From NCBI GenBank assembly GCA_029881795.1, contig JAOULX010000004.1:124001-188000 (forward strand): a DNA stretch of 64,000 bases, written 5' to 3'. The notes beneath the pieces were generated by a model. The model ran no database searches, had not been told where the DNA came from, and saw nothing but the letters and a program-made list of their open reading frames with translations. Source of the DNA: Gammaproteobacteria bacterium. GTDB taxonomy: Bacteria; Pseudomonadota; Gammaproteobacteria; SZUA-229. Shown here piece by piece: positions 1-64,000 of the stretch; the stretch's first letter is position 1; every line of letters starts with the position of its first letter. Position numbers and translations under genes: made by a program.

Positions 1-1
1 T

Positions 2-673
2 GCTGAATCACTTATTCGCTGGCTACACCCGGATCTTGGCCTGATTGCTCCGAACAAATTCATTCCCATTCTTGAAGAAACCGGCCTGATCATTGAGGTC
101 GGTGAATGGGTACTGAGAACAGCCTGCCGGCAGAACAAAGCTTGGCAATCAAAGGGATACCCTCCGATTCAAATTGCCGTTAACCTGTCACCCAGACAAT
201 TTCGTCAGACCAGTCTTGCGCATGACATAAAAAAAATCCTAGATGAAACCGCTCTGCAGGCACAATGGCTTGAACTAGAAGTCACTGAGAGTAGTATTAT
301 GGACAAGCCATTGGAGGTTGCAGATACTTTACAAAATCTGCATAAACTTGGTATTAAAATTTCTATTGATGATTTTGGAACCGGCTATTCTTCGCTCAAT
401 TATCTGAAAATATTTCCAATTGATGTGTTAAAAATAGACCGCTCTTTTATCCGAGACATTACCTTTGATAAAGATGACGAAACCATCGTCAAAACCATCA
501 TCGCAATGGGACATAATTTGGGCCTCAAAATTATTGCCGAAGGCGTTGAGGCAGAGCAACAACTGGATATTCTTAAACAATATAACTGTGAGTGGTATCA
601 GGGATATTATGGCAGCATGCCTGTGACTGCTGATGATTTTGAAAAACTATTAGTTAAAAATCAAACCGATTAA
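2..673 (+). CDS. EAL-domain cyclic-di-GMP phosphodiesterase (C-terminal part, cut by window edge)
   Basis: The reading frame is open from the left edge, so only the C-terminal EAL domain is visible and any sensor or GGDEF part lies outside. EAL proteins hydrolyse cyclic di-GMP to pGpG. The visible catalytic motifs include the ExL signature near the edge (here AESLIRW, so Ser replaces the usual Ala), the NLSPRQF region, EVTES, the metal-binding DDFGTGYSSL, KIDRSFI and EGVE. These metal- and substrate-binding residues appear intact, so activity is plausible. The next gene downstream on this strand, mltF, is about 780 bases away with a tRNA gene on the opposite strand between them, so no operon is evident. 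The link to the nearby motility genes is only suggestive. Confidence 0.9.
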   Translation, partial: AESLIRWLHPDLGLIAPNKFIPILEETGLIIEVGEWVLRTACRQNKAWQSKGYPPIQIAVNLSPRQFRQTSLAHDIKKILDETALQAQWLELEVTESSIMDKPLEVADTLQNLHKLGIKISIDDFGTGYSSLNYLKIFPIDVLKIDRSFIRDITFDKDDETIVKTIIAMGHNLGLKIIAEGVEAEQQLDILKQYNCEWYQGYYGSMPVTADDFEKLLVKNQTD

Positions 674-931
674 ACTGCACTGTAGCAAGCCACGACCTCA
701 GCACTGCTATCGAGACGTGTCTCGTTTGATCTTACTGACGAGTCATTGCTATCCAGCAACTGTTTAAAGTTACAGGAAATAATCCAGCTATAAAATAAGC
801 CAACTTGATCAATATTTGCTAGCGAAATAGCATTAGCTACTTCCTTGCCAGTCGAGTTTCGCTACCCTCACTCCACCTACACTCAGACAATTATCGAGAG
901 ATCACCGATCCTCACAATAATATTAGGCAAT
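674..931. other. Intergenic stretch without recognised gene
   Basis: No supported gene lies between the end of the EAL gene and the tRNA-Ser terminator. I see no hairpin with a T-run directly behind the EAL stop codon, and no recognisable promoter. Confidence 0.5.
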
Positions 932-964
932 AAAAAAGCCCGGCTATAAATCACCCGGGCTTTT
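932..964 (-). terminator. Intrinsic terminator behind tRNA-Ser (possibly bidirectional)
   Basis: A GC-rich inverted repeat (GCCCGG / CCGGGC) is separated by about 11 bases. Read on the minus strand it is followed by a run of six T residues, which is classic intrinsic terminator form, and it begins 8 bases past the tRNA 3' end. On the plus strand it is followed by TTTT, so it may also stop read-through from the EAL gene. Confidence 0.8.
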
Positions 965-971
965 AGATATT

Positions 972-1061
972 TGGCGGAGAAGGAGGGATTCGAACCCTCG
1001 ATACGGATGAACGTATACACACTTTCCAGGCGTGCTCCTTCGGCCACTCGGACACTTCTCC
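972..1061 (-). tRNA. tRNA-Ser (anticodon GGA)
   Basis: The minus strand folds as a 90-nt class II tRNA. The acceptor stem is GGAGAAG paired with CTTCTCC, followed by discriminator G and an encoded CCA end. A D-arm is present, the anticodon stem CACGC/GTGTG carries loop CTGGAAA (anticodon GGA), a long variable arm ATACG...CGTAT is present, and the T-arm contains GGTTCGAATCC. The long variable arm is the mark of tRNA-Ser. It reads UCC and UCU codons. I see no integrase gene or duplicated 3' end nearby, so there is no sign of its use as an attachment site. Confidence 0.97.
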
Positions 1062-1456
1062 AAATAATCTGACAGTATTATTTATATTATCGATAGCTTG
1101 AGAATTACAGCATCATTTATACCGATCAAAATGATATTAAGCTATTGATTTTATAAGCATATTTCAATCAGGCTGGCGATTCTAACACACTATATGACAA
1201 GCATTAGGATATTTTAATATTTTTTTTAAAAATCAGGCTGGGTTACGCCGATGCTTTACCGTGTCCGATAAAAGGTATTGTCCATACAATCACCGGTAAT
1301 TTTCAAGTTACAGCTTAAAAATCAATGACTTAGAAATATTTATAGACATTAATTATGCGTCAGGCTTTTTAACACCGTGATATATTTTACTCATCGATAA
1401 CAATTTCTATAGATAGGCTGGTAAAATATAACAACAGTAGAAGCGGAACCCATTGT
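1062..1456. other. Intergenic region upstream of mltF
   Basis: This AT-rich stretch of about 395 bases lies between the divergent tRNA-Ser and mltF genes and must contain both promoters. No consensus sigma70, sigma54 or sigma28 site stands out to me. The short word AGGCTG/AGGCTT recurs near 1171, 1232, 1361 and 1415, which is too little to call a repeat. No gene was recognised. Confidence 0.4.
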
Positions 1457-2899
1457 ATGCAACTATTCGAAAATCGCACCCAATGTTTTAAAATCGGCAT
1501 TGTGCTACTTACCACATTTCTAGTTGTTATCATTCTTTTTAATTTCATCCCTAATTTAGCTTATAACACGCTGGAAAAAGTTCTGTCACGGGGCGAACTG
1601 ACCGTTATAACCAGAAACAGTCCCACCACATTTTATGAATCCAATGATGGTGATAGCGGTCTGGAATATGATTTAATTAAAGGTTTTGCTGATTCACTAG
1701 GCGTTAAATTTAAATTTGTTGTTGCAAATAAATTTAACGATATTTTACCTACCGTTACCAATGGCTATGCTGATTTTGCTGCTGCAGGTTTAAGCATTAC
1801 TGATCAGCGCTTAAAAATTGTTAAATTCACGCCTCCTTACCAGCAGGTAACACAGCAGGTTATTTACCATCGTGACAATCAGAAACCCAAGACACTGGAA
1901 GACCTGGCCCATAAACACATCGAAATCGTCTCAGGCAGCAGTCATTCGCATAATTTAAGAAACTTATCCAAAGAATACCCAGAACTTAGCTGGACAGATA
2001 CCGAGACGGCAGACAGTGACCAGTTACTGCACTTCGTATCCGAAAAGCTAATTGAAAATACCATCTCTGACTCAAACGAGTTTATGATATATCGGCATTT
2101 TTTCCCGGAACTCGATGTCGCATTTGATATCAGCGAACCTGAGAACCTGGCCTGGGCATTTCCAAAAAGCAGCGATGACAGTCTTTTTCAAGCTGCCAGC
2201 AATTACTTACTAAAGATAAAAAACGATGGCACCTTAAAACAAATCATAGAACGTCATTACGGTCATACCAAGAAGTTTGACTATGTTGGCGTTCGACGTT
2301 TTGTACGGCATATCTCAACCCGTCTAAAATATTACAAATCACACTTTATCAAAGCCGCTGAAAAAAACAATTTGGACTGGACATTACTGGCAGCTGCCGG
2401 CTATCAAGAATCACACTGGGATCGCCGCGCCATTTCACCAACTGGCGTTCGTGGGATTATGATGTTGACTAGGAGAACGGCCGGTCAGCTGGGCGTAAAG
2501 AACAGGTTAAATGCTAAAAGCAGTATATTTGGTGGCGCCAAGTACCTTTCACAGCTGATAAGCCGGATGGATCAGGATATACCTGAGCCAGATCGTACTT
2601 GGATGGCATTGGCTTCTTATAATGTCGGTTTCGGCCACATGGAAGATGCAAGAAAGATCACAGAAAAACTGGGCAAGGATCCCAATAAATGGATTGATGT
2701 AAAGTCTGCGTTACCGCTGTTAGCTCAACGTCGCTGGTATAAAAAAACCAAGTATGGCTATGCGCGAGGCTGGGAACCTGTGAAGTATGTAGAGAACATT
2801 CGGAGTTATTACGACCTGTTAAACTGGGAAATTAACAAATCTAAACCAGCAGAAACCCCAGAGCCGGCTTCCATGCAGATACTGCCAAACATTTTATAA
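1457..2899 (+). CDS. mltF: Membrane-bound lytic murein transglycosylase F
   Basis: MltF cleaves the beta-1,4 bond between MurNAc and GlcNAc of peptidoglycan, forming 1,6-anhydroMurNAc, in the periplasm at the outer membrane. The N-terminus has a hydrophobic segment (about residues 13-33) acting as signal or anchor. A family-3 solute-binding-like domain follows (about 45-265), as in MltF, then a C-terminal SLT domain (about 290-430). The SLT domain contains the catalytic Glu at about residue 318 (YQESHW) and the motifs SPTGVRGIMMLT and ALASYNVG. The length (480 aa) is normal. The ATG is preceded only by a weak purine stretch. The gene stands alone, convergent with the chemotaxis cluster, and is probably a housekeeping wall-turnover enzyme. 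Confidence 0.93.
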   Translation: MQLFENRTQCFKIGIVLLTTFLVVIILFNFIPNLAYNTLEKVLSRGELTVITRNSPTTFYESNDGDSGLEYDLIKGFADSLGVKFKFVVANKFNDILPTVTNGYADFAAAGLSITDQRLKIVKFTPPYQQVTQQVIYHRDNQKPKTLEDLAHKHIEIVSGSSHSHNLRNLSKEYPELSWTDTETADSDQLLHFVSEKLIENTISDSNEFMIYRHFFPELDVAFDISEPENLAWAFPKSSDDSLFQAASNYLLKIKNDGTLKQIIERHYGHTKKFDYVGVRRFVRHISTRLKYYKSHFIKAAEKNNLDWTLLAAAGYQESHWDRRAISPTGVRGIMMLTRRTAGQLGVKNRLNAKSSIFGGAKYLSQLISRMDQDIPEPDRTWMALASYNVGFGHMEDARKITEKLGKDPNKWIDVKSALPLLAQRRWYKKTKYGYARGWEPVKYVENIRSYYDLLNWEINKSKPAETPEPASMQILPNIL

Positions 2900-2948
2900 A
2901 CTAACTTATACAGCTCAGGTATCAGGTACTACAAGAAGACTCTCAGTA

Positions 2949-3254
2949 TTAATCTATACTGAATAACTTATCAAAATTCGCTATCTGCAAGATATTTTTG
3001 ACTTCAGCATTAGCGTTTACGATTTTTATATCACCACCTAAAGTACCTGAATGCTCTTTAAGTAACAAAATCATACCTAATGCTGAGCTGTCCATATATT
3101 CAGTGCTTGTCATATCTAAAATAAATATTGTAGCGGCCTCTGTCGCACCTCTGTAGGCATCTCTAAACTCATGATGTGAACTGAAATCAAAGCGCCCATC
3201 AATTTTAATAACAACCTTTTTACCATCATCAGATTTTTCTACCGATATCGACAT
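2949..3254 (-). CDS. Small STAS-domain protein (anti-sigma-factor-antagonist type)
   Basis: This single STAS domain of about 101 aa resembles SpoIIAA/RsbV, with the switch loop MDSSALG carrying the Ser that is phosphorylated in that family. Such proteins act as phosphorylation-dependent protein-binding switches. I start it at the ATG at 3254, preceded by GGAGAG at good spacing; an in-frame GTG at 3266 directly abuts the stop of the upstream receptor gene. It is the last gene of the chemotaxis cluster and is tightly coupled to a receptor lacking a periplasmic domain, so it probably modulates signalling there. No serine kinase or phosphatase partner gene is visible, so the target is unknown. 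Confidence 0.85.
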   Translation of the reverse strand: MSISVEKSDDGKKVVIKIDGRFDFSSHHEFRDAYRGATEAATIFILDMTSTEYMDSSALGMILLLKEHSGTLGGDIKIVNANAEVKNILQIANFDKLFSID

Positions 3255-3266
3255 CTTTCTCTCCAC

Positions 3267-4466
3267 TTAAAATAATTCAATTTTACCTTCAGACATATTA
3301 TCTTGCTGAACTTTCGTTCTGGCAAGCTGACTTACTTCATCCAGTTCAGATTTTATTACCCTATTCATAGAAACAAGCACCTCTAAAATATCTTCTGGGT
3401 TGTTGTCCTCAAACTCTAATGCCTGAAGCTTACTATGCAGAAGATCAAAGCCACTCATAATCTGACATAAATGCATGTGTATATATTCACATAACTGGCG
3501 ACTAATATCCTCAAACTGAAGTGCCCGAACGGCCACATTAACCCCATTTTCAATATTTTCAGTGATATTACTAACTTCCGATAATTTGGTTGCTATAAAG
3601 ACATTCATGTCATTTAAACTGTCAAGCATCTCTTCGACACGATCCTTTGACTGTATGGCGACACTCATATCTTTTGATGCGATATCAGCTATGATTCTCT
3701 GGGCCTTAGTCATATCTGTAACTGAGCGCTGTACAGCAATCTTTATTTTTTCATTAAATTCATTAGAGCGCACTGAAAGTTCTCTGACTTCAGATGCAAC
3801 CACCGCAAAACCTCGACCAGCATCGCCGGCCCGAGCAGCCTCTATCGCGGCATTTAACGCTAGCAGATTAGTTTGATCCGCAATCGTCTTAGTATCACCC
3901 AGCAAACTGCTAATTTCATTCATATTGAGAACCATGTCATCAATAGTGTGAACCATAACCATACTTTCTTTGCTGACATTTATGATATGACTTATGAAGT
4001 AATTGAGTATCTCATCGGTTTCATTTGCAAACTGCTTAATTGTAATGCGATCAGAATCCGTCGAATTTGAGTCGCTCATATTAACAATAAGACTCATTAT
4101 CAGCCGCTCTTGAGAGCGCGCCTCAGAACTTAATGTTGAAAAACTATTACTGAGTGCAGATACAGCATCTGAGACCAGTTTACCGACCTGATCAGAACTG
4201 TCTTTTAGTAAGGCCAAATCATTCGAAACAAGTTTAATGAACTTTGTAATCTGTTCATTAACATCAGCCAGCTGAGACCTTTTGTCAGCTCCAGTTGATT
4301 GTTTTTGCATGTATTTTTGCTGACTTAAGTGCACAAAGAACACGTTAATCAGCCAGACAATTAGTATTATAAAAAGAGTCAGCACATTAGAAAAATAATT
4401 TAAAAAGAAAGATCCAAATAATATAGCAACAAGATTAACTGTAATGCTTGGCCAGTACTTTTTCAT
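3267..4466 (-). CDS. Methyl-accepting chemotaxis-type protein with no periplasmic sensor domain
   Basis: This protein of about 400 aa has two closely spaced N-terminal membrane segments (about residues 5-45 together) and no room for a periplasmic domain. A long cytoplasmic coiled coil follows with the receptor hairpin tip ([18 protein letters not shown], then [15 protein letters not shown]) that binds CheA and CheW. The C-terminal part has an LQFEDISRQ motif often seen in sensorless receptors of chemosensory clusters. The start is uncertain: ATG at 4466 is used, but GTG at 4478 with an upstream GGA is possible. It lies 15-27 bases after cheB and runs directly into the STAS gene, so it is part of the operon. 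The stimulus is unknown and may be internal or membrane-derived. Confidence 0.88.
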
Positions 4467-4493
4467 AATCCAGAGCACTTACCTAATTCCACT

Positions 4494-5588
4494 CTATGAA
4501 ACAGATGATTTTCGAGCAAATTTCATAATTTCTTTTGCGACACCATCAAGCGGTAGCTCTTTGTCAACCGCCCCAAGTTTTACTGCTGCACCAGGCATGC
4601 CCCAGACAACAGAAGTTTTTTCATCCTGTGCGATATTGTAAGCGCCAGCCTGCTTCATTTCTAACATGCCCTGTGCTCCATCAGCACCCATTCCTGTTAG
4701 CATTACTCCCATGACATTTGGGCCTGCACTTTTTGCAACAGATCTAAACAAAACATCGACACTGGGTTTATGTCGGTTAACCTCAGGGCCATCATTGAGC
4801 TCACAGATATATTTCGCACCAGTGCGCTTGATAATAAGATGTTTATCTCCCGGTGCAAGATAGACATGACCCGATATGATCTGATCTCCCTGCCTGGCTT
4901 CACGTACTCTCAAACTAGAATATTCATCAAGCCGGCGTGCAAAACTGGTACTAAAAGTAGCCGGTATGTGTTGAGCGATAACAATGCCAGGCACATCAGA
5001 GGGAAGTGCCATAATCACTTCTTTAATTGCTTCAGTGCCACCTGTTGATGCACCAATCGCAATAAATTTATCCGTTGTATTAACAATTGTTTGTGCTGAA
5101 CCACCCGCTAATATCGCATCCGCTGACAATTTTGGTGATACTTTCATGTTCTCAAATGTTTTGATGCGTTTTTCTATCTTACTAACATTAACTGTCGAGG
5201 CAATGATCACCTTTTCAATTATATCGTCTGCATAATCACTCAATGAATGCGTAAAATCTGTTTTGGGTTTGGGTATATAATCAATAGCACCACTTTCAAG
5301 TGCTTCGAGTGTCACATCAGCGCCGTCTTCGGTTAGTGTTGATATCATCACAACCGGTATCGGGCGAAGTCGCATAAGATTTTTCAGAAAGGTAACGCCA
5401 TCCATACGTGGCATTTCCACATCAAGCGTAATCACATCTGGGTTTAATTGTTTGATTTTATCCCGAGCTATAAAAGGATCCGCTGCCGTACCTACCACTT
5501 CAATCTTAGGACTAGAAGATAGTATCTCTGTTAATAGCTTACGCATCAGAGCTGCGTCATCAACAATCAGTACTTTTATTTTTGACAT
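4494..5588 (-). CDS. cheB: Chemotaxis protein-glutamate methylesterase/glutamine deamidase CheB
   Basis: CheB removes methyl groups from receptor glutamates and deamidates receptor glutamines, giving adaptation when phosphorylated by CheA. The N-terminal receiver domain has the acidic pair D10/D11 and phospho-acceptor D56 (ITLDVEMP). A linker follows, then the C-terminal methylesterase domain with the catalytic triad Ser181 (GASTGG), His207 (AQHIPA) and Asp303 (TGMGADG). The length of 364 aa is normal. It follows cheD by 16 bases and precedes the sensorless receptor gene. Its likely substrates are the two receptors in this cluster, one of which ends in a CheR/CheB-type tether pentapeptide. 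Confidence 0.97.
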
Positions 5589-5604
5589 AACGGATTAACT
5601 CTTT

Positions 5605-6234
5605 TTAAAACAGCTCAACATCACTGACAACAGGCGCTTTTTTAATCTCATCAAGATACCGGTTTTCTCTGGTAATAATTGTTTGATTATGCAGCTTTTT
5701 AAGCTTTTTAACCCTTGCTACACCCGTCTTTGGAAAGTAATTAACTTTCCTAGGATAGATATCGCCCACATCATCAGTTAGAACTGAAAAATTTTCCATT
5801 TTTAAGTATTCAAAAACAAAATCAATATTTTTCTGCCCAATATTCATTTTCATATCCAGAACCTTACCGCCACCAAAGACTTTAAACTCAAGGTTTCTGC
5901 GCTCACCACCGTAATGTAAAATATCGTTTATTAAATGCTCCATGGCATAATTACCATAACGCGCCGCGTCACTGACAATACTGCCATCATTGCTGTTGTC
6001 TTTAGGTAACATGAAGTGATTCATGCCGCCAATACCGTTTTTCGGATCTCGAATACAAACCGATATACAGGACCCAAGAACCGTTGTTATAAGCTCATTG
6101 GTCACTGACACATAATATTCGCCAGGTAATATTTTAGCGGCAACACAATCATTTGTTTTATCCCAGTAACGTTTAATTCCTTCAAACTCGGGTAGCGCCT
6201 TATGCAGCCGGTGTTTATCATCGCTTAATGCCAT
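5605..6234 (-). CDS. cheD: Chemoreceptor glutamine deamidase CheD
   Basis: CheD deamidates specific receptor glutamines to glutamates and, in some bacteria, works with CheC-type phosphatases. The family catalytic Cys (C56, in VLGSCISV) and His (H73, in GGMNHFMLP) are both present. At 209 aa it is somewhat longer than the usual 160-200 aa, with an N-terminal extension of about 40 residues and a basic C-terminal tail. Its ATG lies one base after the cheR stop codon, so the two are translationally coupled. No CheC or CheX gene is in the window. Confidence 0.95.
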   Translation of the reverse strand: MALSDDKHRLHKALPEFEGIKRYWDKTNDCVAAKILPGEYYVSVTNELITTVLGSCISVCIRDPKNGIGGMNHFMLPKDNSNDGSIVSDAARYGNYAMEHLINDILHYGGERRNLEFKVFGGGKVLDMKMNIGQKNIDFVFEYLKMENFSVLTDDVGDIYPRKVNYFPKTGVARVKKLKKLHNQTIITRENRYLDEIKKAPVVSDVELF

Positions 6235-6235
6235 A

Positions 6236-7081
6236 TCAGACTGTTTTCCTATAAATAGTATGCCCTACAGTCTGAAAATCTTTATTCATGGAATGAATAG
6301 ACTCAGAATGTCCAAGAATAAGATATCCGCCGTCATTTAATAGATCATAGTATCGTTCAATGATCATTTCCTTTGTAGGACCATCGAAATAAATAAATAC
6401 ATTTCGGCAAAAAATGATATCCAGTTTCTTTTTTAGTGGCCATTCCTGAATAAGGTTCAGTCGTTTAAAAGAAATTAACTGACGTAATTTATCATTAACT
6501 TTGACTATACCTTTATTCTCACCACTACCTTTACTAAACCAGCGAGCTTTTCGTGATTTGGAAATATTTTCGATTCTTTGAGAATCGTATACACCAGCAC
6601 GCGCGGTATTTAAAACATCTGAATCGATATCTGTTGCTAGAAATGAGATATCCCAGTTATCCAAATTCAAATTCTCAGCAAGTGTAATGGCTATCGAATA
6701 CGGCTCCTCACCTGTCGATGCTGCTGAACACCAGACCCGAAATGACTTTTTACCCGCATATTTAACCTTGAGCTCAGGAATAATATGACTAGCAAGATAA
6801 TCAAAATGGTAGTTTTCTCTGAAGAAGGATGTCAGATTAGTCGTTATTGAATTAATAAAGTTGGTGAACTCTTTATCATGGTTTTGCTTGAGATATGTAC
6901 AGTACTCAGAAAAATCCGCCATCCCGAGTGTACGCACACGTTTGGCAATACGCGCATAGTACATATCATATTTATCATCTGAAACAATAATACCGGAATA
7001 TTCATTGGCAACTTTTCTAAGGTAATTAAAGTCTTTTTCTGTAAAAACATATTCTCTGTTATGTTTGACTGCAATTGCCAT
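6236..7081 (-). CDS. cheR: Chemotaxis protein methyltransferase CheR (cluster copy)
   Basis: CheR transfers methyl groups from S-adenosylmethionine to receptor glutamates. The N-terminal helical CheR domain (about 1-75) is followed by a Rossmann-type SAM-binding domain with the motif VWCSAASTGEEPYS, an acidic FLATDID motif and IIFCRNVFIYF. The length of 281 aa is typical. It sits between the STAS/WGLF gene and cheD with almost no gap. A second, different CheR is encoded beside cheV at 47868-48701, so the cell has at least two methyltransferases. This copy probably serves the receptors of this cluster. Confidence 0.97.
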   Translation of the reverse strand: MAIAVKHNREYVFTEKDFNYLRKVANEYSGIIVSDDKYDMYYARIAKRVRTLGMADFSEYCTYLKQNHDKEFTNFINSITTNLTSFFRENYHFDYLASHIIPELKVKYAGKKSFRVWCSAASTGEEPYSIAITLAENLNLDNWDISFLATDIDSDVLNTARAGVYDSQRIENISKSRKARWFSKGSGENKGIVKVNDKLRQLISFKRLNLIQEWPLKKKLDIIFCRNVFIYFDGPTKEMIIERYYDLLNDGGYLILGHSESIHSMNKDFQTVGHTIYRKTV

Positions 7082-7086
7082 AAATA

Positions 7087-7878
7087 TTAACCTGCAATAT
7101 CTAATACATTATTAATAAATGAAGATGTTGATAGCAGCTCAATTTTTTCCGATGCATCTTTAACAACCAGTTTACAACTTCTTTTTTGCAGTTCTCTTTG
7201 GGCCACATAAAGCAACTGCAGACCGGTTGCATCCATCGTTTCAACTTCTTTTGCATCAACTACTATATCTATTTCCTTGTGAATCACTTCTTCAAACTCA
7301 TGATAGACTTTATTTATGTTAGCTACGTTAAACGCAGCAGGCAGTAAAATCGTTAATGCCTCCGCATCAATACTTGTGTCTTCGGGTGTATTTTCCGCAA
7401 ACAAACCCCAGGCGACACCCTCGCCAACAGGTAATGATTTTTCTGTAGCTTTTTCATCTTCAAACAAGCCCCAGGAGGCATCATTAGCCTGCACTGCTGG
7501 AGACTCTGTTATAAGCGGTTCATCATCAAACAAACCCCAGCCATCATCCGCCGCTACATTAACTGTTTTTTCTGTTACGGTATTAACCTCTGCTGCGACC
7601 TCAGTCTCCTGATGACTTAAAGTTGATATCTGATCTTGTTCAATATCTTTGGCTACTCCATCAGCAATATCAACCGCACTTCTAACTTTGGCATCAATAT
7701 CATCAAAAGAAATACCAAATTCACTGGCATCCTCACCGGTAATCCAGGATAGCGGATCATGTCCCAACTTTGATTTAAACGGACTTTTTTTAACAGCAAT
7801 TTTGTGCTTTTTAACTGCAGGAGATTTTTTCTTGACAGCCGTTGTTTTAGTAGTTTTTTTATCGCCTTTTTTAGCCAT
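7087..7878 (-). CDS. Lys-rich, WGLF-repeat STAS-domain protein coupled to ParA (putative ParA partner)
   Basis: This 263-aa protein has three parts. The first about 37 residues are very basic (15 Lys, repeats of KK with Ala, Thr, Ser, Pro) and probably disordered. An acidic linker follows with three copies of the WGLF motif (Trp at about 114, 136 and 157, spaced 22 and 21 residues). The C-terminus is a STAS domain (about 170-263) with the switch loop ETMDATGLQL, where Thr replaces the second Ser of SpoIIAA. The ATG overlaps the stop of the ParA-like gene (TGATG), so the two are coupled. Positively charged disordered N-termini are used by ParB-like partners to stimulate ParA ATPases, so I infer a ParA-partner role linked to the chemosensory array. 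I recognise no characterised homologue with this arrangement. Confidence 0.85.
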   Translation of the reverse strand: MAKKGDKKTTKTTAVKKKSPAVKKHKIAVKKSPFKSKLGHDPLSWITGEDASEFGISFDDIDAKVRSAVDIADGVAKDIEQDQISTLSHQETEVAAEVNTVTEKTVNVAADDGWGLFDDEPLITESPAVQANDASWGLFEDEKATEKSLPVGEGVAWGLFAENTPEDTSIDAEALTILLPAAFNVANINKVYHEFEEVIHKEIDIVVDAKEVETMDATGLQLLYVAQRELQKRSCKLVVKDASEKIELLSTSSFINNVLDIAG

Positions 7879-8636
7879 CAAAAAGTTCTCCCTTTAATAA
7901 CGTCTTTAACAAGCGATGCATATTCATCAGCTGATTTACTATTCTCTTTATATTCAAATACAGACTGCCCAAAGCCGGGGGACTCAGCAAGCGCTGCGGC
8001 CTCAGAAATAGAAGTTTTTAACACTGAACCGGGAAAATACTCGATAAGTTTTTCACGTACCTCCTGTGCCAGTTTTCTTCTCTCATGAAAGCGACTTAAA
8101 ACAATCCATTGCTTATAAGTCTTCTGCAAGGCTTCTTCAAAATTGGTAAGCGTAGACATTAAATGTGACAATCCCTGCATAGCCAGATAATCTCCTGTCA
8201 TCGGTATCAGTATTTCTTCAGCCGCAAAAAGCGCATTAATTACAAGCAAGCCTGACGAAGGTGGACTATCGATAATAATAAAGTCCACCGCCTCGTCATA
8301 CTGATCGAGTGCCCGCTTCAGCAGCAGACCTCTCGATTTTCCACCTTCAAGATTTTCAACTTCATTCAAATGGCCGCCAGCAGATACCAATTTAAGGTTA
8401 TCACGCACCTTCAGCTGCACACTTTTCAACGGGATACCCTTTAAAAACACAGCATCCAAACCTGCGATATCCTCACGTGTTACACCAAGACTCGAAGCAA
8501 GATGTGCCTGCGGGTCAAGATCTATAGCAAGCACACGATAGCCACTCAATGCCAGACCATGAGCCAGATTAACAGCCGTGGTCGTTTTGCCCACACCACC
8601 TTTTTGATTTATGACTGATATTAACCTTGCAGTCAT
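7878..8636 (-). CDS. ParA/MinD-family ATPase of the chemotaxis cluster
   Basis: This 252-aa protein has the deviant Walker A motif of ParA ATPases (KGGVGKTTT, residues 12-20), Walker A' (IDLDPQ) and Walker B (FIIIDSPPS). Family members in chemotaxis operons (ParC in Vibrio and Pseudomonas, PpfA in Rhodobacter) position or segregate chemoreceptor arrays, at poles or over the nucleoid. It lies downstream of cheW and is coupled to the Lys-rich STAS gene. No ParP-type gene (a long protein ending in a CheW-like domain) is seen here, so the neighbouring STAS protein or the second CheW may provide the contact to the array. A plasmid or chromosome segregation role is unlikely given the context. Confidence 0.92.
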   Translation of the reverse strand: MTARLISVINQKGGVGKTTTAVNLAHGLALSGYRVLAIDLDPQAHLASSLGVTREDIAGLDAVFLKGIPLKSVQLKVRDNLKLVSAGGHLNEVENLEGGKSRGLLLKRALDQYDEAVDFIIIDSPPSSGLLVINALFAAEEILIPMTGDYLAMQGLSHLMSTLTNFEEALQKTYKQWIVLSRFHERRKLAQEVREKLIEYFPGSVLKTSISEAAALAESPGFGQSVFEYKENSKSADEYASLVKDVIKGRTF

Positions 8637-8678
8637 TCACTATCGCCTTATTTATGTTGTTAGGAAGCATACGCAGAA

Positions 8679-9194
8679 TCAGTCTGCCATATCCTTTAAT
8701 ACATGTAGCTCTTCAGGATTCAACATTTTGTCAATATCCATAAGCACAACCATACCTGACTCAGCCATAACCATGCCTTCAATAAATTTAGTTTCGACCT
8801 TAGCGCCAAAATTAGGTGATTTTTTTATCTCCGATTTAACCACATCAAGAACATCAGACACGGTATCAACAACTATGCCAATGGTATAATTTTCATTACC
8901 AACCTTTATAGCAAGCACAATAACAACAGTGATCGAGGTATAGTCTATATCACCAAGAGACAAACGCATTCGTAAGTCAATGATTGGGACTATCGTGCCA
9001 CGAAGATCGAGCACACCTTTCACATACGCAGGTGTATTCGGTATTTTCCTGACCTTAGTCCAGCCACGTACCTCCTGAACACGCAAAATATCCACACCAT
9101 AAATATCTTCACCAAGCAAGAACGTCAGATATTGTCGTGCTGAATCGACAACCTCTACCTCGTTCTTACCGGTGATATTTAAAAACTCAGACAT
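8679..9194 (-). CDS. cheW: Chemotaxis coupling protein CheW (second copy of the cluster)
   Basis: This 171-aa single CheW domain couples receptors to CheA. Visible family features are FLLGEDIYGVDILRVQEV, RGWTKVRKIPNTPAYVKGVLDLRG and TIVPIIDLR. It resembles the CheW at 12511-13017 but differs at both ends, so this is an older duplication rather than a recent one. It lies between the large receptor gene and the ParA-like gene. That position suggests it may serve as the adaptor between the ParA/STAS pair and the array, which is inference only. Confidence 0.95.
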   Translation of the reverse strand: MSEFLNITGKNEVEVVDSARQYLTFLLGEDIYGVDILRVQEVRGWTKVRKIPNTPAYVKGVLDLRGTIVPIIDLRMRLSLGDIDYTSITVVIVLAIKVGNENYTIGIVVDTVSDVLDVVKSEIKKSPNFGAKVETKFIEGMVMAESGMVVLMDIDKMLNPEELHVLKDMAD

Positions 9195-9233
9195 TTTCAG
9201 TTCTCTTCATTATCGTATAAACAATCATTAAAC

Positions 9234-12200
9234 TTAAAAGTCTTCCCACTCATCATCATCGTCTACCATTTTTCTCGGGGCAGGTTTGTTTTTTGATTTT
9301 CGTGGCGCCGGTTTCTCTGACTTCTCCCAACCACCTTTCTCTTCCTTCTCATGATGGTCATTTTTAGAGGATCTGGACAGACTGGCATTAGTTGAAAAGA
9401 ACTCAATCAATTTAACCATTTCTACCGCTTTAGAGACAGACGATTCACTGGCTGCTGATGCTTCTTCTGCAAGTGCGGCGTTTTGTTGTGTCATTTCATC
9501 CATTTGTGAAACGGCTTTATTAATCTGATCAATACCGGCTGATTGTTCGGCGCTTGCAGCAGCGATCTCAGAAATAATATCGCCTACCTTCTTAACGCCA
9601 TTAACGATTTCGCTTAATGTTTCACCCGATTCATTAACCAGTTTAGAACCATTTTCAACTTTCTCTGCACTATCTGTGATTAAATCTTTAATCTCTTTAG
9701 CCGCTGTTGCACTTCGTCCTGCAAGGTTTCTTACCTCGGTTGCAACAACCGCGAAACCACGTCCTTGCTCACCTGCTCTTGCCGCTTCTACCGACGCATT
9801 CAGTGCCAGTAAATTGGTCTGGAAAGCGATCTCGTCAATTACTCCTATGATTTCTGCAATCTTGGTACTACTTGAGTTAATCTCATCCATTGCTATCACA
9901 GCATCCTTAACCACCTCACCACCTTTCTCAGCGGTGCTTCTCGCTCCTGCAGCTAACTGATTAGCTTGCTGTGCATTGTCGGCATTATTTTTCACCGTGC
10001 CTGTCAGCTGCTCCATGCTTGAAGCAGTTTCTTCCAGTGTCGATGCCTGCTCTTCTGCACGTTGAGATAAATTGTTGTTACCTGACGCAATTTCCTCACT
10101 GGTGTTTTTAAAGAACTCACTGGATTCAATTATCTGTCCGATAACGTCTTCAAGTTTATCGATGGTAGCGTTAATGCCGTCTTTTACTTCAGCGTAGGTA
10201 CCTTCGTAATCATCTGTAATTTTCTGAGTTAAGTCACCTTCTGACATCGCCCTGATCACTCTTGCAACATCATTAAAGCTGTTTGATATAACACCAATCA
10301 TTTCATTGATGCCCTCACTTAACTGCAGGAAGAAGCCGTCTTTTCCGGCCAGATCAAGTCGTTGTGTTAAATCCCCTGCTTTTGCAGAGCTTACTATGGT
10401 TTCTACTTCTTTCTCTACAGCCACCTCATTGGTTCTGTCCAGCCATTCAACTGCTGTACCTAAACGTACACCCTGCTCATTAACCACAGGGTTAGCTGTT
10501 AATCTAAAGATTTTATTGCCCACATTAATTTGCGTACCGTACGGTGACGTCATATTTTTCAATAACTGCTGCTGATGCGCCGGATTTTTATGGAACACGT
10601 CGATACAGGTGCCAATCAATGAATCCGCATCAAAGTCAGGTAAATCTCTTTTGATTTCTGATTCTGCAGCTTTCATCATTTTAGTAACCGCTTCATTCAT
10701 GTACATAATAACGTTGTCGTTATCAGCCATCATGACACTGCTTGATACATTATCAAGCGCGACCTTGATTTGCTTCATCTCATCAGCAGTGGCTTTGGTA
10801 TCATTCACATTAAAGCCCAGCTTAATTTGCATCGCTTTCATTGAGCGCAACAAATCACCGAATTCATCATAACGTAATACATCAATGTCGCGTTTGAATT
10901 CATTTTCAGACAAATATCCGAACTCTGTATTGGTATCTTTTAAAACACTTAAAATATCACGTGCAATAACGAAGCCAACGAAAACAGCAATAAACATACC
11001 TACCAAGATCAGAATAAGAATTTTTAACTCAGACGCCGATAACGCCTCAATTCTCTGATCAAGCAGAGCAGTGAGCAATGGTGCCGCTGCATCGTAGAGT
11101 GCAAACGTACTGTCTATGGTTTCAGTGCCGTCACTGAAAAACTCATTTGAATTAAGCGAAGCTAATCTACCTGCAAGAATGACATCAACTTTATTATCAA
11201 AGTCATCGAGCGCCTTCTGCACAGCAGTAGCATACGAACCCATTCTGTTTTTAATCATCGGGTTTTGTTTATAAGCCGATTCCAGGGCCAGCTCTATACT
11301 TTCAACCAAACTGCCATTAATAACAGTTAATCTGGTCAGGCGATCCTTTTGCTCAGCGCTCATTGAGCCTTTGGCTAGAATCGATGCACCCAGGCCACGA
11401 ACCTGCCCCATCTTTTCAGTGAGCTGAAAGACACGGTTAATCAGAATATCCATGATATAAAAACTGTCTACCACTGGATCAAGCATAAGATTTGAGTTAT
11501 TACCGACTTCAACATTTAGCGCGATAACATCTTCTAGCAGTTTGGTATGACGAGAAAAGCTATCGCTGGCAGATAATTGAAAAGTATCACGCTTTAACTG
11601 ATCCCAGTTATCCACAATACTAGATAGTCGGGTGCTTGTTTTTAATTCTGCCCCCAGCCTTTGATCTACACGCTTAAGTGCCTCAATATCTGCATCAATT
11701 TCTTTACGCTTATCAATAATTTTAGCTTTTATCGCTGTATTACCGGATAAAAAGGCAGCACTCATTCCCCGATGCTGGGGCATGCTTTGGATAACCTGAC
11801 GCAGTGCCTGAGAATATTCAACACCGGTTTTTTCTTGTTCTGCAAAAACAATGTCTTTATCTGTAATTACATATACTTCGACAGCTAAAGCCGTAATTAA
11901 AGAAAAGAAAACCAAACCAACAAAGGCCATTTTTTGCCATATTTTTAATCGACTAAAAAAGTTTAACCGCGAAAGTATGCTTTGTTTTGGGGTTTTACCG
12001 GCATTCATATCCGCATACAGTCTTTCTGCCGCTGCAACTTTATCTCTGCTCGGCTTATTACGGACAGACATATAACCAGCGAGTCGACCGCCTTCCATCA
12101 TCGGCGTAACATTAGCCTGAACCCAGTAGTAGTCACCATTTTTACAACGGTTTTTCACCATACCAACCCAGGGCTTTTCTTCCTTGACCGTATTCCACAG

Positions 12201-12404
12201 GTCTTCAAAGGCTGCTGGTGGCATATCAGGATGTCGAACCACATTATGATTTTTACCCATCAGTTCATCACGACTAAATCCACTGATGTCGATAAAATCT
12301 CGGTTAACGAAAGTGATGATTCCTTTCAAGTCCGTTTTTGTAACAAGAAATTGATCTTCTCTCATTACTTTTTCGTTATGCGTCACCGGTTCATTTATTC
12401 TCAT
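9234..12404 (-). CDS. Large chemoreceptor: PAS, NIT-like periplasmic domain, HAMP, PAS, signalling domain, CheR/CheB tether
   Basis: This is a 1056-aa methyl-accepting protein. Its parts in order are an Aer-type PAS domain (about 15-118) and a first membrane segment (about 157-180). Next comes a helical periplasmic region resembling NIT nitrate/nitrite-sensing domains ([12 protein letters not shown]) and a second membrane segment (about 460-482). HAMP-like and second PAS regions (about 540-660) and another HAMP-like stretch follow. The signalling domain has the conserved tip ([18 protein letters not shown]). After a basic, Pro-rich linker the protein ends in EWEDF, matching the xWxxF pentapeptide that tethers CheR and CheB. 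GGAG precedes the ATG. It lies between the two cheW genes and is probably the main sensor of this cluster. Ligands are not determinable from sequence. Confidence 0.93.
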
Positions 12405-12510
12405 GACTTACTTCTCCGTCCACAATCCTGATTTTATATTTAAATTCTTACGATAAGTCTTTACAACAACCCGACTGTTTTGTGAATCGGTCATTGTAAA
12501 AGCTCCCTTA

Positions 12511-13017
12511 CTAACCCATACCATTCATTGACAACATGGCATCTACATTTAACAACATCAACATAACGCCATTGGCATCTGCCAAACCTGATATATATTC
12601 AGTATCCAAAGCAGAGCCAAACTGCGGCGTTGCCTGAATATCGCTTAATTTGGCATGCACCACATCGGAAATACTATCGACAACGACACCCATGGTTCGC
12701 TCGTTGCCATCACGTCCGTCATTCACTGACAAAACTATCACTACCGTTGTTTCGGTGTAATCCGAGACAGTAAGATTAAAGCGTTCCCGCAAATCAATAA
12801 TCGGAACTATCGCTCCTCGCAGATTCAGCACGCCTTTTACAAAAGCCGGTGAATTCGGAATACGGGTAACAGCTTCCCAGCCACGGAGTTCCTGAACCCT
12901 AAGAATATCCACACCATACTCTTCATCTGCCAGAGAAAAAGTCAGGTATTCATCACCTAAGTCGGCATCTGAATCCAGCGGTAACTCATCATTTTTCAGT
13001 TCAACGTCTGTACTCAT
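12511..13017 (-). CDS. cheW: Chemotaxis coupling protein CheW (first copy of the cluster)
   Basis: This 168-aa CheW domain protein has a short acidic N-terminal extension of about 20 residues. Family motifs are FSLADEEYGVDILRVQEL, GWEAVTRIPNSPAFVKGV and LNLRGAIVPIIDLR. It links receptor tips to CheA P5 domains in hexagonal arrays. It follows cheA by 16 bases and precedes the large receptor gene, so it is probably the main array adaptor here. Confidence 0.96.
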   Translation of the reverse strand: MSTDVELKNDELPLDSDADLGDEYLTFSLADEEYGVDILRVQELRGWEAVTRIPNSPAFVKGVLNLRGAIVPIIDLRERFNLTVSDYTETTVVIVLSVNDGRDGNERTMGVVVDSISDVVHAKLSDIQATPQFGSALDTEYISGLADANGVMLMLLNVDAMLSMNGMG

Positions 13018-13033
13018 AATATAAATTCTTTCA

Positions 13034-15028
13034 TCAATCAGACATTCTAATTAAACCGGGTATATCAAGAATTAATGCAACTGATCCATCACCTAAAATA
13101 GTTGCACCTGATATACCTTCGATTCGTTTGTAATTTGATTCAAGTGACTTGATAACAACCTGTTGCTGCCCCAACAAGTCATCAACGAACACACCGAAAT
13201 GTTTGCCGTCTGCTTCTACAACTACCAGCAAACCGTCTTCAAGTTTTTTGGCTTTGGCATCGGGTATATTGAATAAGTCACAAACACGTAAAATCGGTAG
13301 ATATTCATCACGTAATTTATAGGTTTCGCCTTTACCGGCGACCATGTTTAACTGCTCTTTCTTCGGCTGTACGGATTCAACAATAGAGACCAGCGGGATA
13401 ATATAGTTATCTCCACCTACGGCAACAGATTGCCCATCCAGAATAGCCAGTGTCAGTGGCAAACGAATACTAAAGATACTGCCCTGACCTTTGACTGAAT
13501 GTGTTTCTATCGCACCACCAAGACTCATGATGTTCTTCTTAACCACATCCATACCGACACCACGACCAGAGACATCAGTAATTTCGGTGGCGGTTGAAAA
13601 ACCAGGGTTAAATAACAAATCGTAAATTTGCTGATCCGCTAATTTTGCTCCGGCTTCGACCAGACCTTTTTCAACGCCTTTGTTATAAATAACCTCTTTA
13701 TCGATACCTTTACCATCATCGGTAATTTCAATCACGATATTGCCGCCACGATGGAACGCATTTAACTGAATCGTACCAACTTTTGGCTTGCCGGCTGCGA
13801 TCCTGGCTTCCGGCATTTCGATGCCGTGATCAATACTATTACGAACCAGATGCACCAGCGGATCACCAATTTTTTCAATAACTGTTTTATCCAGCTCAGT
13901 ATTCTCACCGTGCATCACCAGCTCAATGTTCTTACCCAGCTTTTCACTCAGGTCTCGTACCATCCGCGGAAAACGACTAAAGGTAAAACTGATCGGTACC
14001 ATACGAATTTGCATCACGCTTTCCTGCAATTCACGGGTATGACGATCCAACTGAATAAGTCCTTCCTGCAGTTTTTCAAGGCGACTCATATTAAAGTCTT
14101 CGCCCAGCATACTCAACATCGATTGAGTGATAACAAGCTCGCCCACCATATTGATCAGATCATCAATCTTATCAATACCTACCCGTATCGAGCTGCTGAC
14201 TGCTGCTTTTTCTTTCTTTTCCGCTGCTGCAGTGGTGGTGGTTTTTTTCTCTATAGGCTGAGCAGCCTGCGTCACAGGTGCTGCCACAGGCTGGCTTACG
14301 GATGCCTCTGCACTCTTTAATTCGCTAACAGAAATATCACTTTCATCTTCAACCCAAGCAAAGACATCATCAATCGCAGCTTTACTGGCATCGCCTTTCA
14401 ATTGTAAATCCCAAGATAAAAACATATCTTCGGGGTTTAAATCGGAGAAATCAGGAACTTTACTGGTATCAACCTGGCCGCTCAAAGACCCCAGAGTAGA
14501 AAGCTCTCTGATCACTCTGATAGGATCATTTCCAAATTGCATGAAATTCTTATGCGGGGAAAAACTAATTTTCCAAGCCTTGGCAGCATTATCAGCAGCG
14601 ACTGCTACAGTCTTTGCAGCAACCGGTGCTGACGTATTTTCAGCGCCCAATATTGTTTGTAATGCGTCAAAATTGATTTTCACTTCGTCGTCATTAACAT
14701 CACTGCCATCACTGGCAGCCGTCATCATCATACGCAGACAATCAACTGATTTTAATAAGACATTAATAGCCGAATGATTGAGCTCGCGGATACCGTCGCG
14801 TACTTCATCCAGCAGAGTTTCCATGATATGAGTAAAATCGGCAATCGCCTGAAACCCGAAGGTTCCACTACCGCCTTTTATAGAATGCGCAGCGCGAAAG
14901 ATCGTATTGATCTCTTCGTCATCTGCCTCACCGTTATCAAGATTAAGTAAACCAGTTTCCATTACATCGAGGCCTTCGAAACTTTCTTCGAAAAAAACCT
15001 GATGAAACTGCTCCATATCTATTGCCAT
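13034..15028 (-). CDS. cheA: Chemotaxis histidine kinase CheA
   Basis: CheA autophosphorylates on the P1 histidine and passes phosphate to CheY and CheB. The 664-aa protein has P1 with His48 (AAHSIKGGSGTFGF). A P2-like response-regulator-docking region lies at about 150-235, followed by an Ala/Thr/Lys linker. The P3 dimerisation domain is next (IDKIDDLINMVGELVITQ). The P4 ATPase has N-box HLVRNSIDHGIE and G-boxes DDGKGI and GRGVGMDV. A CheW-like P5 completes the protein. There is no fused receiver domain. It lies 43 bases after cheY and 16 bases before cheW. Confidence 0.97.
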   Translation of the reverse strand: MAIDMEQFHQVFFEESFEGLDVMETGLLNLDNGEADDEEINTIFRAAHSIKGGSGTFGFQAIADFTHIMETLLDEVRDGIRELNHSAINVLLKSVDCLRMMMTAASDGSDVNDDEVKINFDALQTILGAENTSAPVAAKTVAVAADNAAKAWKISFSPHKNFMQFGNDPIRVIRELSTLGSLSGQVDTSKVPDFSDLNPEDMFLSWDLQLKGDASKAAIDDVFAWVEDESDISVSELKSAEASVSQPVAAPVTQAAQPIEKKTTTTAAAEKKEKAAVSSSIRVGIDKIDDLINMVGELVITQSMLSMLGEDFNMSRLEKLQEGLIQLDRHTRELQESVMQIRMVPISFTFSRFPRMVRDLSEKLGKNIELVMHGENTELDKTVIEKIGDPLVHLVRNSIDHGIEMPEARIAAGKPKVGTIQLNAFHRGGNIVIEITDDGKGIDKEVIYNKGVEKGLVEAGAKLADQQIYDLLFNPGFSTATEITDVSGRGVGMDVVKKNIMSLGGAIETHSVKGQGSIFSIRLPLTLAILDGQSVAVGGDNYIIPLVSIVESVQPKKEQLNMVAGKGETYKLRDEYLPILRVCDLFNIPDAKAKKLEDGLLVVVEADGKHFGVFVDDLLGQQQVVIKSLESNYKRIEGISGATILGDGSVALILDIPGLIRMSD

Positions 15029-15071
15029 AAAGGTTCCGTCTCTCTTTGTAATTTTATTTAAGAAACGTTCA

Positions 15072-15434
15072 CTAACCGATAACTTTCTTTACAACAGCTA
15101 ATAGCTGATCTGGATTAAATGGTTTTACAATCCAGCCCGTCGCTCCAGCAGTTTTACCCTCGGCTTTTTTATCAGCCGACGACTCGGTTGTTAGCATAAG
15201 AATGGGGGTGAATTTATACTTTGCTTCTGCTCGCAGATGTTTAATGAAGGTTATGCCATCCATAACAGGCATATTTACATCGGTAATAACCAGATCAAAT
15301 TGTTTGGTTTTAGAAGCATCCAGCGCTTTTTGTCCATCTTCAGCTTCTACCACGTCATAACCTGCACCTTTTAATGTAAATGCAACCATTTGCCGCATTG
15401 ATGCAGAGTCATCAACCGTTAATATCAAAGCCAT
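15072..15434 (-). CDS. cheY: Chemotaxis response regulator CheY
   Basis: This 120-aa single receiver domain has the acidic pair D8/D9, phospho-acceptor D52 (VITDVNMP), a Thr in LMLTTES and the conserved Lys104 (IVKPF). When phosphorylated by CheA it would bind the flagellar switch or compete as a phosphate sink. It is the first gene of the chemotaxis cluster and is probably cotranscribed with cheA. Because CheZ is not in the window and polar-flagellated relatives often carry another cheY beside cheZ, this copy might not be the only motor-binding CheY. Confidence 0.95.
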   Translation of the reverse strand: MALILTVDDSASMRQMVAFTLKGAGYDVVEAEDGQKALDASKTKQFDLVITDVNMPVMDGITFIKHLRAEAKYKFTPILMLTTESSADKKAEGKTAGATGWIVKPFNPDQLLAVVKKVIG

Positions 15435-15466
15435 ATCTTTTGAACCCCATTTTTTTATATTGTTCA

Positions 15467-15482
15467 GGCTAAAAATCAGCCA
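15467..15482 (-). promoter_or_regulatory. Weak sigma54-like site upstream of cheY
   Basis: The sequence TGGCTGATTTTTAGCC has the GG/GC spacing of a -24/-12 promoter but AGC instead of TGC at -12. It also overlaps a short inverted repeat (GGCT/AGCC). It lies about 33 bases before the cheY ATG. It is weaker than the other sigma54 sites in the window, so I hold it as tentative. Confidence 0.3.
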
Positions 15483-15660
15483 GTTCTCGCCGGTTAGTTT
15501 TTAGTCTTTCGTTCATTCCCGATAATCTAACCGGTTATTAATAAACCCATCTCTGTTCTGATGTTTTTTTGGTTATATTTCATAACCTGATATAGCCTAT
15601 TACATTACATTCTGCCAATAAAATATTGATTTACTTCCATTTGTTACAAATTATTAACTT

Positions 15661-16956
15661 TTACACGAAAATACTAACGCCATCAGACACATCAATGTTA
15701 ACAATCTGCTCGGTAACTATCTCTTCCTGGGCCGACACAGCGTCTGAATACTGTGTCGATGAGTCACCAAATGATGACTCTGCTGAAGAATCATTCGTTT
15801 CCTGATGTGAAACATCAACATGCCCCAAATCCAGCCCTTGCTGCTGCAATTGCTCCCTTAATTTTGGCAGAGACTGCTCGATTGCATCCTTAACTGACGA
15901 CTGATGTGTCAGGAATGAAAGACTGGCTTTATCATCATCCAATTGCAGACGTACACTCACCGGTCCTAAATGCGCAGGGTTAAGGCGTAGCTCGGCAACT
16001 TGTTGCTGGCCATTATTGATCATCAGACTGACGCGCTGTGAAAACTCTGCACCCCATTGTTTCTGGCCAACCGGGGTCATAACCTCATGCTGCATGCTAA
16101 AGCTGTCGCTTGGCAGTTTTGATGAATCAGCAGCGATAATATTGCTCTGTACCGATACTGGCGTCCGCGTACTGGCCAGTTCAGATGAAATAATTTCTGA
16201 CTTAACATTTGTCTGCGCAGCAGCTGGCTGCGATGACAGTTGATTCGGTACGCTCTGTTTTTGTAAACCCGACTCAGGCAAATCAGCTTCGTCAGGCTCA
16301 ATGTTTGCCGTCAGATCACTCAAACCAGAATCCGAGCTCTCTGCCACAGCCTGCAGCGCTGATTCGGCTGGTTTACTCTTGGTATTCTGATTTAAAGTAC
16401 TCACTTCAGCTTTTAAACGCTCGGCTGAAAGAATGGCCGCATTCACAAACCGCTGCGGCTGATGACTGATCTGATCTGATACCGATATCAACGGCATAAC
16501 TTCGCCTGCGCTAGCTTCAGCTGTCTCATCAGGTAAAGCTGTCGCCAGCTCAGCGCTGACTAGTACTGTTTGATCCGTATCATCCATAGCTGTCAAGCTG
16601 GCTATTTGAGCATCATTAGAAGCTACCAATTCAGAATTTACTGCACTAGAGTCTTCATCTGCCACGCTTAAAAGCGCCTCTGCCATCTCTTCCAGAGGCA
16701 ATTCATTGCCAGTCTGGAGGCTATTATCTGCCTCCTGCAGGGCATCCAAATCATTCAAAGCGTCGAATAATAGCTGTTGATCAGACAGGCCATCTTGAGC
16801 CACAAAATCATTCGCTTTATTTAATTCATCACTCAAGTGCTGGTTAAACAGCCCTCCCGGTGACTCCTGAACAGTCGATTGAATCGCGCTAGAACCCGTG
16901 TTTACAGACTTTGCAGTCGTATTCACTGAGATAAGATTGTTATTGATTGATGGCAT
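15661..16956 (-). CDS. fliK: Flagellar hook-length control protein FliK
   Basis: FliK is the secreted ruler that measures hook length and switches export specificity through FlhB. This 431-aa protein has a long, acidic, low-complexity N-terminal part rich in Ser, Ala, Asp and Gln, typical of the extended ruler. The conserved C-terminal domain (about 300-400) contains VAELRLNPAHLGPVSVRLQL and a Gln-rich LREQLQQQGLDLGHVDV segment. I chose ATG at 16956 over the in-frame GTG two codons upstream. It has its own sigma54-type promoter just upstream, so it need not depend on fliEFGHIJ transcription. The overall family match rests mainly on the C-terminal motif. Confidence 0.92.
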   Translation of the reverse strand: MPSINNNLISVNTTAKSVNTGSSAIQSTVQESPGGLFNQHLSDELNKANDFVAQDGLSDQQLLFDALNDLDALQEADNSLQTGNELPLEEMAEALLSVADEDSSAVNSELVASNDAQIASLTAMDDTDQTVLVSAELATALPDETAEASAGEVMPLISVSDQISHQPQRFVNAAILSAERLKAEVSTLNQNTKSKPAESALQAVAESSDSGLSDLTANIEPDEADLPESGLQKQSVPNQLSSQPAAAQTNVKSEIISSELASTRTPVSVQSNIIAADSSKLPSDSFSMQHEVMTPVGQKQWGAEFSQRVSLMINNGQQQVAELRLNPAHLGPVSVRLQLDDDKASLSFLTHQSSVKDAIEQSLPKLREQLQQQGLDLGHVDVSHQETNDSSAESSFGDSSTQYSDAVSAQEEIVTEQIVNIDVSDGVSIFV

Positions 16957-17027
16957 CTTCACATTCCTAATTAATCATTGTCATCCAAAATGACAACGCA
17001 CTCTGCAATGGTTATATCCAGTCTTAT

Positions 17028-17043
17028 TGCAAAACGCAGGCCA
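17028..17043 (-). promoter_or_regulatory. Sigma54 promoter of fliK
   Basis: TGGCCTGCGTTTTGCA matches the RpoN -24/-12 consensus with exact GG-to-GC spacing. The predicted start near 17017 gives a leader of about 61 bases before the fliK ATG. The leader also contains a small inverted repeat (TGTCAT/ATGACA, 16979-16995). Confidence 0.8.
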
Positions 17044-17096
17044 ACTAATTAAGAAATATTAAAATTAAGAGGATGCTGGCTAGGCCCGGTAAAAAC

Positions 17097-17540
17097 TTAA
17101 TAACGCTTGAGATGAAATCGCTGCTGCGCCAGCTCTTCCTGTTCCAGTTGTTCCTGATAGGATTCTTTTTTTCTTTCCGCCTGTTGGTATTTTTCAACAA
17201 CCGCTTCCAGCGCCTGGCAACGCGTGCGCCGTTGAACCCACTGCTGTTTCAGAACATCACGTTGCTGACAACAGAGTTTGATCGTATGACTTGCCTGCCC
17301 AATACCCTGATTGAGTTTTGCCAGAAAAGCCTGATAATCCAGTAGTTTGCTCATCGAGCCTTTTTGTTGACTCAGCGACTGATATTTCATCAGGTATTCA
17401 GCCCTGAAGTTCTCCAGCTGCTGCAACTGATTTTCGCTGTCAGTCACACGCTTTTGCGCTTCGGCAAATATTCGGGCGGCCTCTTGCTCCTGATTCTTAG
17501 CATGCGAGGCTACTGGTTTGAGTTTATTTGAACGTTTCAT
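17097..17540 (-). CDS. fliJ: Flagellar export protein FliJ
   Basis: FliJ is the coiled-coil stalk of the flagellar export ATPase, sitting in the centre of the FliI hexamer and contacting FlhA. This 147-aa protein is almost entirely helical and rich in Gln, Glu, Lys and Arg, with heptad-like patterning and no membrane segment, as expected. Sequence conservation in this family is low, so the call depends on size, composition and position directly after fliI. ATG at 17540 opens the frame. Confidence 0.9.
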   Translation of the reverse strand: MKRSNKLKPVASHAKNQEQEAARIFAEAQKRVTDSENQLQQLENFRAEYLMKYQSLSQQKGSMSKLLDYQAFLAKLNQGIGQASHTIKLCCQQRDVLKQQWVQRRTRCQALEAVVEKYQQAERKKESYQEQLEQEELAQQRFHLKRY

Positions 17541-17598
17541 TAATTTTCATCGCTACCTAAAACAGTTTAGCGTCCATCAGTCATTAAACTTTAGCTTA

Positions 17599-18969
17599 CT
17601 ATATGAGAACGGGCTGATTCATCGTCAGCTCATTAGCCAATATTGTCAGCTGGCGGGCACTTTCAGCCATATCAACCGGCTGGTTCATGCCTTGTTTTAA
17701 AAAGTTATTGATTTTGGCCTGCAAGCGAATAGATAAATCGATCATCGGATCAGAACCCGGCTGATAAGCGCCCACATTAATTAAATCACGGTTTTGCTGA
17801 TACACTGAATACAGCTGCTTTATCGCCTGCATCGATTGCATGTGTTCAAGATTGACCACCGACGGCATTACCCGACTCACCGATGCTTCTATGTCGATTG
17901 CTGGAAAATGACCTTGCTCTGCGAGCCGGCGCGACAGCACAATATGTCCATCAAGAATTCCGCGAGCTGCATCAGCAATCGGGTCATTGGTATCATCGCC
18001 TTCGGTTAATACGGTATAAAATGCGGTTATTGATCCCTGATTAGCATCACCATTTCCGGCTCGCTCAACCAGCTGTGGTAACTTGGAAAAAACCGATGGC
18101 GGATAACCTTTGGTTGCAGGAGGCTCTGAAATCGACAAGCCAATTTCACGCTGAGCCTGAGCAAACCGGCTCAGCGAGTCCATCAGCAATAACACTTGTT
18201 TGCCCTGGTCTCTGAAAAATTCCGCAATACTGGTTGCCAACATCGCGCCGTGTAAACGAATCAAGGGTGGGGCATCTGACGGCGCGGCTACCACCACCGC
18301 TCTTTGCATACCCTCATCTCCGAGAATATCCTGAACAAATTCCTTAACCTCACGGCCCCGCTCACCAATTAAGCCGACCACCGTGATATCCGCATTGGTG
18401 TATTTAGTCATCATGCCCAGCAACACACTTTTGCCCACACCGGTACCTGCAAATAAACCCATACGCTGCCCACGCCCAACACTGAGCATGGCATTGATAG
18501 CGGCCACGCCAACATCAAGCTGCTGCTTGATGGGCTCACGGGTAAGCGGGTTAATTTCTTTACCAACCAGAGAAACGTCAGCATCGTATTGCACCGGGCC
18601 TTTGCCATCCAGCGGCTCGCCGCGGCCATCGATGACGCGTCCCAACAAACCATAACCGACTTTGACATGACTGGTGTGACCACTGGGTATAACCCGGGCA
18701 TTCGGTATCAAACCGCGACTTTCACCCATCGTCATCAGATAGGTTTTATCATCGGAAAAACCGACCACTTCAGCCTCAATATGATGACCATTTGGCGTTA
18801 CTATGTCGCAGCTGGCTCCAATCTCGGACTGACAGCCCACCGCCTCCAGCGTTAAGCCGACCATTCTTACCAGCCGGCCTTCAACCACCGGTTCGCTCAA
18901 CGTAATCCCATGCTGCCGATCCTTGAAGCCTTTTAAAAACTTATCACGTCGGCCTTCAAGTCTACTCAT
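17599..18969 (-). CDS. fliI: Flagellum-specific export ATPase FliI
   Basis: FliI is the ATPase of the flagellar type III export apparatus. The protein (about 456 aa) has an F1-beta-like fold with Walker A GLFAGTGVGKSVL, the GLIGERGREVKEF segment, Walker B region LLLMDSLSRFAQAQREIGL and the GYPPSVFSKLPQLVERAG motif. I use ATG at 18969, which overlaps the end of fliH, rather than the TTG 21 bases upstream. It belongs to the fliE-F-G-H-I-J unit. Confidence 0.97.
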   Translation of the reverse strand: MSRLEGRRDKFLKGFKDRQHGITLSEPVVEGRLVRMVGLTLEAVGCQSEIGASCDIVTPNGHHIEAEVVGFSDDKTYLMTMGESRGLIPNARVIPSGHTSHVKVGYGLLGRVIDGRGEPLDGKGPVQYDADVSLVGKEINPLTREPIKQQLDVGVAAINAMLSVGRGQRMGLFAGTGVGKSVLLGMMTKYTNADITVVGLIGERGREVKEFVQDILGDEGMQRAVVVAAPSDAPPLIRLHGAMLATSIAEFFRDQGKQVLLLMDSLSRFAQAQREIGLSISEPPATKGYPPSVFSKLPQLVERAGNGDANQGSITAFYTVLTEGDDTNDPIADAARGILDGHIVLSRRLAEQGHFPAIDIEASVSRVMPSVVNLEHMQSMQAIKQLYSVYQQNRDLINVGAYQPGSDPMIDLSIRLQAKINNFLKQGMNQPVDMAESARQLTILANELTMNQPVLI

Positions 18970-19798
18970 CAGCGATCCCGTTATCGTCAAGCTGATCGGC
19001 GGTGTTTAACTGATTAGCATTTTCAGGTAACTGAAGACCGGAAAACAACTGCCCGGTAATTTCTGATAAGCGTTTTTCAAGACTTAAATCGATGCTCGCC
19101 ACTTCTGTTTTAATCAGACAACCGCCGGCTGTTACACTGGTGTCGGCCTCAAATTTCCAGCCCAGATCGCTGTCATGTACATCGTTTTGTTCTAACAATG
19201 CAATATCAGCAGGATTCAGATGGACGATAATTTGTTTCTGCGCAATCGGCAGGCGGCTGGTTGCCTGCCGCATCAGATCAAAAACGTGTCTCGAATCAAC
19301 ACTCAGTTCATGTGCCAAGATCTGCTTACAAAAAAAGAAGACCATTTCAGTAAGCTGCTGCTCAACTTCTCTATCAACATCATCCAGAGGTTTTGACAAC
19401 AGATTGAAACATTTCTGCAGCTGTTGGGCATTTTGTTTCAGAACAGCTTGCTCGGCCGTCAGTTGTTGCTGGATATAGTTTTCGCTATCAGCGATACCTT
19501 TTTCATAAGCTTCATCGTAACCAATCTTATAGGCTTCATCGTAGGCTTGCTTTTGAACTTCTTCAATTTGTTTGACAGTCAGGAAGGTTGGCTGATCTTG
19601 CTGTTGCTTGATCCGCGCAAGCCTTTTTTTTATGCGCTGCTCAAATAACTGAACATCGTCTATTTCAACCCGTTGTTCCGGTTTCGTGTGTTTATTAACA
19701 ACATGACCTTCCACTGCAGGCAAAGACCAGGACACGGCCTCCTTAAATGATTTATTTGATTTTTCAATATCAAAATCAGACAAACTCTTCACCGCCAC
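18962..19798 (-). CDS. fliH: Flagellar assembly protein FliH
   Basis: FliH dimers bind and regulate FliI and anchor it to the switch through FliN. The 278-aa protein has a Gln/Lys-rich coiled N-terminal half with the periodic YDEAYKIGYDEAYEKG segment typical of FliH. Its C-terminal domain contains VHLNPADIALLEQ and the CLIKTEVASIDLSLEKRL motif shared with V/F-type ATPase stalk subunits. It begins with GTG (19798, or GTG at 19792) and overlaps the end of fliG by about 20 bases, which implies translational coupling. Confidence 0.94.
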   Translation of the reverse strand: MAVKSLSDFDIEKSNKSFKEAVSWSLPAVEGHVVNKHTKPEQRVEIDDVQLFEQRIKKRLARIKQQQDQPTFLTVKQIEEVQKQAYDEAYKIGYDEAYEKGIADSENYIQQQLTAEQAVLKQNAQQLQKCFNLLSKPLDDVDREVEQQLTEMVFFFCKQILAHELSVDSRHVFDLMRQATSRLPIAQKQIIVHLNPADIALLEQNDVHDSDLGWKFEADTSVTAGGCLIKTEVASIDLSLEKRLSEITGQLFSGLQLPENANQLNTADQLDDNGIADE

Positions 19799-20798
19799 CT
19801 AACTGAATATCGCCTTCATCTGCCATCCGGCGGGCGATTGCAATGATCTCTTTTTGTGCCGCCTCTACTTCACTGATACGAACAGGACCACGCACTTCAA
19901 TATCCTCTTCCATCATCTCGGCAGCACGTGAAGACATATTCTTAAGGAATTTAGCTTTAACCGACGCCTCCGCACCTTTCAATGCCACTACCAGGCTTTC
20001 AGATGATACTTCTCTCAATAGCTGCTGAATACCACGGTCATCCACTTCAACCAGATTATCAAACACAAACATAAGATCATGTATCTGCTCTGCAGTATCC
20101 TGATCGGCTTCTGCGATGGTTGCAGTAATCGCCGCTTCAGTCACACCATCCATATAGTTCAGAATATTGGCCGCGGTTTTCATACCGCCGATACTGGATT
20201 GGGTGACGTTTGAGCTACCCTCAAACTGTCTTTCCATAATCTTATCCAGTTCCTGCAACGCCGCCGGAGCAACACCGTCAAGATAAGCCACTCGCATTAA
20301 AATATCCGGGCGCTGTCTTTCGGGTAATAGCGCAAGCACCTCAGCCGACTGACTGGCATCAAGATAGGAAAGAACGATCGCAATAATTTGTGGGTGTTCG
20401 AGACGAATAACCTCAGCTACAGAACGACCATCCATCCACTTCAAGGCTTCTAAACCACTCTGACCACTGCCCATCAGAATACGGTCGATCATATTACCGG
20501 CTTTGTCTTCTCCCAAAGCCGCAACCAGCATGGAACGAATGTAATCTTCAGAACCGATTCCCAGTGATGACTGATCACCAACCTCACCCATGAAATCGTC
20601 CATTACTCTATTAACAGTCGCCTGGTTAATATTGGACATGGATGCCATCGCGCTACCAATCGCCTGAACCTCTTTTGGATTCATATGCTTGAGCACTTCG
20701 GCAGCATCATCGGTACCCAGAGTCAGCAGTAACACTGCCGACTTCTCAACACCTGTGAGCTTTTGTTCTTCTACTACTATTTCTTTATTCTCAGCCAT
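19776..20798 (-). CDS. fliG: Flagellar motor switch protein FliG
   Basis: FliG sits on the MS ring and transmits torque from the stator while setting rotation direction with FliM. The 340-aa protein has the N-terminal FliF-binding domain (VEKSAVLLLTLG), a middle domain with the conserved EHPQIIAIVLSYL segment, and the C-terminal charged torque helix (LLREVSSESLVVALKGA, then KFLKNMSSRAAEMMEED). Its ATG overlaps the fliF stop codon by one base (TAATG). Confidence 0.97.
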   Translation of the reverse strand: MAENKEIVVEEQKLTGVEKSAVLLLTLGTDDAAEVLKHMNPKEVQAIGSAMASMSNINQATVNRVMDDFMGEVGDQSSLGIGSEDYIRSMLVAALGEDKAGNMIDRILMGSGQSGLEALKWMDGRSVAEVIRLEHPQIIAIVLSYLDASQSAEVLALLPERQRPDILMRVAYLDGVAPAALQELDKIMERQFEGSSNVTQSSIGGMKTAANILNYMDGVTEAAITATIAEADQDTAEQIHDLMFVFDNLVEVDDRGIQQLLREVSSESLVVALKGAEASVKAKFLKNMSSRAAEMMEEDIEVRGPVRISEVEAAQKEIIAIARRMADEGDIQLGGGEEFV

Positions 20799-22675
20799 TA
20801 AGCAGATACCCAGTCTTTAACCACTTTAGCGACACGTCGTGGGTCATGTTCCACCATTGCTTTTGCAAACTGAATCTTCTGATCATTCAATTCAGGCAAT
20901 GGAATAACGCCGTCTCTTTTTCTTGCCTCTTCTTCCTCATCCTCATCATCTTCAGGGGTATGAATCACCACTGGTGGACGATAGTTGGAAAGGTCTTTCA
21001 GCGATGGTTTTAACACACCAAACACTATGTATAACACCAGCAAAACACCAGCCAGCTGCTTCATTGTCGGCCAGAACCATTCCTGCTCATAGAAAGGCAC
21101 ATCAAGCGGTTCTACTTCATCTTCCATTAAAAACGGCGCACTAATAACATTGACCCGGTCACCACGTTCTACATTATAGCCGATTGTTTCCTGAACCAAT
21201 AAAGTCAATCGCTGCAATTCTTCTGCATTCAGCTCCCGTCGCTCAAACTTGGGCTCGGCTTTTTTTACCGCCGCTCCCGCTACCGGAGGATTGGCTGCTG
21301 CAGCCTGCCCGGCTGCCTGCTCTGGTGCCTGAGCAGCGGCAGCCGCCGCAGCTGCCGCTGCCTGATCTGCAACATTTGCACCTGCTGCTGCCGCAGGGTT
21401 TGCCACAGGGGCTGCTACAGCAGGCTTTTCCACCGGAAATAAGGCATGATCAACCAGCACCGCTACCGTTAAACGCTTAATCAGACCTGTACTGCGCTTT
21501 TTATGACTAATGGTTTTATCGACTTCAAAATTTCGTACCGCGTTACGGGAACTATTGAGGATACCGCCATCGTTAGCGTTTACATCGGTTATCTCGGTAT
21601 TTTCAGTAACCACAGCATCTTCAGGCGGCTTATTCGTCAAAGCACCAGGGATACCTTCGGCATCGCGGCCACCGGCTTTACGGTTCTCACTGGTCTGTTC
21701 ACTACGGACAATTCGTTTTTCCGGATCGTAAGCCTCAGAGGTGCTTTCTATTGCATCAAAGTCTACTTCTGCATTGACTTCAGCTCGCACCTTGCCAACC
21801 CCGATAATCGGTGCCAGCAAGGTCTCGATACGCTGCACCAAGTCTGTTTCTAACTGTCTTGTGTACTGGTATTGTTTGACACCCATGGCCATTGAGTTGT
21901 TTTTATCGGTGGCATCAGATAACAATCGGCCATTCTGATCAACAACGGTAACTTGTTGCGCAGTCAGATGTGGCACACTGGAAGAAACCAGATGTACAAT
22001 CGAAGCAACATTCGAACTATTGATACCCTCGCCGCCAATTAAATCAACCACCACCGATGCACTTGGCGGAATTCTGTCACGCACAAACACCGACTGTTTT
22101 GGCAGTGCCAGATGCACCCGCGCTTTGCGGATGTTGCGTAAGCTGGCAATAGTTCGGGCTAATTCAGACTCAAGTGCATGGTGATAACGCGCTGCTTCAA
22201 CAAACTGACTGGTGCCAAAGCCCTGCTCTTCAGATAACTGCTCCATACCGCGAATAGTGGCTTTTTTCGGAATACCCAATGCCGCCATTTTTAAACGGGC
22301 ATCATGTAAGGCTTCTTTTTTAACCAAGATCATGCCCGTTGCCGTATCAAGATCGTAGTCGATACCCGCCGCCAACAATGCACTGGAAACATCGGCCGCG
22401 TCTTCGCTGTCCAGTGAGGAATAAAGCGGTGTCATATCCGGTGAGATTGACCAGATACCAATCAGCAAGGCCAGCGCAAAAACAGCCGAAAAAGAAAAGA
22501 TCAGGCCCATTTGTTTTGCCGCTGGCATTTCCAGCATGCCCTGGACCATTGGCGGCAGTTTTATCGTACCCGGTGGCAGCTCAATTTCGCCGTCAACCTC
22601 TGTCTCCACCAGCGCTTTACTTTTATCTTTTTCTTTTGATTTATCTTCGGTTGCTTCTAATTCATTGGCGGCCAT
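20798..22675 (-). CDS. fliF: Flagellar MS-ring protein FliF
   Basis: FliF forms the inner-membrane MS ring that houses the export gate. The 625-aa protein has two membrane segments (about 53-75 and 545-565), with ring-building motifs between them (TPLYSSLDSEDAADV, LALPKQSVFVRD). The C-terminal cytoplasmic tail contains an acidic EDDEDEEEE stretch and the FliG-binding end. A long Ala/Gln/Pro-rich low-complexity segment (about 420-475) lies in the periplasmic part before the second membrane segment and makes the protein longer than many relatives. It follows fliE by 44 bases. Confidence 0.97.
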   Translation of the reverse strand: MAANELEATEDKSKEKDKSKALVETEVDGEIELPPGTIKLPPMVQGMLEMPAAKQMGLIFSFSAVFALALLIGIWSISPDMTPLYSSLDSEDAADVSSALLAAGIDYDLDTATGMILVKKEALHDARLKMAALGIPKKATIRGMEQLSEEQGFGTSQFVEAARYHHALESELARTIASLRNIRKARVHLALPKQSVFVRDRIPPSASVVVDLIGGEGINSSNVASIVHLVSSSVPHLTAQQVTVVDQNGRLLSDATDKNNSMAMGVKQYQYTRQLETDLVQRIETLLAPIIGVGKVRAEVNAEVDFDAIESTSEAYDPEKRIVRSEQTSENRKAGGRDAEGIPGALTNKPPEDAVVTENTEITDVNANDGGILNSSRNAVRNFEVDKTISHKKRSTGLIKRLTVAVLVDHALFPVEKPAVAAPVANPAAAAGANVADQAAAAAAAAAAQAPEQAAGQAAAANPPVAGAAVKKAEPKFERRELNAEELQRLTLLVQETIGYNVERGDRVNVISAPFLMEDEVEPLDVPFYEQEWFWPTMKQLAGVLLVLYIVFGVLKPSLKDLSNYRPPVVIHTPEDDEDEEEEARKRDGVIPLPELNDQKIQFAKAMVEHDPRRVAKVVKDWVSA

Positions 22676-22719
22676 TGTTTATTACTCCAACTTAACTCTT
22701 TATCATTTGCTTAACGGCC

Positions 22720-23052
22720 TTAAACCGGCATATTCATGACTTCTTGGTATGCGCTCAATAATTTATTGCGCACTTGAGTCATTGCCTGAAAGGAAACGCT
22801 GGCTTTTTCCAGCGCAACCATCACCTCCGGTAAGGTAATATCAGGATCCCCTTTTTCAAAAGCTGTGGTTAACTGAGCCGCTGTCATCTGAGTATCGTTC
22901 ACAGAATCTATCGATTGCTTTAACAGGTTTGAGAAATCCGGTTTATTAGTGCCGGCAGGTGCTTCAATATTGAGACTTGCAGAATTATTCTCAACCTGTG
23001 ATGCCATCGAGCGCATCTGGGCCAGTAATTGATTAACATTCATTTCACTCAT
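22720..23052 (-). CDS. fliE: Flagellar hook-basal body protein FliE
   Basis: FliE is the adaptor joining the MS ring and export gate to the proximal rod. It is a small (110 aa) helical protein exported by the flagellar system. Its C-terminal half matches the family: [22 protein letters not shown] and [10 protein letters not shown] at the end. ATG at 23052 with an upstream GGTGAG is used; an ATG three codons further in is possible. It is the first gene of fliEFGHIJ, behind a sigma54 site. Confidence 0.96.
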
Positions 23053-23103
23053 GGTCTCACCTGCGTCAAGATTTTGTTCAAATTTGTCATTAATAAATAT
23101 AAA

Positions 23104-23119
23104 AGCATAAATCAGGCCA
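23104..23119 (-). promoter_or_regulatory. Sigma54 promoter of the fliE operon
   Basis: TGGCCTGATTTATGCT has the TGGC and TGC blocks at exact -24/-12 spacing. The predicted start near 23093 gives a leader of about 41 bases before fliE. Confidence 0.72.
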
Positions 23120-23161
23120 ACTTAAATTACCGGTCATACTGCAACCCGTCCGATAAAATAC

Positions 23162-24505
23162 TCAGCCTGGAATAGGTACACCGTTATCACGCATTCTTGC
23201 CAGTTTATAACGCAGTGTTCGCGGACTAATACCGAGTTTTTCAGCAGCATATTTGCGACTACCATCACCGGCCTGTAACGCGTCCAGTATTAATTGCTGT
23301 TCGCGGTCTTTTAAATCACTGACCAGTACCGACTCGTCGGCCACGGCGCTGATAACATTCTCTGTAGTCACTGCCAATGACTGCAGACTTGGTTCATACT
23401 GAACATCTTCGGCATAAATAACGTCCGAGTTTTTTAGTATCAGTGCACGCTGTACGGTATTATCCAGTTCACGCACATTACCCGGCCAGTCATGCGCCAG
23501 TAATTTTTTTTCTGCCGATGAATCAAATACCACCGACGGACTCTGAGTGCCAAGATGACGGTTTAAAAGCTGTCTGGCAATCGGCATAATATCATCGCGA
23601 CGGTTTCTCAGTGCCGGTATAACAATCGGGAATACATTTAAACGGTAGAATAAGTCTTCACGAAAACGTCCTGCTGCCACTTCCTCTCGCAAATTCCGAT
23701 TGGTTGTTGCCAGTACCCGCACATCCAGTGCAATGGATTTTTTACCGCCTAAGCGTTCAACTTCTTTTTCCTGTAACACGCGCAGTAATTTTGCCTGCAA
23801 GGCTACATCCATCTCCGACACCTCATCCAGCAATAAGGTGCCCTGCTGCGCCTGCTCGAATTTACCGGCATGTGCCTGACTGGCACCTGTAAAGGCACCT
23901 TTTTCATAACCAAAGAGCACAGACTCCAGCATATTTTCAGGAATAGCCGCACAGTTTATCGCCATAAACGGACCTTTTTTGCGACTTGAATGATGATGAA
24001 TATACTGTGCAAAAATCTCTTTACCGACACCGCTTTCACCGTTAAGTAATACCGTGGCTTCACTTTCTGCAACACGTTTCACCAGCGCCTTTAATTTAAT
24101 AACCTCTTTATCAACGGCCACCAGGTTATCGTCGGCTTCCACTTCAGGGAAAATAGATTCGAGCAACTGCAGCAACTCACTGGTTTCAAACGGCTTGATC
24201 AGGTAGTCTGTTGCACCCTTGCGGATTGCCTGTACGGCCTTCTCAATCGTGCCATAGGCCGTCATCATAACCACCGGCACCTGCTGACGGTTTAATTTAA
24301 GTTTTTGCAATAACTCAAAACCATCCATCGGCTGCATTTGCACATCACTTAAAACCAGATCGATATGATTGTTCTGATATTTTAATAATGCCTGCTGCCC
24401 ATCTTCCGCTTCTATCACGTCATAACCATTCAGACTCAGAGTATCACTTAAGGCTTCTCTCAGATTGACGTCATCTTCAACCAGTAATATTTGTTTTTTT
24501 GTCAT
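23162..24505 (-). CDS. fleR: Flagellar sigma54-dependent response regulator FleR (FlrC type)
   Basis: FleR, phosphorylated by FleS, activates RpoN-dependent late basal-body and hook genes. The 447-aa protein has a receiver domain with phospho-acceptor D54, and an AAA+ domain with Walker A GESGVGKE, the sigma54-contact loop GAFTGA and Walker B GTLLLDEVSEM. A Fis-type DNA-binding helix-turn-helix closes it (KYAAEKLGISPRTLRYKLARM). It follows fleS by 47 bases and precedes the fliE unit, giving the fleQ-fleS-fleR-fliE order of Pseudomonas and Vibrio. Confidence 0.96.
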   Translation of the reverse strand: MTKKQILLVEDDVNLREALSDTLSLNGYDVIEAEDGQQALLKYQNNHIDLVLSDVQMQPMDGFELLQKLKLNRQQVPVVMMTAYGTIEKAVQAIRKGATDYLIKPFETSELLQLLESIFPEVEADDNLVAVDKEVIKLKALVKRVAESEATVLLNGESGVGKEIFAQYIHHHSSRKKGPFMAINCAAIPENMLESVLFGYEKGAFTGASQAHAGKFEQAQQGTLLLDEVSEMDVALQAKLLRVLQEKEVERLGGKKSIALDVRVLATTNRNLREEVAAGRFREDLFYRLNVFPIVIPALRNRRDDIMPIARQLLNRHLGTQSPSVVFDSSAEKKLLAHDWPGNVRELDNTVQRALILKNSDVIYAEDVQYEPSLQSLAVTTENVISAVADESVLVSDLKDREQQLILDALQAGDGSRKYAAEKLGISPRTLRYKLARMRDNGVPIPG

Positions 24506-24552
24506 TTATAAAATCCTCAAACAGCAGGTGTTTGCATAATCTTTAATTAGTT

Positions 24553-25764
24553 TTATTGAATCTGTTTTGTTTTGCTTTGCAGCAGTTTTTCTGTCTGGTA
24601 GTAATTTAATTTGATCTGCATTTCTGTACCTTTGCCCTGTTCTGACACAGCGCTGAGCGAGCCATGATGCGCATGGATAATAGACTGAGAAATTGCCAGA
24701 CCGAGACCAGTTCCATTTGATTTCGTGGTATAAAAGGGTTTGAATATTTGCTCGCAGGCCTGCTTATTCAAACCTGGACCATTGTCTTTAACAGCTATCA
24801 GCAGCTGATCATCGGCTTGATCTAGGCTGACAGTGGTTTTAATCGGGCTACTGGCAGTGGCCAGTTGATAGCTGTTTTCTACCAGACTAATCAGCACTGA
24901 CAACAGCGCATCACGACTACCGGCAACCATAATCTCTGCTTCATTCTCTTCTAACTGCGCCACAGCCAGCTCAAAAAACGCGTAGTTTTTTTCCTTAAAA
25001 TAATTATCCAGTGCCTGTAATAACTCGCTGATATTTACCTGATCGTGTTCAAACTCACCGTCGCGGGCAAACAACAACATGTCGTTTACCAGATGATCCA
25101 GATGTAACAAATTGTTTTTGATTCTGTCGGTAGACTTTGCGCGCAGCTCGGCGCTGATATCAGGGTGTGACAGTTGCTCAATCGACAGTAAAGCTGATGC
25201 CAGTGGTGTGCGTACCTGATGAGCCAGACCAGCTGTAATCTGACCCAGTTCTGCCAGCCTGCTCTGACGATAGCCAGATTGTTGCAGTTTATGACTCAGG
25301 CTGACATCGGTCAGAATAATAACCTGTCCCTGTTCTGCATCCAGTGCACGCTGGTTATAGCTGTAAACACTGGCATCAAGACCAACTAATTCATGGCCAT
25401 TAAAATTAAAATGCTGTGCTAACAAACATTCCCAGTTCAATCCGGTTATATCGGCTTTGAAAATATCTTTTGCGGTTTGATTGGCTGAACGTATGGTTTG
25501 AGACTGATCGACCCAGATCACTGCTGCTGGCATCGCGGCGTGTAAGGCTTCTAAGCGATCGGCCAGTTTTTCTTTTTCTGCCAGTTGTTTGAGTTTTTCT
25601 GAGTTGGCCGTGGCCAGAGATTTAGTTAAACACTCAACCCGCAATTCCAGATCACGGTAACTACTTTCCAACTGATTCGACATCTGGCTGAACAACTGAA
25701 AAGCAGCCTGCAATTCAGTCTTGTCGTTGATCGGTGCTTCTGATTGTAGTTGGCGTATTTGCAT
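24553..25764 (-). CDS. fleS: Flagellar sensor histidine kinase FleS (FlrB type)
   Basis: FleS phosphorylates FleR. The 403-aa protein has no membrane segment, so it is cytoplasmic, as are FleS and FlrB. It has a coiled N-terminus and a PAS-like region (about 85-155). The dimerisation/phosphoacceptor helix has its His at about 181 (GLAHQVRTPLASAL). The HATPase domain has an N box (SLVENSYQLA) and G boxes (DNGPGL, GTGLGLAIS). The signal is thought in relatives to report basal-body assembly. It lies behind its own sigma54 promoter. Confidence 0.95.
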   Translation of the reverse strand: MQIRQLQSEAPINDKTELQAAFQLFSQMSNQLESSYRDLELRVECLTKSLATANSEKLKQLAEKEKLADRLEALHAAMPAAVIWVDQSQTIRSANQTAKDIFKADITGLNWECLLAQHFNFNGHELVGLDASVYSYNQRALDAEQGQVIILTDVSLSHKLQQSGYRQSRLAELGQITAGLAHQVRTPLASALLSIEQLSHPDISAELRAKSTDRIKNNLLHLDHLVNDMLLFARDGEFEHDQVNISELLQALDNYFKEKNYAFFELAVAQLEENEAEIMVAGSRDALLSVLISLVENSYQLATASSPIKTTVSLDQADDQLLIAVKDNGPGLNKQACEQIFKPFYTTKSNGTGLGLAISQSIIHAHHGSLSAVSEQGKGTEMQIKLNYYQTEKLLQSKTKQIQ

Positions 25765-25808
25765 TACAGTGTCGTTTTTGCGTCGTCAGTTATAGTAACG
25801 ATAACAAA

Positions 25809-25824
25809 TGCACTTACTATGCCA
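25809..25824 (-). promoter_or_regulatory. Sigma54 promoter of fleSR
   Basis: TGGCATAGTAAGTGCA has exact -24/-12 spacing. The predicted start near 25798 gives a leader of about 34 bases. This fits the known scheme in which FleQ and RpoN switch on fleSR. Confidence 0.75.
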
Positions 25825-25885
25825 ATTTATTTTATTCTATAAAATCAATACCTTAGTATTAACAACACAGCCCAAGCAGTCAAAT

Positions 25886-27484
25886 TTATGTCACATCCGT
25901 GGCTTTTTGTAAGCCGTATTTTTTCAATTTTTCAACCAGCGTAGTCCGCCGCATATTCAGTAATTTGGCGGCATGTGCTACCACACCCGAGGAATTATCC
26001 AGCGCCTGTTTGATTAACTGTACTTCCATATCCGCCAGATGCGCTTTCAGATCAATACCATCCGAGTTGATCATGCCTGACGCAGTATCGGGCAGGCTGT
26101 CTGGATCAAAGTTCCACAACGCATTGGCTTCATCGTTTGATACCTGAGCACCAGCCACTTGCCGGGACACACTAAAGCTGTCCTCAGAAAATGACGAGCT
26201 ATCATAAGCACTGTCCGAGCCGGATGGTAATGCACCTGCTTTGATATATTTCGCCGGTAAATCGCGTACATCAACAATACCATTGGGATACATTATGGTC
26301 AGTCGCTCCACCAGATTTCCCAGCTCCCTGATATTACCCGGCCACTGATATTGCGACAGCATGTCTGTAGCCGCGGCCGTTAAGCGCACCGATCCACGGT
26401 TATCATTTTCCAATTTATCAATCTGTTCCTGTAACAGAGACGGAATATCGCCCAGGTGTTCACGTAGCGAAGGCATATCGATAGGAAATACATTGAGGCG
26501 GTAAAACAAGTCTTCTCGAAATTTACCATCGGCAATCGAATTTTCAAGATCACGATGGGTAGCGGCCACTATTCGCACGTCGGCATGAATACTCTGGTTA
26601 CTGCCAACCCGCTCAAAAATTCGCTCCTGCAGCACCCGTAATAATTTAACCTGCATCGGCAGGCTCATGTCGCCAATTTCATCCAGAAACAGTGTGCCGC
26701 CCTGAGCCATTTCAAAACGCCCCTGACGCGCTGTAATAGCACCAGTAAAAGCACCTTTTTCATGGCCGAATAATTCACTTTCCAGCAAGTCTGCCGGTAT
26801 TGCACCACAGTTAATTGGTACAAAAGGCTTATCCTTCCTGTCAGACAAGGCGTGCAGCATACGCGCCACCACTTCTTTACCGGTACCGGATTCCCCCAGT
26901 ATCAACACATTGGCCATGGTGGGTGCAACCTGCTCAATCATGCCTCTGATACGCTGAATCACTTTACTGGAGCCGCATAAATCCGGTTTGTTTTTAGTCG
27001 CTGACTGACGAATCGGGGCGTTAACACCTTCGCCTTTTATCCGGTTTTGCAATGCGCTGCCATCACCATTCCCGCTGCGCGCTTTAGCACCCGCCCCAGC
27101 CATCCGCTGCCTGAACTGTTCAACCCGAGTAAATACATCATTGAGTTCTTCATACTGTAGCGGGTAACTTAAATGAGACATCACCGAGGCGTACTGGCTC
27201 ATCTTATCCTGATAGTGTTTTTCGTCCTGGTTATAGACGATGATGGGAAATAATTGCTTATCGCTATCGAAACGTTTAATGACATTAACAATGTCAGCAG
27301 CGTCATCACTCTTACCCAGTAAGATGGCAAAATACTCACGGTGTAAGTCATCCGGGCTAAGCGATGAGTCAACCATCAAGTCGACGTCATAATTGATGAA
27401 CGAGAGCAGGCTCTTCACTTCATTAGCCAAAGACAAATCTGATTCGATCAGCAGAATACAAGGTTTGCTGTGGGTTGTTGTCAT
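25886..27484 (-). CDS. fleQ: Flagellar master transcription activator FleQ (FlrA type)
   Basis: FleQ is the RpoN-dependent activator at the top of the polar-flagellum hierarchy and, in Pseudomonas, a cyclic-di-GMP sensor. The 532-aa protein has an N-terminal degenerate receiver (FleQ domain, about 8-130). A central AAA+ domain follows with Walker A GESGTGKE, GAFTGA loop and Walker B GGTLFLDEIGDM. After an acidic Ser/Asp-rich linker comes a C-terminal Fis-type helix-turn-helix (HAAKLLNMRRTTLVEKLKKYG). The presence of an EAL gene in the window makes cyclic-di-GMP input plausible but not shown. Confidence 0.95.
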   Translation of the reverse strand: MTTTHSKPCILLIESDLSLANEVKSLLSFINYDVDLMVDSSLSPDDLHREYFAILLGKSDDAADIVNVIKRFDSDKQLFPIIVYNQDEKHYQDKMSQYASVMSHLSYPLQYEELNDVFTRVEQFRQRMAGAGAKARSGNGDGSALQNRIKGEGVNAPIRQSATKNKPDLCGSSKVIQRIRGMIEQVAPTMANVLILGESGTGKEVVARMLHALSDRKDKPFVPINCGAIPADLLESELFGHEKGAFTGAITARQGRFEMAQGGTLFLDEIGDMSLPMQVKLLRVLQERIFERVGSNQSIHADVRIVAATHRDLENSIADGKFREDLFYRLNVFPIDMPSLREHLGDIPSLLQEQIDKLENDNRGSVRLTAAATDMLSQYQWPGNIRELGNLVERLTIMYPNGIVDVRDLPAKYIKAGALPSGSDSAYDSSSFSEDSFSVSRQVAGAQVSNDEANALWNFDPDSLPDTASGMINSDGIDLKAHLADMEVQLIKQALDNSSGVVAHAAKLLNMRRTTLVEKLKKYGLQKATDVT

Positions 27485-27603
27485 ACCATCCTCTTAAATA
27501 CTGATAGCCGATTAATACGGTCTTTTAAGTTTTGCTACACAGTGCTGTTAGCTTTTTGGCATAGACAATTAATTTTGACGCTGATTATCTATAAATTAAC
27601 TGA

Positions 27604-27632
27604 GATTTAAGCACAAGTTTCGAATTTGTCAA
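27604..27632 (-). promoter_or_regulatory. Possible sigma70 promoter of fleQ
   Basis: A perfect -35 box (TTGACA) is followed after 17 bases by TAAATC, a weak -10 match. It lies about 120 bases before fleQ. No sigma54 or sigma28 site is seen here, which fits a top-tier regulator made from a housekeeping promoter. Confidence 0.4.
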
Positions 27633-27650
27633 AAATCCGCCGTTATTTTT

Positions 27651-28064
27651 TCAGTGACGTAGTGAATTGGGTGTTTTTTTGACAAATGCAGATAGCGATT
27701 CACGAATTTGTACCAGTAAAGCCGTGGCCTGATGCAATACCTGCTGATCTTTATTTTGAATAGAATCAATCAATAGACGACTCACATAACGGTATAAATC
27801 ATCAAGATTGGCGCTCATAGAAGGGTTTTGCTGGTGATCCAGCGTCATTTGTAATCGTTCAATCACCGCTACTGCGCTGAGAATACTGGTCTGGTAACTT
27901 TCATTACTCCAGCCTGTTAATGTCGCCCTGGCACGACTGATATGCAGCAAGGATTTATCAAACAGCATGACAATAACCTGCATCGGGTCATCAGCCCATA
28001 GTTGTTTAAGTTCGTCGCCATGAAAAGAAGCTGTTGGTTTTATAGTAGCAGTATCAATATTCAT
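27651..28064 (-). CDS. FliS-like flagellar chaperone paralogue
   Basis: This 137-aa helical protein resembles FliS: DPMQVIVMLFDKSLLHISRA matches the FliS helix with MLxDxxL, and SANLDDLYRYVSRLLIDSI matches the FliS segment NLxxLYxYxxxxL. True FliS is encoded 0.6 kb away at 28616-29029, so this is a diverged second copy. FliS binds the C-terminus of flagellin and prevents premature polymerisation; this copy could serve another export substrate or act in regulation. It has its own sigma54 promoter, separate from the fliS promoter. The assignment rests on motif similarity and position. Confidence 0.78.
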   Translation of the reverse strand: MNIDTATIKPTASFHGDELKQLWADDPMQVIVMLFDKSLLHISRARATLTGWSNESYQTSILSAVAVIERLQMTLDHQQNPSMSANLDDLYRYVSRLLIDSIQNKDQQVLHQATALLVQIRESLSAFVKKTPNSLRH

Positions 28065-28075
28065 AAGTTCGCTAT

Positions 28076-28091
28076 TGCAATCTCAATGCCA
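28076..28091 (-). promoter_or_regulatory. Sigma54 promoter of the fliS paralogue (nearly leaderless)
   Basis: TGGCATTGAGATTGCA has exact -24/-12 geometry. A start 12 bases past the GC falls at about 28065, one base before the ATG at 28064, so the transcript would have essentially no leader or ribosome-binding site. Confidence 0.7.
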
Positions 28092-28236
28092 ACTTATTAA
28101 CCGCATTAAAATCAATAACTTATAAAATATACATACTCAGGATAAGGCGAGCAAAAAGGTCAGATAATGCCATAGTGGCAAAAATTGCCTGCCAGTTTGT
28201 AGTCACAATGAGAGGAGAATTAAAAAAACAGCGGTA

Positions 28237-28596
28237 TCAGGTGTTATTTGAATAGGCCGAGATGGCATGCTGTGCATCACCGATTCGGGAAAACACAGCA
28301 CCAATTTCATTTTTTATTGTCTGGCTGATCGTCAACAACTGCAAATCCAGCGCCTGAATCGTTGCAATACCCTGAGCCACTTCTGCTGCCTCGTCGGTAC
28401 TGACCTGGTCTGAAAAAAACTGCTTTAATAAGGCCAGCCGAGAGTGCTCAAGTTTAGAAATCGCCAGCCAGGGCTGTTTTGCATATTCTTCATCCAGCGC
28501 AAGATCGGCCAGTGATTCATTAGGCACAGCCAGCTGACGCATTTGCTGTGTCAGCTGAAGAATGGTTTGCCATTGCTGTTGTCGTTGCGGGTTCAT
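28237..28596 (-). CDS. fliT: FliT-like flagellar protein
   Basis: This protein of about 119 aa is helical and Gln/Leu-rich, without membrane segment or signal peptide, directly downstream of fliS. FliT proteins bind FliD and, in enterics, FlhDC. Sequence conservation in this family is poor, so the call relies on size, predicted helices and the fliD-fliS-fliT order. I start at the ATG at 28596, 19 bases past the fliS stop, because the frame upstream would overlap fliS by 71 bases with a basic, unlikely N-terminus. Confidence 0.65.
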   Translation of the reverse strand: MNPQRQQQWQTILQLTQQMRQLAVPNESLADLALDEEYAKQPWLAISKLEHSRLALLKQFFSDQVSTDEAAEVAQGIATIQALDLQLLTISQTIKNEIGAVFSRIGDAQHAISAYSNNT

Positions 28597-28615
28597 TAGT
28601 GTGTGATAAACCGGC

Positions 28616-29029
28616 TTATTTATTTTTCTCAGAAAATTCTTTTCTGACCTCTTGCGGTATGGCTGACCAGCCCGCTTTGATCTCATTCAATAAAGCAGCC
28701 ACTTCATCAAGCAAATCCATATTATTGCTCATATTGGCTTCGAGTAATTTGCGCTGCATGTAATCGTATAAAGAAAACAAATTTTCAGCGATTTCACCGC
28801 CTTTTTCCATATCCAGCGAGGTGACCAGACCATCGATAATCGTAATGGCTTTACTGACATCTTCGCCTTTTTTGGCAATATTTTTCTGTAGCATATGATA
28901 TTTGGCACTGTTAATTTTCTCTAACGCGCCGTCCAGTAACATCTGAATCAAATGATGCGGATCAGCCACATCAACAGCAACTTTAGTACCCACCTGTTTG
29001 TATTGATTCATGGCAACAGAATTATGCAT
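28616..29029 (-). CDS. fliS: Flagellin export chaperone FliS
   Basis: FliS keeps flagellin monomeric until export. The 137-aa protein has the family features MNQYKQVGTKVAVDVADPHHLIQMLLDGALEKI (quoted here only as the N-terminal family segment; its key words are YKQV, DPHHLI and LLDGAL) and FSLYDYMQRKLLEANMSN. I chose the ATG at 29029 because AAGGA stands at good distance and it gives the usual FliS N-terminus; an ATG 33 bases upstream lacks a ribosome-binding site. Confidence 0.94.
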   Translation of the reverse strand: MHNSVAMNQYKQVGTKVAVDVADPHHLIQMLLDGALEKINSAKYHMLQKNIAKKGEDVSKAITIIDGLVTSLDMEKGGEIAENLFSLYDYMQRKLLEANMSNNMDLLDEVAALLNEIKAGWSAIPQEVRKEFSEKNK

Positions 29030-29105
29030 AGTGTGTTTCCTTTTGTCTTTGTCTGTGCCCATTCGTTATTTATAGCTGAAAACAACGAATATGGCTATTA
29101 ACTTG

Positions 29106-29133
29106 TTAGCGTCCGCTTTACTGAAAAACTTTA
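29106..29133 (-). promoter_or_regulatory. Probable sigma28 (FliA) promoter of fliS-fliT
   Basis: A -35-like TAAAGTTT and a -10-like GACGCTAA are separated by 12 bases, one more than the usual 11. The -10 differs by one base from that of the flagellin promoter in this window. It lies about 75 bases before the fliS start. Confidence 0.5.
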
Positions 29134-29163
29134 GTGTTTATTTCGCCTTTTAGTCGTAAACCG

Positions 29164-29191
29164 TCACTGATAAAAAGGACTTATCGAGTGA
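29164..29191 (-). terminator. Hairpin behind fliD (possible terminator)
   Basis: TCACT(C)GATAA pairs with TTATCAGTGA around a 7-base loop, about 15 bases past the fliD stop. No T-run follows, so termination would be weak or factor-assisted; it may instead stabilise the fliD mRNA end. Confidence 0.35.
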
Positions 29192-29205
29192 AATAACTCA
29201 TTAAA

Positions 29206-31221
29206 CTATTTATTGTTTACCTGAATTTTTGGCAGTGCATTCAACTGCTGAGACAGGTAACTGCTGGTTACATTCAGCTGCCCCATTAGTACATCAAGCG
29301 CTACAAACTGGGCACGGTATCGTTTCTCAATCGCATCAACCCGCTTGGTTAATGCCTCACGTTTCTCAGTAATGCTATCTATTTGAGCATCAAGACTATT
29401 GGTTTTGGCAGTGATAAGACCGCTAGATGATAGAAACTCACCCAACATACTGTTCAGGCTGCCAGCAAAACCTTTACTGAAATTGACCGTACCCCTGCCA
29501 CCGGTCGTACCGCCCGTAATCTCCAGTATCATGCCAGCAGTGACACCACTGCCGGTCAGGCGTTGACCATCGCCACTGGCGACGGTACCGTTAATAGTGC
29601 CGCTCACATCCAAACCATCCGTCACCACTGCGCTGGCATCAAAACCCAATGAACTGTTATTCGCTGCTATTGCAACCGTTGAATCGCTGCCAAAACTGTT
29701 TGAAGTAATTTCAAAGTGATCAGTGACATAACTCACAGTGACACTGACGCCACCTTCTTGTAAACCGGTACTGCCGTTCAGGCGGTTTTGAATTTCTGTG
29801 GCCAGTGCATTCATATCCGCATAAACCGCCTGGGTTATAAAAATCTCACCTGAGCTGACCCCATCGATTTTCAGGTTCATTAACTCATTGCTGGCATCAA
29901 TCGTCACCGGGCCGGCCACTGCAGTACCGGCCAATACACCTTTAGACGCTAATTGTGTTACGCGAATATCATAAGAGCCTTCCTGAGTCTTGGAACTTGA
30001 ACTGATAAAGTTAATATCTTTATCACTCGGGCTGGCGTTGGAATAAAACATTTGTGAGACGGCTTCAAAATCAGTATTGAGAGCTGCATTAAACTTGCTT
30101 GAATCAAGCGCTAATGTGCCATCTCGCTGGGTGGTAATTCCAATCGAGGACAAGGTATTGTAATTGCTGTTATTATCAATCACCGAACCCAATTCCCGAC
30201 GGATTTGCCTTATCACATTCCTTGTTGTGGTATCACCAAGCAACAAACCTGAGGGGCCATCTCCACCACCAAACTGGGTCAAGCCGGCAACGGTGTTCAC
30301 CAGCTCGTTGTATTTTCCAATAAAGTTTTTAACATTAGACTCAGCATTAGAATTATCCTGCTTGATCGTAACTTGAGTCGGCTTACCAATATCAGCTGAT
30401 TTAAGATTAAGAGTGACGCCGTGAATCGCGCCACTAATCTCATTGGTCTCACGAGTAATTTTCAAACCATTCACTTTTACGGTAGCATCTGACGCAGCCT
30501 GAGTTTGCTCAGCATTGGTCGCATCAATATTAAAAGCCAGTTGTGACAAACCGGTGGTATCAATATTTTCGGCCGCAGTCAGACCTTCATCAACTGTAAT
30601 ATTCAGACTGTTGGCAAGCCCTGAATCATCAGAGGAAAGTAATAATTTATAACCCGTACCATCATCCACAACAGTAGCGGTAACACCAATGTCAGCATCA
30701 TTGATAGCATCACGCAAACCTTCAACCGTGTTGTTTGCATTGGTTATTTCGATAGATTTGGAGCTTTTATCAGGGTTGGTAGTAAAACTGGTGTAGGTAT
30801 CTGTGCCTTCGGTGTAATCGGTAGTACCAAAGTCAAAAGTTAATGTGCCGGTACCAACAACGGTATCTAAAGCTTCAAAAGCAATACTGGAGAGACTATG
30901 AGTCTGGGCCAGGCTTTCAACTTCTACTGAATAACTACCACTGGTGGCGATGGAAGTGGCCGATGCGCTTAATAAACTCGTGTCACCGATACTGACTTTA
31001 TTAACAGAGAATCCGGATGCGGTTTTTAACGACGTTAATGAGGATTTAAAACTGGAGACGGCGCTGGTAAGGCTGCCAAATGCGGAAATCTCAGAGAGCG
31101 TTTTTGCTTCCTGACTATTTAGCCGGTTTTCTGTGGGCGCGCGTTCAGCCTGAATAATCTGTTGTAACAGACTATTAATATCTAACCCTGAACCGATTCC
31201 CGACGCTGAAAGTGTGGCCAT
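29206..31221 (-). CDS. fliD: Flagellar filament cap protein FliD
   Basis: FliD forms the cap under which flagellin is inserted. At 671 aa it is about 200 residues longer than typical FliD. The N-terminal domain (SGLDINSLLQQIIQAERAP) and C-terminal domain (DAQIDSITEKREALTKRVDAIEKRYRAQF region, then LDVLMGQLNVTSSYLSQQL) are intact and likely form the coiled D0/D1 core. Flagellin hook-IN-type segments lie in the enlarged middle (IEITNANNTVEGLRDAIND and a second at about 430-540). It is separated from flaG by 63 bases containing a sigma54 site. Confidence 0.95.
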   Translation of the reverse strand: MATLSASGIGSGLDINSLLQQIIQAERAPTENRLNSQEAKTLSEISAFGSLTSAVSSFKSSLTSLKTASGFSVNKVSIGDTSLLSASATSIATSGSYSVEVESLAQTHSLSSIAFEALDTVVGTGTLTFDFGTTDYTEGTDTYTSFTTNPDKSSKSIEITNANNTVEGLRDAINDADIGVTATVVDDGTGYKLLLSSDDSGLANSLNITVDEGLTAAENIDTTGLSQLAFNIDATNAEQTQAASDATVKVNGLKITRETNEISGAIHGVTLNLKSADIGKPTQVTIKQDNSNAESNVKNFIGKYNELVNTVAGLTQFGGGDGPSGLLLGDTTTRNVIRQIRRELGSVIDNNSNYNTLSSIGITTQRDGTLALDSSKFNAALNTDFEAVSQMFYSNASPSDKDINFISSSSKTQEGSYDIRVTQLASKGVLAGTAVAGPVTIDASNELMNLKIDGVSSGEIFITQAVYADMNALATEIQNRLNGSTGLQEGGVSVTVSYVTDHFEITSNSFGSDSTVAIAANNSSLGFDASAVVTDGLDVSGTINGTVASGDGQRLTGSGVTAGMILEITGGTTGGRGTVNFSKGFAGSLNSMLGEFLSSSGLITAKTNSLDAQIDSITEKREALTKRVDAIEKRYRAQFVALDVLMGQLNVTSSYLSQQLNALPKIQVNNK

Positions 31222-31267
31222 AGTGAACCTCTAAAATGACTAATGTCTCTTAATAATATGAGTATAG

Positions 31268-31283
31268 TGCAATATTAAGGCCA
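31268..31283 (-). promoter_or_regulatory. Sigma54 promoter of fliD
   Basis: TGGCCTTAATATTGCA has exact -24/-12 spacing. The predicted start near 31257 gives a leader of about 36 bases. It abuts the end of flaG, so fliD can be made independently of flagellin transcription. Confidence 0.78.
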
Positions 31284-31284
31284 A

Positions 31285-31719
31285 TTATGCCGATGTCTGA
31301 ACAATAACTCCTGTACTGCTGTCAACGCTTTCCCTGATGGTTTCGGATAATTTCAGCACTTCTTCAGAAGGTATCTGACGGATCAGTTCTGCGGTCTCAG
31401 AATTGATGACTTTAATGACGGTACGACCGCTGTCATCATCGACACTGAAATGCAAATCACGGTTTACTAGCTGGGCATGATTATTTAACTGCTCAACCAC
31501 TTCACGTGCTTTTTCCTGGCTCACTTGCTGCTCTGCTTGTAAGGTCGCTTCCTTTTTGACCGCTTGCTGCGTTGAACCGGTTGCAGGCGGTAAATCAGTG
31601 CCCGCCTCCACTGCAAGGGTTTGCCGCTCCGGGTTGCCTGGTTTCTTGACAGCAATAGACTGTGCTGCATTCGCCGCGGCTGTTTTTATTGACTGGTTAC
31701 TCATGATATCAGAAGACAT
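31285..31719 (-). CDS. flaG: FlaG-family flagellar protein
   Basis: FlaG proteins affect filament length in polar-flagellated bacteria; the mechanism is poorly known. This 144-aa protein has a variable, Ala/Gln/Lys-rich N-terminal half. The conserved C-terminal FlaG domain reads LHFSVDDDSGRTVIKVIN, then TAELIRQIPSEEVLKLSE and GVIVQTSA at the very end. The ATG at 31719 is used; an ATG five codons in is possible. It lies between fliC and fliD, its usual place. Confidence 0.93.
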   Translation of the reverse strand: MSSDIMSNQSIKTAAANAAQSIAVKKPGNPERQTLAVEAGTDLPPATGSTQQAVKKEATLQAEQQVSQEKAREVVEQLNNHAQLVNRDLHFSVDDDSGRTVIKVINSETAELIRQIPSEEVLKLSETIRESVDSSTGVIVQTSA

Positions 31720-31775
31720 ATCATCACCTATTCACCGTATTGTTCATTAAACATCTATTCACTAAAAACGACAAC

Positions 31776-31802
31776 GCGGCCGAGGGAAAATCCCCCGTCC
31801 GC
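31776..31802 (-). terminator. Possible terminator behind fliC
   Basis: A GC-rich imperfect hairpin (GCGG...CCGC outer stem, GGGA/TCCC inner stem) lies about 50 bases past the flagellin stop. On the minus strand it is followed within about 7 bases by GTTTTTAG. It is a reasonable but imperfect intrinsic terminator, perhaps lowering flaG expression relative to flagellin. Confidence 0.45.
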
Positions 31803-31854
31803 TCACTTAAACACTAGTGTGTTGTCATGGTTTTTAGCTCATCTAGCGCTAAAC

Positions 31855-34464
31855 TTACTGCAGTAAGCTCAGTACTAATTGAGGCAGTGAGTTAGCCTGA
31901 GACAGCATCGCGACACCTGCTTGCTGCAAGATCTGCGTACGAGTCAGGTTCGCTGTTTCCGTTGCGAAGTCAGTATCCTGAATTCGACTACGTGCAGCGC
32001 TCAGGTTCTCAACCGTTGTTGACAGGTTAGAGATAGTCGATTCAAAACGATTCTGAACCGCACCCAGTGCACCTCGAAGGCTGTTAACACGTGCCAGCGC
32101 ACCATCGGTAATATCAATCGCAGCTGTCGCACCTTTAGTCGTACTGATATCGATGGTATTAACCGTTTTGTTTTCACTAGCCTGTAACTGCGTCGAGTTA
32201 CCCGCAAATAAACCACCGGTGATTTCACTTAAGTTTGAAGAAACACTGAAGTAACCGCCGTTTGATTTAAACTCAACTTCACCACCAATCACTGTGGAAT
32301 CACGACTACCGGCATTAAGACCACCTGTTTGTAAGGTAGTTGCAACACCAACGCCACCTTTTACATCCAGAGTTACGGTTTGGCCTAATACACCATCTGC
32401 AGCGACTGAACTGTCGAAGTTAGAGATACTGATATCTTTACCCGTCGCATGCTCCAGAGCAATCGATTCACCATCCAGACTCAATACAGCCGAGATACCG
32501 GTTTTACCAGACTCGTCATTAATCGCTTCTGCTAGAGAACCTAAATCAGTGGTTGTTACATTTGATGAGAACTCAACACCATTCAGTTTAAATGAAACCA
32601 CACCATCCAGCGACAGGTTACTGATCGTGGCTTTGGTATTAGCCGTTGCTGCAACACCAGTCGCATCAGAAATCGCATTAACCTGCGCTACAATAGAAGA
32701 GGCTTCAGCGTTTTCTAAAATTTCAAGATTAACCGAAGACTCACCATTTATGGTCAGCGTCTGTGCAGCAACATTATTACCTTTCTTAGTATCTGCCACA
32801 CCATAAGCCGTGTAATCAGCCACACCGCCACCGGTCGTATTACCCAGTAAACTAGAGCTGGCCGCTGTATTCGCAGCGGTGGAGGTAATGCTATAACCTG
32901 CATCCAACACAACATCAATCGCTGCAATTTTAAAAGCAGAATCCTGAGCCGCTGCAGCATCATCTGTTAAGGTAATGCCTTCGAAAGCCACCGTACTAAT
33001 CAAATTTGTGCTGGTTGTTGCATCAACACCGGTAGCCGAATTAGTATCAGTAAGAGTCGTGCTGACCAAAGTAGTGGTGTCCGTATCTCCTGAGACCACA
33101 TCAACACTACCATCGGTGGTCGTTGTACCACTATTAAAGCTGGTAACAACCAAGTCAGTACTGTCCGCCTTTAAAATAGTAATACTGCCAGCACCATCAT
33201 TGACGATGCTATATGCAGCCGGGTCTAAAACCTGTGATGCGGCCTCTGCGAAATTATTAGCCTGAGTAATAGCAGACGCATCATTTAAGTAATTAATGGC
33301 TGCACCACCATCAATGACGATAGAATGAGTTTCACCTGAGGTACCCTGAACAAAGTTACCAAAGGTAACCGAGGTTGCATCAGAAACCACAAAGTCGGAA
33401 ACACCAATATCAGAGGCACCAGCTGCCGCTTCACTGGTCAACAACACTTCACCACTGTTAGAAGTCGTCGAGGCCTTAATGCCAACCGTATTGGTACCGA
33501 TTGATGAATTAATTTCAGCTACCACCTGGTCTTCGATATTGGCATAGGTTTTGGTATCACGAATAAAACTCACCACGTCACCTGTACCGGCGGCACCTGC
33601 AGCATCCAGTACTTCAAACGAAATACCATCACCGTGATCAATATTCTGTGACTCTGAGAAATCCAGAACTGCCGTATTGGTAGTCGCTGCTGTTGCTGTC
33701 ACACCATCAAGTGAATTAAAAATACCCAGTAATGTTGCCTGTGTTTCATCACCTACTGCTACTGCTGCTGTATCGGTATTGCCATCAATATCAGTTGTTG
33801 TCAGGGTTTGTACTGTCTGATCATAACTGCCCACAGCATTATCAGCACCGGCTAATGCATTACCGGAAATCACCCGCAGGTTAGTGTAAGTTGAATTTGC
33901 GATACCACCTGTGTCATTACCAGTCACTGGACTATTAGTACTGACTTTATTGATACCTAAAGACTCAGCCGTTGCGCCTGATACACTGACATTAATGGTT
34001 TGATTAGCTTCTGCACCAACCTGGAATGATTGTGCGGTGAAAGAGCCATCAAGTAATTTTAAACCATTGAATGAAGTGGTTTGGGCGATACGATCGAGCT
34101 CTGATACCAGCTGGTTTACCTCTGACTGCAGACTTAAACGGTCTGATGCCGAGTTGGTTGAGTTAGCAGACTGAACGGATAACTCACGAATACGTTGTAA
34201 GATATTACCTGACTCAGATAATGCACCCTCAGCGGTTTGCGATAAAGAGATCGCATCATTTGCATTTCGGCTTGCCTGGCTCAGACCACGGATTTGAGAG
34301 GTAAAACGATCCGAGATCGCAAGACCTGCCGCGTCATCTTTTGCGCTGTTGATACGTAAACCAGAAGACAATCGTTGTAATGAAGTCTGTAACTGGCTTT
34401 GTGAACTGTTCAAGTTACGTTGTGCGTTCAAAGACGCAAAGTTTGTATTAATGACTTGAGGCAT
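31855..34464 (-). CDS. fliC: Flagellin, unusually large
   Basis: This is the filament subunit. The conserved N-terminal D0/D1 (about 1-170, with [34 protein letters not shown] and the [11 protein letters not shown] end) and C-terminal D1/D0 (about 785-869, [24 protein letters not shown] region split by me into [18 protein letters not shown]) are normal. Between them lie about 610 residues of Thr/Ala/Asp/Ser-rich surface-exposed sequence with at least two flagellin hook-IN-type segments. At 869 aa it is far longer than the 270-500 aa of most relatives. It is the only flagellin gene in the window. AGGAG precedes the ATG, and a sigma28 promoter lies 97 bases upstream. Confidence 0.97.
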
Positions 34465-34479
34465 GATGCTCTCCTGTTT

Positions 34480-34520
34480 CTTCCGTCGCTTTTTAAGTCA
34501 ACGGAAGTGTTTAAGACTTA
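34480..34520 (-). promoter_or_regulatory. Structured leader of the flagellin mRNA
   Basis: In the roughly 90-base leader, CTTCCGT (34480-34486) pairs with ACGGAAG (34501-34507). A second pairing, TAAGTC (34494-34499) with GACTTA (34515-34520), uses the loop of the first. The two could form alternative hairpins or a pseudoknot directly next to the AGGAG ribosome-binding site at about 34469-34476. Confidence 0.5.
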
Positions 34521-34560
34521 AATTTCAGCGATGTTAATAGATTTACTACTTTCAGATAAC

Positions 34561-34587
34561 TTAGCGGCCATGTCTTAAATAACTTTA
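34561..34587 (-). promoter_or_regulatory. Sigma28 (FliA) promoter of fliC
   Basis: TAAAGTTA, 11 bases, then GCCGCTAA: one mismatch in each half to the enterobacterial FliA consensus, with exact spacing. The predicted start is near 34554. Confidence 0.9.
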
Positions 34588-34934
34588 GACTTTTGTTAGA
34601 AAAAAAACCTGACATAATGACAAATACAATAACTCTTTGTTTTATTTGACAATATATTTTATTCAAGCTGTGTTTAATGGGCAATAATAGACGTTAAATG
34701 GCTAGAAACCGTAAAATAGTGCCCCAAATAACGGTTGTTGCTTATATAAATATAGACCCACTGCTGTGCTGTTAATGCTGATTTCGGGGTTATTGAGTGG
34801 ATATCAACTGATTAAATGCTGGATTCCTGCTAAAACACCGCCGGAACTCAATTTGGATGATAGGTTTATAAATTAAACGAGAGATGGCGCCGACTGAAAG
34901 TCAATTATGAGCAAACCTTTAAAGAAATATTGTT
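34588..34934. other. Intergenic region upstream of the flagellin promoter
   Basis: This AT-rich stretch lies between the sigma28 promoter and the inverted-repeat element. I recognise no gene, RNA or promoter in it. It may hold binding sites for regulators of fliC, but none is identifiable by eye. Confidence 0.4.
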
Positions 34935-35173
34935 TTTACCGCAAATGAACGCGAATAAACGCAAATTTAACAATGATAAAAGAAAAGTAGCCTGAATGAA
35001 GTGTAGTAATAGGTCAGGAAGCCCTTCCTGATGTAACGTCAGAAATCTACTCTATATTGATTCATAATCAGGAAATAAACCGAGTGAAAGGCTGTAATAT
35101 TTTGTCAGTATAGGAATACCGGTCTACAAACCTTTGTTTCCATTGGCGTTTATTCGCGTTCATTTGCGGTAAA
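34935..35173. repeat. 239-bp element bounded by 28-bp perfect inverted repeats
   Basis: The 28 bases at 34935-34962 recur as an exact inverted copy at 35146-35173 (core CGCAAATGAACGCGAATAAA on one side). Between them lies about 183 bases without an open frame, containing a perfect 8-bp-arm inverted repeat TCAGGAAG/CTTCCTGA (35014-35031). The form is that of a MITE-like or other non-coding repeat inserted between flgL and fliC. No target duplication was convincingly seen. Confidence 0.75.
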
Positions 35174-35216
35174 TATTTTTTGCCTTTAACAGCCGCTTCA
35201 GGATGCTACCTTGACT

Positions 35217-37442
35217 CTATATATAGTCAAATAACGATAGTTGTTGTATCTGTGCAAAGCTTTGTTGCGCGGCCTGGAAAGCGGTCATCTGAAAATTCAG
35301 CTGCGAGATGGCTTCGGCATAGTCGAGGTCAATAATGTCTGAGCGTATCTTTTCTAACTGATTTTTTTGCGATTCATTCTGGCCTTCCTGGCTTTCTACA
35401 ATATTTAAACGGGCACCAATCGCGGTGCGACTACTGACCACATTATCGGATGCCTGTGAAATATTGGACAAACTGATGGCAATGCGCTGCGCCAGCTGTG
35501 CCAGCATACTGACACCATTTTCTTCATTTGGTGGCTCTTCCAGGTCATTCACCAGTTCCCGCAAGGTGGTGAAGATATCCTGATGCCGACTGGCTTTGAC
35601 AGTGAAAACATCATCACCCTCAGGAGCACCTTCGATACTGACATTATGGCCATCGAATATGTATGACTGATTCTCGATGTATTCACGCGCCGGAGCACCC
35701 ACTATTGAATTAACGATATTAATACCCAGCGTTTCCAGTGCGCTGCCTTGAAAAACCAGACTGGCGTTATCGGTTAAGCCAAACTGGTCCGAGTTAATGA
35801 CAATTTCCTCTGTCAGCGGGGTGTTCGGTGCAATCGCATTAATACCGGCGGCGGCATTGATTTCTGCCGCGATAGCCGAGGCTGAGATACCAAGACCTGC
35901 TGTTAAATCAATTTTTACAGGGGTTTTGTCGCCATCAACATAAATTTTTAACTGATTGTTTCTGTCGATACCACTGTCATAATCATTGGCCACCAGACCC
36001 AGTACGTTATTACTAAAACCCACCACCCGAAGATCAATTTCTGCGCCCTCTTCAAAAGTAGTCAGAACAATATTACCAGCGCCATTACGGGAAACCTTGA
36101 CGGCATTATCACCAAAAGCGACATTAACTCGTTCCTGTAAATATCCGGGTAACGAGCCGGCATTATGCAAACCGTCTAAATTAACCGTTCTGGTCTGACC
36201 ATTCACATTTAAGGTAAATGCGGTTGGCCCGCCGGTATCAAAATCTGCGCCTAAGGATAAGTTTGCCAAGCCTGTTACCACGGCTGGCTGATCAGCATCG
36301 TAAATATCCACACCACCCAGCCCCAGATCGGCCGAAGTAACCGTGCCGGGTGATAAGTTCAAGTCAATAATGTCGAAGAATTTTTCTTCCCGTACCGGTG
36401 GGTTGGTACCGGATACATTGATCGCCTGCAAGCCTAAACTGGCTGCCGTGCCGGCCAGATTTGAAAACGTGATACTACTATTTAGTCCGTCTTTTTCCAG
36501 CGATTCGATGACCATGTTACCGGCCGCATCCACATAGCCTTTGACTAAATCCTCGCCTAACTGAGTGTTGATTTCACTGGCCACCGCTTTTGCGATCACT
36601 AATGGTGGCTCTGCCGCCATGTTCAGGTTAAAGGTAATCGGAACCGCGACAGCACCGTGCACACTGATATCAAAAGTGGCCGGTGCCACTGAATAATCGA
36701 GACTCAAAGGGGCTGCTGCTGCGGTAAACTTGGCTGAGCGTAATTCATCTTGCTGTCTGAATGTCATCATGTAATCATGTGCTACAAAATCACGCGTATC
36801 GGAAACCGAGCCTTCGTGTATAACACCCGAGCCGGTATTTACCAGACCTGAATCGACTGCAAAACTGCCGTTACCTGTTCTTACTTTCTGAAAAATATCA
36901 GAACCGGAATCACTGACTTTGACCTGGCGGGTATTGCCGATTTTTATCCCCATTTGGCCCTGGTCACCGTTATAAATATACTTACCCTGACCATCGATAT
37001 AAAACGGCCGGGTTTGTGATTTATAACCTGAAAATAGATAATCGCCGTTAACATCGCGGCGGTTTGCCAGATCAAAAATCTCATCAATCCGCTGCTTGAT
37101 TTCAGCGGTATTAGCCCGCCGTGTCTGATCATCACCGGTACCAATATTACCAGCCTGCACAGCCAACTCGCGGATCCGGTGCAAGGCCAGACTGACACTG
37201 TCTAAGGTAGAGTCTTCCAGCTCTAAGCGCTGTTTGGCGTATATTGAATTTTCACTGTATTGAGCAATTTTTGTAATTGACTGGCCAATACCTAATACCC
37301 GCGCAGTGGCACTGGGATCATCGGATGGGGATAGCAATTTAACACCCTGACCGACCTGATCCTGAATTCTCAATAATTTTGCCTGCTGATCCAGCATGGT
37401 ATTGAGGCCCTGAGCATAGAAAAATGATGTCGATATTCTCAT
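35217..37442 (-). CDS. flgL: Hook-filament junction protein FlgL, enlarged
   Basis: FlgL (HAP3) connects hook and filament. The flagellin-like N-terminus (LRIQDQVGQGVKLLSPSDDP) and C-terminus (about 650-741, ending LNFQMTAFQAAQQSFAQIQQ) are conserved. At 741 aa it is about twice the usual 300-400 aa because of a large central insertion, rich in beta-type sequence (about 200-620), with repeated units such as FTLNVNGQTRTVNLDG. It follows flgK by 10 bases and is the last gene of the flgIJKL unit. Confidence 0.95.
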   Translation of the reverse strand: MRISTSFFYAQGLNTMLDQQAKLLRIQDQVGQGVKLLSPSDDPSATARVLGIGQSITKIAQYSENSIYAKQRLELEDSTLDSVSLALHRIRELAVQAGNIGTGDDQTRRANTAEIKQRIDEIFDLANRRDVNGDYLFSGYKSQTRPFYIDGQGKYIYNGDQGQMGIKIGNTRQVKVSDSGSDIFQKVRTGNGSFAVDSGLVNTGSGVIHEGSVSDTRDFVAHDYMMTFRQQDELRSAKFTAAAAPLSLDYSVAPATFDISVHGAVAVPITFNLNMAAEPPLVIAKAVASEINTQLGEDLVKGYVDAAGNMVIESLEKDGLNSSITFSNLAGTAASLGLQAINVSGTNPPVREEKFFDIIDLNLSPGTVTSADLGLGGVDIYDADQPAVVTGLANLSLGADFDTGGPTAFTLNVNGQTRTVNLDGLHNAGSLPGYLQERVNVAFGDNAVKVSRNGAGNIVLTTFEEGAEIDLRVVGFSNNVLGLVANDYDSGIDRNNQLKIYVDGDKTPVKIDLTAGLGISASAIAAEINAAAGINAIAPNTPLTEEIVINSDQFGLTDNASLVFQGSALETLGINIVNSIVGAPAREYIENQSYIFDGHNVSIEGAPEGDDVFTVKASRHQDIFTTLRELVNDLEEPPNEENGVSMLAQLAQRIAISLSNISQASDNVVSSRTAIGARLNIVESQEGQNESQKNQLEKIRSDIIDLDYAEAISQLNFQMTAFQAAQQSFAQIQQLSLFDYI

Positions 37443-37452
37443 GAGTTAATCC

Positions 37453-40011
37453 TTACACCACATCTAAGATGGACTGAAATATGGCCTGCGCTGTCTGCAC
37501 TACCCGGGTTATCGCAGTGTATGCCTGTTGAAAGCGAATCAGGTTACCCGCTTCTTCATCCAGATTAACACCCGATCTTTCTTCTCGTCTGCCGATGGCA
37601 TTATTGAGTAATATATTTTCAGCTTCACGGTTGATTCGGATGGTAGCAGTCTGCGTACCCACTTCTGCAATCAAGACGCCATAGGCTTGCGAATAAGTCG
37701 AGGTGCCCTTATCCAGCAGACTAAAGCTATCGAGTGCAGACATTTCAATAGCATTACGGTTGTCGTTAGTGGCATCGGTGTTAAATGACAGACTCATCGA
37801 GTCTTCTGCGATCGGTTTGCCCTGTAAACGAACCGTCCAGGGCCCGACACTCAGATCCATGCCTTCGGTATAAACAACATCGGACAATGGCACACCGAGA
37901 TTATCAGTTAGAATATTGCCTGCCGCATCGGTGACATCAAACAAAATACCGGTGGCCGGTAAAATCGCGTCTTTAAATTTTATATTGGCGGCAAACTGAT
38001 CGCCTGTTGCCGCCAGATTATCCATGCCAAACTGTGCCACGGCGGTTAAATCAGAATTACTGATCGCCACAGCGCTGCCAATGCCTTTCTGATTTGAAAT
38101 AATACTTAAATTATTACCATTTAAACTGACCGTAGCCGACGGATCAGTAGCGCCAGCAAAGGCTGCATCAATCGCAGCCTGCACCGCAAACACCGTATCT
38201 AATGCATCAACCGGACCGTCGCCATTCAGGTCTGTTGTGGCATTCTGGTTCACAGTAACTGTGCGGGTCACACCATCGATGGTTAAATCAAAGACCGCAT
38301 TAGTACCGGCATAGTTAAACGGAGCAATTGGCACCGTGCCACTGACACGGGCCGAGTACTCAAGATAATCCAGTTTTGCTTTATCAAGGCTTTGCAAAGT
38401 TATACTGGCATTGCCCAGATTATTGATATCGGCTTCAAGCCGGTAGGGGTTAGCCGCTGCAATTTCTCGAGGGTCTGTTATTTCAAGTGATATGCGCAGT
38501 GCAGCATTGCGCGTTGGACGCACATAAAAGGAGTCTCCTGTGACCATCCCTGACGGGATAATGCGCATACCATCAATTTCAAGCGGTGGGGCACCAGGCA
38601 CTGAGACATCAGCACCATCACTCAGACGAGTAACGATATAACGACCATAATTATATGAAACTTCATAATCAGATTCGGTTATTTTCGAAATATCCGTTAG
38701 CTGCACTTCAATATCAGCAGTTGCCGAATTATCGGCATGCGGTAAGGCCTGTGCCAGTGGCATGCCGGCATTGATATCAAAGCTTTCTCCATCTGCCAGC
38801 ACACCGCCCGGGGTAAAGGTTAAGCCATCGACCACAAACGGTGCTGCCGTTGCCAAAAAATTGGTCTGAGTTCCATCAGACAATTTAATCACATCGTAAT
38901 TTGGCGGATTAACGCCGTCGTCATTATATTTAAGACGATAGTTACTATCACCCAGTGCAATACTGGCACCCACCTGAACTATCAAATTACCGGCTGCTGT
39001 GTTGTTAACAATATCCGGTGAGTTTTGAATAATATTAAAAAAGTTTCCGCCAGCCTCTGCATCCAGATCCAGTCCTGCGCGATGCTGCTGATTAAAACTG
39101 TCACTCATGGCAATCGCGATACGGCCGAGTCGGTTCATTGCTGTATCAAGAATATTGGTACGAAAATCAACTAATGCACCGATCTCTCCGCCGTGAAGGT
39201 TTTTACTGATATCAACCGGTATGCTACCGGCATCGAGATATACAGTGTAACGGTCTGGTTGTTTTAAATCAGTATCTACTCTTAATTTGAATGTGTCACC
39301 ACTGGAAATAAGCAATTGCCCGTTACCAATGAATACATTCATTTCTCCGTTGTTTTGTTCAACGATATTGACTTCTACTTTTTCTGATAAACGCTTTAAT
39401 AATAATTCACGATTATCCAGTAAATCACTGGGTGGTGTATCAGACAAATTGCTACTGCGGGTAATCGCTTTATTCAAGTTAGCGATTTCACCGGCCAGCG
39501 CATTGATATCCTGAACCACGTAACCAATACGGGTATCCACTTCTTTATCGAGCTGATCCATCTGCTCGGCTAGGTAATGAAAACGCTCAACCAGCACCTC
39601 ACCCTGACCCAGCATAACCTGACGCGGATCAACCGATGACGGGTTATTAGCGACGTCACTGACCGCACCGAAAAACGAATCTATCGCCGGTGTTAAATTA
39701 CTCTCGGCTGCGGCCACAATATCGTCGATACGCGAACTTAATTCACCCATGATCTCGAGCCGGCTAAAACCGGACTGGTATTGATTAATTAGACGCGCAT
39801 CAAACTGATCAGCCAGCCGCGTTACTGAGCCAACCCGCACACCGGTGCCAACCGTTCCTACCGTAGTATTTACGCCAGGGTTTGTCACCAGATTGGTTCG
39901 TTGCCGGCTATAACCTTCCGTATTGACATTGGTTATGTTATTGGATGTGGTGGCAATCGATGTTCTATATGCCAGCAAACCTGTTATTGCTGTATTGTAT
40001 ATGTCTGCCAT
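37453..40011 (-). CDS. flgK: Hook-associated protein FlgK, enlarged
   Basis: FlgK (HAP1) forms the first zone of the hook-filament junction. The N-terminus has the rod/hook motif (AYRTSIATTSNNITNVNTEGYSRQ, key residues NNI.N.NT.GYSRQ) and the C-terminus (SGVNLDEEAGNLIRFQQAY) closes the D0 coiled coil. At 852 aa it is longer than the common 550-680 aa, with the extra length in the middle (about 340-740). A DLNGDGPVDALDTV segment there resembles a calcium-binding dockerin/EF-hand-like loop. It follows flgJ by 44 bases. Confidence 0.96.
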   Translation of the reverse strand: MADIYNTAITGLLAYRTSIATTSNNITNVNTEGYSRQRTNLVTNPGVNTTVGTVGTGVRVGSVTRLADQFDARLINQYQSGFSRLEIMGELSSRIDDIVAAAESNLTPAIDSFFGAVSDVANNPSSVDPRQVMLGQGEVLVERFHYLAEQMDQLDKEVDTRIGYVVQDINALAGEIANLNKAITRSSNLSDTPPSDLLDNRELLLKRLSEKVEVNIVEQNNGEMNVFIGNGQLLISSGDTFKLRVDTDLKQPDRYTVYLDAGSIPVDISKNLHGGEIGALVDFRTNILDTAMNRLGRIAIAMSDSFNQQHRAGLDLDAEAGGNFFNIIQNSPDIVNNTAAGNLIVQVGASIALGDSNYRLKYNDDGVNPPNYDVIKLSDGTQTNFLATAAPFVVDGLTFTPGGVLADGESFDINAGMPLAQALPHADNSATADIEVQLTDISKITESDYEVSYNYGRYIVTRLSDGADVSVPGAPPLEIDGMRIIPSGMVTGDSFYVRPTRNAALRISLEITDPREIAAANPYRLEADINNLGNASITLQSLDKAKLDYLEYSARVSGTVPIAPFNYAGTNAVFDLTIDGVTRTVTVNQNATTDLNGDGPVDALDTVFAVQAAIDAAFAGATDPSATVSLNGNNLSIISNQKGIGSAVAISNSDLTAVAQFGMDNLAATGDQFAANIKFKDAILPATGILFDVTDAAGNILTDNLGVPLSDVVYTEGMDLSVGPWTVRLQGKPIAEDSMSLSFNTDATNDNRNAIEMSALDSFSLLDKGTSTYSQAYGVLIAEVGTQTATIRINREAENILLNNAIGRREERSGVNLDEEAGNLIRFQQAYTAITRVVQTAQAIFQSILDVV

Positions 40012-40055
40012 GTCTTAGCCTCTCCAGCTTAAACTGTTGTCAGAATTCAGTTCAA

Positions 40056-41060
40056 TCATGTCAGCGAGTCCGCTGCTGAAGTCTGTAATTTCGATACCAC
40101 ATTGTTGATTAAGTCACTCTGACGGATACGTTCTATTTTTATCGAATAGTCCGGGTCTGTGGCATAACCTGCTTTTTGCAATTCAAGCGCATAGTCTTCT
40201 GCTGAATCAGCATTGATGACATGCTGATAACGAGGATTAGCATTTAAAAAATTGACATAATCCTGATACGATTCAGACAGTGAATCATAGGCTCTGAAAC
40301 TTGCTGTCTCACGGTTCATGCTGCCGGAACGAAATTCCAGCGTATTAAATGAAACGGTTTTTCCCTGCCAGTTTGCTCCGGCTTTAATGCCAAACAAACA
40401 ATAACTGTTTTCACCCTGATCATTAAAATGGACTTTTTTACCCCAGCCTGTTTCCAGCGCAGACTGCGCCAGTATGACCCGTGGATCGATCCCTAAGGCA
40501 TCACCAGCGCGTTGCGCATGTGGCCAACTGTCACGAATAAAGTCTTCCGGGCTGTCCCAGTGTGGCGACTGCATGACATTGTCAAGCTGCATGACCGGCT
40601 TATTACTTACAGCCTTAACAGCCACTGTCGGCGCTGCGGTTTTCTCCACACCAAGCGCGACATTTTGTTTTTGAACAGCTACCGATGATACACCACGGTT
40701 ATTATTAACAAATGCCAGTGGTGCATCTGAGTTGTTCTGATTACTTATGTTCTGTGCTCCGGATAGCTGACGCACAATCACGTCCGCCAGACCAATACCG
40801 TTTGACTGACTCAGTTCCAATCCGAGTTGCTTGTCATACATTTCTGTATAGGCTTTGGTCTGATCACTATGAAACAGATCGCTCTGCAAAGGCACGCTCG
40901 CATCGCGCATGGTTTTAATCATCATTTGCACAAATACAGACTCAAACTGTTTAGCCACTTCTTTTAAAGCAGCCTGACTATCCTTGCGCGCATCGGTGCG
41001 CAAACGACTTAAACTTTCAAAGTCGTTATAGTTAACACTTGAAGGCGTGGTCAGCGACAT
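40056..41060 (-). CDS. flgJ: Flagellar rod-capping protein and peptidoglycan hydrolase FlgJ
   Basis: FlgJ caps the growing rod and opens the cell wall for it. The N-terminal domain (about 1-110; AALKEVAKQFESVFVQMMIK) is the rod cap. The C-terminal domain (about 180-325) is a glucosaminidase-type wall hydrolase with the catalytic Glu at about 200 (AQSALETGWGKK), YCLFGIKAG and the YQDYVNFL segment. The 334-aa two-domain form is typical for gammaproteobacteria. It begins one base after the flgI stop. Confidence 0.96.
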   Translation of the reverse strand: MSLTTPSSVNYNDFESLSRLRTDARKDSQAALKEVAKQFESVFVQMMIKTMRDASVPLQSDLFHSDQTKAYTEMYDKQLGLELSQSNGIGLADVIVRQLSGAQNISNQNNSDAPLAFVNNNRGVSSVAVQKQNVALGVEKTAAPTVAVKAVSNKPVMQLDNVMQSPHWDSPEDFIRDSWPHAQRAGDALGIDPRVILAQSALETGWGKKVHFNDQGENSYCLFGIKAGANWQGKTVSFNTLEFRSGSMNRETASFRAYDSLSESYQDYVNFLNANPRYQHVINADSAEDYALELQKAGYATDPDYSIKIERIRQSDLINNVVSKLQTSAADSLT

Positions 41061-41061
41061 G

Positions 41062-42165
41062 TTAAATAATCACCAGTGATGCATTTAATGCACCGGCCTG
41101 TTTCAGGGCTTCAAGAATCGCAATCAGATCACCCGGTGCCGCACCCACATCATTAACTGCTTTAACCAGTTCATCTAATGAGACGCCGGATTTGAACAGG
41201 AACATACGTGCATTTTCCTGTGCTACTTCTATCGCATCCTTTTTAGTCACTACCGTTTCGCCCGACGACAATTCACCTGGCTGGCTAACAGCCTGTTCTG
41301 CGGTGATCGTCACCGTTAAGCTGCCATGACTGACTGCTGCCGGCATCACGCTGACACGGGAACTGATGACTATGGTACCGGTTCTGGAATTAACAATTAT
41401 TTTGGCCGCAGCCTCGCCCAGCTGAACCGGCAAGTTTTCAAGATAGGATAAAAACTCAACTCGCTGATTAACTTCTGCCGGTGCTGTGATACTGATAGAA
41501 ACACCGTCTAATGCAGTCGCTGTATTTGGCCCCAGAATTTTATTGATACTGGCAGCCACCCGTTTCGCGGTTGTGAAATCACTGCGATTAAGATTTACCG
41601 TTATAGTTTGTTCGGTGGCAAAACGGTTGGGCACTGTGCGTTCGACAATAGCTCCTCCCGGAATCCGGCCAACGCTGGGTACATTAACCGTCACCTTTGA
41701 GCCATCCGCTCCGGCAATGCCAAAACCACCGACGACCAGATTACCCTGAGCCACCGCATAGGTTTTTCCATCAGCCGCTTTTAGTGGTGCCATTAATAAA
41801 CTGCCGCCTCTTAAACTTTTGGCATTACCTAAAGATGAAACGGTGACATCGATAGATTGACCGGGTTTAATAAACGGCGGCAACTCAGCATGCAGTGACA
41901 CAGCGGCAACATTTTTTAACTGTGGGCTAATGTTTGCCGGTATTTCAACTCCGTATTGCCGCAACATGTTTTTAAAACTCTGTACGGTAAAAGGTGTCTG
42001 ACTGGTCTGATCACCTGAACCATCCAGCCCCACTACCAACCCATAGCCAACAAGGAAGTTACTACGCACACCCTGCACCGAGCTGACGTCTTTAAGACGC
42101 TGCGCAAAGGCTGAACCCATACAGCTTGATAGTAATAGTAAAAGAATAAATTTTTGACACTTCAT
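41062..42165 (-). CDS. flgI: Flagellar P-ring protein FlgI
   Basis: FlgI builds the P ring around the rod in the peptidoglycan layer. I start at ATG 42165, preceded by TGGAG, which gives a clean Sec signal peptide ([21 protein letters not shown]) and a normal 367-aa protein. The frame is open a further 39 codons upstream, but that part overlaps the sigma54 promoter and reads as non-coding. Family motifs are [20 protein letters not shown] and [14 protein letters not shown]. It is the first gene of a second flg transcription unit. Confidence 0.97.
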
Positions 42166-42194
42166 TGTCGTACTCCAGTCGTTACTGTTGTAAC

Positions 42195-42210
42195 TGCAAG
42201 AGATATGCCA
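42195..42210 (-). promoter_or_regulatory. Sigma54 promoter of flgIJKL
   Basis: TGGCATATCTCTTGCA has exact -24/-12 spacing. The predicted start near 42184 gives a leader of about 19 bases with a TGGAG ribosome-binding site. It lies directly behind the hairpin that closes flgBCDEFGH. Confidence 0.82.
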
Positions 42211-42291
42211 TATTAAAAACAAGCGTTGTAAACAATTAAAGATTTTGTAAAAGCTGCAGAAAAGCAAGCTGGCGATAGGCATAACAACAAA

Positions 42292-42320
42292 GCCCGCTAT
42301 CTCGATGTAAGATAGCGGGC
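42292..42320 (-). terminator. Strong hairpin between flgH and flgI, likely terminator
   Basis: An 11-bp perfect stem (GCCCGCTATCT / AGATAGCGGGC) with a 7-base loop is followed on the minus strand by TTTGTTGTT. It lies 46 bases past the flgH stop. This fits an intrinsic terminator or strong attenuator ending the flgBCDEFGH transcript. Confidence 0.75.
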
Positions 42321-42366
42321 GGTCATTTTAAATTATTTACTAACTCGGTTTGATTAAACGGTTTGC

Positions 42367-43047
42367 TTAAAAAGGCCACCATTTACTATTAAAGAATTGA
42401 GACAGCCAGCCTTGTTCATTGCTTTCATGTACAAAACCCTCTCCGCTATAAGCGATTTGAGCATCAGCAATACGGGTTGATAACACGGTATTGTCAGCTC
42501 TTACATCTTGCGGACGTACTACGCCTTTGATGCGGACATATTCATCACCCTGATTTAAGGTCAGCCATTTTTCACCATGCACAACCAGGTTGTTATTTGA
42601 TAACACATCAACCACGGTGACGGTGATGTTACCTGTCAGACTGTTACTCTGACTGCTGTCGCCTTCACCGGAAAACTGTCTGTCCTGTGCAGTGTCTGTA
42701 TTCAATATTTCAGTACCGTTATCAGTCACCAGGTTACCGAACAAGGTTGGTGAGGCAATCGTATTGCTGTCATTTTTCGAGGTCGCGGTGGAAGCCGTTT
42801 TACTGGCATTGGTACTTTCTTGTAACACCACGGTTAACAAATCACCAACTCTGTGCGGACGCGGATCTTCAAACAATAACATATTGCTCGGCTGATACAG
42901 GGATGCACTTTTATAGGTTGCCTGCGATGAAATCACTGGTCTGACTACCGGTGCAAATTCTGCTCTTTCTGTCGGTCTGATGCTGGTACAAGCACTACTC
43001 AGTAATACAATACCGATTAATAATATTTTATTTTTCACTTTAATCAC
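42367..43047 (-). CDS. flgH: Flagellar L-ring lipoprotein FlgH
   Basis: FlgH forms the outer-membrane L ring. The 226-aa precursor has a lipoprotein signal peptide with lipobox LSSAC (acylated Cys20). The conserved region begins with HRVGDLLTVVLQESTNASKTAS and continues with NLVVHGEKWLTLNQGDEYVRIKGVVRP. It follows flgG by 5 bases and is the last gene before the terminator-like hairpin. Confidence 0.97.
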   Translation of the reverse strand: MIKVKNKILLIGIVLLSSACTSIRPTERAEFAPVVRPVISSQATYKSASLYQPSNMLLFEDPRPHRVGDLLTVVLQESTNASKTASTATSKNDSNTIASPTLFGNLVTDNGTEILNTDTAQDRQFSGEGDSSQSNSLTGNITVTVVDVLSNNNLVVHGEKWLTLNQGDEYVRIKGVVRPQDVRADNTVLSTRIADAQIAYSGEGFVHESNEQGWLSQFFNSKWWPF

Positions 43048-43052
43048 CGCTG

Positions 43053-43838
43053 TTAAAGATTATTATTAACGTATTGCAACATGCCATCCGCCGTTGAAAT
43101 AACTTTTGAATTCATTTCATACGAACGCTGTGTTTCAATCATGTTAACCAGCTCTTCAACCACATTAACATTTGACGTTTCCAGTGAACCACTCAGAATT
43201 GAACCAACACCGTTTAAACCCGGTGTGCCAACCTGTGGCGCACCACTGGCCGCTGTTTCTGAATATAAATTTTCACCCGTTGCCTGCAGACCTGCCGGAT
43301 TAATAAAATCAGCCAGCTGAATATTACCAATCTGAGTCGGTGCTGTTGCACCCGGAAGATTAACTTCTACAATGCCGTCCTGGCTCACCGAAAAACTCTG
43401 AACACCTTGAGGAATGTTGATCGCCGGTTGCAATAAATAACCGTTCGATGTCACCACCTGGCCCTGAGAGTTGGTCTGAAAACTGCCGTCACGACTGTAA
43501 CCCAAATTACCATCAGGTCTTAATATCTGGAAAAATCCTCGGCCATTGATCGCCATATCCAGCGCATTGCCGGTTTGTACTATATTGCCCTGACTGTGCA
43601 TTTTTTCAGTCGCCACCAGACGCACACCGGTACCCACAGCGAGACCCGATGGCAGCTGTGTGTCCTGTGAAGTTTGACCACCTGACTGTCGCAAATTCTG
43701 GTACATCAGATCTTCAAAGATCGCGGCATCCTTTTTAAAACCATTGGTGCTCGAGTTCGCCAGGTTATTGGATATGATTGAGAGCCGTGTTTGCTGTGCA
43801 TCCAGACCGGTTTTTGCTACCCATAATGTTTGATTCAT
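43053..43838 (-). CDS. flgG: Flagellar distal rod protein FlgG
   Basis: FlgG forms the distal rod. The 261-aa protein has the N-terminal rod motif (ISNNLANSSTNGFKKD), the central GRGFFQILRPDG and GYSRDGSFQ segments, and a C-terminal LVNMIETQRSYEMNSKVIS that matches FlgG. It lies 23 bases after flgF. Confidence 0.97.
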   Translation of the reverse strand: MNQTLWVAKTGLDAQQTRLSIISNNLANSSTNGFKKDAAIFEDLMYQNLRQSGGQTSQDTQLPSGLAVGTGVRLVATEKMHSQGNIVQTGNALDMAINGRGFFQILRPDGNLGYSRDGSFQTNSQGQVVTSNGYLLQPAINIPQGVQSFSVSQDGIVEVNLPGATAPTQIGNIQLADFINPAGLQATGENLYSETAASGAPQVGTPGLNGVGSILSGSLETSNVNVVEELVNMIETQRSYEMNSKVISTADGMLQYVNNNL

Positions 43839-43861
43839 GACTCAGACCTCTTAAAAACTAT

Positions 43862-44605
43862 TTATTTAGCTCGCATTAACTTGGTTGAAGACTCGTCCGT
43901 TTCTTCTGCCACTTTCATCATTTTTACCTGTATCTCAAACTGCCGAGTATTATTCAGCATGCTGACTAATTCACTGACAGCATTGACATTGCTGGCCTCC
44001 AAGGTACCTGACACCAGTCTTATCGAGGCATCCGCTTCTGCGATATCCTGACCCTGTAGCCGCAATAAACCGTCGTTACCTTTGACCAGTTGCGACAACG
44101 GCGGTTTAACCATTTTGATCCGGTCAACCACTGTAACCGCTTCGGATGTCTGTCCGCGCGCAATAATACTGATTGAGCCATCGCTACCAATATCCAGTTT
44201 CTGGTACGGCGGAATTGAGATCGGACCGCCCTCACCCAGTACCTGTAAACCGGTACCGGTGGTTAAAAAACCACTCGGATCTACCCGAAAATCACCGGCC
44301 CGGGTATAAGCTTCCGTTCCATTAGGTGCTTGCACTGCAAATAATCCTTCACCCTGGATCGCTGCATCAAGTTCACGCCCTGTGCTCAGCATGGAGCCAC
44401 TTTTAAAATCAATACCGGCACGATAATGCTGGTTGTAAACACGGCTATCAAAACTGCCACTGCCTTTTACCGCCAGACTTTTATAAGCATCTAAATCAGC
44501 CTGGAAACCGGTGGTGCTTACATTGGCCAGATTATGCGCAATCGTCTGTTGCGCACGCAGGTTTTGCGAGGCACCGGACATTGATATATAAAGCAAACGA
44601 TCCAT
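43862..44605 (-). CDS. flgF: Flagellar proximal rod protein FlgF
   Basis: FlgF is a proximal rod component. The 247-aa protein has the N-terminal AHNLANVSTTGFQAD motif, GEGLFAVQAPNGTEAYTRAG in the middle and the C-terminal SELVSMLNNTRQFEIQVKMM. The length is normal. It is the usual neighbour of flgG and follows flgE by 24 bases. Confidence 0.97.
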   Translation of the reverse strand: MDRLLYISMSGASQNLRAQQTIAHNLANVSTTGFQADLDAYKSLAVKGSGSFDSRVYNQHYRAGIDFKSGSMLSTGRELDAAIQGEGLFAVQAPNGTEAYTRAGDFRVDPSGFLTTGTGLQVLGEGGPISIPPYQKLDIGSDGSISIIARGQTSEAVTVVDRIKMVKPPLSQLVKGNDGLLRLQGQDIAEADASIRLVSGTLEASNVNAVSELVSMLNNTRQFEIQVKMMKVAEETDESSTKLMRAK

Positions 44606-44629
44606 TGGCTGATTCTCTCTAATGTCTCA

Positions 44630-46195
44630 TTAACGGATATTAATGATGGCTTGAGTTACCGTGTTTGCGGTTTCAATTGCCTTTGAGTTTGCCTGGAAAT
44701 TACGTTGCGCTGTAATCAGTTTCACCAGCTGTGCCGTCAGATCCACATTCGATTGTTCCAGTGCGCCGTTATAAATCAGTCCATAGGTACCGGTACCTGC
44801 CTGACCAGTATTCGCCAGACCAGAATCTGCATTTTCTGTCCAGGTGGTGTTGCCGTTTTGAGTCAGACCCTGTGGGTTATCAAAGGCCGCTATCGCAATC
44901 TGACCTAATGCCTGCTGTCGACCATTACTAAAGTTAGCTCTGACCACACCATCACTACCAATATCCAGCCCTACCAGCTGACCGGTTGAGAAACCATCCT
45001 GCTCTACATTGGCGACACTAAAGGGACCAAAAACCTGTTGCGTAGAGGCTGAATTATTAATACCGAAATCAATCGTCAGTTCCAGTGGTGCCGAGCCATT
45101 AATTAATGATAAGTCGTATGGGTCATACACAATCTCACCATTGGTGGTCGAATTGGTTAAGTCCAAATTACCGTTCTGATCAAAATCAAGAATTTCTGTA
45201 CCCGCTGTTGATGTTAGCAACACACCATCAAGTGTGGTTCTGGTTTCCCAGGTATTATTAACATCATCAGTCTGAATAAAATAAGAACGTGCAATATGTG
45301 TACTACCCTGTGAGTCATAAACCGTCACAGAAGTAGAATAGTTATATTGGTTAGGATCACTTGGATCGAACTCTTGCACCGACAAAGTTACGGCATTGGC
45401 TACATCTGCAATCGCCTGAGTTACCGCCAATGGATCCGGTGCCGGTGTCAGCGCATATAATGCCGCGGTATTATTAGCAGCATTAGTTATCGCTGCAATA
45501 ACATCGGTATCAGCACCCGGCGCGATGGCTGCTATTGCATCGGCAGCAGCCTGCGCTGCTGCAGCAGCCGGATCATCACCCGGAAATGGATCTGGAACTA
45601 AGGCTGCCGCTGCACCGGAAGCGGCTGCAATCGGTTCATCAGTAATATAAAAATTCGGCAAATTGGTATTAATATCTGACGGTAGATTCATATTCAGATT
45701 GATTGCCGTCGTTGCCTGCGGTGTGCTGACACCATCCGGCACCTGCAAACTCACTGTGCTGTTAATACTGGTGGTCAGCGGGTTACCGTTAGCATCTACC
45801 GGATATGCCTGCAGCGAGTCACCATTACTGTTGACAATATAGCCATCCGCATTAAGCTGGAACGCACCGGCTCTGGTAAACAGTGAAGCCGATGCCTGAC
45901 CTGTTGTGATCTCCGGCGACAGTATAAAAAAGCCTTCGCCACTGATTGCCAGGTCTAATGAGTTCTGAGTAAACTCAAGGTTACCCTGTGCAAACTGCTG
46001 GGTAACAGACGACAGTAAAACACCTGAGCCAATCGCGTTATCAGCATTTCCCAAAGTTGAGGTTGCAAAGATATCCACAAACTCAGCACGCGAACCTTTA
46101 AAGCCAGTTGTGCCGACGTTAGCAATATTATTACTGGTCACTGACAAGTCAGAAGAAGCGGCATTGAGACCACTTAATGAAATATTAAACGACAT
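44630..46195 (-). CDS. flgE: Flagellar hook protein FlgE
   Basis: FlgE is the hook subunit. The 521-aa protein has the N-terminal SGLNAASSDLSVTSNNIANV motif, the GEGFFILSPE segment and the C-terminal NVDLTAQLVKLITAQRNFQ. An insertion rich in Ala, Asp and Pro (about residues 185-270) interrupts the exposed D2-type region; its sequence (runs of Ala such as AAAAAQAAADAIAAIA) is unlike the rest of the protein. The core domains look intact. Confidence 0.96.
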   Translation of the reverse strand: MSFNISLSGLNAASSDLSVTSNNIANVGTTGFKGSRAEFVDIFATSTLGNADNAIGSGVLLSSVTQQFAQGNLEFTQNSLDLAISGEGFFILSPEITTGQASASLFTRAGAFQLNADGYIVNSNGDSLQAYPVDANGNPLTTSINSTVSLQVPDGVSTPQATTAINLNMNLPSDINTNLPNFYITDEPIAAASGAAAALVPDPFPGDDPAAAAAQAAADAIAAIAPGADTDVIAAITNAANNTAALYALTPAPDPLAVTQAIADVANAVTLSVQEFDPSDPNQYNYSTSVTVYDSQGSTHIARSYFIQTDDVNNTWETRTTLDGVLLTSTAGTEILDFDQNGNLDLTNSTTNGEIVYDPYDLSLINGSAPLELTIDFGINNSASTQQVFGPFSVANVEQDGFSTGQLVGLDIGSDGVVRANFSNGRQQALGQIAIAAFDNPQGLTQNGNTTWTENADSGLANTGQAGTGTYGLIYNGALEQSNVDLTAQLVKLITAQRNFQANSKAIETANTVTQAIINIR

Positions 46196-46212
46196 AATCT
46201 ATCTCCAGAATC

Positions 46213-46884
46213 TTAAAGAATTTTACTGATGTTACTAAAAGGCACTTGTCCCAGGCCCTGTACATCAACCTGCATTTCTTCCCCGACATTTCCTAATGCC
46301 AGACTATTAACATTGCCATATAACAATGTCGGTTCAATTGTTGTTTGACCATTTCTAACCACTTCTACTTCCATCGTGTACTGCCCCATGGGGGCCTGAT
46401 CACCATTAAACAATGTACCGTCCCAGGCAAATACACTGGTACCTGGCAGCTGCTCTCCAAGATCCATTCTGCTGACTAAAGAGCCACTGCTGTTATAAAC
46501 ATTGACGGCCACATTATTTGCAAAAGAATCCAGTTCCACCGCGCCCTGAACCAGACCTGATGCATTTAACTGGCCGGTATTTGTTTCAACCAACACACCA
46601 TGACCAATAATATTTGCTGCTTGCAGCGCCTGGTTTGATTGCATATCCTGCGAGAACGAGACAAACGAATTCTTTAATTCTTCGATACCGTTGACGGTAC
46701 CAAACTGCGCTATCTGAGACAGAAACTCACCATTATCCATCGGTTCAAACGGATCCTGATTTTGCATCTGTGCGGTCATTAATTTTAGAAACGAATCCTG
46801 ACCCAGCTGTGAATCACCGGTGTTAGCTGTCGTCGCCGCTGATGTATTGCTTTGTAATTGTGTAATACTGCCGATTGCACTCAT
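46213..46884 (-). CDS. flgD: Flagellar hook cap / scaffolding protein FlgD
   Basis: FlgD caps the growing hook and is discarded later. The protein (about 223 aa) has the conserved N-terminal LGQDSFLKLMTAQMQNQDPFEPMDNGEFL (key part: FLKLM..QMQNQDP), an Ig-like/tudor-like C-terminal part and VFAWDGTLFNGDQAPMGQYT. I use ATG at 46884, with GAGGA upstream, four bases after the flgC stop; a TTG 18 bases earlier overlaps flgC. Confidence 0.96.
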   Translation of the reverse strand: MSAIGSITQLQSNTSAATTANTGDSQLGQDSFLKLMTAQMQNQDPFEPMDNGEFLSQIAQFGTVNGIEELKNSFVSFSQDMQSNQALQAANIIGHGVLVETNTGQLNASGLVQGAVELDSFANNVAVNVYNSSGSLVSRMDLGEQLPGTSVFAWDGTLFNGDQAPMGQYTMEVEVVRNGQTTIEPTLLYGNVNSLALGNVGEEMQVDVQGLGQVPFSNISKIL

Positions 46885-46888
46885 AGTT

Positions 46889-47302
46889 TTATCCTCGACC
46901 AAGTTGCAGGGTGCGTAATAAAAGTTCTTTTGATGTATTCATCATCTCCGTATTGTTTTGATAACTTCTTGATGCTGACATCATGTTTGTCATTTCTTCT
47001 ACAGCGTTCACATTGGAGCCAAAGACATAACCCTGTTCATTCGCTAAAGGATGATTAGGCATGTAATTCATGGGCACCGTGGCATCGCTCTCAACAATTT
47101 GTGTAACCCTGACTTTTGATCCATCTTCATTATTAAAGTCATTGAGCACGGTTTGAAACACGGGCTGTCGGGAGCGATAAGCCCCCTCTTCTGTAGTTGA
47201 ATAGGTTTGTGCATTGGCCAGATTACTGGAGACAGTATTTAGCCTTAACATTTGTGCACTCATGCCACTGCCGGCTATATCAAACACTTTAAATAATGAC
47301 AT
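46889..47302 (-). CDS. flgC: Flagellar proximal rod protein FlgC
   Basis: FlgC is a proximal rod protein. The 137-aa protein shows the LNTVSSNLANAQT motif at the N-terminus, YVFGSNVNAVEEMTNMMSAS and a C-terminal YQNNTEMMNTSKELLLRTL, all typical. It follows flgB by 11 bases. Confidence 0.97.
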   Translation of the reverse strand: MSLFKVFDIAGSGMSAQMLRLNTVSSNLANAQTYSTTEEGAYRSRQPVFQTVLNDFNNEDGSKVRVTQIVESDATVPMNYMPNHPLANEQGYVFGSNVNAVEEMTNMMSASRSYQNNTEMMNTSKELLLRTLQLGRG

Positions 47303-47313
47303 CGATAAACTCC

Positions 47314-47703
47314 TTATTCGCCTCTAAAGGCCGCTGTCAGGCCTGAAAACTTTCTCGATAAAAAACTCACTGTCGACTGATAGCGGACCGAGTTATCTGC
47401 CACGGCTGCTTTTTCCTGCTGAATGTCAACGGTATTTCCATCAACTGAAGGCTGTTCTGCAACGCGGTAAAATTCGTAAGTGGGGGGTTGAGGCATCCCA
47501 TCAATATGGCCGGCATGGGTACGGGATACTCCCACCTGCTGGATATTGGCTGTCTTAAGTGCAGCGCGAAAATCAATTTCTTTGGCTTTATATCCGGGCG
47601 TGTCCGCATTGACGACATTGGTTGCCAGCACTTGCGTGCGTTGCTGGCGAACATTTAATGCCTGTACGTGGATACCCAGTGCTTTATCAAAATTAATGGT
47701 CAT
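47314..47703 (-). CDS. flgB: Flagellar proximal rod protein FlgB
   Basis: FlgB is the most proximal rod protein apart from FliE. The 129-aa protein has the motif QVLATNVVNADTPGYKAKEI and a conserved VRYQSTVSFLSRKFSGLTAA end. It heads flgBCDEFGH, with a TGAGG ribosome-binding site and a sigma54 promoter just upstream. Confidence 0.97.
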   Translation of the reverse strand: MTINFDKALGIHVQALNVRQQRTQVLATNVVNADTPGYKAKEIDFRAALKTANIQQVGVSRTHAGHIDGMPQPPTYEFYRVAEQPSVDGNTVDIQQEKAAVADNSVRYQSTVSFLSRKFSGLTAAFRGE

Positions 47704-47729
47704 AGTATTTTCCTCATGCCAAATCAGTA

Positions 47730-47745
47730 AGCAAAGGCTATGCCA
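47730..47745 (-). promoter_or_regulatory. Sigma54 promoter of flgBCDEFGH
   Basis: TGGCATAGCCTTTGCT has exact -24/-12 spacing. The predicted start near 47719 leaves a short 16-base leader that still contains the TGAGG ribosome-binding site. Confidence 0.82.
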
Positions 47746-47825
47746 AATAGATAGATAGTTACTAAATCAATAACTTAGAGAGATAAGGTGTGAGAAAATA
47801 AATTGATGAAATGCAATTATGGGAT

Positions 47826-47848
47826 CAGGCGGCAATGATTGCCGCCTG
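47826..47848 (-). terminator. Hairpin behind cheR2 (possible terminator)
   Basis: A perfect inverted repeat (CAGGCGGCA / TGCCGCCTG, loop about 5) begins 20 bases past the cheR2 stop and lies upstream of the flgB promoter. It is stable but no T-run follows, so it may insulate or stabilise rather than terminate strongly. Confidence 0.5.
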
Positions 47849-47867
47849 CCGGCAAACAATAGAAAAC

Positions 47868-48701
47868 CTATGGCTTTAACTGATAAACCACGCCTTTAGG
47901 AGTTCTGATCATATTAAAGCTCTCTGAATACTGTACGATAGATTCAGAAGCACCAAGAAACAGATAACCACCGGGGTTTAGCATCGCAGCCAGCCGGCTG
48001 AGAATATCTTTTTTTGACTGTGCCGAGAAATATATCAGCACATTGCGGCAAAAGACCACATCAAATTTACCCAGCGAAGCATAACTCTGCATCAGGTTAT
48101 GCTCTCGAAAAGTCACTCTTGATCGAATGTCAGCATTGACCTGCCAGTAATTGCCTTGTTGGTTGAAGTAACGTTGCTTGCGCTCTTCAGACAAGCCTCT
48201 GGCCAAAGCCATTGACTCGTATTTAGCCTCGCGTGCGTTATTTAATATGGACTGATCAATGTCGATACCAACAATTTGAAACTGCATATTTGCGCCAAAA
48301 TTCTTTTTACTGAATTCATCGGCAATAATACTGATGGAATATGGCTCTTGCCCCGAGGAGCAGGCGGCTGACAGAATTTTGACCTGATTTTTTTTCTGAT
48401 TTTTATATTCTGTAAAAATAGTTTCGGGTAATATTTCAAACGGGAAGCCATCCCTGAACCACAAGGTTTCATTGGTGGTCATAGCTTCTATGACTTTACT
48501 CTTAAGCGGATTCATACCCACAACATTATCAATTTTTGAAACCAGATCGGTCAGCGACGCGATATTTTCCTCACGCAACAGCTTGGATAAACGACTGTTT
48601 ACCAGATAATGCTTATTGTCACCCAGCACGATACCACAGGCATTTTCTAAAAATGTCTGAAATATCTGATATTCCTCGGGGTTATATTGTATTGCAGTCA
48701 A
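47868..48701 (-). CDS. cheR: Chemotaxis protein methyltransferase CheR (flagellar-locus copy)
   Basis: This 277-aa SAM-dependent receptor methyltransferase has KILSAACSSGQEPYSIS (SAM site), IVGIDIDQSIL and FDVVFCRNVLIYFSAQSK. It differs clearly from the CheR at 6236-7081, so it is a separate paralogue. It pairs with cheV upstream of flgB, as in Pseudomonas, where that copy methylates the main chemotaxis receptors. It follows cheV by 106 bases. Confidence 0.97.
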   Translation of the reverse strand: MTAIQYNPEEYQIFQTFLENACGIVLGDNKHYLVNSRLSKLLREENIASLTDLVSKIDNVVGMNPLKSKVIEAMTTNETLWFRDGFPFEILPETIFTEYKNQKKNQVKILSAACSSGQEPYSISIIADEFSKKNFGANMQFQIVGIDIDQSILNNAREAKYESMALARGLSEERKQRYFNQQGNYWQVNADIRSRVTFREHNLMQSYASLGKFDVVFCRNVLIYFSAQSKKDILSRLAAMLNPGGYLFLGASESIVQYSESFNMIRTPKGVVYQLKP

Positions 48702-48807
48702 GTAATTACCGGGTACATTTATGAAAACTCAATTGAACAGAATAATCTGTATTAGCTATCAGGACAAGCATCAAGTTAAAAAACTTTTCTGTGCAGCACC
48801 GATATAA

Positions 48808-49737
48808 CTATTCCTCTTTTTTAACAATACTAAGGATCGTTGTTGCCAGTTCATCCGGATTAAATTTAGGCACAAAGTTGTTTGCCCCTACTTTTTCAAC
48901 CATCGATTTATTAAAAACACCGCTCAGCGATGTATGCAATAGCACGTATAGCTTCTCAAGTTTAGGATTGCTTCTGATTTCAGTGGTCAAGGTATAGCCA
49001 TCCATACGCGGCATTTCAATATCTGATATGACCAGTCCAATGCGTTGTTCTATCGGAATTTCATCCTTAGCCCACTCTTTCAGTATATCCAGTGCTTCCT
49101 GGCCATCATTGGCCAATGTACACTCAATACCTACTTTGGTCAGCAGGCGCTTGATCTGATTTCTGGCCACTGATGAGTCATCCACCACCAGCACATGCAT
49201 ATCCTCTACTGCTTCGGTCTGCTCGGCCTGGTCGACAATACCGGAATCCACTTCTTCACTGACACCCATGATTTCTGCAAATACTTTTTCGACATCAATG
49301 ATTTCTACCATTTCATCACCCACCTGAGTAACAGCCGTCAGGTAAGAATTTTTTCCACTGGCCTTGGGTGGCGGTAAGATATCGGACCAGTTGATATTGA
49401 TAATGCGATCAACCGCATTCACTAAAAAGCCCTGTGTGTGGCGATTGTACTCAGTGATGATGACAAAGGATTCGTCACTATCTGGCAATGCACGGTGTTT
49501 AATTGCCATACGCAAATCGATAATTGAGATTGTTTTACCGCGTAAATGCGCCACCCCTTTAATAACCGGATGCGCCTGAGGCATGCTATTGAGTACAGGA
49601 CAACGGATGACCTCCTGAACCTTAAAGACATTTATTCCATATAACTGTCGACCACCCAGACGAAACATTAACAACTCCAGACGATTACGCCCGGCTAATT
49701 GCGTTCGCATATCGACGGAATCAAGCATTCCTGCCAT
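48808..49737 (-). CDS. cheV: Chemotaxis protein CheV
   Basis: CheV joins a CheW-like coupling domain (about 15-165) to a C-terminal receiver domain (about 180-305) and tunes CheA signalling. The CheW part has ELLMFRLGGRQLYGINVFKV and GVAHLRGKTISIIDLR. The receiver has the acidic pair in VLVVDDSSVARN and phospho-acceptor Asp in LVISDIEMPRMDG. GAGG precedes the ATG. It is divergent from flgA. No sigma54 site is evident for it. Confidence 0.97.
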   Translation of the reverse strand: MAGMLDSVDMRTQLAGRNRLELLMFRLGGRQLYGINVFKVQEVIRCPVLNSMPQAHPVIKGVAHLRGKTISIIDLRMAIKHRALPDSDESFVIITEYNRHTQGFLVNAVDRIININWSDILPPPKASGKNSYLTAVTQVGDEMVEIIDVEKVFAEIMGVSEEVDSGIVDQAEQTEAVEDMHVLVVDDSSVARNQIKRLLTKVGIECTLANDGQEALDILKEWAKDEIPIEQRIGLVISDIEMPRMDGYTLTTEIRSNPKLEKLYVLLHTSLSGVFNKSMVEKVGANNFVPKFNPDELATTILSIVKKEE

Positions 49738-50063
49738 TTTTTACCTCTGAATCATTAAATCAAAAACAACACACAGCTTATAGTCGAAAAAACAACAGTC
49801 TGCCGAGCTTTAAATTGGGCTTTATTTTATTTTTACAATATACCAACACTTTTACACAATAACTGATCGCTATCAGCGTCAAAAAATTGTCTAAAGATAG
49901 CAATTAGTCTTATATAACATCTACCCAACGCATGATGAATAATGAATTTTATAATAAATACAATCACTTATATCATTTAACAGATAATTTAATTAAAAAA
50001 CCTGTAACTCTGGCTAATTTTTTGCATACCATATAACACTGAACTTTTTACAGATATTACAGA
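49738..50063. other. Divergent intergenic region between cheV and flgA
   Basis: This AT-rich region of 326 bases holds the sigma54 site of flgA at its right end. For cheV on the other strand, I found TAAAGCTC and GACTATAA but they are 19 bases apart, too far for a sigma28 promoter. No gene is seen in it. Confidence 0.5.
50011..50026 (+). promoter_or_regulatory. Sigma54 promoter of flgA
   Basis: TGGCTAATTTTTTGCA has exact -24/-12 spacing, with a T-rich spacer favoured by RpoN. The predicted start near 50037 gives a leader of about 27 bases. Confidence 0.78.
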
Positions 50064-50759
50064 ATGAAATCACGGTTATTAAAAATACTATTGTTAGCCT
50101 GTCTGCCAATCACCTTGCAGGCTGGTAATTATCATGACTTAAGTACATTCAATACGATGATCAGTGATTTTCTTTATCAGCTGCCAGAGCTTAAACGCGA
50201 TGATAAGACCCGTATAAAGGTACATTCTATTGATAAGCGACTCAAGCTGGCTCAATGTAATAAGGTTTCATTAAATCTTGCATCAGGCTCTCAATTGCTG
50301 GGAAAAACCAGTATCCGCGTGAGTTGCCAACAGCCTAAGGCATGGAGCTTTTATGCTACCGCGATGATTTCAAGATACGATGATATCTATGTATCTAGCG
50401 GTAATTATACCCGTGGCCACATTATCCGTGACAGCGATGTCTATAAAGCTAGGAAGGATCTGGCCAAGTTGCCATTTGGTTATATAACAAAGCCTGCTGA
50501 TATAATCGGCAAGCAACTCAAACGCCAGCTGCAGGCCGGCAGAATCATTACCCCTTCGCAACTGACGAATCCCGTAGTGATTAAAAGAGGCGAAATGATT
50601 GCCTTACAACGTAAAACCAGCAGTTTTATGGTCAGTATGAAAGGCAGTGCCATGGCCGATGGTGCCATTGGTGATAGAATACGGGTAAAAAATAACTCAT
50701 CTAAACGTATTGTTGAAGGAAGAGTTATCAGGCCAGGTGTTGTAGAAATAGGAAATTAG
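50064..50759 (+). CDS. flgA: Flagellar P-ring assembly chaperone FlgA
   Basis: FlgA is the periplasmic chaperone for the P-ring protein FlgI. The 231-aa precursor has a Sec signal peptide (MKSRLLKILLLACLPITLQA) and a C-terminal SAF-type domain (about 110-225) with GNYTRGHIIRDSDVYKA, RQLQAGRIITPSQL and IGDRIRVKNNSSKRIVEGRV. It is the first of the plus-strand flgA-flgM-flgN genes. Confidence 0.95.
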   Translation: MKSRLLKILLLACLPITLQAGNYHDLSTFNTMISDFLYQLPELKRDDKTRIKVHSIDKRLKLAQCNKVSLNLASGSQLLGKTSIRVSCQQPKAWSFYATAMISRYDDIYVSSGNYTRGHIIRDSDVYKARKDLAKLPFGYITKPADIIGKQLKRQLQAGRIITPSQLTNPVVIKRGEMIALQRKTSSFMVSMKGSAMADGAIGDRIRVKNNSSKRIVEGRVIRPGVVEIGN

Positions 50760-50818
50760 CTTGTTTATCAATGATATAGAAGATTTTTTAACCCCTTTAG
50801 CAAGGCTAAGGATTTTAC

Positions 50819-50845
50819 TAAAGTTATCTTTAAGTCTGCCGATAA
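50819..50845 (+). promoter_or_regulatory. Sigma28 (FliA) promoter of flgMN
   Basis: TAAAGTTA, 11 bases, then GCCGATAA: a perfect -10 and a one-mismatch -35 with exact spacing. It lies 34 bases before the flgM ATG. It closes the familiar FliA-FlgM feedback loop. Confidence 0.92.
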
Positions 50846-50878
50846 CAATGATGGGTAAAAACAAATTAAGGTTAAGTT

Positions 50879-51196
50879 ATGACTAATTCAATCAGTGGCA
50901 GCTCCAGAAATCGTGGGGATATTCTCAGCGATCAGAGCAGTAAAACCAGCAAGACCGAGAACACCAGCGCCAGCGGTGTAAAAAATATAGCCAGCAGTAA
51001 GAGCAATGCTGACACGGTTAATATCACAAGTGAAGCCAGTAAAATTCGTGAACTGCAGAGTTCGCTTGCAAACACTCCTGACATTGATCTGGCTAAAGTT
51101 GAATCGATCAAAAATGAAATCGCAAACGGTAACTATCCGATCGACCACGAAAGGATTGCCAGCAACCTGATCGACCTGGAAAAAGCACTTTCTTAA
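50879..51196 (+). CDS. flgM: Anti-sigma28 factor FlgM
   Basis: FlgM binds FliA until it is exported through the finished hook. The 105-aa protein has a Ser/Asn/Lys-rich disordered N-terminal half and the conserved C-terminal helical region, VNITSEASKIRELQSSL and VESIKNEIANGNYPIDHERIA. AAGG precedes the ATG. Its own sigma28 promoter lies directly upstream. Confidence 0.96.
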   Translation: MTNSISGSSRNRGDILSDQSSKTSKTENTSASGVKNIASSKSNADTVNITSEASKIRELQSSLANTPDIDLAKVESIKNEIANGNYPIDHERIASNLIDLEKALS

Positions 51197-51202
51197 AAAG
51201 GC

Positions 51203-51691
51203 ATGACAATGAATACAGCAGACACCTTAAACCGTATTACCGACCTGATTACCCAGACACATAACCGCATCGGTCTGCTAAATGAATGCCTGTTAAATGA
51301 ACTGGAGATCCTACAATCCAGCGATGCTCAGAAACTGCTTGATATTAGCGAGAAAAAAGCTGCGCTGATGCATGAACTCAATGAGATTGACGCCCAAAGA
51401 AAAGAATTAACCCGTGCCAGCAAAATTACAACAAAAGAGCAGTACCTGCAATGGCTTGAAAAACTCGACCCCACGAAGGCACTAAAAGACCGTTGGATCG
51501 ATCTGAGCCAGCAAATTATGGCTTGTCAGGAGCAGAATATCACTAATGGCATTATTAGTGAGAACATGGCTCAGGCATCACAGCAAGCACTAAATATCAT
51601 CAGCGGCAATGATGCACCGGCACACGGCACTTACACGGCCAGCGGCAAAAAGCCAGCTCAGGCTAACTCATTACATAAAACCACCGCGTAA
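51203..51691 (+). CDS. flgN: Flagellar export chaperone FlgN-like protein
   Basis: FlgN is the chaperone of FlgK and FlgL. This 162-aa protein is helical, without signal peptide, with the family segment LLNECLLNELEILQSSDAQKLLDISEKKAALMHEL (key part: E.LL..D...L..I...K..L...L). It begins 6 bases after flgM. Conservation of FlgN is low, so position adds weight. The large FlgK and FlgL here are its expected clients. It is convergent with recO. Confidence 0.9.
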   Translation: MTMNTADTLNRITDLITQTHNRIGLLNECLLNELEILQSSDAQKLLDISEKKAALMHELNEIDAQRKELTRASKITTKEQYLQWLEKLDPTKALKDRWIDLSQQIMACQEQNITNGIISENMAQASQQALNIISGNDAPAHGTYTASGKKPAQANSLHKTTA

Positions 51692-51716
51692 ATAACCGCA
51701 CGCCAATATAGACAAC

Positions 51717-52421
51717 TTAGCGAAACAGTTCCCGACTCTTTAGCGGCTTTCCTGCTAATGAGTAATTAATCAGATAACGCATCAGTTTTTTTGCGTCTTT
51801 TAACACCTCTGGCTGATCCAGCCTATTTTCTGAAATTGCCAGCAGACTGCTACCCGTCAGCACCGGGATTTTTTCAGGCTCAAAAGAATAATCAAATTCG
51901 CACAAGCCCCGCTCGATATGAAAATAATATTTTGAGGACTCTTTTAGGCGCTTGCCTGTTACCGCATCAAGCGAAAGATCTACCAGCACGCCAAGATGGT
52001 CTAACAGACTTAACTCAAAATGCCTTAACTCAAACTCCAGTTTTTGAGTTTCGAAAAGCCGGTTAACGGTTTGGTGGTATTGTGAAAACAGACTTTCGTG
52101 TACATCGTGTTTATGAATCAGATACATCACCAGCTCGTTGACATAGAGCGCACAAGCCAGTGATTTACCCTGCAAAAAAGCCACTGACTGTGCAGCTGGT
52201 TCTGCACTGATCAGCGTTGGCATTTCTCCGCGGCCACTCCAGCCCAGCTCCAAAGCCCGGAAAGGCTGTAAAATACTCCTAAGCCGTGACTTTTGAGCGC
52301 GAGAGCCGCGACTCATTATACTCAGGCGTCCGTAATCTTTAGTAAACACTTCCAGAATCTGACTGGTGTCACGAAATGCTCGCTGATGGAGAATATAAGC
52401 GGGTTGTTTTTCAACACGCAT
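51717..52421 (-). CDS. recO: DNA repair protein RecO
   Basis: RecO works with RecR in the RecF pathway, loading RecA onto SSB-coated gaps. The 234-aa protein has the N-terminal OB-fold (YILHQRAFRDTSQILEVFTKDYGRL) and a helical C-terminal domain. The Cys-rich zinc site of some RecO proteins is not obvious here. It follows era by about 50 bases and is the last gene of the lepA-lepB-rnc-era-recO group. Confidence 0.95.
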   Translation of the reverse strand: MRVEKQPAYILHQRAFRDTSQILEVFTKDYGRLSIMSRGSRAQKSRLRSILQPFRALELGWSGRGEMPTLISAEPAAQSVAFLQGKSLACALYVNELVMYLIHKHDVHESLFSQYHQTVNRLFETQKLEFELRHFELSLLDHLGVLVDLSLDAVTGKRLKESSKYYFHIERGLCEFDYSFEPEKIPVLTGSSLLAISENRLDQPEVLKDAKKLMRYLINYSLAGKPLKSRELFR

Positions 52422-52470
52422 AATAAATTACTCTGATAAAAGAGCCGTTGCAGGCAGACACATGTCAGCG

Positions 52471-53391
52471 TTATTTATCAAGATCTGTATAACCTAGGCT
52501 TGACAGAGCCTGTTCATCATCGGACCAGCCTTTACGAACTTTAACCCATACTCTCAGAAAAACTTTTGTATCGAGCATTTTTTCTATGTCGTGTCGCGCA
52601 CTGGTTGACATTGATTTTAAACGTTCGCCTTTATTACCAATAACGATGGTTTTTTGGCCTTTAGTCTCAACCAGTACCAGTGCATGTATTCTGACCAGCC
52701 CTGCTTCCTCTTTGAATGATTCAATGTCAACCGTAGTCTGATAAGGTAATTCTTCACCCAGTTCGCGTACCAGTTTTTCTCGAATAATCTCGGCCGTTAA
52801 GAAACGTACGCTGCGATCTGTTAACTGATCGTCGGGGAAATATGGTTCATTTTCAGGCAGGTAGTTTTCAATCAGCGTTTCAAGATCCTTTACATGCGTG
52901 CCTTTCAATGCAGAAATAGGAATAATATCGCTAAAGTCATGCTTCGACTGAAGCTCCTGCAAATAAGGCAGCAACCGTGACTTATCTGTAACCCAGTCAA
53001 TTCTGTTAACTGCCAGTATTAAGGGCAGACGGGTGTCTTTCAATTTATTAAGAACAGCCTGATCTTCATCGGTCCACTTTAACGCATGCACAATAAAAAC
53101 AATGACATCAACGTCTTTTGTAATTGAAGTCGCGGCCTTGTTCATGTAACGGTTTATCGCCTTTTTACCACCGCTATGAATTCCCGGTGTATCAACATAA
53201 ACCACCTGACTACTGTCAGTTGTTTTAACACCCAGAATTTGATGCCGGGTAGTTTGTGGCTTATCCGCTGTAATACTCAGCTTTTGCTCAACAATACAGT
53301 TTAACAGGGTCGATTTACCGACATTCGGCCGCCCTACTATAGCGACATAACCGCAGCGCTTTTTTAACGGGATATTTTTATCTGATGACAT
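52471..53391 (-). CDS. era: GTPase Era
   Basis: Era is an essential GTPase for 30S subunit assembly, binding the 3' end of 16S rRNA. The protein (about 306 aa) has G1 GRPNVGKSTLLN, the switch region with TTRHQILG, G3 DTPGIH and G4 NRID, and a C-terminal KH domain (KTIVIGNKGERLKSM). I use ATG at 53391, two bases after the rnc stop; a TTG two codons upstream is in frame. Coupled to rnc as in most proteobacteria. Confidence 0.98.
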   Translation of the reverse strand: MSSDKNIPLKKRCGYVAIVGRPNVGKSTLLNCIVEQKLSITADKPQTTRHQILGVKTTDSSQVVYVDTPGIHSGGKKAINRYMNKAATSITKDVDVIVFIVHALKWTDEDQAVLNKLKDTRLPLILAVNRIDWVTDKSRLLPYLQELQSKHDFSDIIPISALKGTHVKDLETLIENYLPENEPYFPDDQLTDRSVRFLTAEIIREKLVRELGEELPYQTTVDIESFKEEAGLVRIHALVLVETKGQKTIVIGNKGERLKSMSTSARHDIEKMLDTKVFLRVWVKVRKGWSDDEQALSSLGYTDLDK

Positions 53392-53393
53392 AA

Positions 53394-54074
53394 TCAACTG
53401 GCCGATTCAATGAATTTAATGGCTTTTATAGCCGCTTCTTGCTCTGCAATCCTTCGACTCCTTCCCTTCCCACTGGTTTGAATTTTTAATTCTTTGATTT
53501 TGCATTCAACTGAAAATGACTGCTGATGCGCTTTACCCGATATCTCCACAACCGTATATTCAGGCAATCGATAACGCCTTGACTGCAGGTATTCCTGCAA
53601 CTGTGTTTTGGCATCTTTTTCCGGGCCATCAACAATTGTCTGCTCTATTTTTTCTTTACATAGCCGCAATATTAATTGCTGACACTGATCAAAGCCTTTA
53701 TCTCTGAGCACCGCACCAATGATGGCTTCTACAGCATCCGCAAGAATAGATTCGCGTCTGAAGCCTCCGCTTTTCAGCTCACCGCTACCAAGTGAGATAA
53801 AATCACCCAGCTGCAGCCTTATTGCAATTTCAACTAGGCTTTCTTTTTTTACAACAGAGGCTCTTAAACGACTCAGATCACCTTCACTAGCATCGGGCAA
53901 GCGCAAAAACAATTGTTCGGCAACGACGAAATTTAAAACACTGTCACCAAGAAACTCTAACCTTTCATTATTCGCGGAGCCCACACTACGATGTGTTAAA
54001 GCCTCTAATAAAAGTTTCTGATCATCAAATGTGTATTCTATTTTACGACAAAGCTTGTCTATATCAGGACTCAA
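53394..54074 (-). CDS. rnc: Ribonuclease III
   Basis: RNase III cleaves double-stranded RNA, including rRNA precursors and structured leaders. The 226-aa protein has the signature ERLEFLGDSVLNF, a catalytic Glu/Asp set and a C-terminal double-stranded-RNA-binding domain (AKTQLQEYLQSRRYRLPEY, GKGRSRRIAEQEAA). The frame begins at a TTG overlapping the stop of the upstream gene (TTGA), and an in-frame stop four codons upstream rules out an earlier start, so TTG appears to be the real start. Confidence 0.96.
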   Translation of the reverse strand: MSPDIDKLCRKIEYTFDDQKLLLEALTHRSVGSANNERLEFLGDSVLNFVVAEQLFLRLPDASEGDLSRLRASVVKKESLVEIAIRLQLGDFISLGSGELKSGGFRRESILADAVEAIIGAVLRDKGFDQCQQLILRLCKEKIEQTIVDGPEKDAKTQLQEYLQSRRYRLPEYTVVEISGKAHQQSFSVECKIKELKIQTSGKGRSRRIAEQEAAIKAIKFIESAS

Positions 54075-54448
54075 GGAGTTATCTCAACTTTATACTCAAA
54101 GACAGTAACAAAAAACAAGTTACCGATTATTCGTCCTCTATCTTCATATGACAACACTACTGTATAACCGGCTCTGTCAGAGACGCCTTTATTTTTAAAA
54201 AAAACAGACTTTGAAACATTTATATTACGCAGGTTATTGGCTTCAAACCTGACTTTAATAATATTTTTTATTGCTTCGGCTGACTTACCTTTAATAACAG
54301 AATCGTTCTCAAGAGCACCGAGGACAGAACGCGCACTGAGATAATTAAGATAAGAAGGAATAATATTGAGAGCCGCGATTGCCATCGTACCAAAAAATGA
54401 AATGGCGATAAGCCAGCTCACCATTGACAAACCTTTTTGCTTATTCAT
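54071..54448 (-). CDS. DUF4845 small membrane protein
   Basis: This 125-aa protein has one N-terminal membrane segment (about 9-32) preceded by a short basic stretch (NKQKGLS), resembling a type IV pilin-like N-terminus. A small extracytoplasmic domain follows. It is the conserved lepB-rnc neighbour known as DUF4845 in Pseudomonas and relatives. Its function is not known. It lies 27 bases after lepB and overlaps the rnc start. Confidence 0.88.
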   Translation of the reverse strand: MNKQKGLSMVSWLIAISFFGTMAIAALNIIPSYLNYLSARSVLGALENDSVIKGKSAEAIKNIIKVRFEANNLRNINVSKSVFFKNKGVSDRAGYTVVLSYEDRGRIIGNLFFVTVFEYKVEITP

Positions 54449-54475
54449 TTTCGAATCCTCTTATGATCAGCTTTA

Positions 54476-55240
54476 TTATTCAATCATATTACCTAAACGT
54501 TTCCAGTCGATGCCGTCATCACTCCAGTTCATCCAGATCATTACCGCTTTACCGACCAGATTTTCATCAGGCACCGTCCCCCATACCCGACTATCACGGC
54601 TGTTATCGCGGTTATCACCCATCACAAAATAATGCCCGGCTGGCACCTGATACTCACCTTCAGGACTGAGATAACCCGGCTTCAGCAAGATACTGTGCAT
54701 AACCTCTGCCAGTGCTTCCGTATGCTCATTTGCCCTGACTTCGCCTGGCCCGGTATATTGCGAGACGAAAGCCCTGCTAACCGGTTTATCATTTACATAT
54801 AGCACTTTTTCACGGTAAACGATCCGATCTCCCGGAAGACCAATCACCCGCTTGATATAATCAACGCTGGGATCAGGCGGATAACGAAAGACCACTACAT
54901 CTCCTCGTTGCGGTTTGGAGTCACCCAGTACCAATTTATTGATGACCGGCAAACGAACGCCATAAGACGATTTACTGACCAGTATGAAGTCCCCGATATT
55001 AAGTGTAGGAATCATCGAGCCGGAAGGAATCCGAAAAGGTTCAACAACGAACCCTCGCAACAAAAACACGATTGCCAGTACTGGAAAGAATGACTTGGCA
55101 TACTCGACAATGACTGGCTCTTTGCTTTCTGTCATATCTTTGGTCTGACGCCGGGGTGAAAGATACCACTTATCCAGCGCCCAGATTAACCCCGTAATAA
55201 GGGAGCCCATAAAAAGATAAAAGGCAAAATCAAAATTCAT
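54476..55240 (-). CDS. lepB: Signal peptidase I LepB
   Basis: LepB removes Sec and Tat signal peptides at the outer face of the inner membrane. The 254-aa protein has an N-terminal membrane segment (about 5-24) and a second (about 50-66). The catalytic Ser75 is in IPSGSM and the catalytic Lys130 in DYIKRVIGLPGD, followed by the GDNRDNSRDSR box. AGGA precedes the ATG. It follows lepA by 25 bases. Confidence 0.98.
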   Translation of the reverse strand: MNFDFAFYLFMGSLITGLIWALDKWYLSPRRQTKDMTESKEPVIVEYAKSFFPVLAIVFLLRGFVVEPFRIPSGSMIPTLNIGDFILVSKSSYGVRLPVINKLVLGDSKPQRGDVVVFRYPPDPSVDYIKRVIGLPGDRIVYREKVLYVNDKPVSRAFVSQYTGPGEVRANEHTEALAEVMHSILLKPGYLSPEGEYQVPAGHYFVMGDNRDNSRDSRVWGTVPDENLVGKAVMIWMNWSDDGIDWKRLGNMIE

Positions 55241-55265
55241 TTTTTTTCCTGTTTAAAATTGTATG

Positions 55266-57062
55266 TTATTTATTATCAACTTTTAATACAGCAAGAAACG
55301 CATCCTGTGGTATTTCTACTTTACCAAACTGCTTCATGCGTTTTTTACCCTTTTTCTGCTTTTCCAGCAGTTTTCTTTTACGACTGGCATCACCACCATA
55401 ACACTTTGCCGTTACATTTTTTCGCAAGGCTTTAACATTTGTACGGGCAATGATATTGCGTCCGATAGCGGCCTGTATGGCAACATCAAACATCTGCCTC
55501 GGAATCAGCTCTTTCATTTTTTCTGTCAGCAAACGTCCACGCGACACAGAGTTTTCTCGGTGCACTATCATCGCCAGCGCATCCACCACTTCACTATTGA
55601 TTAGAACATCAACTTTTACCAGATCCGCAACCTGAAAACGAACGAATTCATAATCAAATGATGCATATCCGCGACTAACTGATTTTAAACGATCAAAGAA
55701 ATCCAGAACCACTTCACTCATCGGCATTTCATAACTGACTGATACCTGCTCACCCATATATTGCATGCTGGTCTGAACGCCACGTTTTTCCACACAAAGC
55801 GTTATAACGTTACCCAGATATTCCTGAGGTACAAGTATGTTGGCAACAATAATTGGCTCACGAATTTCTTCAATATAATTGACTTCAGGCAGGTCATCCG
55901 GACGGTGGATCTGAAAAACATCACCTTTGGTATTTAATATTTCATAAATGACAGTAGGTGCCGATGTTATCAGATCAAGATCGTATTCGCGTTCCAGCCG
56001 CTCCTGCACAATTTCCATATGCAGCATACCAAGAAAACCGATACGAAAACCAAAACCCAGCGCCGATGAAGTTTCAGGCTCGTAATTCAGAGAGGCGTCA
56101 TTAAGTCGTAATTTTTCAAGTGCATCACGCAGATTTTCATAATCATCACTGGCTACCGGAAACATACCCGCAAACACGCGGGACTGCACTTCCTTAAAGC
56201 CGGGCAATGGTTCTGCAGCTGGCTTTTGTGACAGGGTAATCGTATCGCCGACTTTTGCCGCGTCAATTTCTTTAATGCCGGCAATAATAAAACCCACTTC
56301 ACCAGCGGCAAGCTGCGCAGTATTGATGCGTTTGGGTGTAAAAACCCCGGTAAAATCCACCGGATATACCATACCGGTCGACATGATTTTTATTTTTTGT
56401 TTTGGTCTGACTGTACCTTGCATAATTCGAACCAGCACAATCACACCGACATAACTGTCAAACCATGAATCAATGATCAGCGCTTTCAACTCGGCATCCG
56501 GGTCTCCCTCTGGGGCCGGTGTTTTCTCTATCAGTTGTTCGATCATGTCGATAACACCGACGCCGGTTTTGGCAGATACGTGTACCGCATCGGCGGCCTC
56601 TATACCGATTACATCTTCAATTTCTTTTGTTACCCGTACGGTATCCGCAGCCGGCAAATCAATTTTATTGAGTACCGGAATAACTTCCAGGCCCTGATCA
56701 ATCGCGGTGTAACAGTTGGCAACACTCTGTGCTTCTACGCCCTGCGAGGCGTCCACAATCAATAAAGCACTTTCACAAGCTGACAACGAGCGTGACACTT
56801 CGTAAGAAAAGTCAACATGCCCCGGTGTGTCAATGAAATTCAGATGATAGGTTTCACCATCTTTTGATTTGTAATCAAGAGACACACTCTGGGCTTTTAT
56901 GGTGATGCCGCGCTCACGCTCAATATCCATTGAGTCCAGCACCTGCTCCTCCATCTCACGGTCTGACAGACCTCCGCAAATCTGAATAATCCGATCGGCA
57001 AGGGTTGATTTACCGTGATCAATATGGGCAATAATCGAAAAGTTACGTATGTTTTTTTGCAT
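55266..57062 (-). CDS. lepA: Elongation factor 4 (LepA) GTPase
   Basis: LepA is a ribosome-associated GTPase implicated in back-translocation and 30S assembly. The 598-aa protein has G1 [11 protein letters not shown]3 DTPGHVDF, G4 [11 protein letters not shown]-like domains and the LepA-specific C-terminal domain ([25 protein letters not shown]). It begins one base after the preceding glutaredoxin stop, so that the two are coupled. Confidence 0.98.
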
Positions 57063-57063
57063 A

Positions 57064-57300
57064 TCAGAAGAGTACTTTTATCATTTTATCTTTATCGAAA
57101 AAGTGCTGACAGATCATCTTGTCATTCAACATTAACACCGGCACATCGCTGCCATACAACGACTGCAACTGAGGCTGGCTATCAATATCAATTTTTTCAC
57201 AGACCAACTCTGTGGTCTGTGAAAAATCATTCAGCTCTTGTTCAAAGGCTTCGCACAAATGACAATTTGTGCGACTGTATAGAACCACATTCACCGCCAC
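57064..57300 (-). CDS. Glutaredoxin family protein (DUF836 type)
   Basis: This 78-aa thioredoxin-fold protein has a CxxC redox site (C13-H-L-C16) and the cis-Pro loop DVPVLML. Such small glutaredoxin-like proteins stand between mucD and lepA in several gammaproteobacteria; the substrate is unknown. It starts with GTG, 3 bases after the mucD stop. A 14-bp perfect inverted repeat (57193-57226) lies inside the coding sequence. Confidence 0.9.
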
Positions 57301-57303
57301 TAA

Positions 57304-58710
57304 TCAGTCTTTCAGTTTCAGAACATGGAATAAACGTCCGCCATCACGCATGATTAAAACAGGAATGGATTTATTAACGGGTAATGCTTTTACTATTTCT
57401 TTGTACGCCGAGACAGATGAAACTTTTTTGTGATTTAACATTAAAATCACATCACCTTTCCTTATGCCCATCATCGCAGCAGGGCTTTCAGCTGCCACAT
57501 CATCGATCTGCACGCCTTGTTTATCTTCTGTCTGAGATACCTGCAAACCGATACGATCATAGATTTTTTCTGCTGATGACCCGGTAATAACAGCCTGCTC
57601 TTCTGCTTTCAAAGCGGCAATAACGACATTGATCACTTTGGTTTTTTTATCACGTAGAATCTCAACCTTTACCTGGCTTCCGACTTCAACACGACCCACT
57701 AAAGCTGGTAAATGACTGGAATCGGTCACCGACTGGCCGTTAAATTTCAAAATAACATCACCGGCTCTGATACCATATTTTTCGGCCGGTGAATCTTCTA
57801 TGACCTGAGACACCAATGCGCCCTGAGGGCGATCTAGTCCAAATGATTCGGCCAGTTCTCTGGAAATTTCCTGAATATAGACACCTAACCAGCCTCTGGT
57901 CACATGCCCTGATTGTTTGATCTGAGCCACCACATCCATCGCGACATCTATTGGAATTGAAAATGACAGCCCCATAAAGCCGCCAGTGTTGGTATAAATC
58001 TGTGAATTCACACCAATGACTTCACCATCCATATTAAACAACGGACCGCCGGAATTACCCGGGTTAATGGCTACATCGGTCTGAATGAAAGGCACATAGA
58101 CGTCTCTTGGCAGACTGCGACCTTTTGCACTGACAATACCTGCCGTTACAGAATGATCAAACCCATAAGGAGAGCCAATAGCCAGCACCCATTCGCCCAC
58201 TTTTAACTTACTGGCATCACCGGTTTTAACCGGCTTTAAATTCTTTGCGTCAATTTTTAAGACAGCCACATCGGTCATGCTGTCCGAGCCTATCAGTTTT
58301 GCAATCAGACTGCGTTTATCATGCAGTCTGACAATAATTTCGTCCGCACCCTTAATCACATGATGATTGGTTAAAATATAACCATCACTAGAAATAATAA
58401 AACCAGAGCCTAATGACTGAGCTTTTTCATCGGGGGCACCGTTACCCTGATGATCTTTACCAAACTGGTCGCCAAAGAAATGCTTGAACAGATCACCGAA
58501 TGGGTTATCTTTTGGAATATCCATACCTTCAAAAGGCGATGCCGCACTCTTTCTGCTAGTACTGATATTAACCACAGACGGACCGTTCTCTGCAGCGAGC
58601 ACTGTGAAATCGGGCAATGAAGCAGCCAATAATCCTTTAGAAATCAATAAAGTAAAGGCAAAGACAATCAGTGACACGCTTTTCTGGTAAAGCGTTTTAT
58701 AGCTTGGCAT
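57304..58710 (-). CDS. mucD: Periplasmic serine protease MucD (DegP/HtrA family)
   Basis: MucD degrades misfolded envelope proteins and, in Pseudomonas, restrains the RpoE-type stress response. The 468-aa precursor has a signal peptide (about 1-30), a trypsin-like domain with triad His117 (TNHHV), Asp147 (TDVAVL) and Ser220 (NPGNSGGP), and two PDZ domains (about 255-345 and 370-465). It follows the rseA-rseB-rseC genes after a 184-base gap, so it may also have its own promoter. Confidence 0.97.
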   Translation of the reverse strand: MPSYKTLYQKSVSLIVFAFTLLISKGLLAASLPDFTVLAAENGPSVVNISTSRKSAASPFEGMDIPKDNPFGDLFKHFFGDQFGKDHQGNGAPDEKAQSLGSGFIISSDGYILTNHHVIKGADEIIVRLHDKRSLIAKLIGSDSMTDVAVLKIDAKNLKPVKTGDASKLKVGEWVLAIGSPYGFDHSVTAGIVSAKGRSLPRDVYVPFIQTDVAINPGNSGGPLFNMDGEVIGVNSQIYTNTGGFMGLSFSIPIDVAMDVVAQIKQSGHVTRGWLGVYIQEISRELAESFGLDRPQGALVSQVIEDSPAEKYGIRAGDVILKFNGQSVTDSSHLPALVGRVEVGSQVKVEILRDKKTKVINVVIAALKAEEQAVITGSSAEKIYDRIGLQVSQTEDKQGVQIDDVAAESPAAMMGIRKGDVILMLNHKKVSSVSAYKEIVKALPVNKSIPVLIMRDGGRLFHVLKLKD

Positions 58711-58894
58711 ATAGTTTGTTCCTGAACATTTAGACTTGGGCTTTTAAAACAGCAGAATATTATCACGGACAGCCAGCATTTGCTCTAAGCCATCGCTATT
58801 AAGCAGGTAAATCCTCGACCGGCAGGTCTGTTGCTATCGTGTTATTGGGCATGGTGTATCAATCAACAACAGCGTTGATGAGCTGAAACGACAA

Positions 58895-59380
58895 CTATGC
58901 CGACTCGTGATTAACTATTCCAGCAGACTGCTTTCTCAGCAGCAGCGGCACAAAGTCAGACTGGTGTCGTGATTTTGTAAGGTAAAAACTCGCCATATAC
59001 AGACCAGCTAAAAGACCTGTCACACCTGCCAGTACGGTATGCAACTCACCCTGCAAACTTAACTGGGTGCCCATCCAGTCTGCCAGTAATGCAAAGCCCA
59101 GCATGCCAAATAATGGCAACAGATAAGCCAGTACCGAGCCACTTAATAACATGTTCTCGTTAATACCAATAACCACTTCATCACCGACTGCTAACAGGGG
59201 CTCGTCACTTTCAGCTTTAGCAATCGAAACCAGAGAATGTTTTTGACCGATGCTTTTTGACAGCACGGCGGTGCCGCAAGCCTTGTTAGCCGCGCAACTG
59301 TTACAGGATGATTTTCTTAAGGTTTGGACCACAATCAGTGCCGGTTCTACCTCCACAACCGTGGCAGCTTCTTCTATCAT
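58895..59380 (-). CDS. rseC: SoxR-reducing system protein RseC (MucC-like)
   Basis: RseC is a small inner-membrane protein of the rpoE operon, associated with SoxR reduction. This 161-aa protein has a Cys cluster (SCNSCAANKACGTAVL) and two membrane segments (about 85-108 and 115-140). I start at the ATG overlapping the rseB stop (ATGA) at 59380; the open frame extends 10 codons further into rseB. Role in the stress response is minor or unclear in relatives. Confidence 0.9.
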   Translation of the reverse strand: MIEEAATVVEVEPALIVVQTLRKSSCNSCAANKACGTAVLSKSIGQKHSLVSIAKAESDEPLLAVGDEVVIGINENMLLSGSVLAYLLPLFGMLGFALLADWMGTQLSLQGELHTVLAGVTGLLAGLYMASFYLTKSRHQSDFVPLLLRKQSAGIVNHESA

Positions 59381-60333
59381 TGACGATGCCTGATGGATTC
59401 TGCAATCCATTTAACGGTATCCGACGGGGCTTCACCGATCGCTGTGATCTGGTAATCTTTGAATGTTAAACCAAAAGCATTAACCGAACCCATTGCTGTA
59501 TGGCCATCGAGGCGATGCGATGTATTGGCGTTATGGTCAATAAACACTGAAACCGAGGCCAGTCCGTCACTAAAAACCAGCTGCTGCACAGCCGTTTGTT
59601 TTTTTCTCATTGGTTTGAGAATGTTTTTCGTCTGCACAAAACCTTCTGGCAGTTGCTCTGCAAACCAGTTATTACCGGCTTTATGCAGCTTCTGGGTTTC
59701 ATCTTGCTTTAATATTTTGTAATTATCAGGTATCGAGGTTTGTTTAAAGGCGGTATCCGGTGGTGACGCCAGATACTCAAAATCCGTAAACATCATATGT
59801 TCCAGAATTTTTTTCTTTTCATTAAATACGTCACAACGCAGCATCAGACCGGTATCTTTATCCAGCCAGTATTTAAAACCATAACGCAGTGCATCTTTAG
59901 GATTAACCAGAATAATCTGGGTTTCTCTGCTCGCCACCCTGTCCTGACCGAGCATTTTCAATTCATAATGCTGATTCAGCTGCTTGATATCCTTCGGTAA
60001 ATCCGGATGAAATGGCAAATTAGACGTCATTTCATTAATACTCACCAGATGCTTATCAGGAAAAATCGAGGTGACCTCACCATTCTGATGAATCAGCTGA
60101 CGTGATTCACCATTTAAAGACTCTAAACCGACCCAGATCCGACCATTTTTACTGCCGTGGGTAATGTGCATGGCTTCGATTTTTTGATCACGCCAAAATA
60201 CAAAGGTGCCCTGATAGTTGCCCTGATGACTGGAATTACTCATTTTTGTAATCCAGCTCTGGACACTCTCTGCCAGTACCGGGCCGCTAACCACACTGCT
60301 TAATAACGCAGCCACTAAAAACCGTTTCATCAT
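59377..60333 (-). CDS. rseB: Sigma-E regulatory protein RseB (MucB)
   Basis: RseB is the periplasmic sensor that binds RseA and protects it from proteolysis, responding to envelope lipids. The 318-aa precursor has a signal peptide (MMKRFLVAALLSSVVSGPVLA). Two domains are visible: the lipoprotein-carrier-like N-terminal part (HQGNYQGTFVFWRDQKIEAM) and a smaller C-terminal part (EGFVQTKNILKPMRKKQTAV). It follows rseA by 19 bases. Confidence 0.95.
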   Translation of the reverse strand: MMKRFLVAALLSSVVSGPVLAESVQSWITKMSNSSHQGNYQGTFVFWRDQKIEAMHITHGSKNGRIWVGLESLNGESRQLIHQNGEVTSIFPDKHLVSINEMTSNLPFHPDLPKDIKQLNQHYELKMLGQDRVASRETQIILVNPKDALRYGFKYWLDKDTGLMLRCDVFNEKKKILEHMMFTDFEYLASPPDTAFKQTSIPDNYKILKQDETQKLHKAGNNWFAEQLPEGFVQTKNILKPMRKKQTAVQQLVFSDGLASVSVFIDHNANTSHRLDGHTAMGSVNAFGLTFKDYQITAIGEAPSDTVKWIAESIRHRQ

Positions 60334-60352
60334 CTTGAACTTTCACTACTCA

Positions 60353-60955
60353 TTATTTTTGATTTTTATCTGGCTCATAAGCTACCGCTCGAACATAAGG
60401 CACCATTCCCTGATAATTACCGCCCGAAGCAGAACGAGCATGATTCACCAGATAATTATTCAACTCTTCCCGCACCGCTAAATCGACTACTTCCTGCTCA
60501 GATGTTTGCTCAAATTGACTGAGCTTAATCGTTTCAGGATTAATAAGCTGCTGCTGAGCAACAACTGGAATTGTTTGATGATCAGTTACACTGGTTACAC
60601 TCTGATTAACCATCACCGTGAACACGGCCACCACTGTGGCAAATGCCGCACCCATTGCCGGCTTAAACCAGGCGGAAGTAAACAAGCCGGTAGCCGATGG
60701 ACTCACTGACTCTGATGACTCGCTGTTTTCATCAGCGATGTTTGCAACTGCCTGCGCCACAGCCACACTGACATCAATCGATGAATAGATATCACTCTCT
60801 GCGCGCATGGCATGTCCAATTCGAGCAAAATCGCGTAACTGTCTTTGCTGCTCTGGCTGTTGCGCATCCTTGATTAAAGCGGCTAACTCTTTTTCGTTGA
60901 GCTCGCCATCAAGAAACTCTGACAGCCTTACACCTGATTCGTCTTTCATCTTCAT
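60353..60955 (-). CDS. rseA: Anti-sigma-E factor RseA (MucA)
   Basis: RseA holds RpoE at the membrane until cleaved by DegS and RseP. The 200-aa protein has an N-terminal sigma-binding domain (RLSEFLDGELNEKELAALI), one membrane segment (about 97-115, AMGAAFATVVAVFTVMVNQ) and a periplasmic part of about 80 residues where RseB binds. It follows rpoE by 45 bases. An ATG two codons in is an alternative start. Confidence 0.94.
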   Translation of the reverse strand: MKMKDESGVRLSEFLDGELNEKELAALIKDAQQPEQQRQLRDFARIGHAMRAESDIYSSIDVSVAVAQAVANIADENSESSESVSPSATGLFTSAWFKPAMGAAFATVVAVFTVMVNQSVTSVTDHQTIPVVAQQQLINPETIKLSQFEQTSEQEVVDLAVREELNNYLVNHARSASGGNYQGMVPYVRAVAYEPDKNQK

Positions 60956-61000
60956 TTACTCCCGGGAATTAACCGGCCAGCTAATATCCGCACCTGAGAT

Positions 61001-61582
61001 TTAATCATCAAGAAACGGCTTAAGTTGTTTATCAATTGCCTCACGCGCTCTGAAAATACGCGATCTGACAGTTCCTATCGGGCAATCCATGACCAGTGCA
61101 ATTTCTTCATAGTTCAAACCTTCCAGCTCTCTCAGCGTGATCGCCGCTCGAAGATCCTCAGGTAACGCAGCAATTGCTTTGTTCACTGTTTGTTTGACTT
61201 CTTCGGCCTGTATTTCTCTTTCCGGAGTGGCCGACTCCTGCAAGGCATAAGCTCCTTCATATTGCTCTGCCTCCTGAGCATCCAGTGTACCGCCAGCCGG
61301 CGTGCGCCGACCCGACGAAACCAGATAATTCTTTGCTGTGTTAATCGCAATTCTATACATCCAGGTATAAAACTGACTGTCACCTCTGAAATTCTTTAAC
61401 GCTTTATAGGCTTTAATAAAGGCCTCTTGCGTTACATCTTCGACATCTGCTGTATTACGAACAAAGCGAGATACCAAATGATTAATTCGTGACTGGTATT
61501 TCAGTACAAGCAGGTTAAACGCCTGCTGATCTCCCTTTTGTACTCTCAGTACCAGTGCCTGATCTTCGTTATGGTCGGCCAT
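61001..61582 (-). CDS. rpoE: RNA polymerase sigma-E factor RpoE (AlgU)
   Basis: RpoE directs the envelope-stress regulon. The 193-aa ECF sigma factor has region 2 (FNLLVLKYQSRINHLVSRF, DVEDVTQEAFIKAYKALKNF, FYTWMYRIAINTAKNYL) and region 4 (LPEDLRAAITLRELEGLNYEEIA, then GTVRSRIFRAREAI). I start at ATG 61582, with GGAGGG upstream; the frame is open eight codons further but begins with TTG. It is divergent from nadB. A possible RpoE-type promoter lies about 55 bases upstream. Confidence 0.97.
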   Translation of the reverse strand: MADHNEDQALVLRVQKGDQQAFNLLVLKYQSRINHLVSRFVRNTADVEDVTQEAFIKAYKALKNFRGDSQFYTWMYRIAINTAKNYLVSSGRRTPAGGTLDAQEAEQYEGAYALQESATPEREIQAEEVKQTVNKAIAALPEDLRAAITLRELEGLNYEEIALVMDCPIGTVRSRIFRAREAIDKQLKPFLDD

Positions 61583-61634
61583 ACGGGACCAAACCCTCCA
61601 AATCAATGCCCCTTTTATAAATTCAGGTATATTC

Positions 61635-61661
61635 TAGGACAATATTATTTTATTTTAGTTC
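61635..61661 (-). promoter_or_regulatory. Possible RpoE (ECF) autoregulatory promoter
   Basis: A GAACTA -35-type box and a GTCCTA -10-type box are separated by 15 bases, fitting the GAACTT / GTC pattern of RpoE promoters with one base off in each core. It would start transcription about 45 bases before the rpoE ATG and would explain autoactivation. Confidence 0.5.
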
Positions 61662-61825
61662 TTAGTATATTCAGAACACGCCGTGCTTAATTCGCACTAA
61701 GGCCCACTATATTAATAAAAGAAACAATACTCAAACAGTCTGATGTTGTTTAAACTGTCGCTATACTTAAATCTTACGTGCTACAAGACCTGCTTAATCC
61801 CTAATAATTCAATAATATTGCTGTT

Positions 61826-63445
61826 ATGACCACAATTTCTTCGATTGACCAACAATTTGACGTTCTCATTATCGGTTCCGGTGCAGCAGGACTCAGTCTG
61901 GCTTTACGCTTGGCCGATCACGCCTCCGTGGCCGTTATCTCAAAAAACAGGCTTGAAGAAGGCAGCACGTTCTATGCCCAGGGTGGAATTTCTGCGGTGC
62001 TAAAACCCGGTGACAGCTTTGACTCTCATATCGAAGATACGCTGGCCGCCGGTGTCGGTTTATGCGATCCGGCAGCGGTAAAGTTCACAGTAGAACAGGC
62101 ACCTCAGAACATTCAGTGGCTGATCGATCTCGGCGTACCATTCACTACCGATCAGCACCGAGATGGTAAGCGTGATTTTCATTTAACCCGTGAAGGTGGC
62201 CACAGCCATCGTCGTGTTATCCATGCAGCTGATGCAACCGGCAAGGCGCTTTCAACCACGCTGGTCACTCATGCTCGACACCATAACAACATCAGTTTAT
62301 TTGAAAACCGTATTGCGATCGATATCATCACCGGTAAAAAACTCAAGCAACACAGCGATACCGTACACGGTGCTTATATTCTTAACCGCGACACAGAAAA
62401 AGTAGAGACCTTCCGATCACGTTGTGTGGTGCTGGCCACAGGTGGTGCCAATAAGGTTTACCTCTATACCACGAACCCTGACGGCTCAACCGGTGACGGT
62501 ATTGCAATGGCCTGGCGGGCCGGTGCCGAAGTCGCTAATATGGAATTTATGCAATTTCACCCGACCTGTCTGTTTCATCCTGAGGCTAAATCTTTTCTGA
62601 TTACCGAAGCTGTTCGCGGTGAAGGCGGTAAATTATTACTGCCGAATGGCGAACAATTCATGCACCGGTTTGACAGTCGTGGCGAACTCGCGCCGCGTGA
62701 TATTGTTGCCCGCGCCATCGATTATGAAATGAAACGTCTGGGTAGTGAATTTGTCTATCTGGATATTAGTCATAAACCGGCAGCGTTTATCAAATCTCAC
62801 TTCCCGACGATCTATAAACGCTGTTTGGAATTTGGTTACGACATGACAAAAGAACCGATTCCTGTCGTACCTGCTGCCCATTACACCTGCGGCGGTGTAA
62901 AAACCGATCTCAATGGCAGTACCAATATCAAAGGACTTTATGCCATCGGTGAAACCGCTTTTACCGGTCTACACGGTGCTAACCGTATGGCCAGTAATTC
63001 CTTGCTGGAATGTCTGGTTTATGCCGAGGCTGCTTGTCAGGACATTCTCGGGCAGCTCAAACAAAAAGCCACATTACCGACTATCCCTCACTGGGACGAA
63101 AGCCAGGTCACCGACTCCGATGAAGAAGTCGTGGTGACCCATAACTGGCATGAGTTACGTCAGTTTATGTGGGATTATGTTGGCATCGTCAGAACCAATA
63201 AGCGTCTGGCACGTGCTAAAAGCAGGGTTAACTTACTGCTCAATGAAATTGATGAATATTATGGAAATTTTAAAGTCACCAACGATTTAATTGAATTACG
63301 CAACCTCGCCGTGGTCGCCGACCTCATTATCCAAAGCGCGATCGCACGTAAAGAAAGTCGTGGTCTACACTATTCATTAGACTACCCGGAAGCCAGCAGC
63401 ACTGATACTGCCAAGAATACGGTGCTATGTCCGCAAACAAAATAA
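61826..63445 (+). CDS. nadB: L-aspartate oxidase NadB
   Basis: NadB oxidises L-aspartate to iminoaspartate with FAD as the first step of NAD synthesis. The 539-aa protein has the N-terminal FAD motif ([18 protein letters not shown]), the substrate-loop [30 protein letters not shown] region, [21 protein letters not shown] and [21 protein letters not shown]. Divergence from rpoE is conserved in relatives. Confidence 0.98.
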
Positions 63446-63472
63446 TCTATCACATCAACTAACAGGAAATTT

Positions 63473-64000
63473 ATGAGCGATTTACCTCTGGTCATCGACC
63501 CGGATCAGCTTGACAGCATTGTCAGTAGCAACAATATACTTCTGGTGGATATGTGCAAAGCTGAGCAATACAGCAAAGGCCATATTCCTGGCGCCATCTA
63601 TCTTGACTACGCACTGATAATAAGCGGTGAAAAACCGGTAATGGGCCGTTTACCCGAGACCGACAAACTGAATCAGGCCCTGTCATCCATCGGCCTGACT
63701 AAAGACTCACACGTGATCGCATATGACGATGAAGGTGGCGGCAAAGCTGCTCGCCTTATCTGGACCTTACATTCACTCGGCCATCAGAAAGCATCGATAC
63801 TGGACGGTGGACTGATCAGCTGGGCCAATGAAGGCCATGCCCTGACAAGTGAGCCGACAACCGCCTCTCTATCGGATTTTAATGCCGAGATTACAGAAGA
63901 TTATCTGGCCCACCGCGCCTATATCCTGCAACATTTAAACGATGGCAACGTGGCTTTGCTGGATGCTCGCAGCATACAGGAGTATACCGGTGAAAAAGCT
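63473..64000 (+). CDS. Tandem-rhodanese sulfurtransferase (5' part, cut by window edge)
   Basis: The frame opens with ATG at 63473, AGGA upstream, 27 bases after nadB, and is still open at the right edge (176 codons). The first rhodanese domain is visible, with LVDMCKAEQYSKGHIPGA, the HVIAYDDEGGGKAARL loop and ILDGGLISWANEG. Its active-site loop has Asp instead of the catalytic Cys, as in the inactive N-terminal domain of thiosulfate or 3-mercaptopyruvate sulfurtransferases. The catalytic second domain begins (LLDARSIQEYTGEK) but its Cys lies outside the window. Confidence 0.9.
   Translation, partial: MSDLPLVIDPDQLDSIVSSNNILLVDMCKAEQYSKGHIPGAIYLDYALIISGEKPVMGRLPETDKLNQALSSIGLTKDSHVIAYDDEGGGKAARLIWTLHSLGHQKASILDGGLISWANEGHALTSEPTTASLSDFNAEITEDYLAHRAYILQHLNDGNVALLDARSIQEYTGEKA

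Follow-up and report, generated by a model that had tools for sequence, protein, structure and literature searches.

A ParA-family ATPase gene in a chemotaxis (che) operon is in itself ordinary, because PpfA homologues are found in the che operons of 37% of 206 species (PMC2829493). ParA-type ATPases work with partners of such diversity that many of the ATPases are regarded as orphans (PMC10241942). The operon described here lies in a 64,000-nucleotide stretch of DNA, called the window below, and encodes a STAS-domain protein directly after its ParA gene. This raises the question of whether the STAS protein is the partner of the ATPase and, if so, which part of it would contact ParA and which part the chemosensory array.

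The parA-STAS gene pair in a che operon

The operon has the gene order cheY-cheA-cheW-mcp-cheW-parA-STAS-cheR-cheD-cheB (table 1). Open reading frames and Pfam matches confirmed the first-pass annotation of this DNA, which had placed parA and the STAS gene between cheW and cheR with a TGATG overlap. Within it, the parA stop codon TGA and the partner's start codon ATG have one base in common, and AGGGAGA stands directly 5' of that ATG. The features described for the STAS protein were likewise correct: 15 of its first 37 residues are lysines, and it has three WGLF motifs besides the STAS domain.

Table 1. Features of the che operon and of the STAS-domain partner, with positions in the window.
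Feature	Position	Strand	Basis
cheY	15072..15434	-	Pfam Response_reg 2.7e-29
cheA	13034..15028	-	Pfam Hpt, H-kinase_dim, HATPase_c, CheW
cheW, first copy	12511..13017	-	Pfam CheW 3.8e-36
Chemoreceptor (PAS, NIT, HAMP, MCPsignal; two hydrophobic TM-like segments; C-terminal EWEDF)	9234..12404	-	
cheW, second copy, upstream of parA	8679..9194	-	Pfam CheW 7.5e-32
ParA-family ATPase, discrete che-associated clade	7878..8636	-	Pfam AAA_31 1.2e-42; clade profile
STAS-domain partner, 263 aa, TGATG overlap with parA	7087..7878	-	ORF, Pfam; homologues in the same place in relatives
Lys-rich disordered N-terminus, residues 1-36	7771..7878	-	Lys count; AF2 pLDDT about 42-52
Tag LGHDPLSWI, residues 38-46, proposed ParA-contacting peptide	7741..7767	-	Conservation
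GWGLF, motif 1, residues 113-117	7528..7542	-	Sequence
SWGLF, motif 2, residues 135-139	7462..7476	-	Sequence
AWGLF, motif 3, residues 156-160	7399..7413	-	Sequence
STAS domain, residues about 170-259	7102..7371	-	Pfam, AF2, Foldseek
cheR, downstream of the STAS gene	6236..7081	-	Pfam CheR 6.2e-62
cheD	5605..6234	-	By sequence, without Pfam scan; homologues in the same place in relatives
cheB	4494..5588	-	By sequence, without Pfam scan; homologues in the same place in relatives

The ATPase (252 aa) contains KGGVGKT and, besides AAA_31, matches Pfam CbiA (1.7e-21). With a profile built for its clade (profile A2), clade members score 288-421 bits and chromosomal Soj/ParA proteins 230 or less, with a gap between them, and membership was set at 288 bits or more. 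QKGGVGKT, which fits the deviant Walker A pattern KGGxGK[ST] with its signature lysine, is invariant in 18 of 18 clade members, which places them in the ParA/MinD family. The profile found clade ParAs in 43 of 370 gammaproteobacterial genomes; in the congeneric genome G003 the contig ends inside cheA, and a missing match there is no sign of absence.

The partner matches Pfam STAS_2 (2.4e-8) and STAS (6.3e-6) at residues 175-246, both above the gathering cut-offs. AF2 models this domain with a pLDDT of 80-91, and Foldseek on the model places its fold closest to RsbV/SpoIIAA, the best match being RsbV (6m36, E 3.7e-5, rmsd 1.2 over 86 columns). Pfam returned only STAS families and NCBIfam only STAS-containing families, and a CheW-like (AIF) domain was not found by either. 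The last gene of the operon, behind a receptor-like gene, encodes a second, stand-alone STAS protein (2949-3266, 105 aa, with a canonical D-S-S); its homologue adjoins a clade ParA in two genomes that lack a tagged partner of the kind described below (L138 and L167).

Fifteen lysines in residues 1-37 have a probability of about 1e-8 at the local lysine frequency of 7%, and three WxLF motifs arose in 0 of 20,000 shuffles of the linker. The WGLF motifs, which had been proposed to connect the protein to the array, occur in no genus other than that of the window (3 species), and this rules them out as a general array link. Each of the three fits xWxxF, as do the EWE[ED]F C-termini of receptors, so within their acidic sequence they could mimic this receptor peptide and bring CheR or CheB to the adaptor. 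The cluster receptor does end in such a CheR/CheB-type pentapeptide (DDDDEWEDF), and nearly all chemoreceptors examined at clade parA loci have a WxxF pentapeptide at the C-terminus, mostly EWEEF. The WGLF motifs are, however, internal rather than C-terminal and confined to a single genus, and we regard such mimicry as unlikely. A different C-terminal peptide, [VI]ELF, is common to CheD and the small receptor-like protein (3267-4478, 403 aa), which end in SDVELF and GKIELF, respectively; relatives of both likewise end in IELF or VELF.

A conserved N-terminal tag and its pairing with ParA

Outside the STAS fold a single block is invariant, LGHDPLSWI, right after the lysine stretch. Alignment A1, for which the outside rows had been collected with the motif itself, shows no variation at G39, H40, D41, P42, L43 and W45. 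Other genera of the same family keep the order cheW-parA-STAS-cheR-cheD and have a linker without WGLF; after the lysine stretch they keep K-L-G-H-D-P-L-A-W-[IL]-S-G. The first-pass annotation had overlooked this tag, DPL[AS]W, the most conserved part of the protein, as well as the alternative scaffolds that carry it.

We ran GHDPxxW as a DNA pattern, using no STAS information, over the 370 gammaproteobacterial genomes. Once matches in unrelated or wrong-frame ORFs were set aside, six proteins remained that carry the motif close to the N-terminus, all of them encoded right after a ParA gene. One of the six is not a STAS protein but a globin-PAS chemoreceptor, which starts with MAKSGASKMGHDPLAWM. 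In about 85,000 species, represented by one genome each, N-terminal matches of the motif likewise followed ParA wherever the contig or stretch reached that far; unrelated internal matches were also present and were set aside.

Since these matches had been chosen by motif, the search by ParA profile served as the converse test. For 35 of the 43 clade ParAs, the next gene encodes a protein with a strict [DN]PL[ASG]W tag at its N-terminus. In genome G243 the parA contig ends and a tagged STAS-like protein stands at the end of another contig, bringing the genomes with a strict tag to 36 of 43. Four others have a degenerate tag (GDDPLAA, GHDPLAA, SHDPLDD and KDDPFDW), and three clade ParAs lack a tagged neighbour (G124, G239 and G339). 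Genome G239 gave no CheA match at E 1e-30, and its untagged ParA is consistent with a relic. ParAs whose partner tag is missing or degenerate (L145 = G124, L143 = G255, L140 = G402) sit on branches that rank with the longest in the ParA tree, which would fit a relaxed constraint.

Searched as the pattern GxDPL[AS]W[MIL], the tag matched in 33 of the 370 genomes against 1 for a reversed-pattern control. Clade ParA is present in 29 of these 33 (Fisher 2e-28), and the remaining four matches are spurious or fall in short, internal or wrong-frame ORFs. Among 367 Pseudomonadota genomes from across the phylum, N-terminal tags occurred in only 3, all with clade ParA. Neither scan (370 and 367 genomes) gave a genuine N-terminal tag in a genome without clade ParA; as an exact pattern passes over variants, the exclusivity holds for the canonical tag and not for every form of it. 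In the genomes sampled, no N-terminal tag was found outside Gamma- and Zetaproteobacteria. The ORFs of 50 of these ParA loci, 222,288 aa in total, contain the motif 35 times, and each time it lies within the partner's first 60 residues. The window pair fits the group that we propose on this basis, in which the gene that directly follows a clade ParA encodes an N-terminal [DN]PL[AS]W tag.

The STAS protein is thus very probably the partner of ParA, as had been suggested from the window alone, given that the two genes are adjacent in relatives and even outside the che operon. Homologues occurring mostly without ParA, which had been named as an observation against the pairing, were looked for in the 370- and 367-genome surveys and not seen.

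The lysine stretch, in comparison with the tag, does not hold up as the defining feature that it had been taken for. Its length and place vary, with 0 to 19 Lys/Arg before the tag and many partners having only 0-4; in one genus of the same family the basic stretch follows the tag instead of preceding it. Some tagged partners (L058, L084 and L141) have no Lys or Arg before the tag, and basic charge cannot be the activating feature there. These counts also bear on the idea that the lysines tether the array to the nucleoid by direct binding, with ParA only spreading the clusters. FrzCD is reported to bind DNA via a basic N-terminal tail (PMC5716589), and Lys/Arg-rich stretches lie on either side of the tag in relatives. 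The many partners with so few basic residues before the tag nevertheless make such a role distinctly improbable.

Tagged scaffolds and known systems

The tag is carried by three scaffolds: STAS proteins, globin-STAS proteins and soluble chemoreceptors of the layout globin-PAS-HAMP-MCPsignal. At least four scaffold changes are seen on the ParA tree, which comes from a short search and has many weakly supported forks. The globin-STAS proteins (L079, L089, L103, L163 and L168) recall the layout of the stressosome protein RsbR (globin-like plus STAS). In a simple hydropathy scan, all tagged receptors lack hydrophobic TM-like segments and the window's cluster receptor has two, so that it looks membrane-bound. 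A tagged chemoreceptor as the partner makes the link to the array explicit. In three Thiotrichaceae-family genomes, including Thiomargarita, the ParA-STAS pair lies away from che genes and is still together, while cheY-cheA-cheW clusters without the pair are found elsewhere in the same genomes. This indicates that the constant neighbour of the tag is ParA and not the operon.

The pair could also work together with the tag serving as an array-binding peptide (for CheA, CheW or the receptor tip) and the lysines alone contacting ParA. Basic N-termini are a known ParA-activating feature (PMC7993993), and some partners are very Lys-rich, the window protein above all. Yet the tag is also found on chemoreceptors, which need no array-binding peptide, on partners without a basic residue before it, and next to ParA even away from che genes. 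We think it unlikely that the tag binds the array; it is probably the ParA-contacting peptide.

STAS proteins in che operons have a precedent in the CheS proteins of Sinorhizobium and Agrobacterium. CheS consists of a single STAS domain and is reported to bind CheA and to alter CheY1 dephosphorylation in alphaproteobacteria (PMC12654446). Were the window protein a CheS-like or anti-anti-sigma-type regulator, acting on CheA-CheY phosphoryl flow or on a sigma/anti-sigma switch, ParA would be a coincidental neighbour. The RsbV/SpoIIAA-like fold and the further stand-alone STAS gene of the operon fit such a role. The window protein differs from CheS, however, in its 263 aa, its long tagged Lys-rich N-terminal extension and its ParA neighbour. 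The phosphoacceptor position of SpoIIAA (D-x-[ST]) is Thr in the window protein; across STAS partners it is Ser/Thr in about a third and Ala/Val in about two thirds, whereas the phospho-switched antagonists SpoIIAA/RsbV conserve Ser/Thr. A plain docking role of the STAS domain is therefore likelier than a phospho-switch. As a chemoreceptor can, moreover, replace the STAS body while tag and ParA stay, we consider a signalling regulator with an unrelated ParA very unlikely.

Among ParA systems, the closest likeness is to PpfA/TlpT of Rhodobacter sphaeroides, where a ParA homologue in a che operon is encoded directly beside its partner and binds the charged N-terminus of TlpT (PMC3964821). The N-terminus of the window partner is likewise charged, and ATPase binding there would be the counterpart. 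Further traits of the Rhodobacter system are DNA binding by the ATPase and dispersal of the clusters in the cell. TlpT is a cytoplasmic chemoreceptor, unlike the window's STAS protein, but in several relatives (e.g. L055, L101 and L150) the partner is indeed a soluble chemoreceptor with the tag. The ParC/ParP systems of Vibrio and Pseudomonas and ParC (Hn0722) of Halothiobacillus neapolitanus also combine an ATPase with an overlapping or adjacent partner gene in a che operon, and complementation of H. neapolitanus ParC requires the overlapping neighbour gene (PMC10241942). Those systems serve array placement, which is the role that we propose for the window pair. ParP has a C-terminal CheW-like domain, which the STAS partner lacks.

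The STAS protein had been suggested to take the place of ParP. This is ruled out by a second che cluster in the same genome (G000:C16:48795-50575; L060 12796-14576), in which a ParA gene stands beside a 337-aa CheW-domain ParP-like protein, together with flhG-like, cheA, cheB and motAB-like genes. The ParC-like ATPase of that cluster shares 28% identity with the window ParA and groups with the outgroup, outside the clade, on a branch of 4.47 that leaves its place unsure. As the genome keeps this ParC/ParP-like cluster, the STAS pair would be an additional system for its own operon. In the open-access literature searched, we recognised neither a STAS-type ParA partner in a che operon nor the DPLAW motif in a relevant context, and the earlier statement that no described system has exactly this composition still stands there.

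Proposed mechanism and its meaning

We consider it likely that the ParA-partner module positions the array of its operon and shares it out, with the tag contacting ParA and the STAS domain docking on the array. The ATP-bound ParA dimer would bind nucleoid DNA without sequence specificity, and the partner would act as a two-ended adaptor between ParA and the array. Its disordered N-terminus, with the usually lysine-flanked tag [LMI]-G-x-D-P-L-[AS]-W-[MIL], would contact the ParA dimer and thereby stimulate ATP hydrolysis and release. The C-terminal STAS domain would dock the adaptor on the array, most likely via CheA by analogy with CheS. The array could then follow ParA gradients on the nucleoid, or stay at one place, and be inherited. 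This likely division of labour, with the tag and lysines facing ParA and the STAS domain facing the array, follows from PpfA-TlpT (PMC3964821) and from the logic of ParA activators, in which basic peptides at the N-terminus are attached to interaction domains of various kinds (PMC7993993). The apparently membrane-bound receptor of the window makes a nucleoid-based mechanism less obvious. When AF2 was given a natural read-through chain of ParA and partner (L081, with Gly at both stops), the tag was undocked with a pLDDT of about 32, though a chain with a single ParA copy tests docking poorly.

ParB/Spo0J, PomX, McdB and MinE are also laid out in this way, with a short peptide at the N-terminus and a body that binds the cargo. 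The tag differs from the LGRGLxALL motif of ParB, and the resemblance is weak: a profile of the ParB N-terminus gave the tags a mean best score of -2.6 bits, against 30-39 for ParB itself. These scores beat those of shuffles, although they are negative and come from rows that are not independent, and we do not claim homology to the ParB motif.

On balance, we favour the view that the tag is a portable peptide for ParA recognition and activation, of a type different from those of ParB and MinE and joined to at least three unrelated cargo adaptors, which would define a widespread array partition system of Gamma- and Zetaproteobacteria. Array partition of the PpfA/TlpT kind was already known; a STAS partner with this tag would be a new form of it, and the tag is apparently undescribed. 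Nine residues identify the partner from sequence alone in most of the ParA clade, and the natural exchange of domains separates the proposed ATPase-contact element from the cargo adaptor. The tag also supplies peptides and point mutants for testing the coupling of arrays to ParA. Finally, these findings suggest that one ATPase clade serves membrane-bound and soluble arrays alike, by way of different adaptors.
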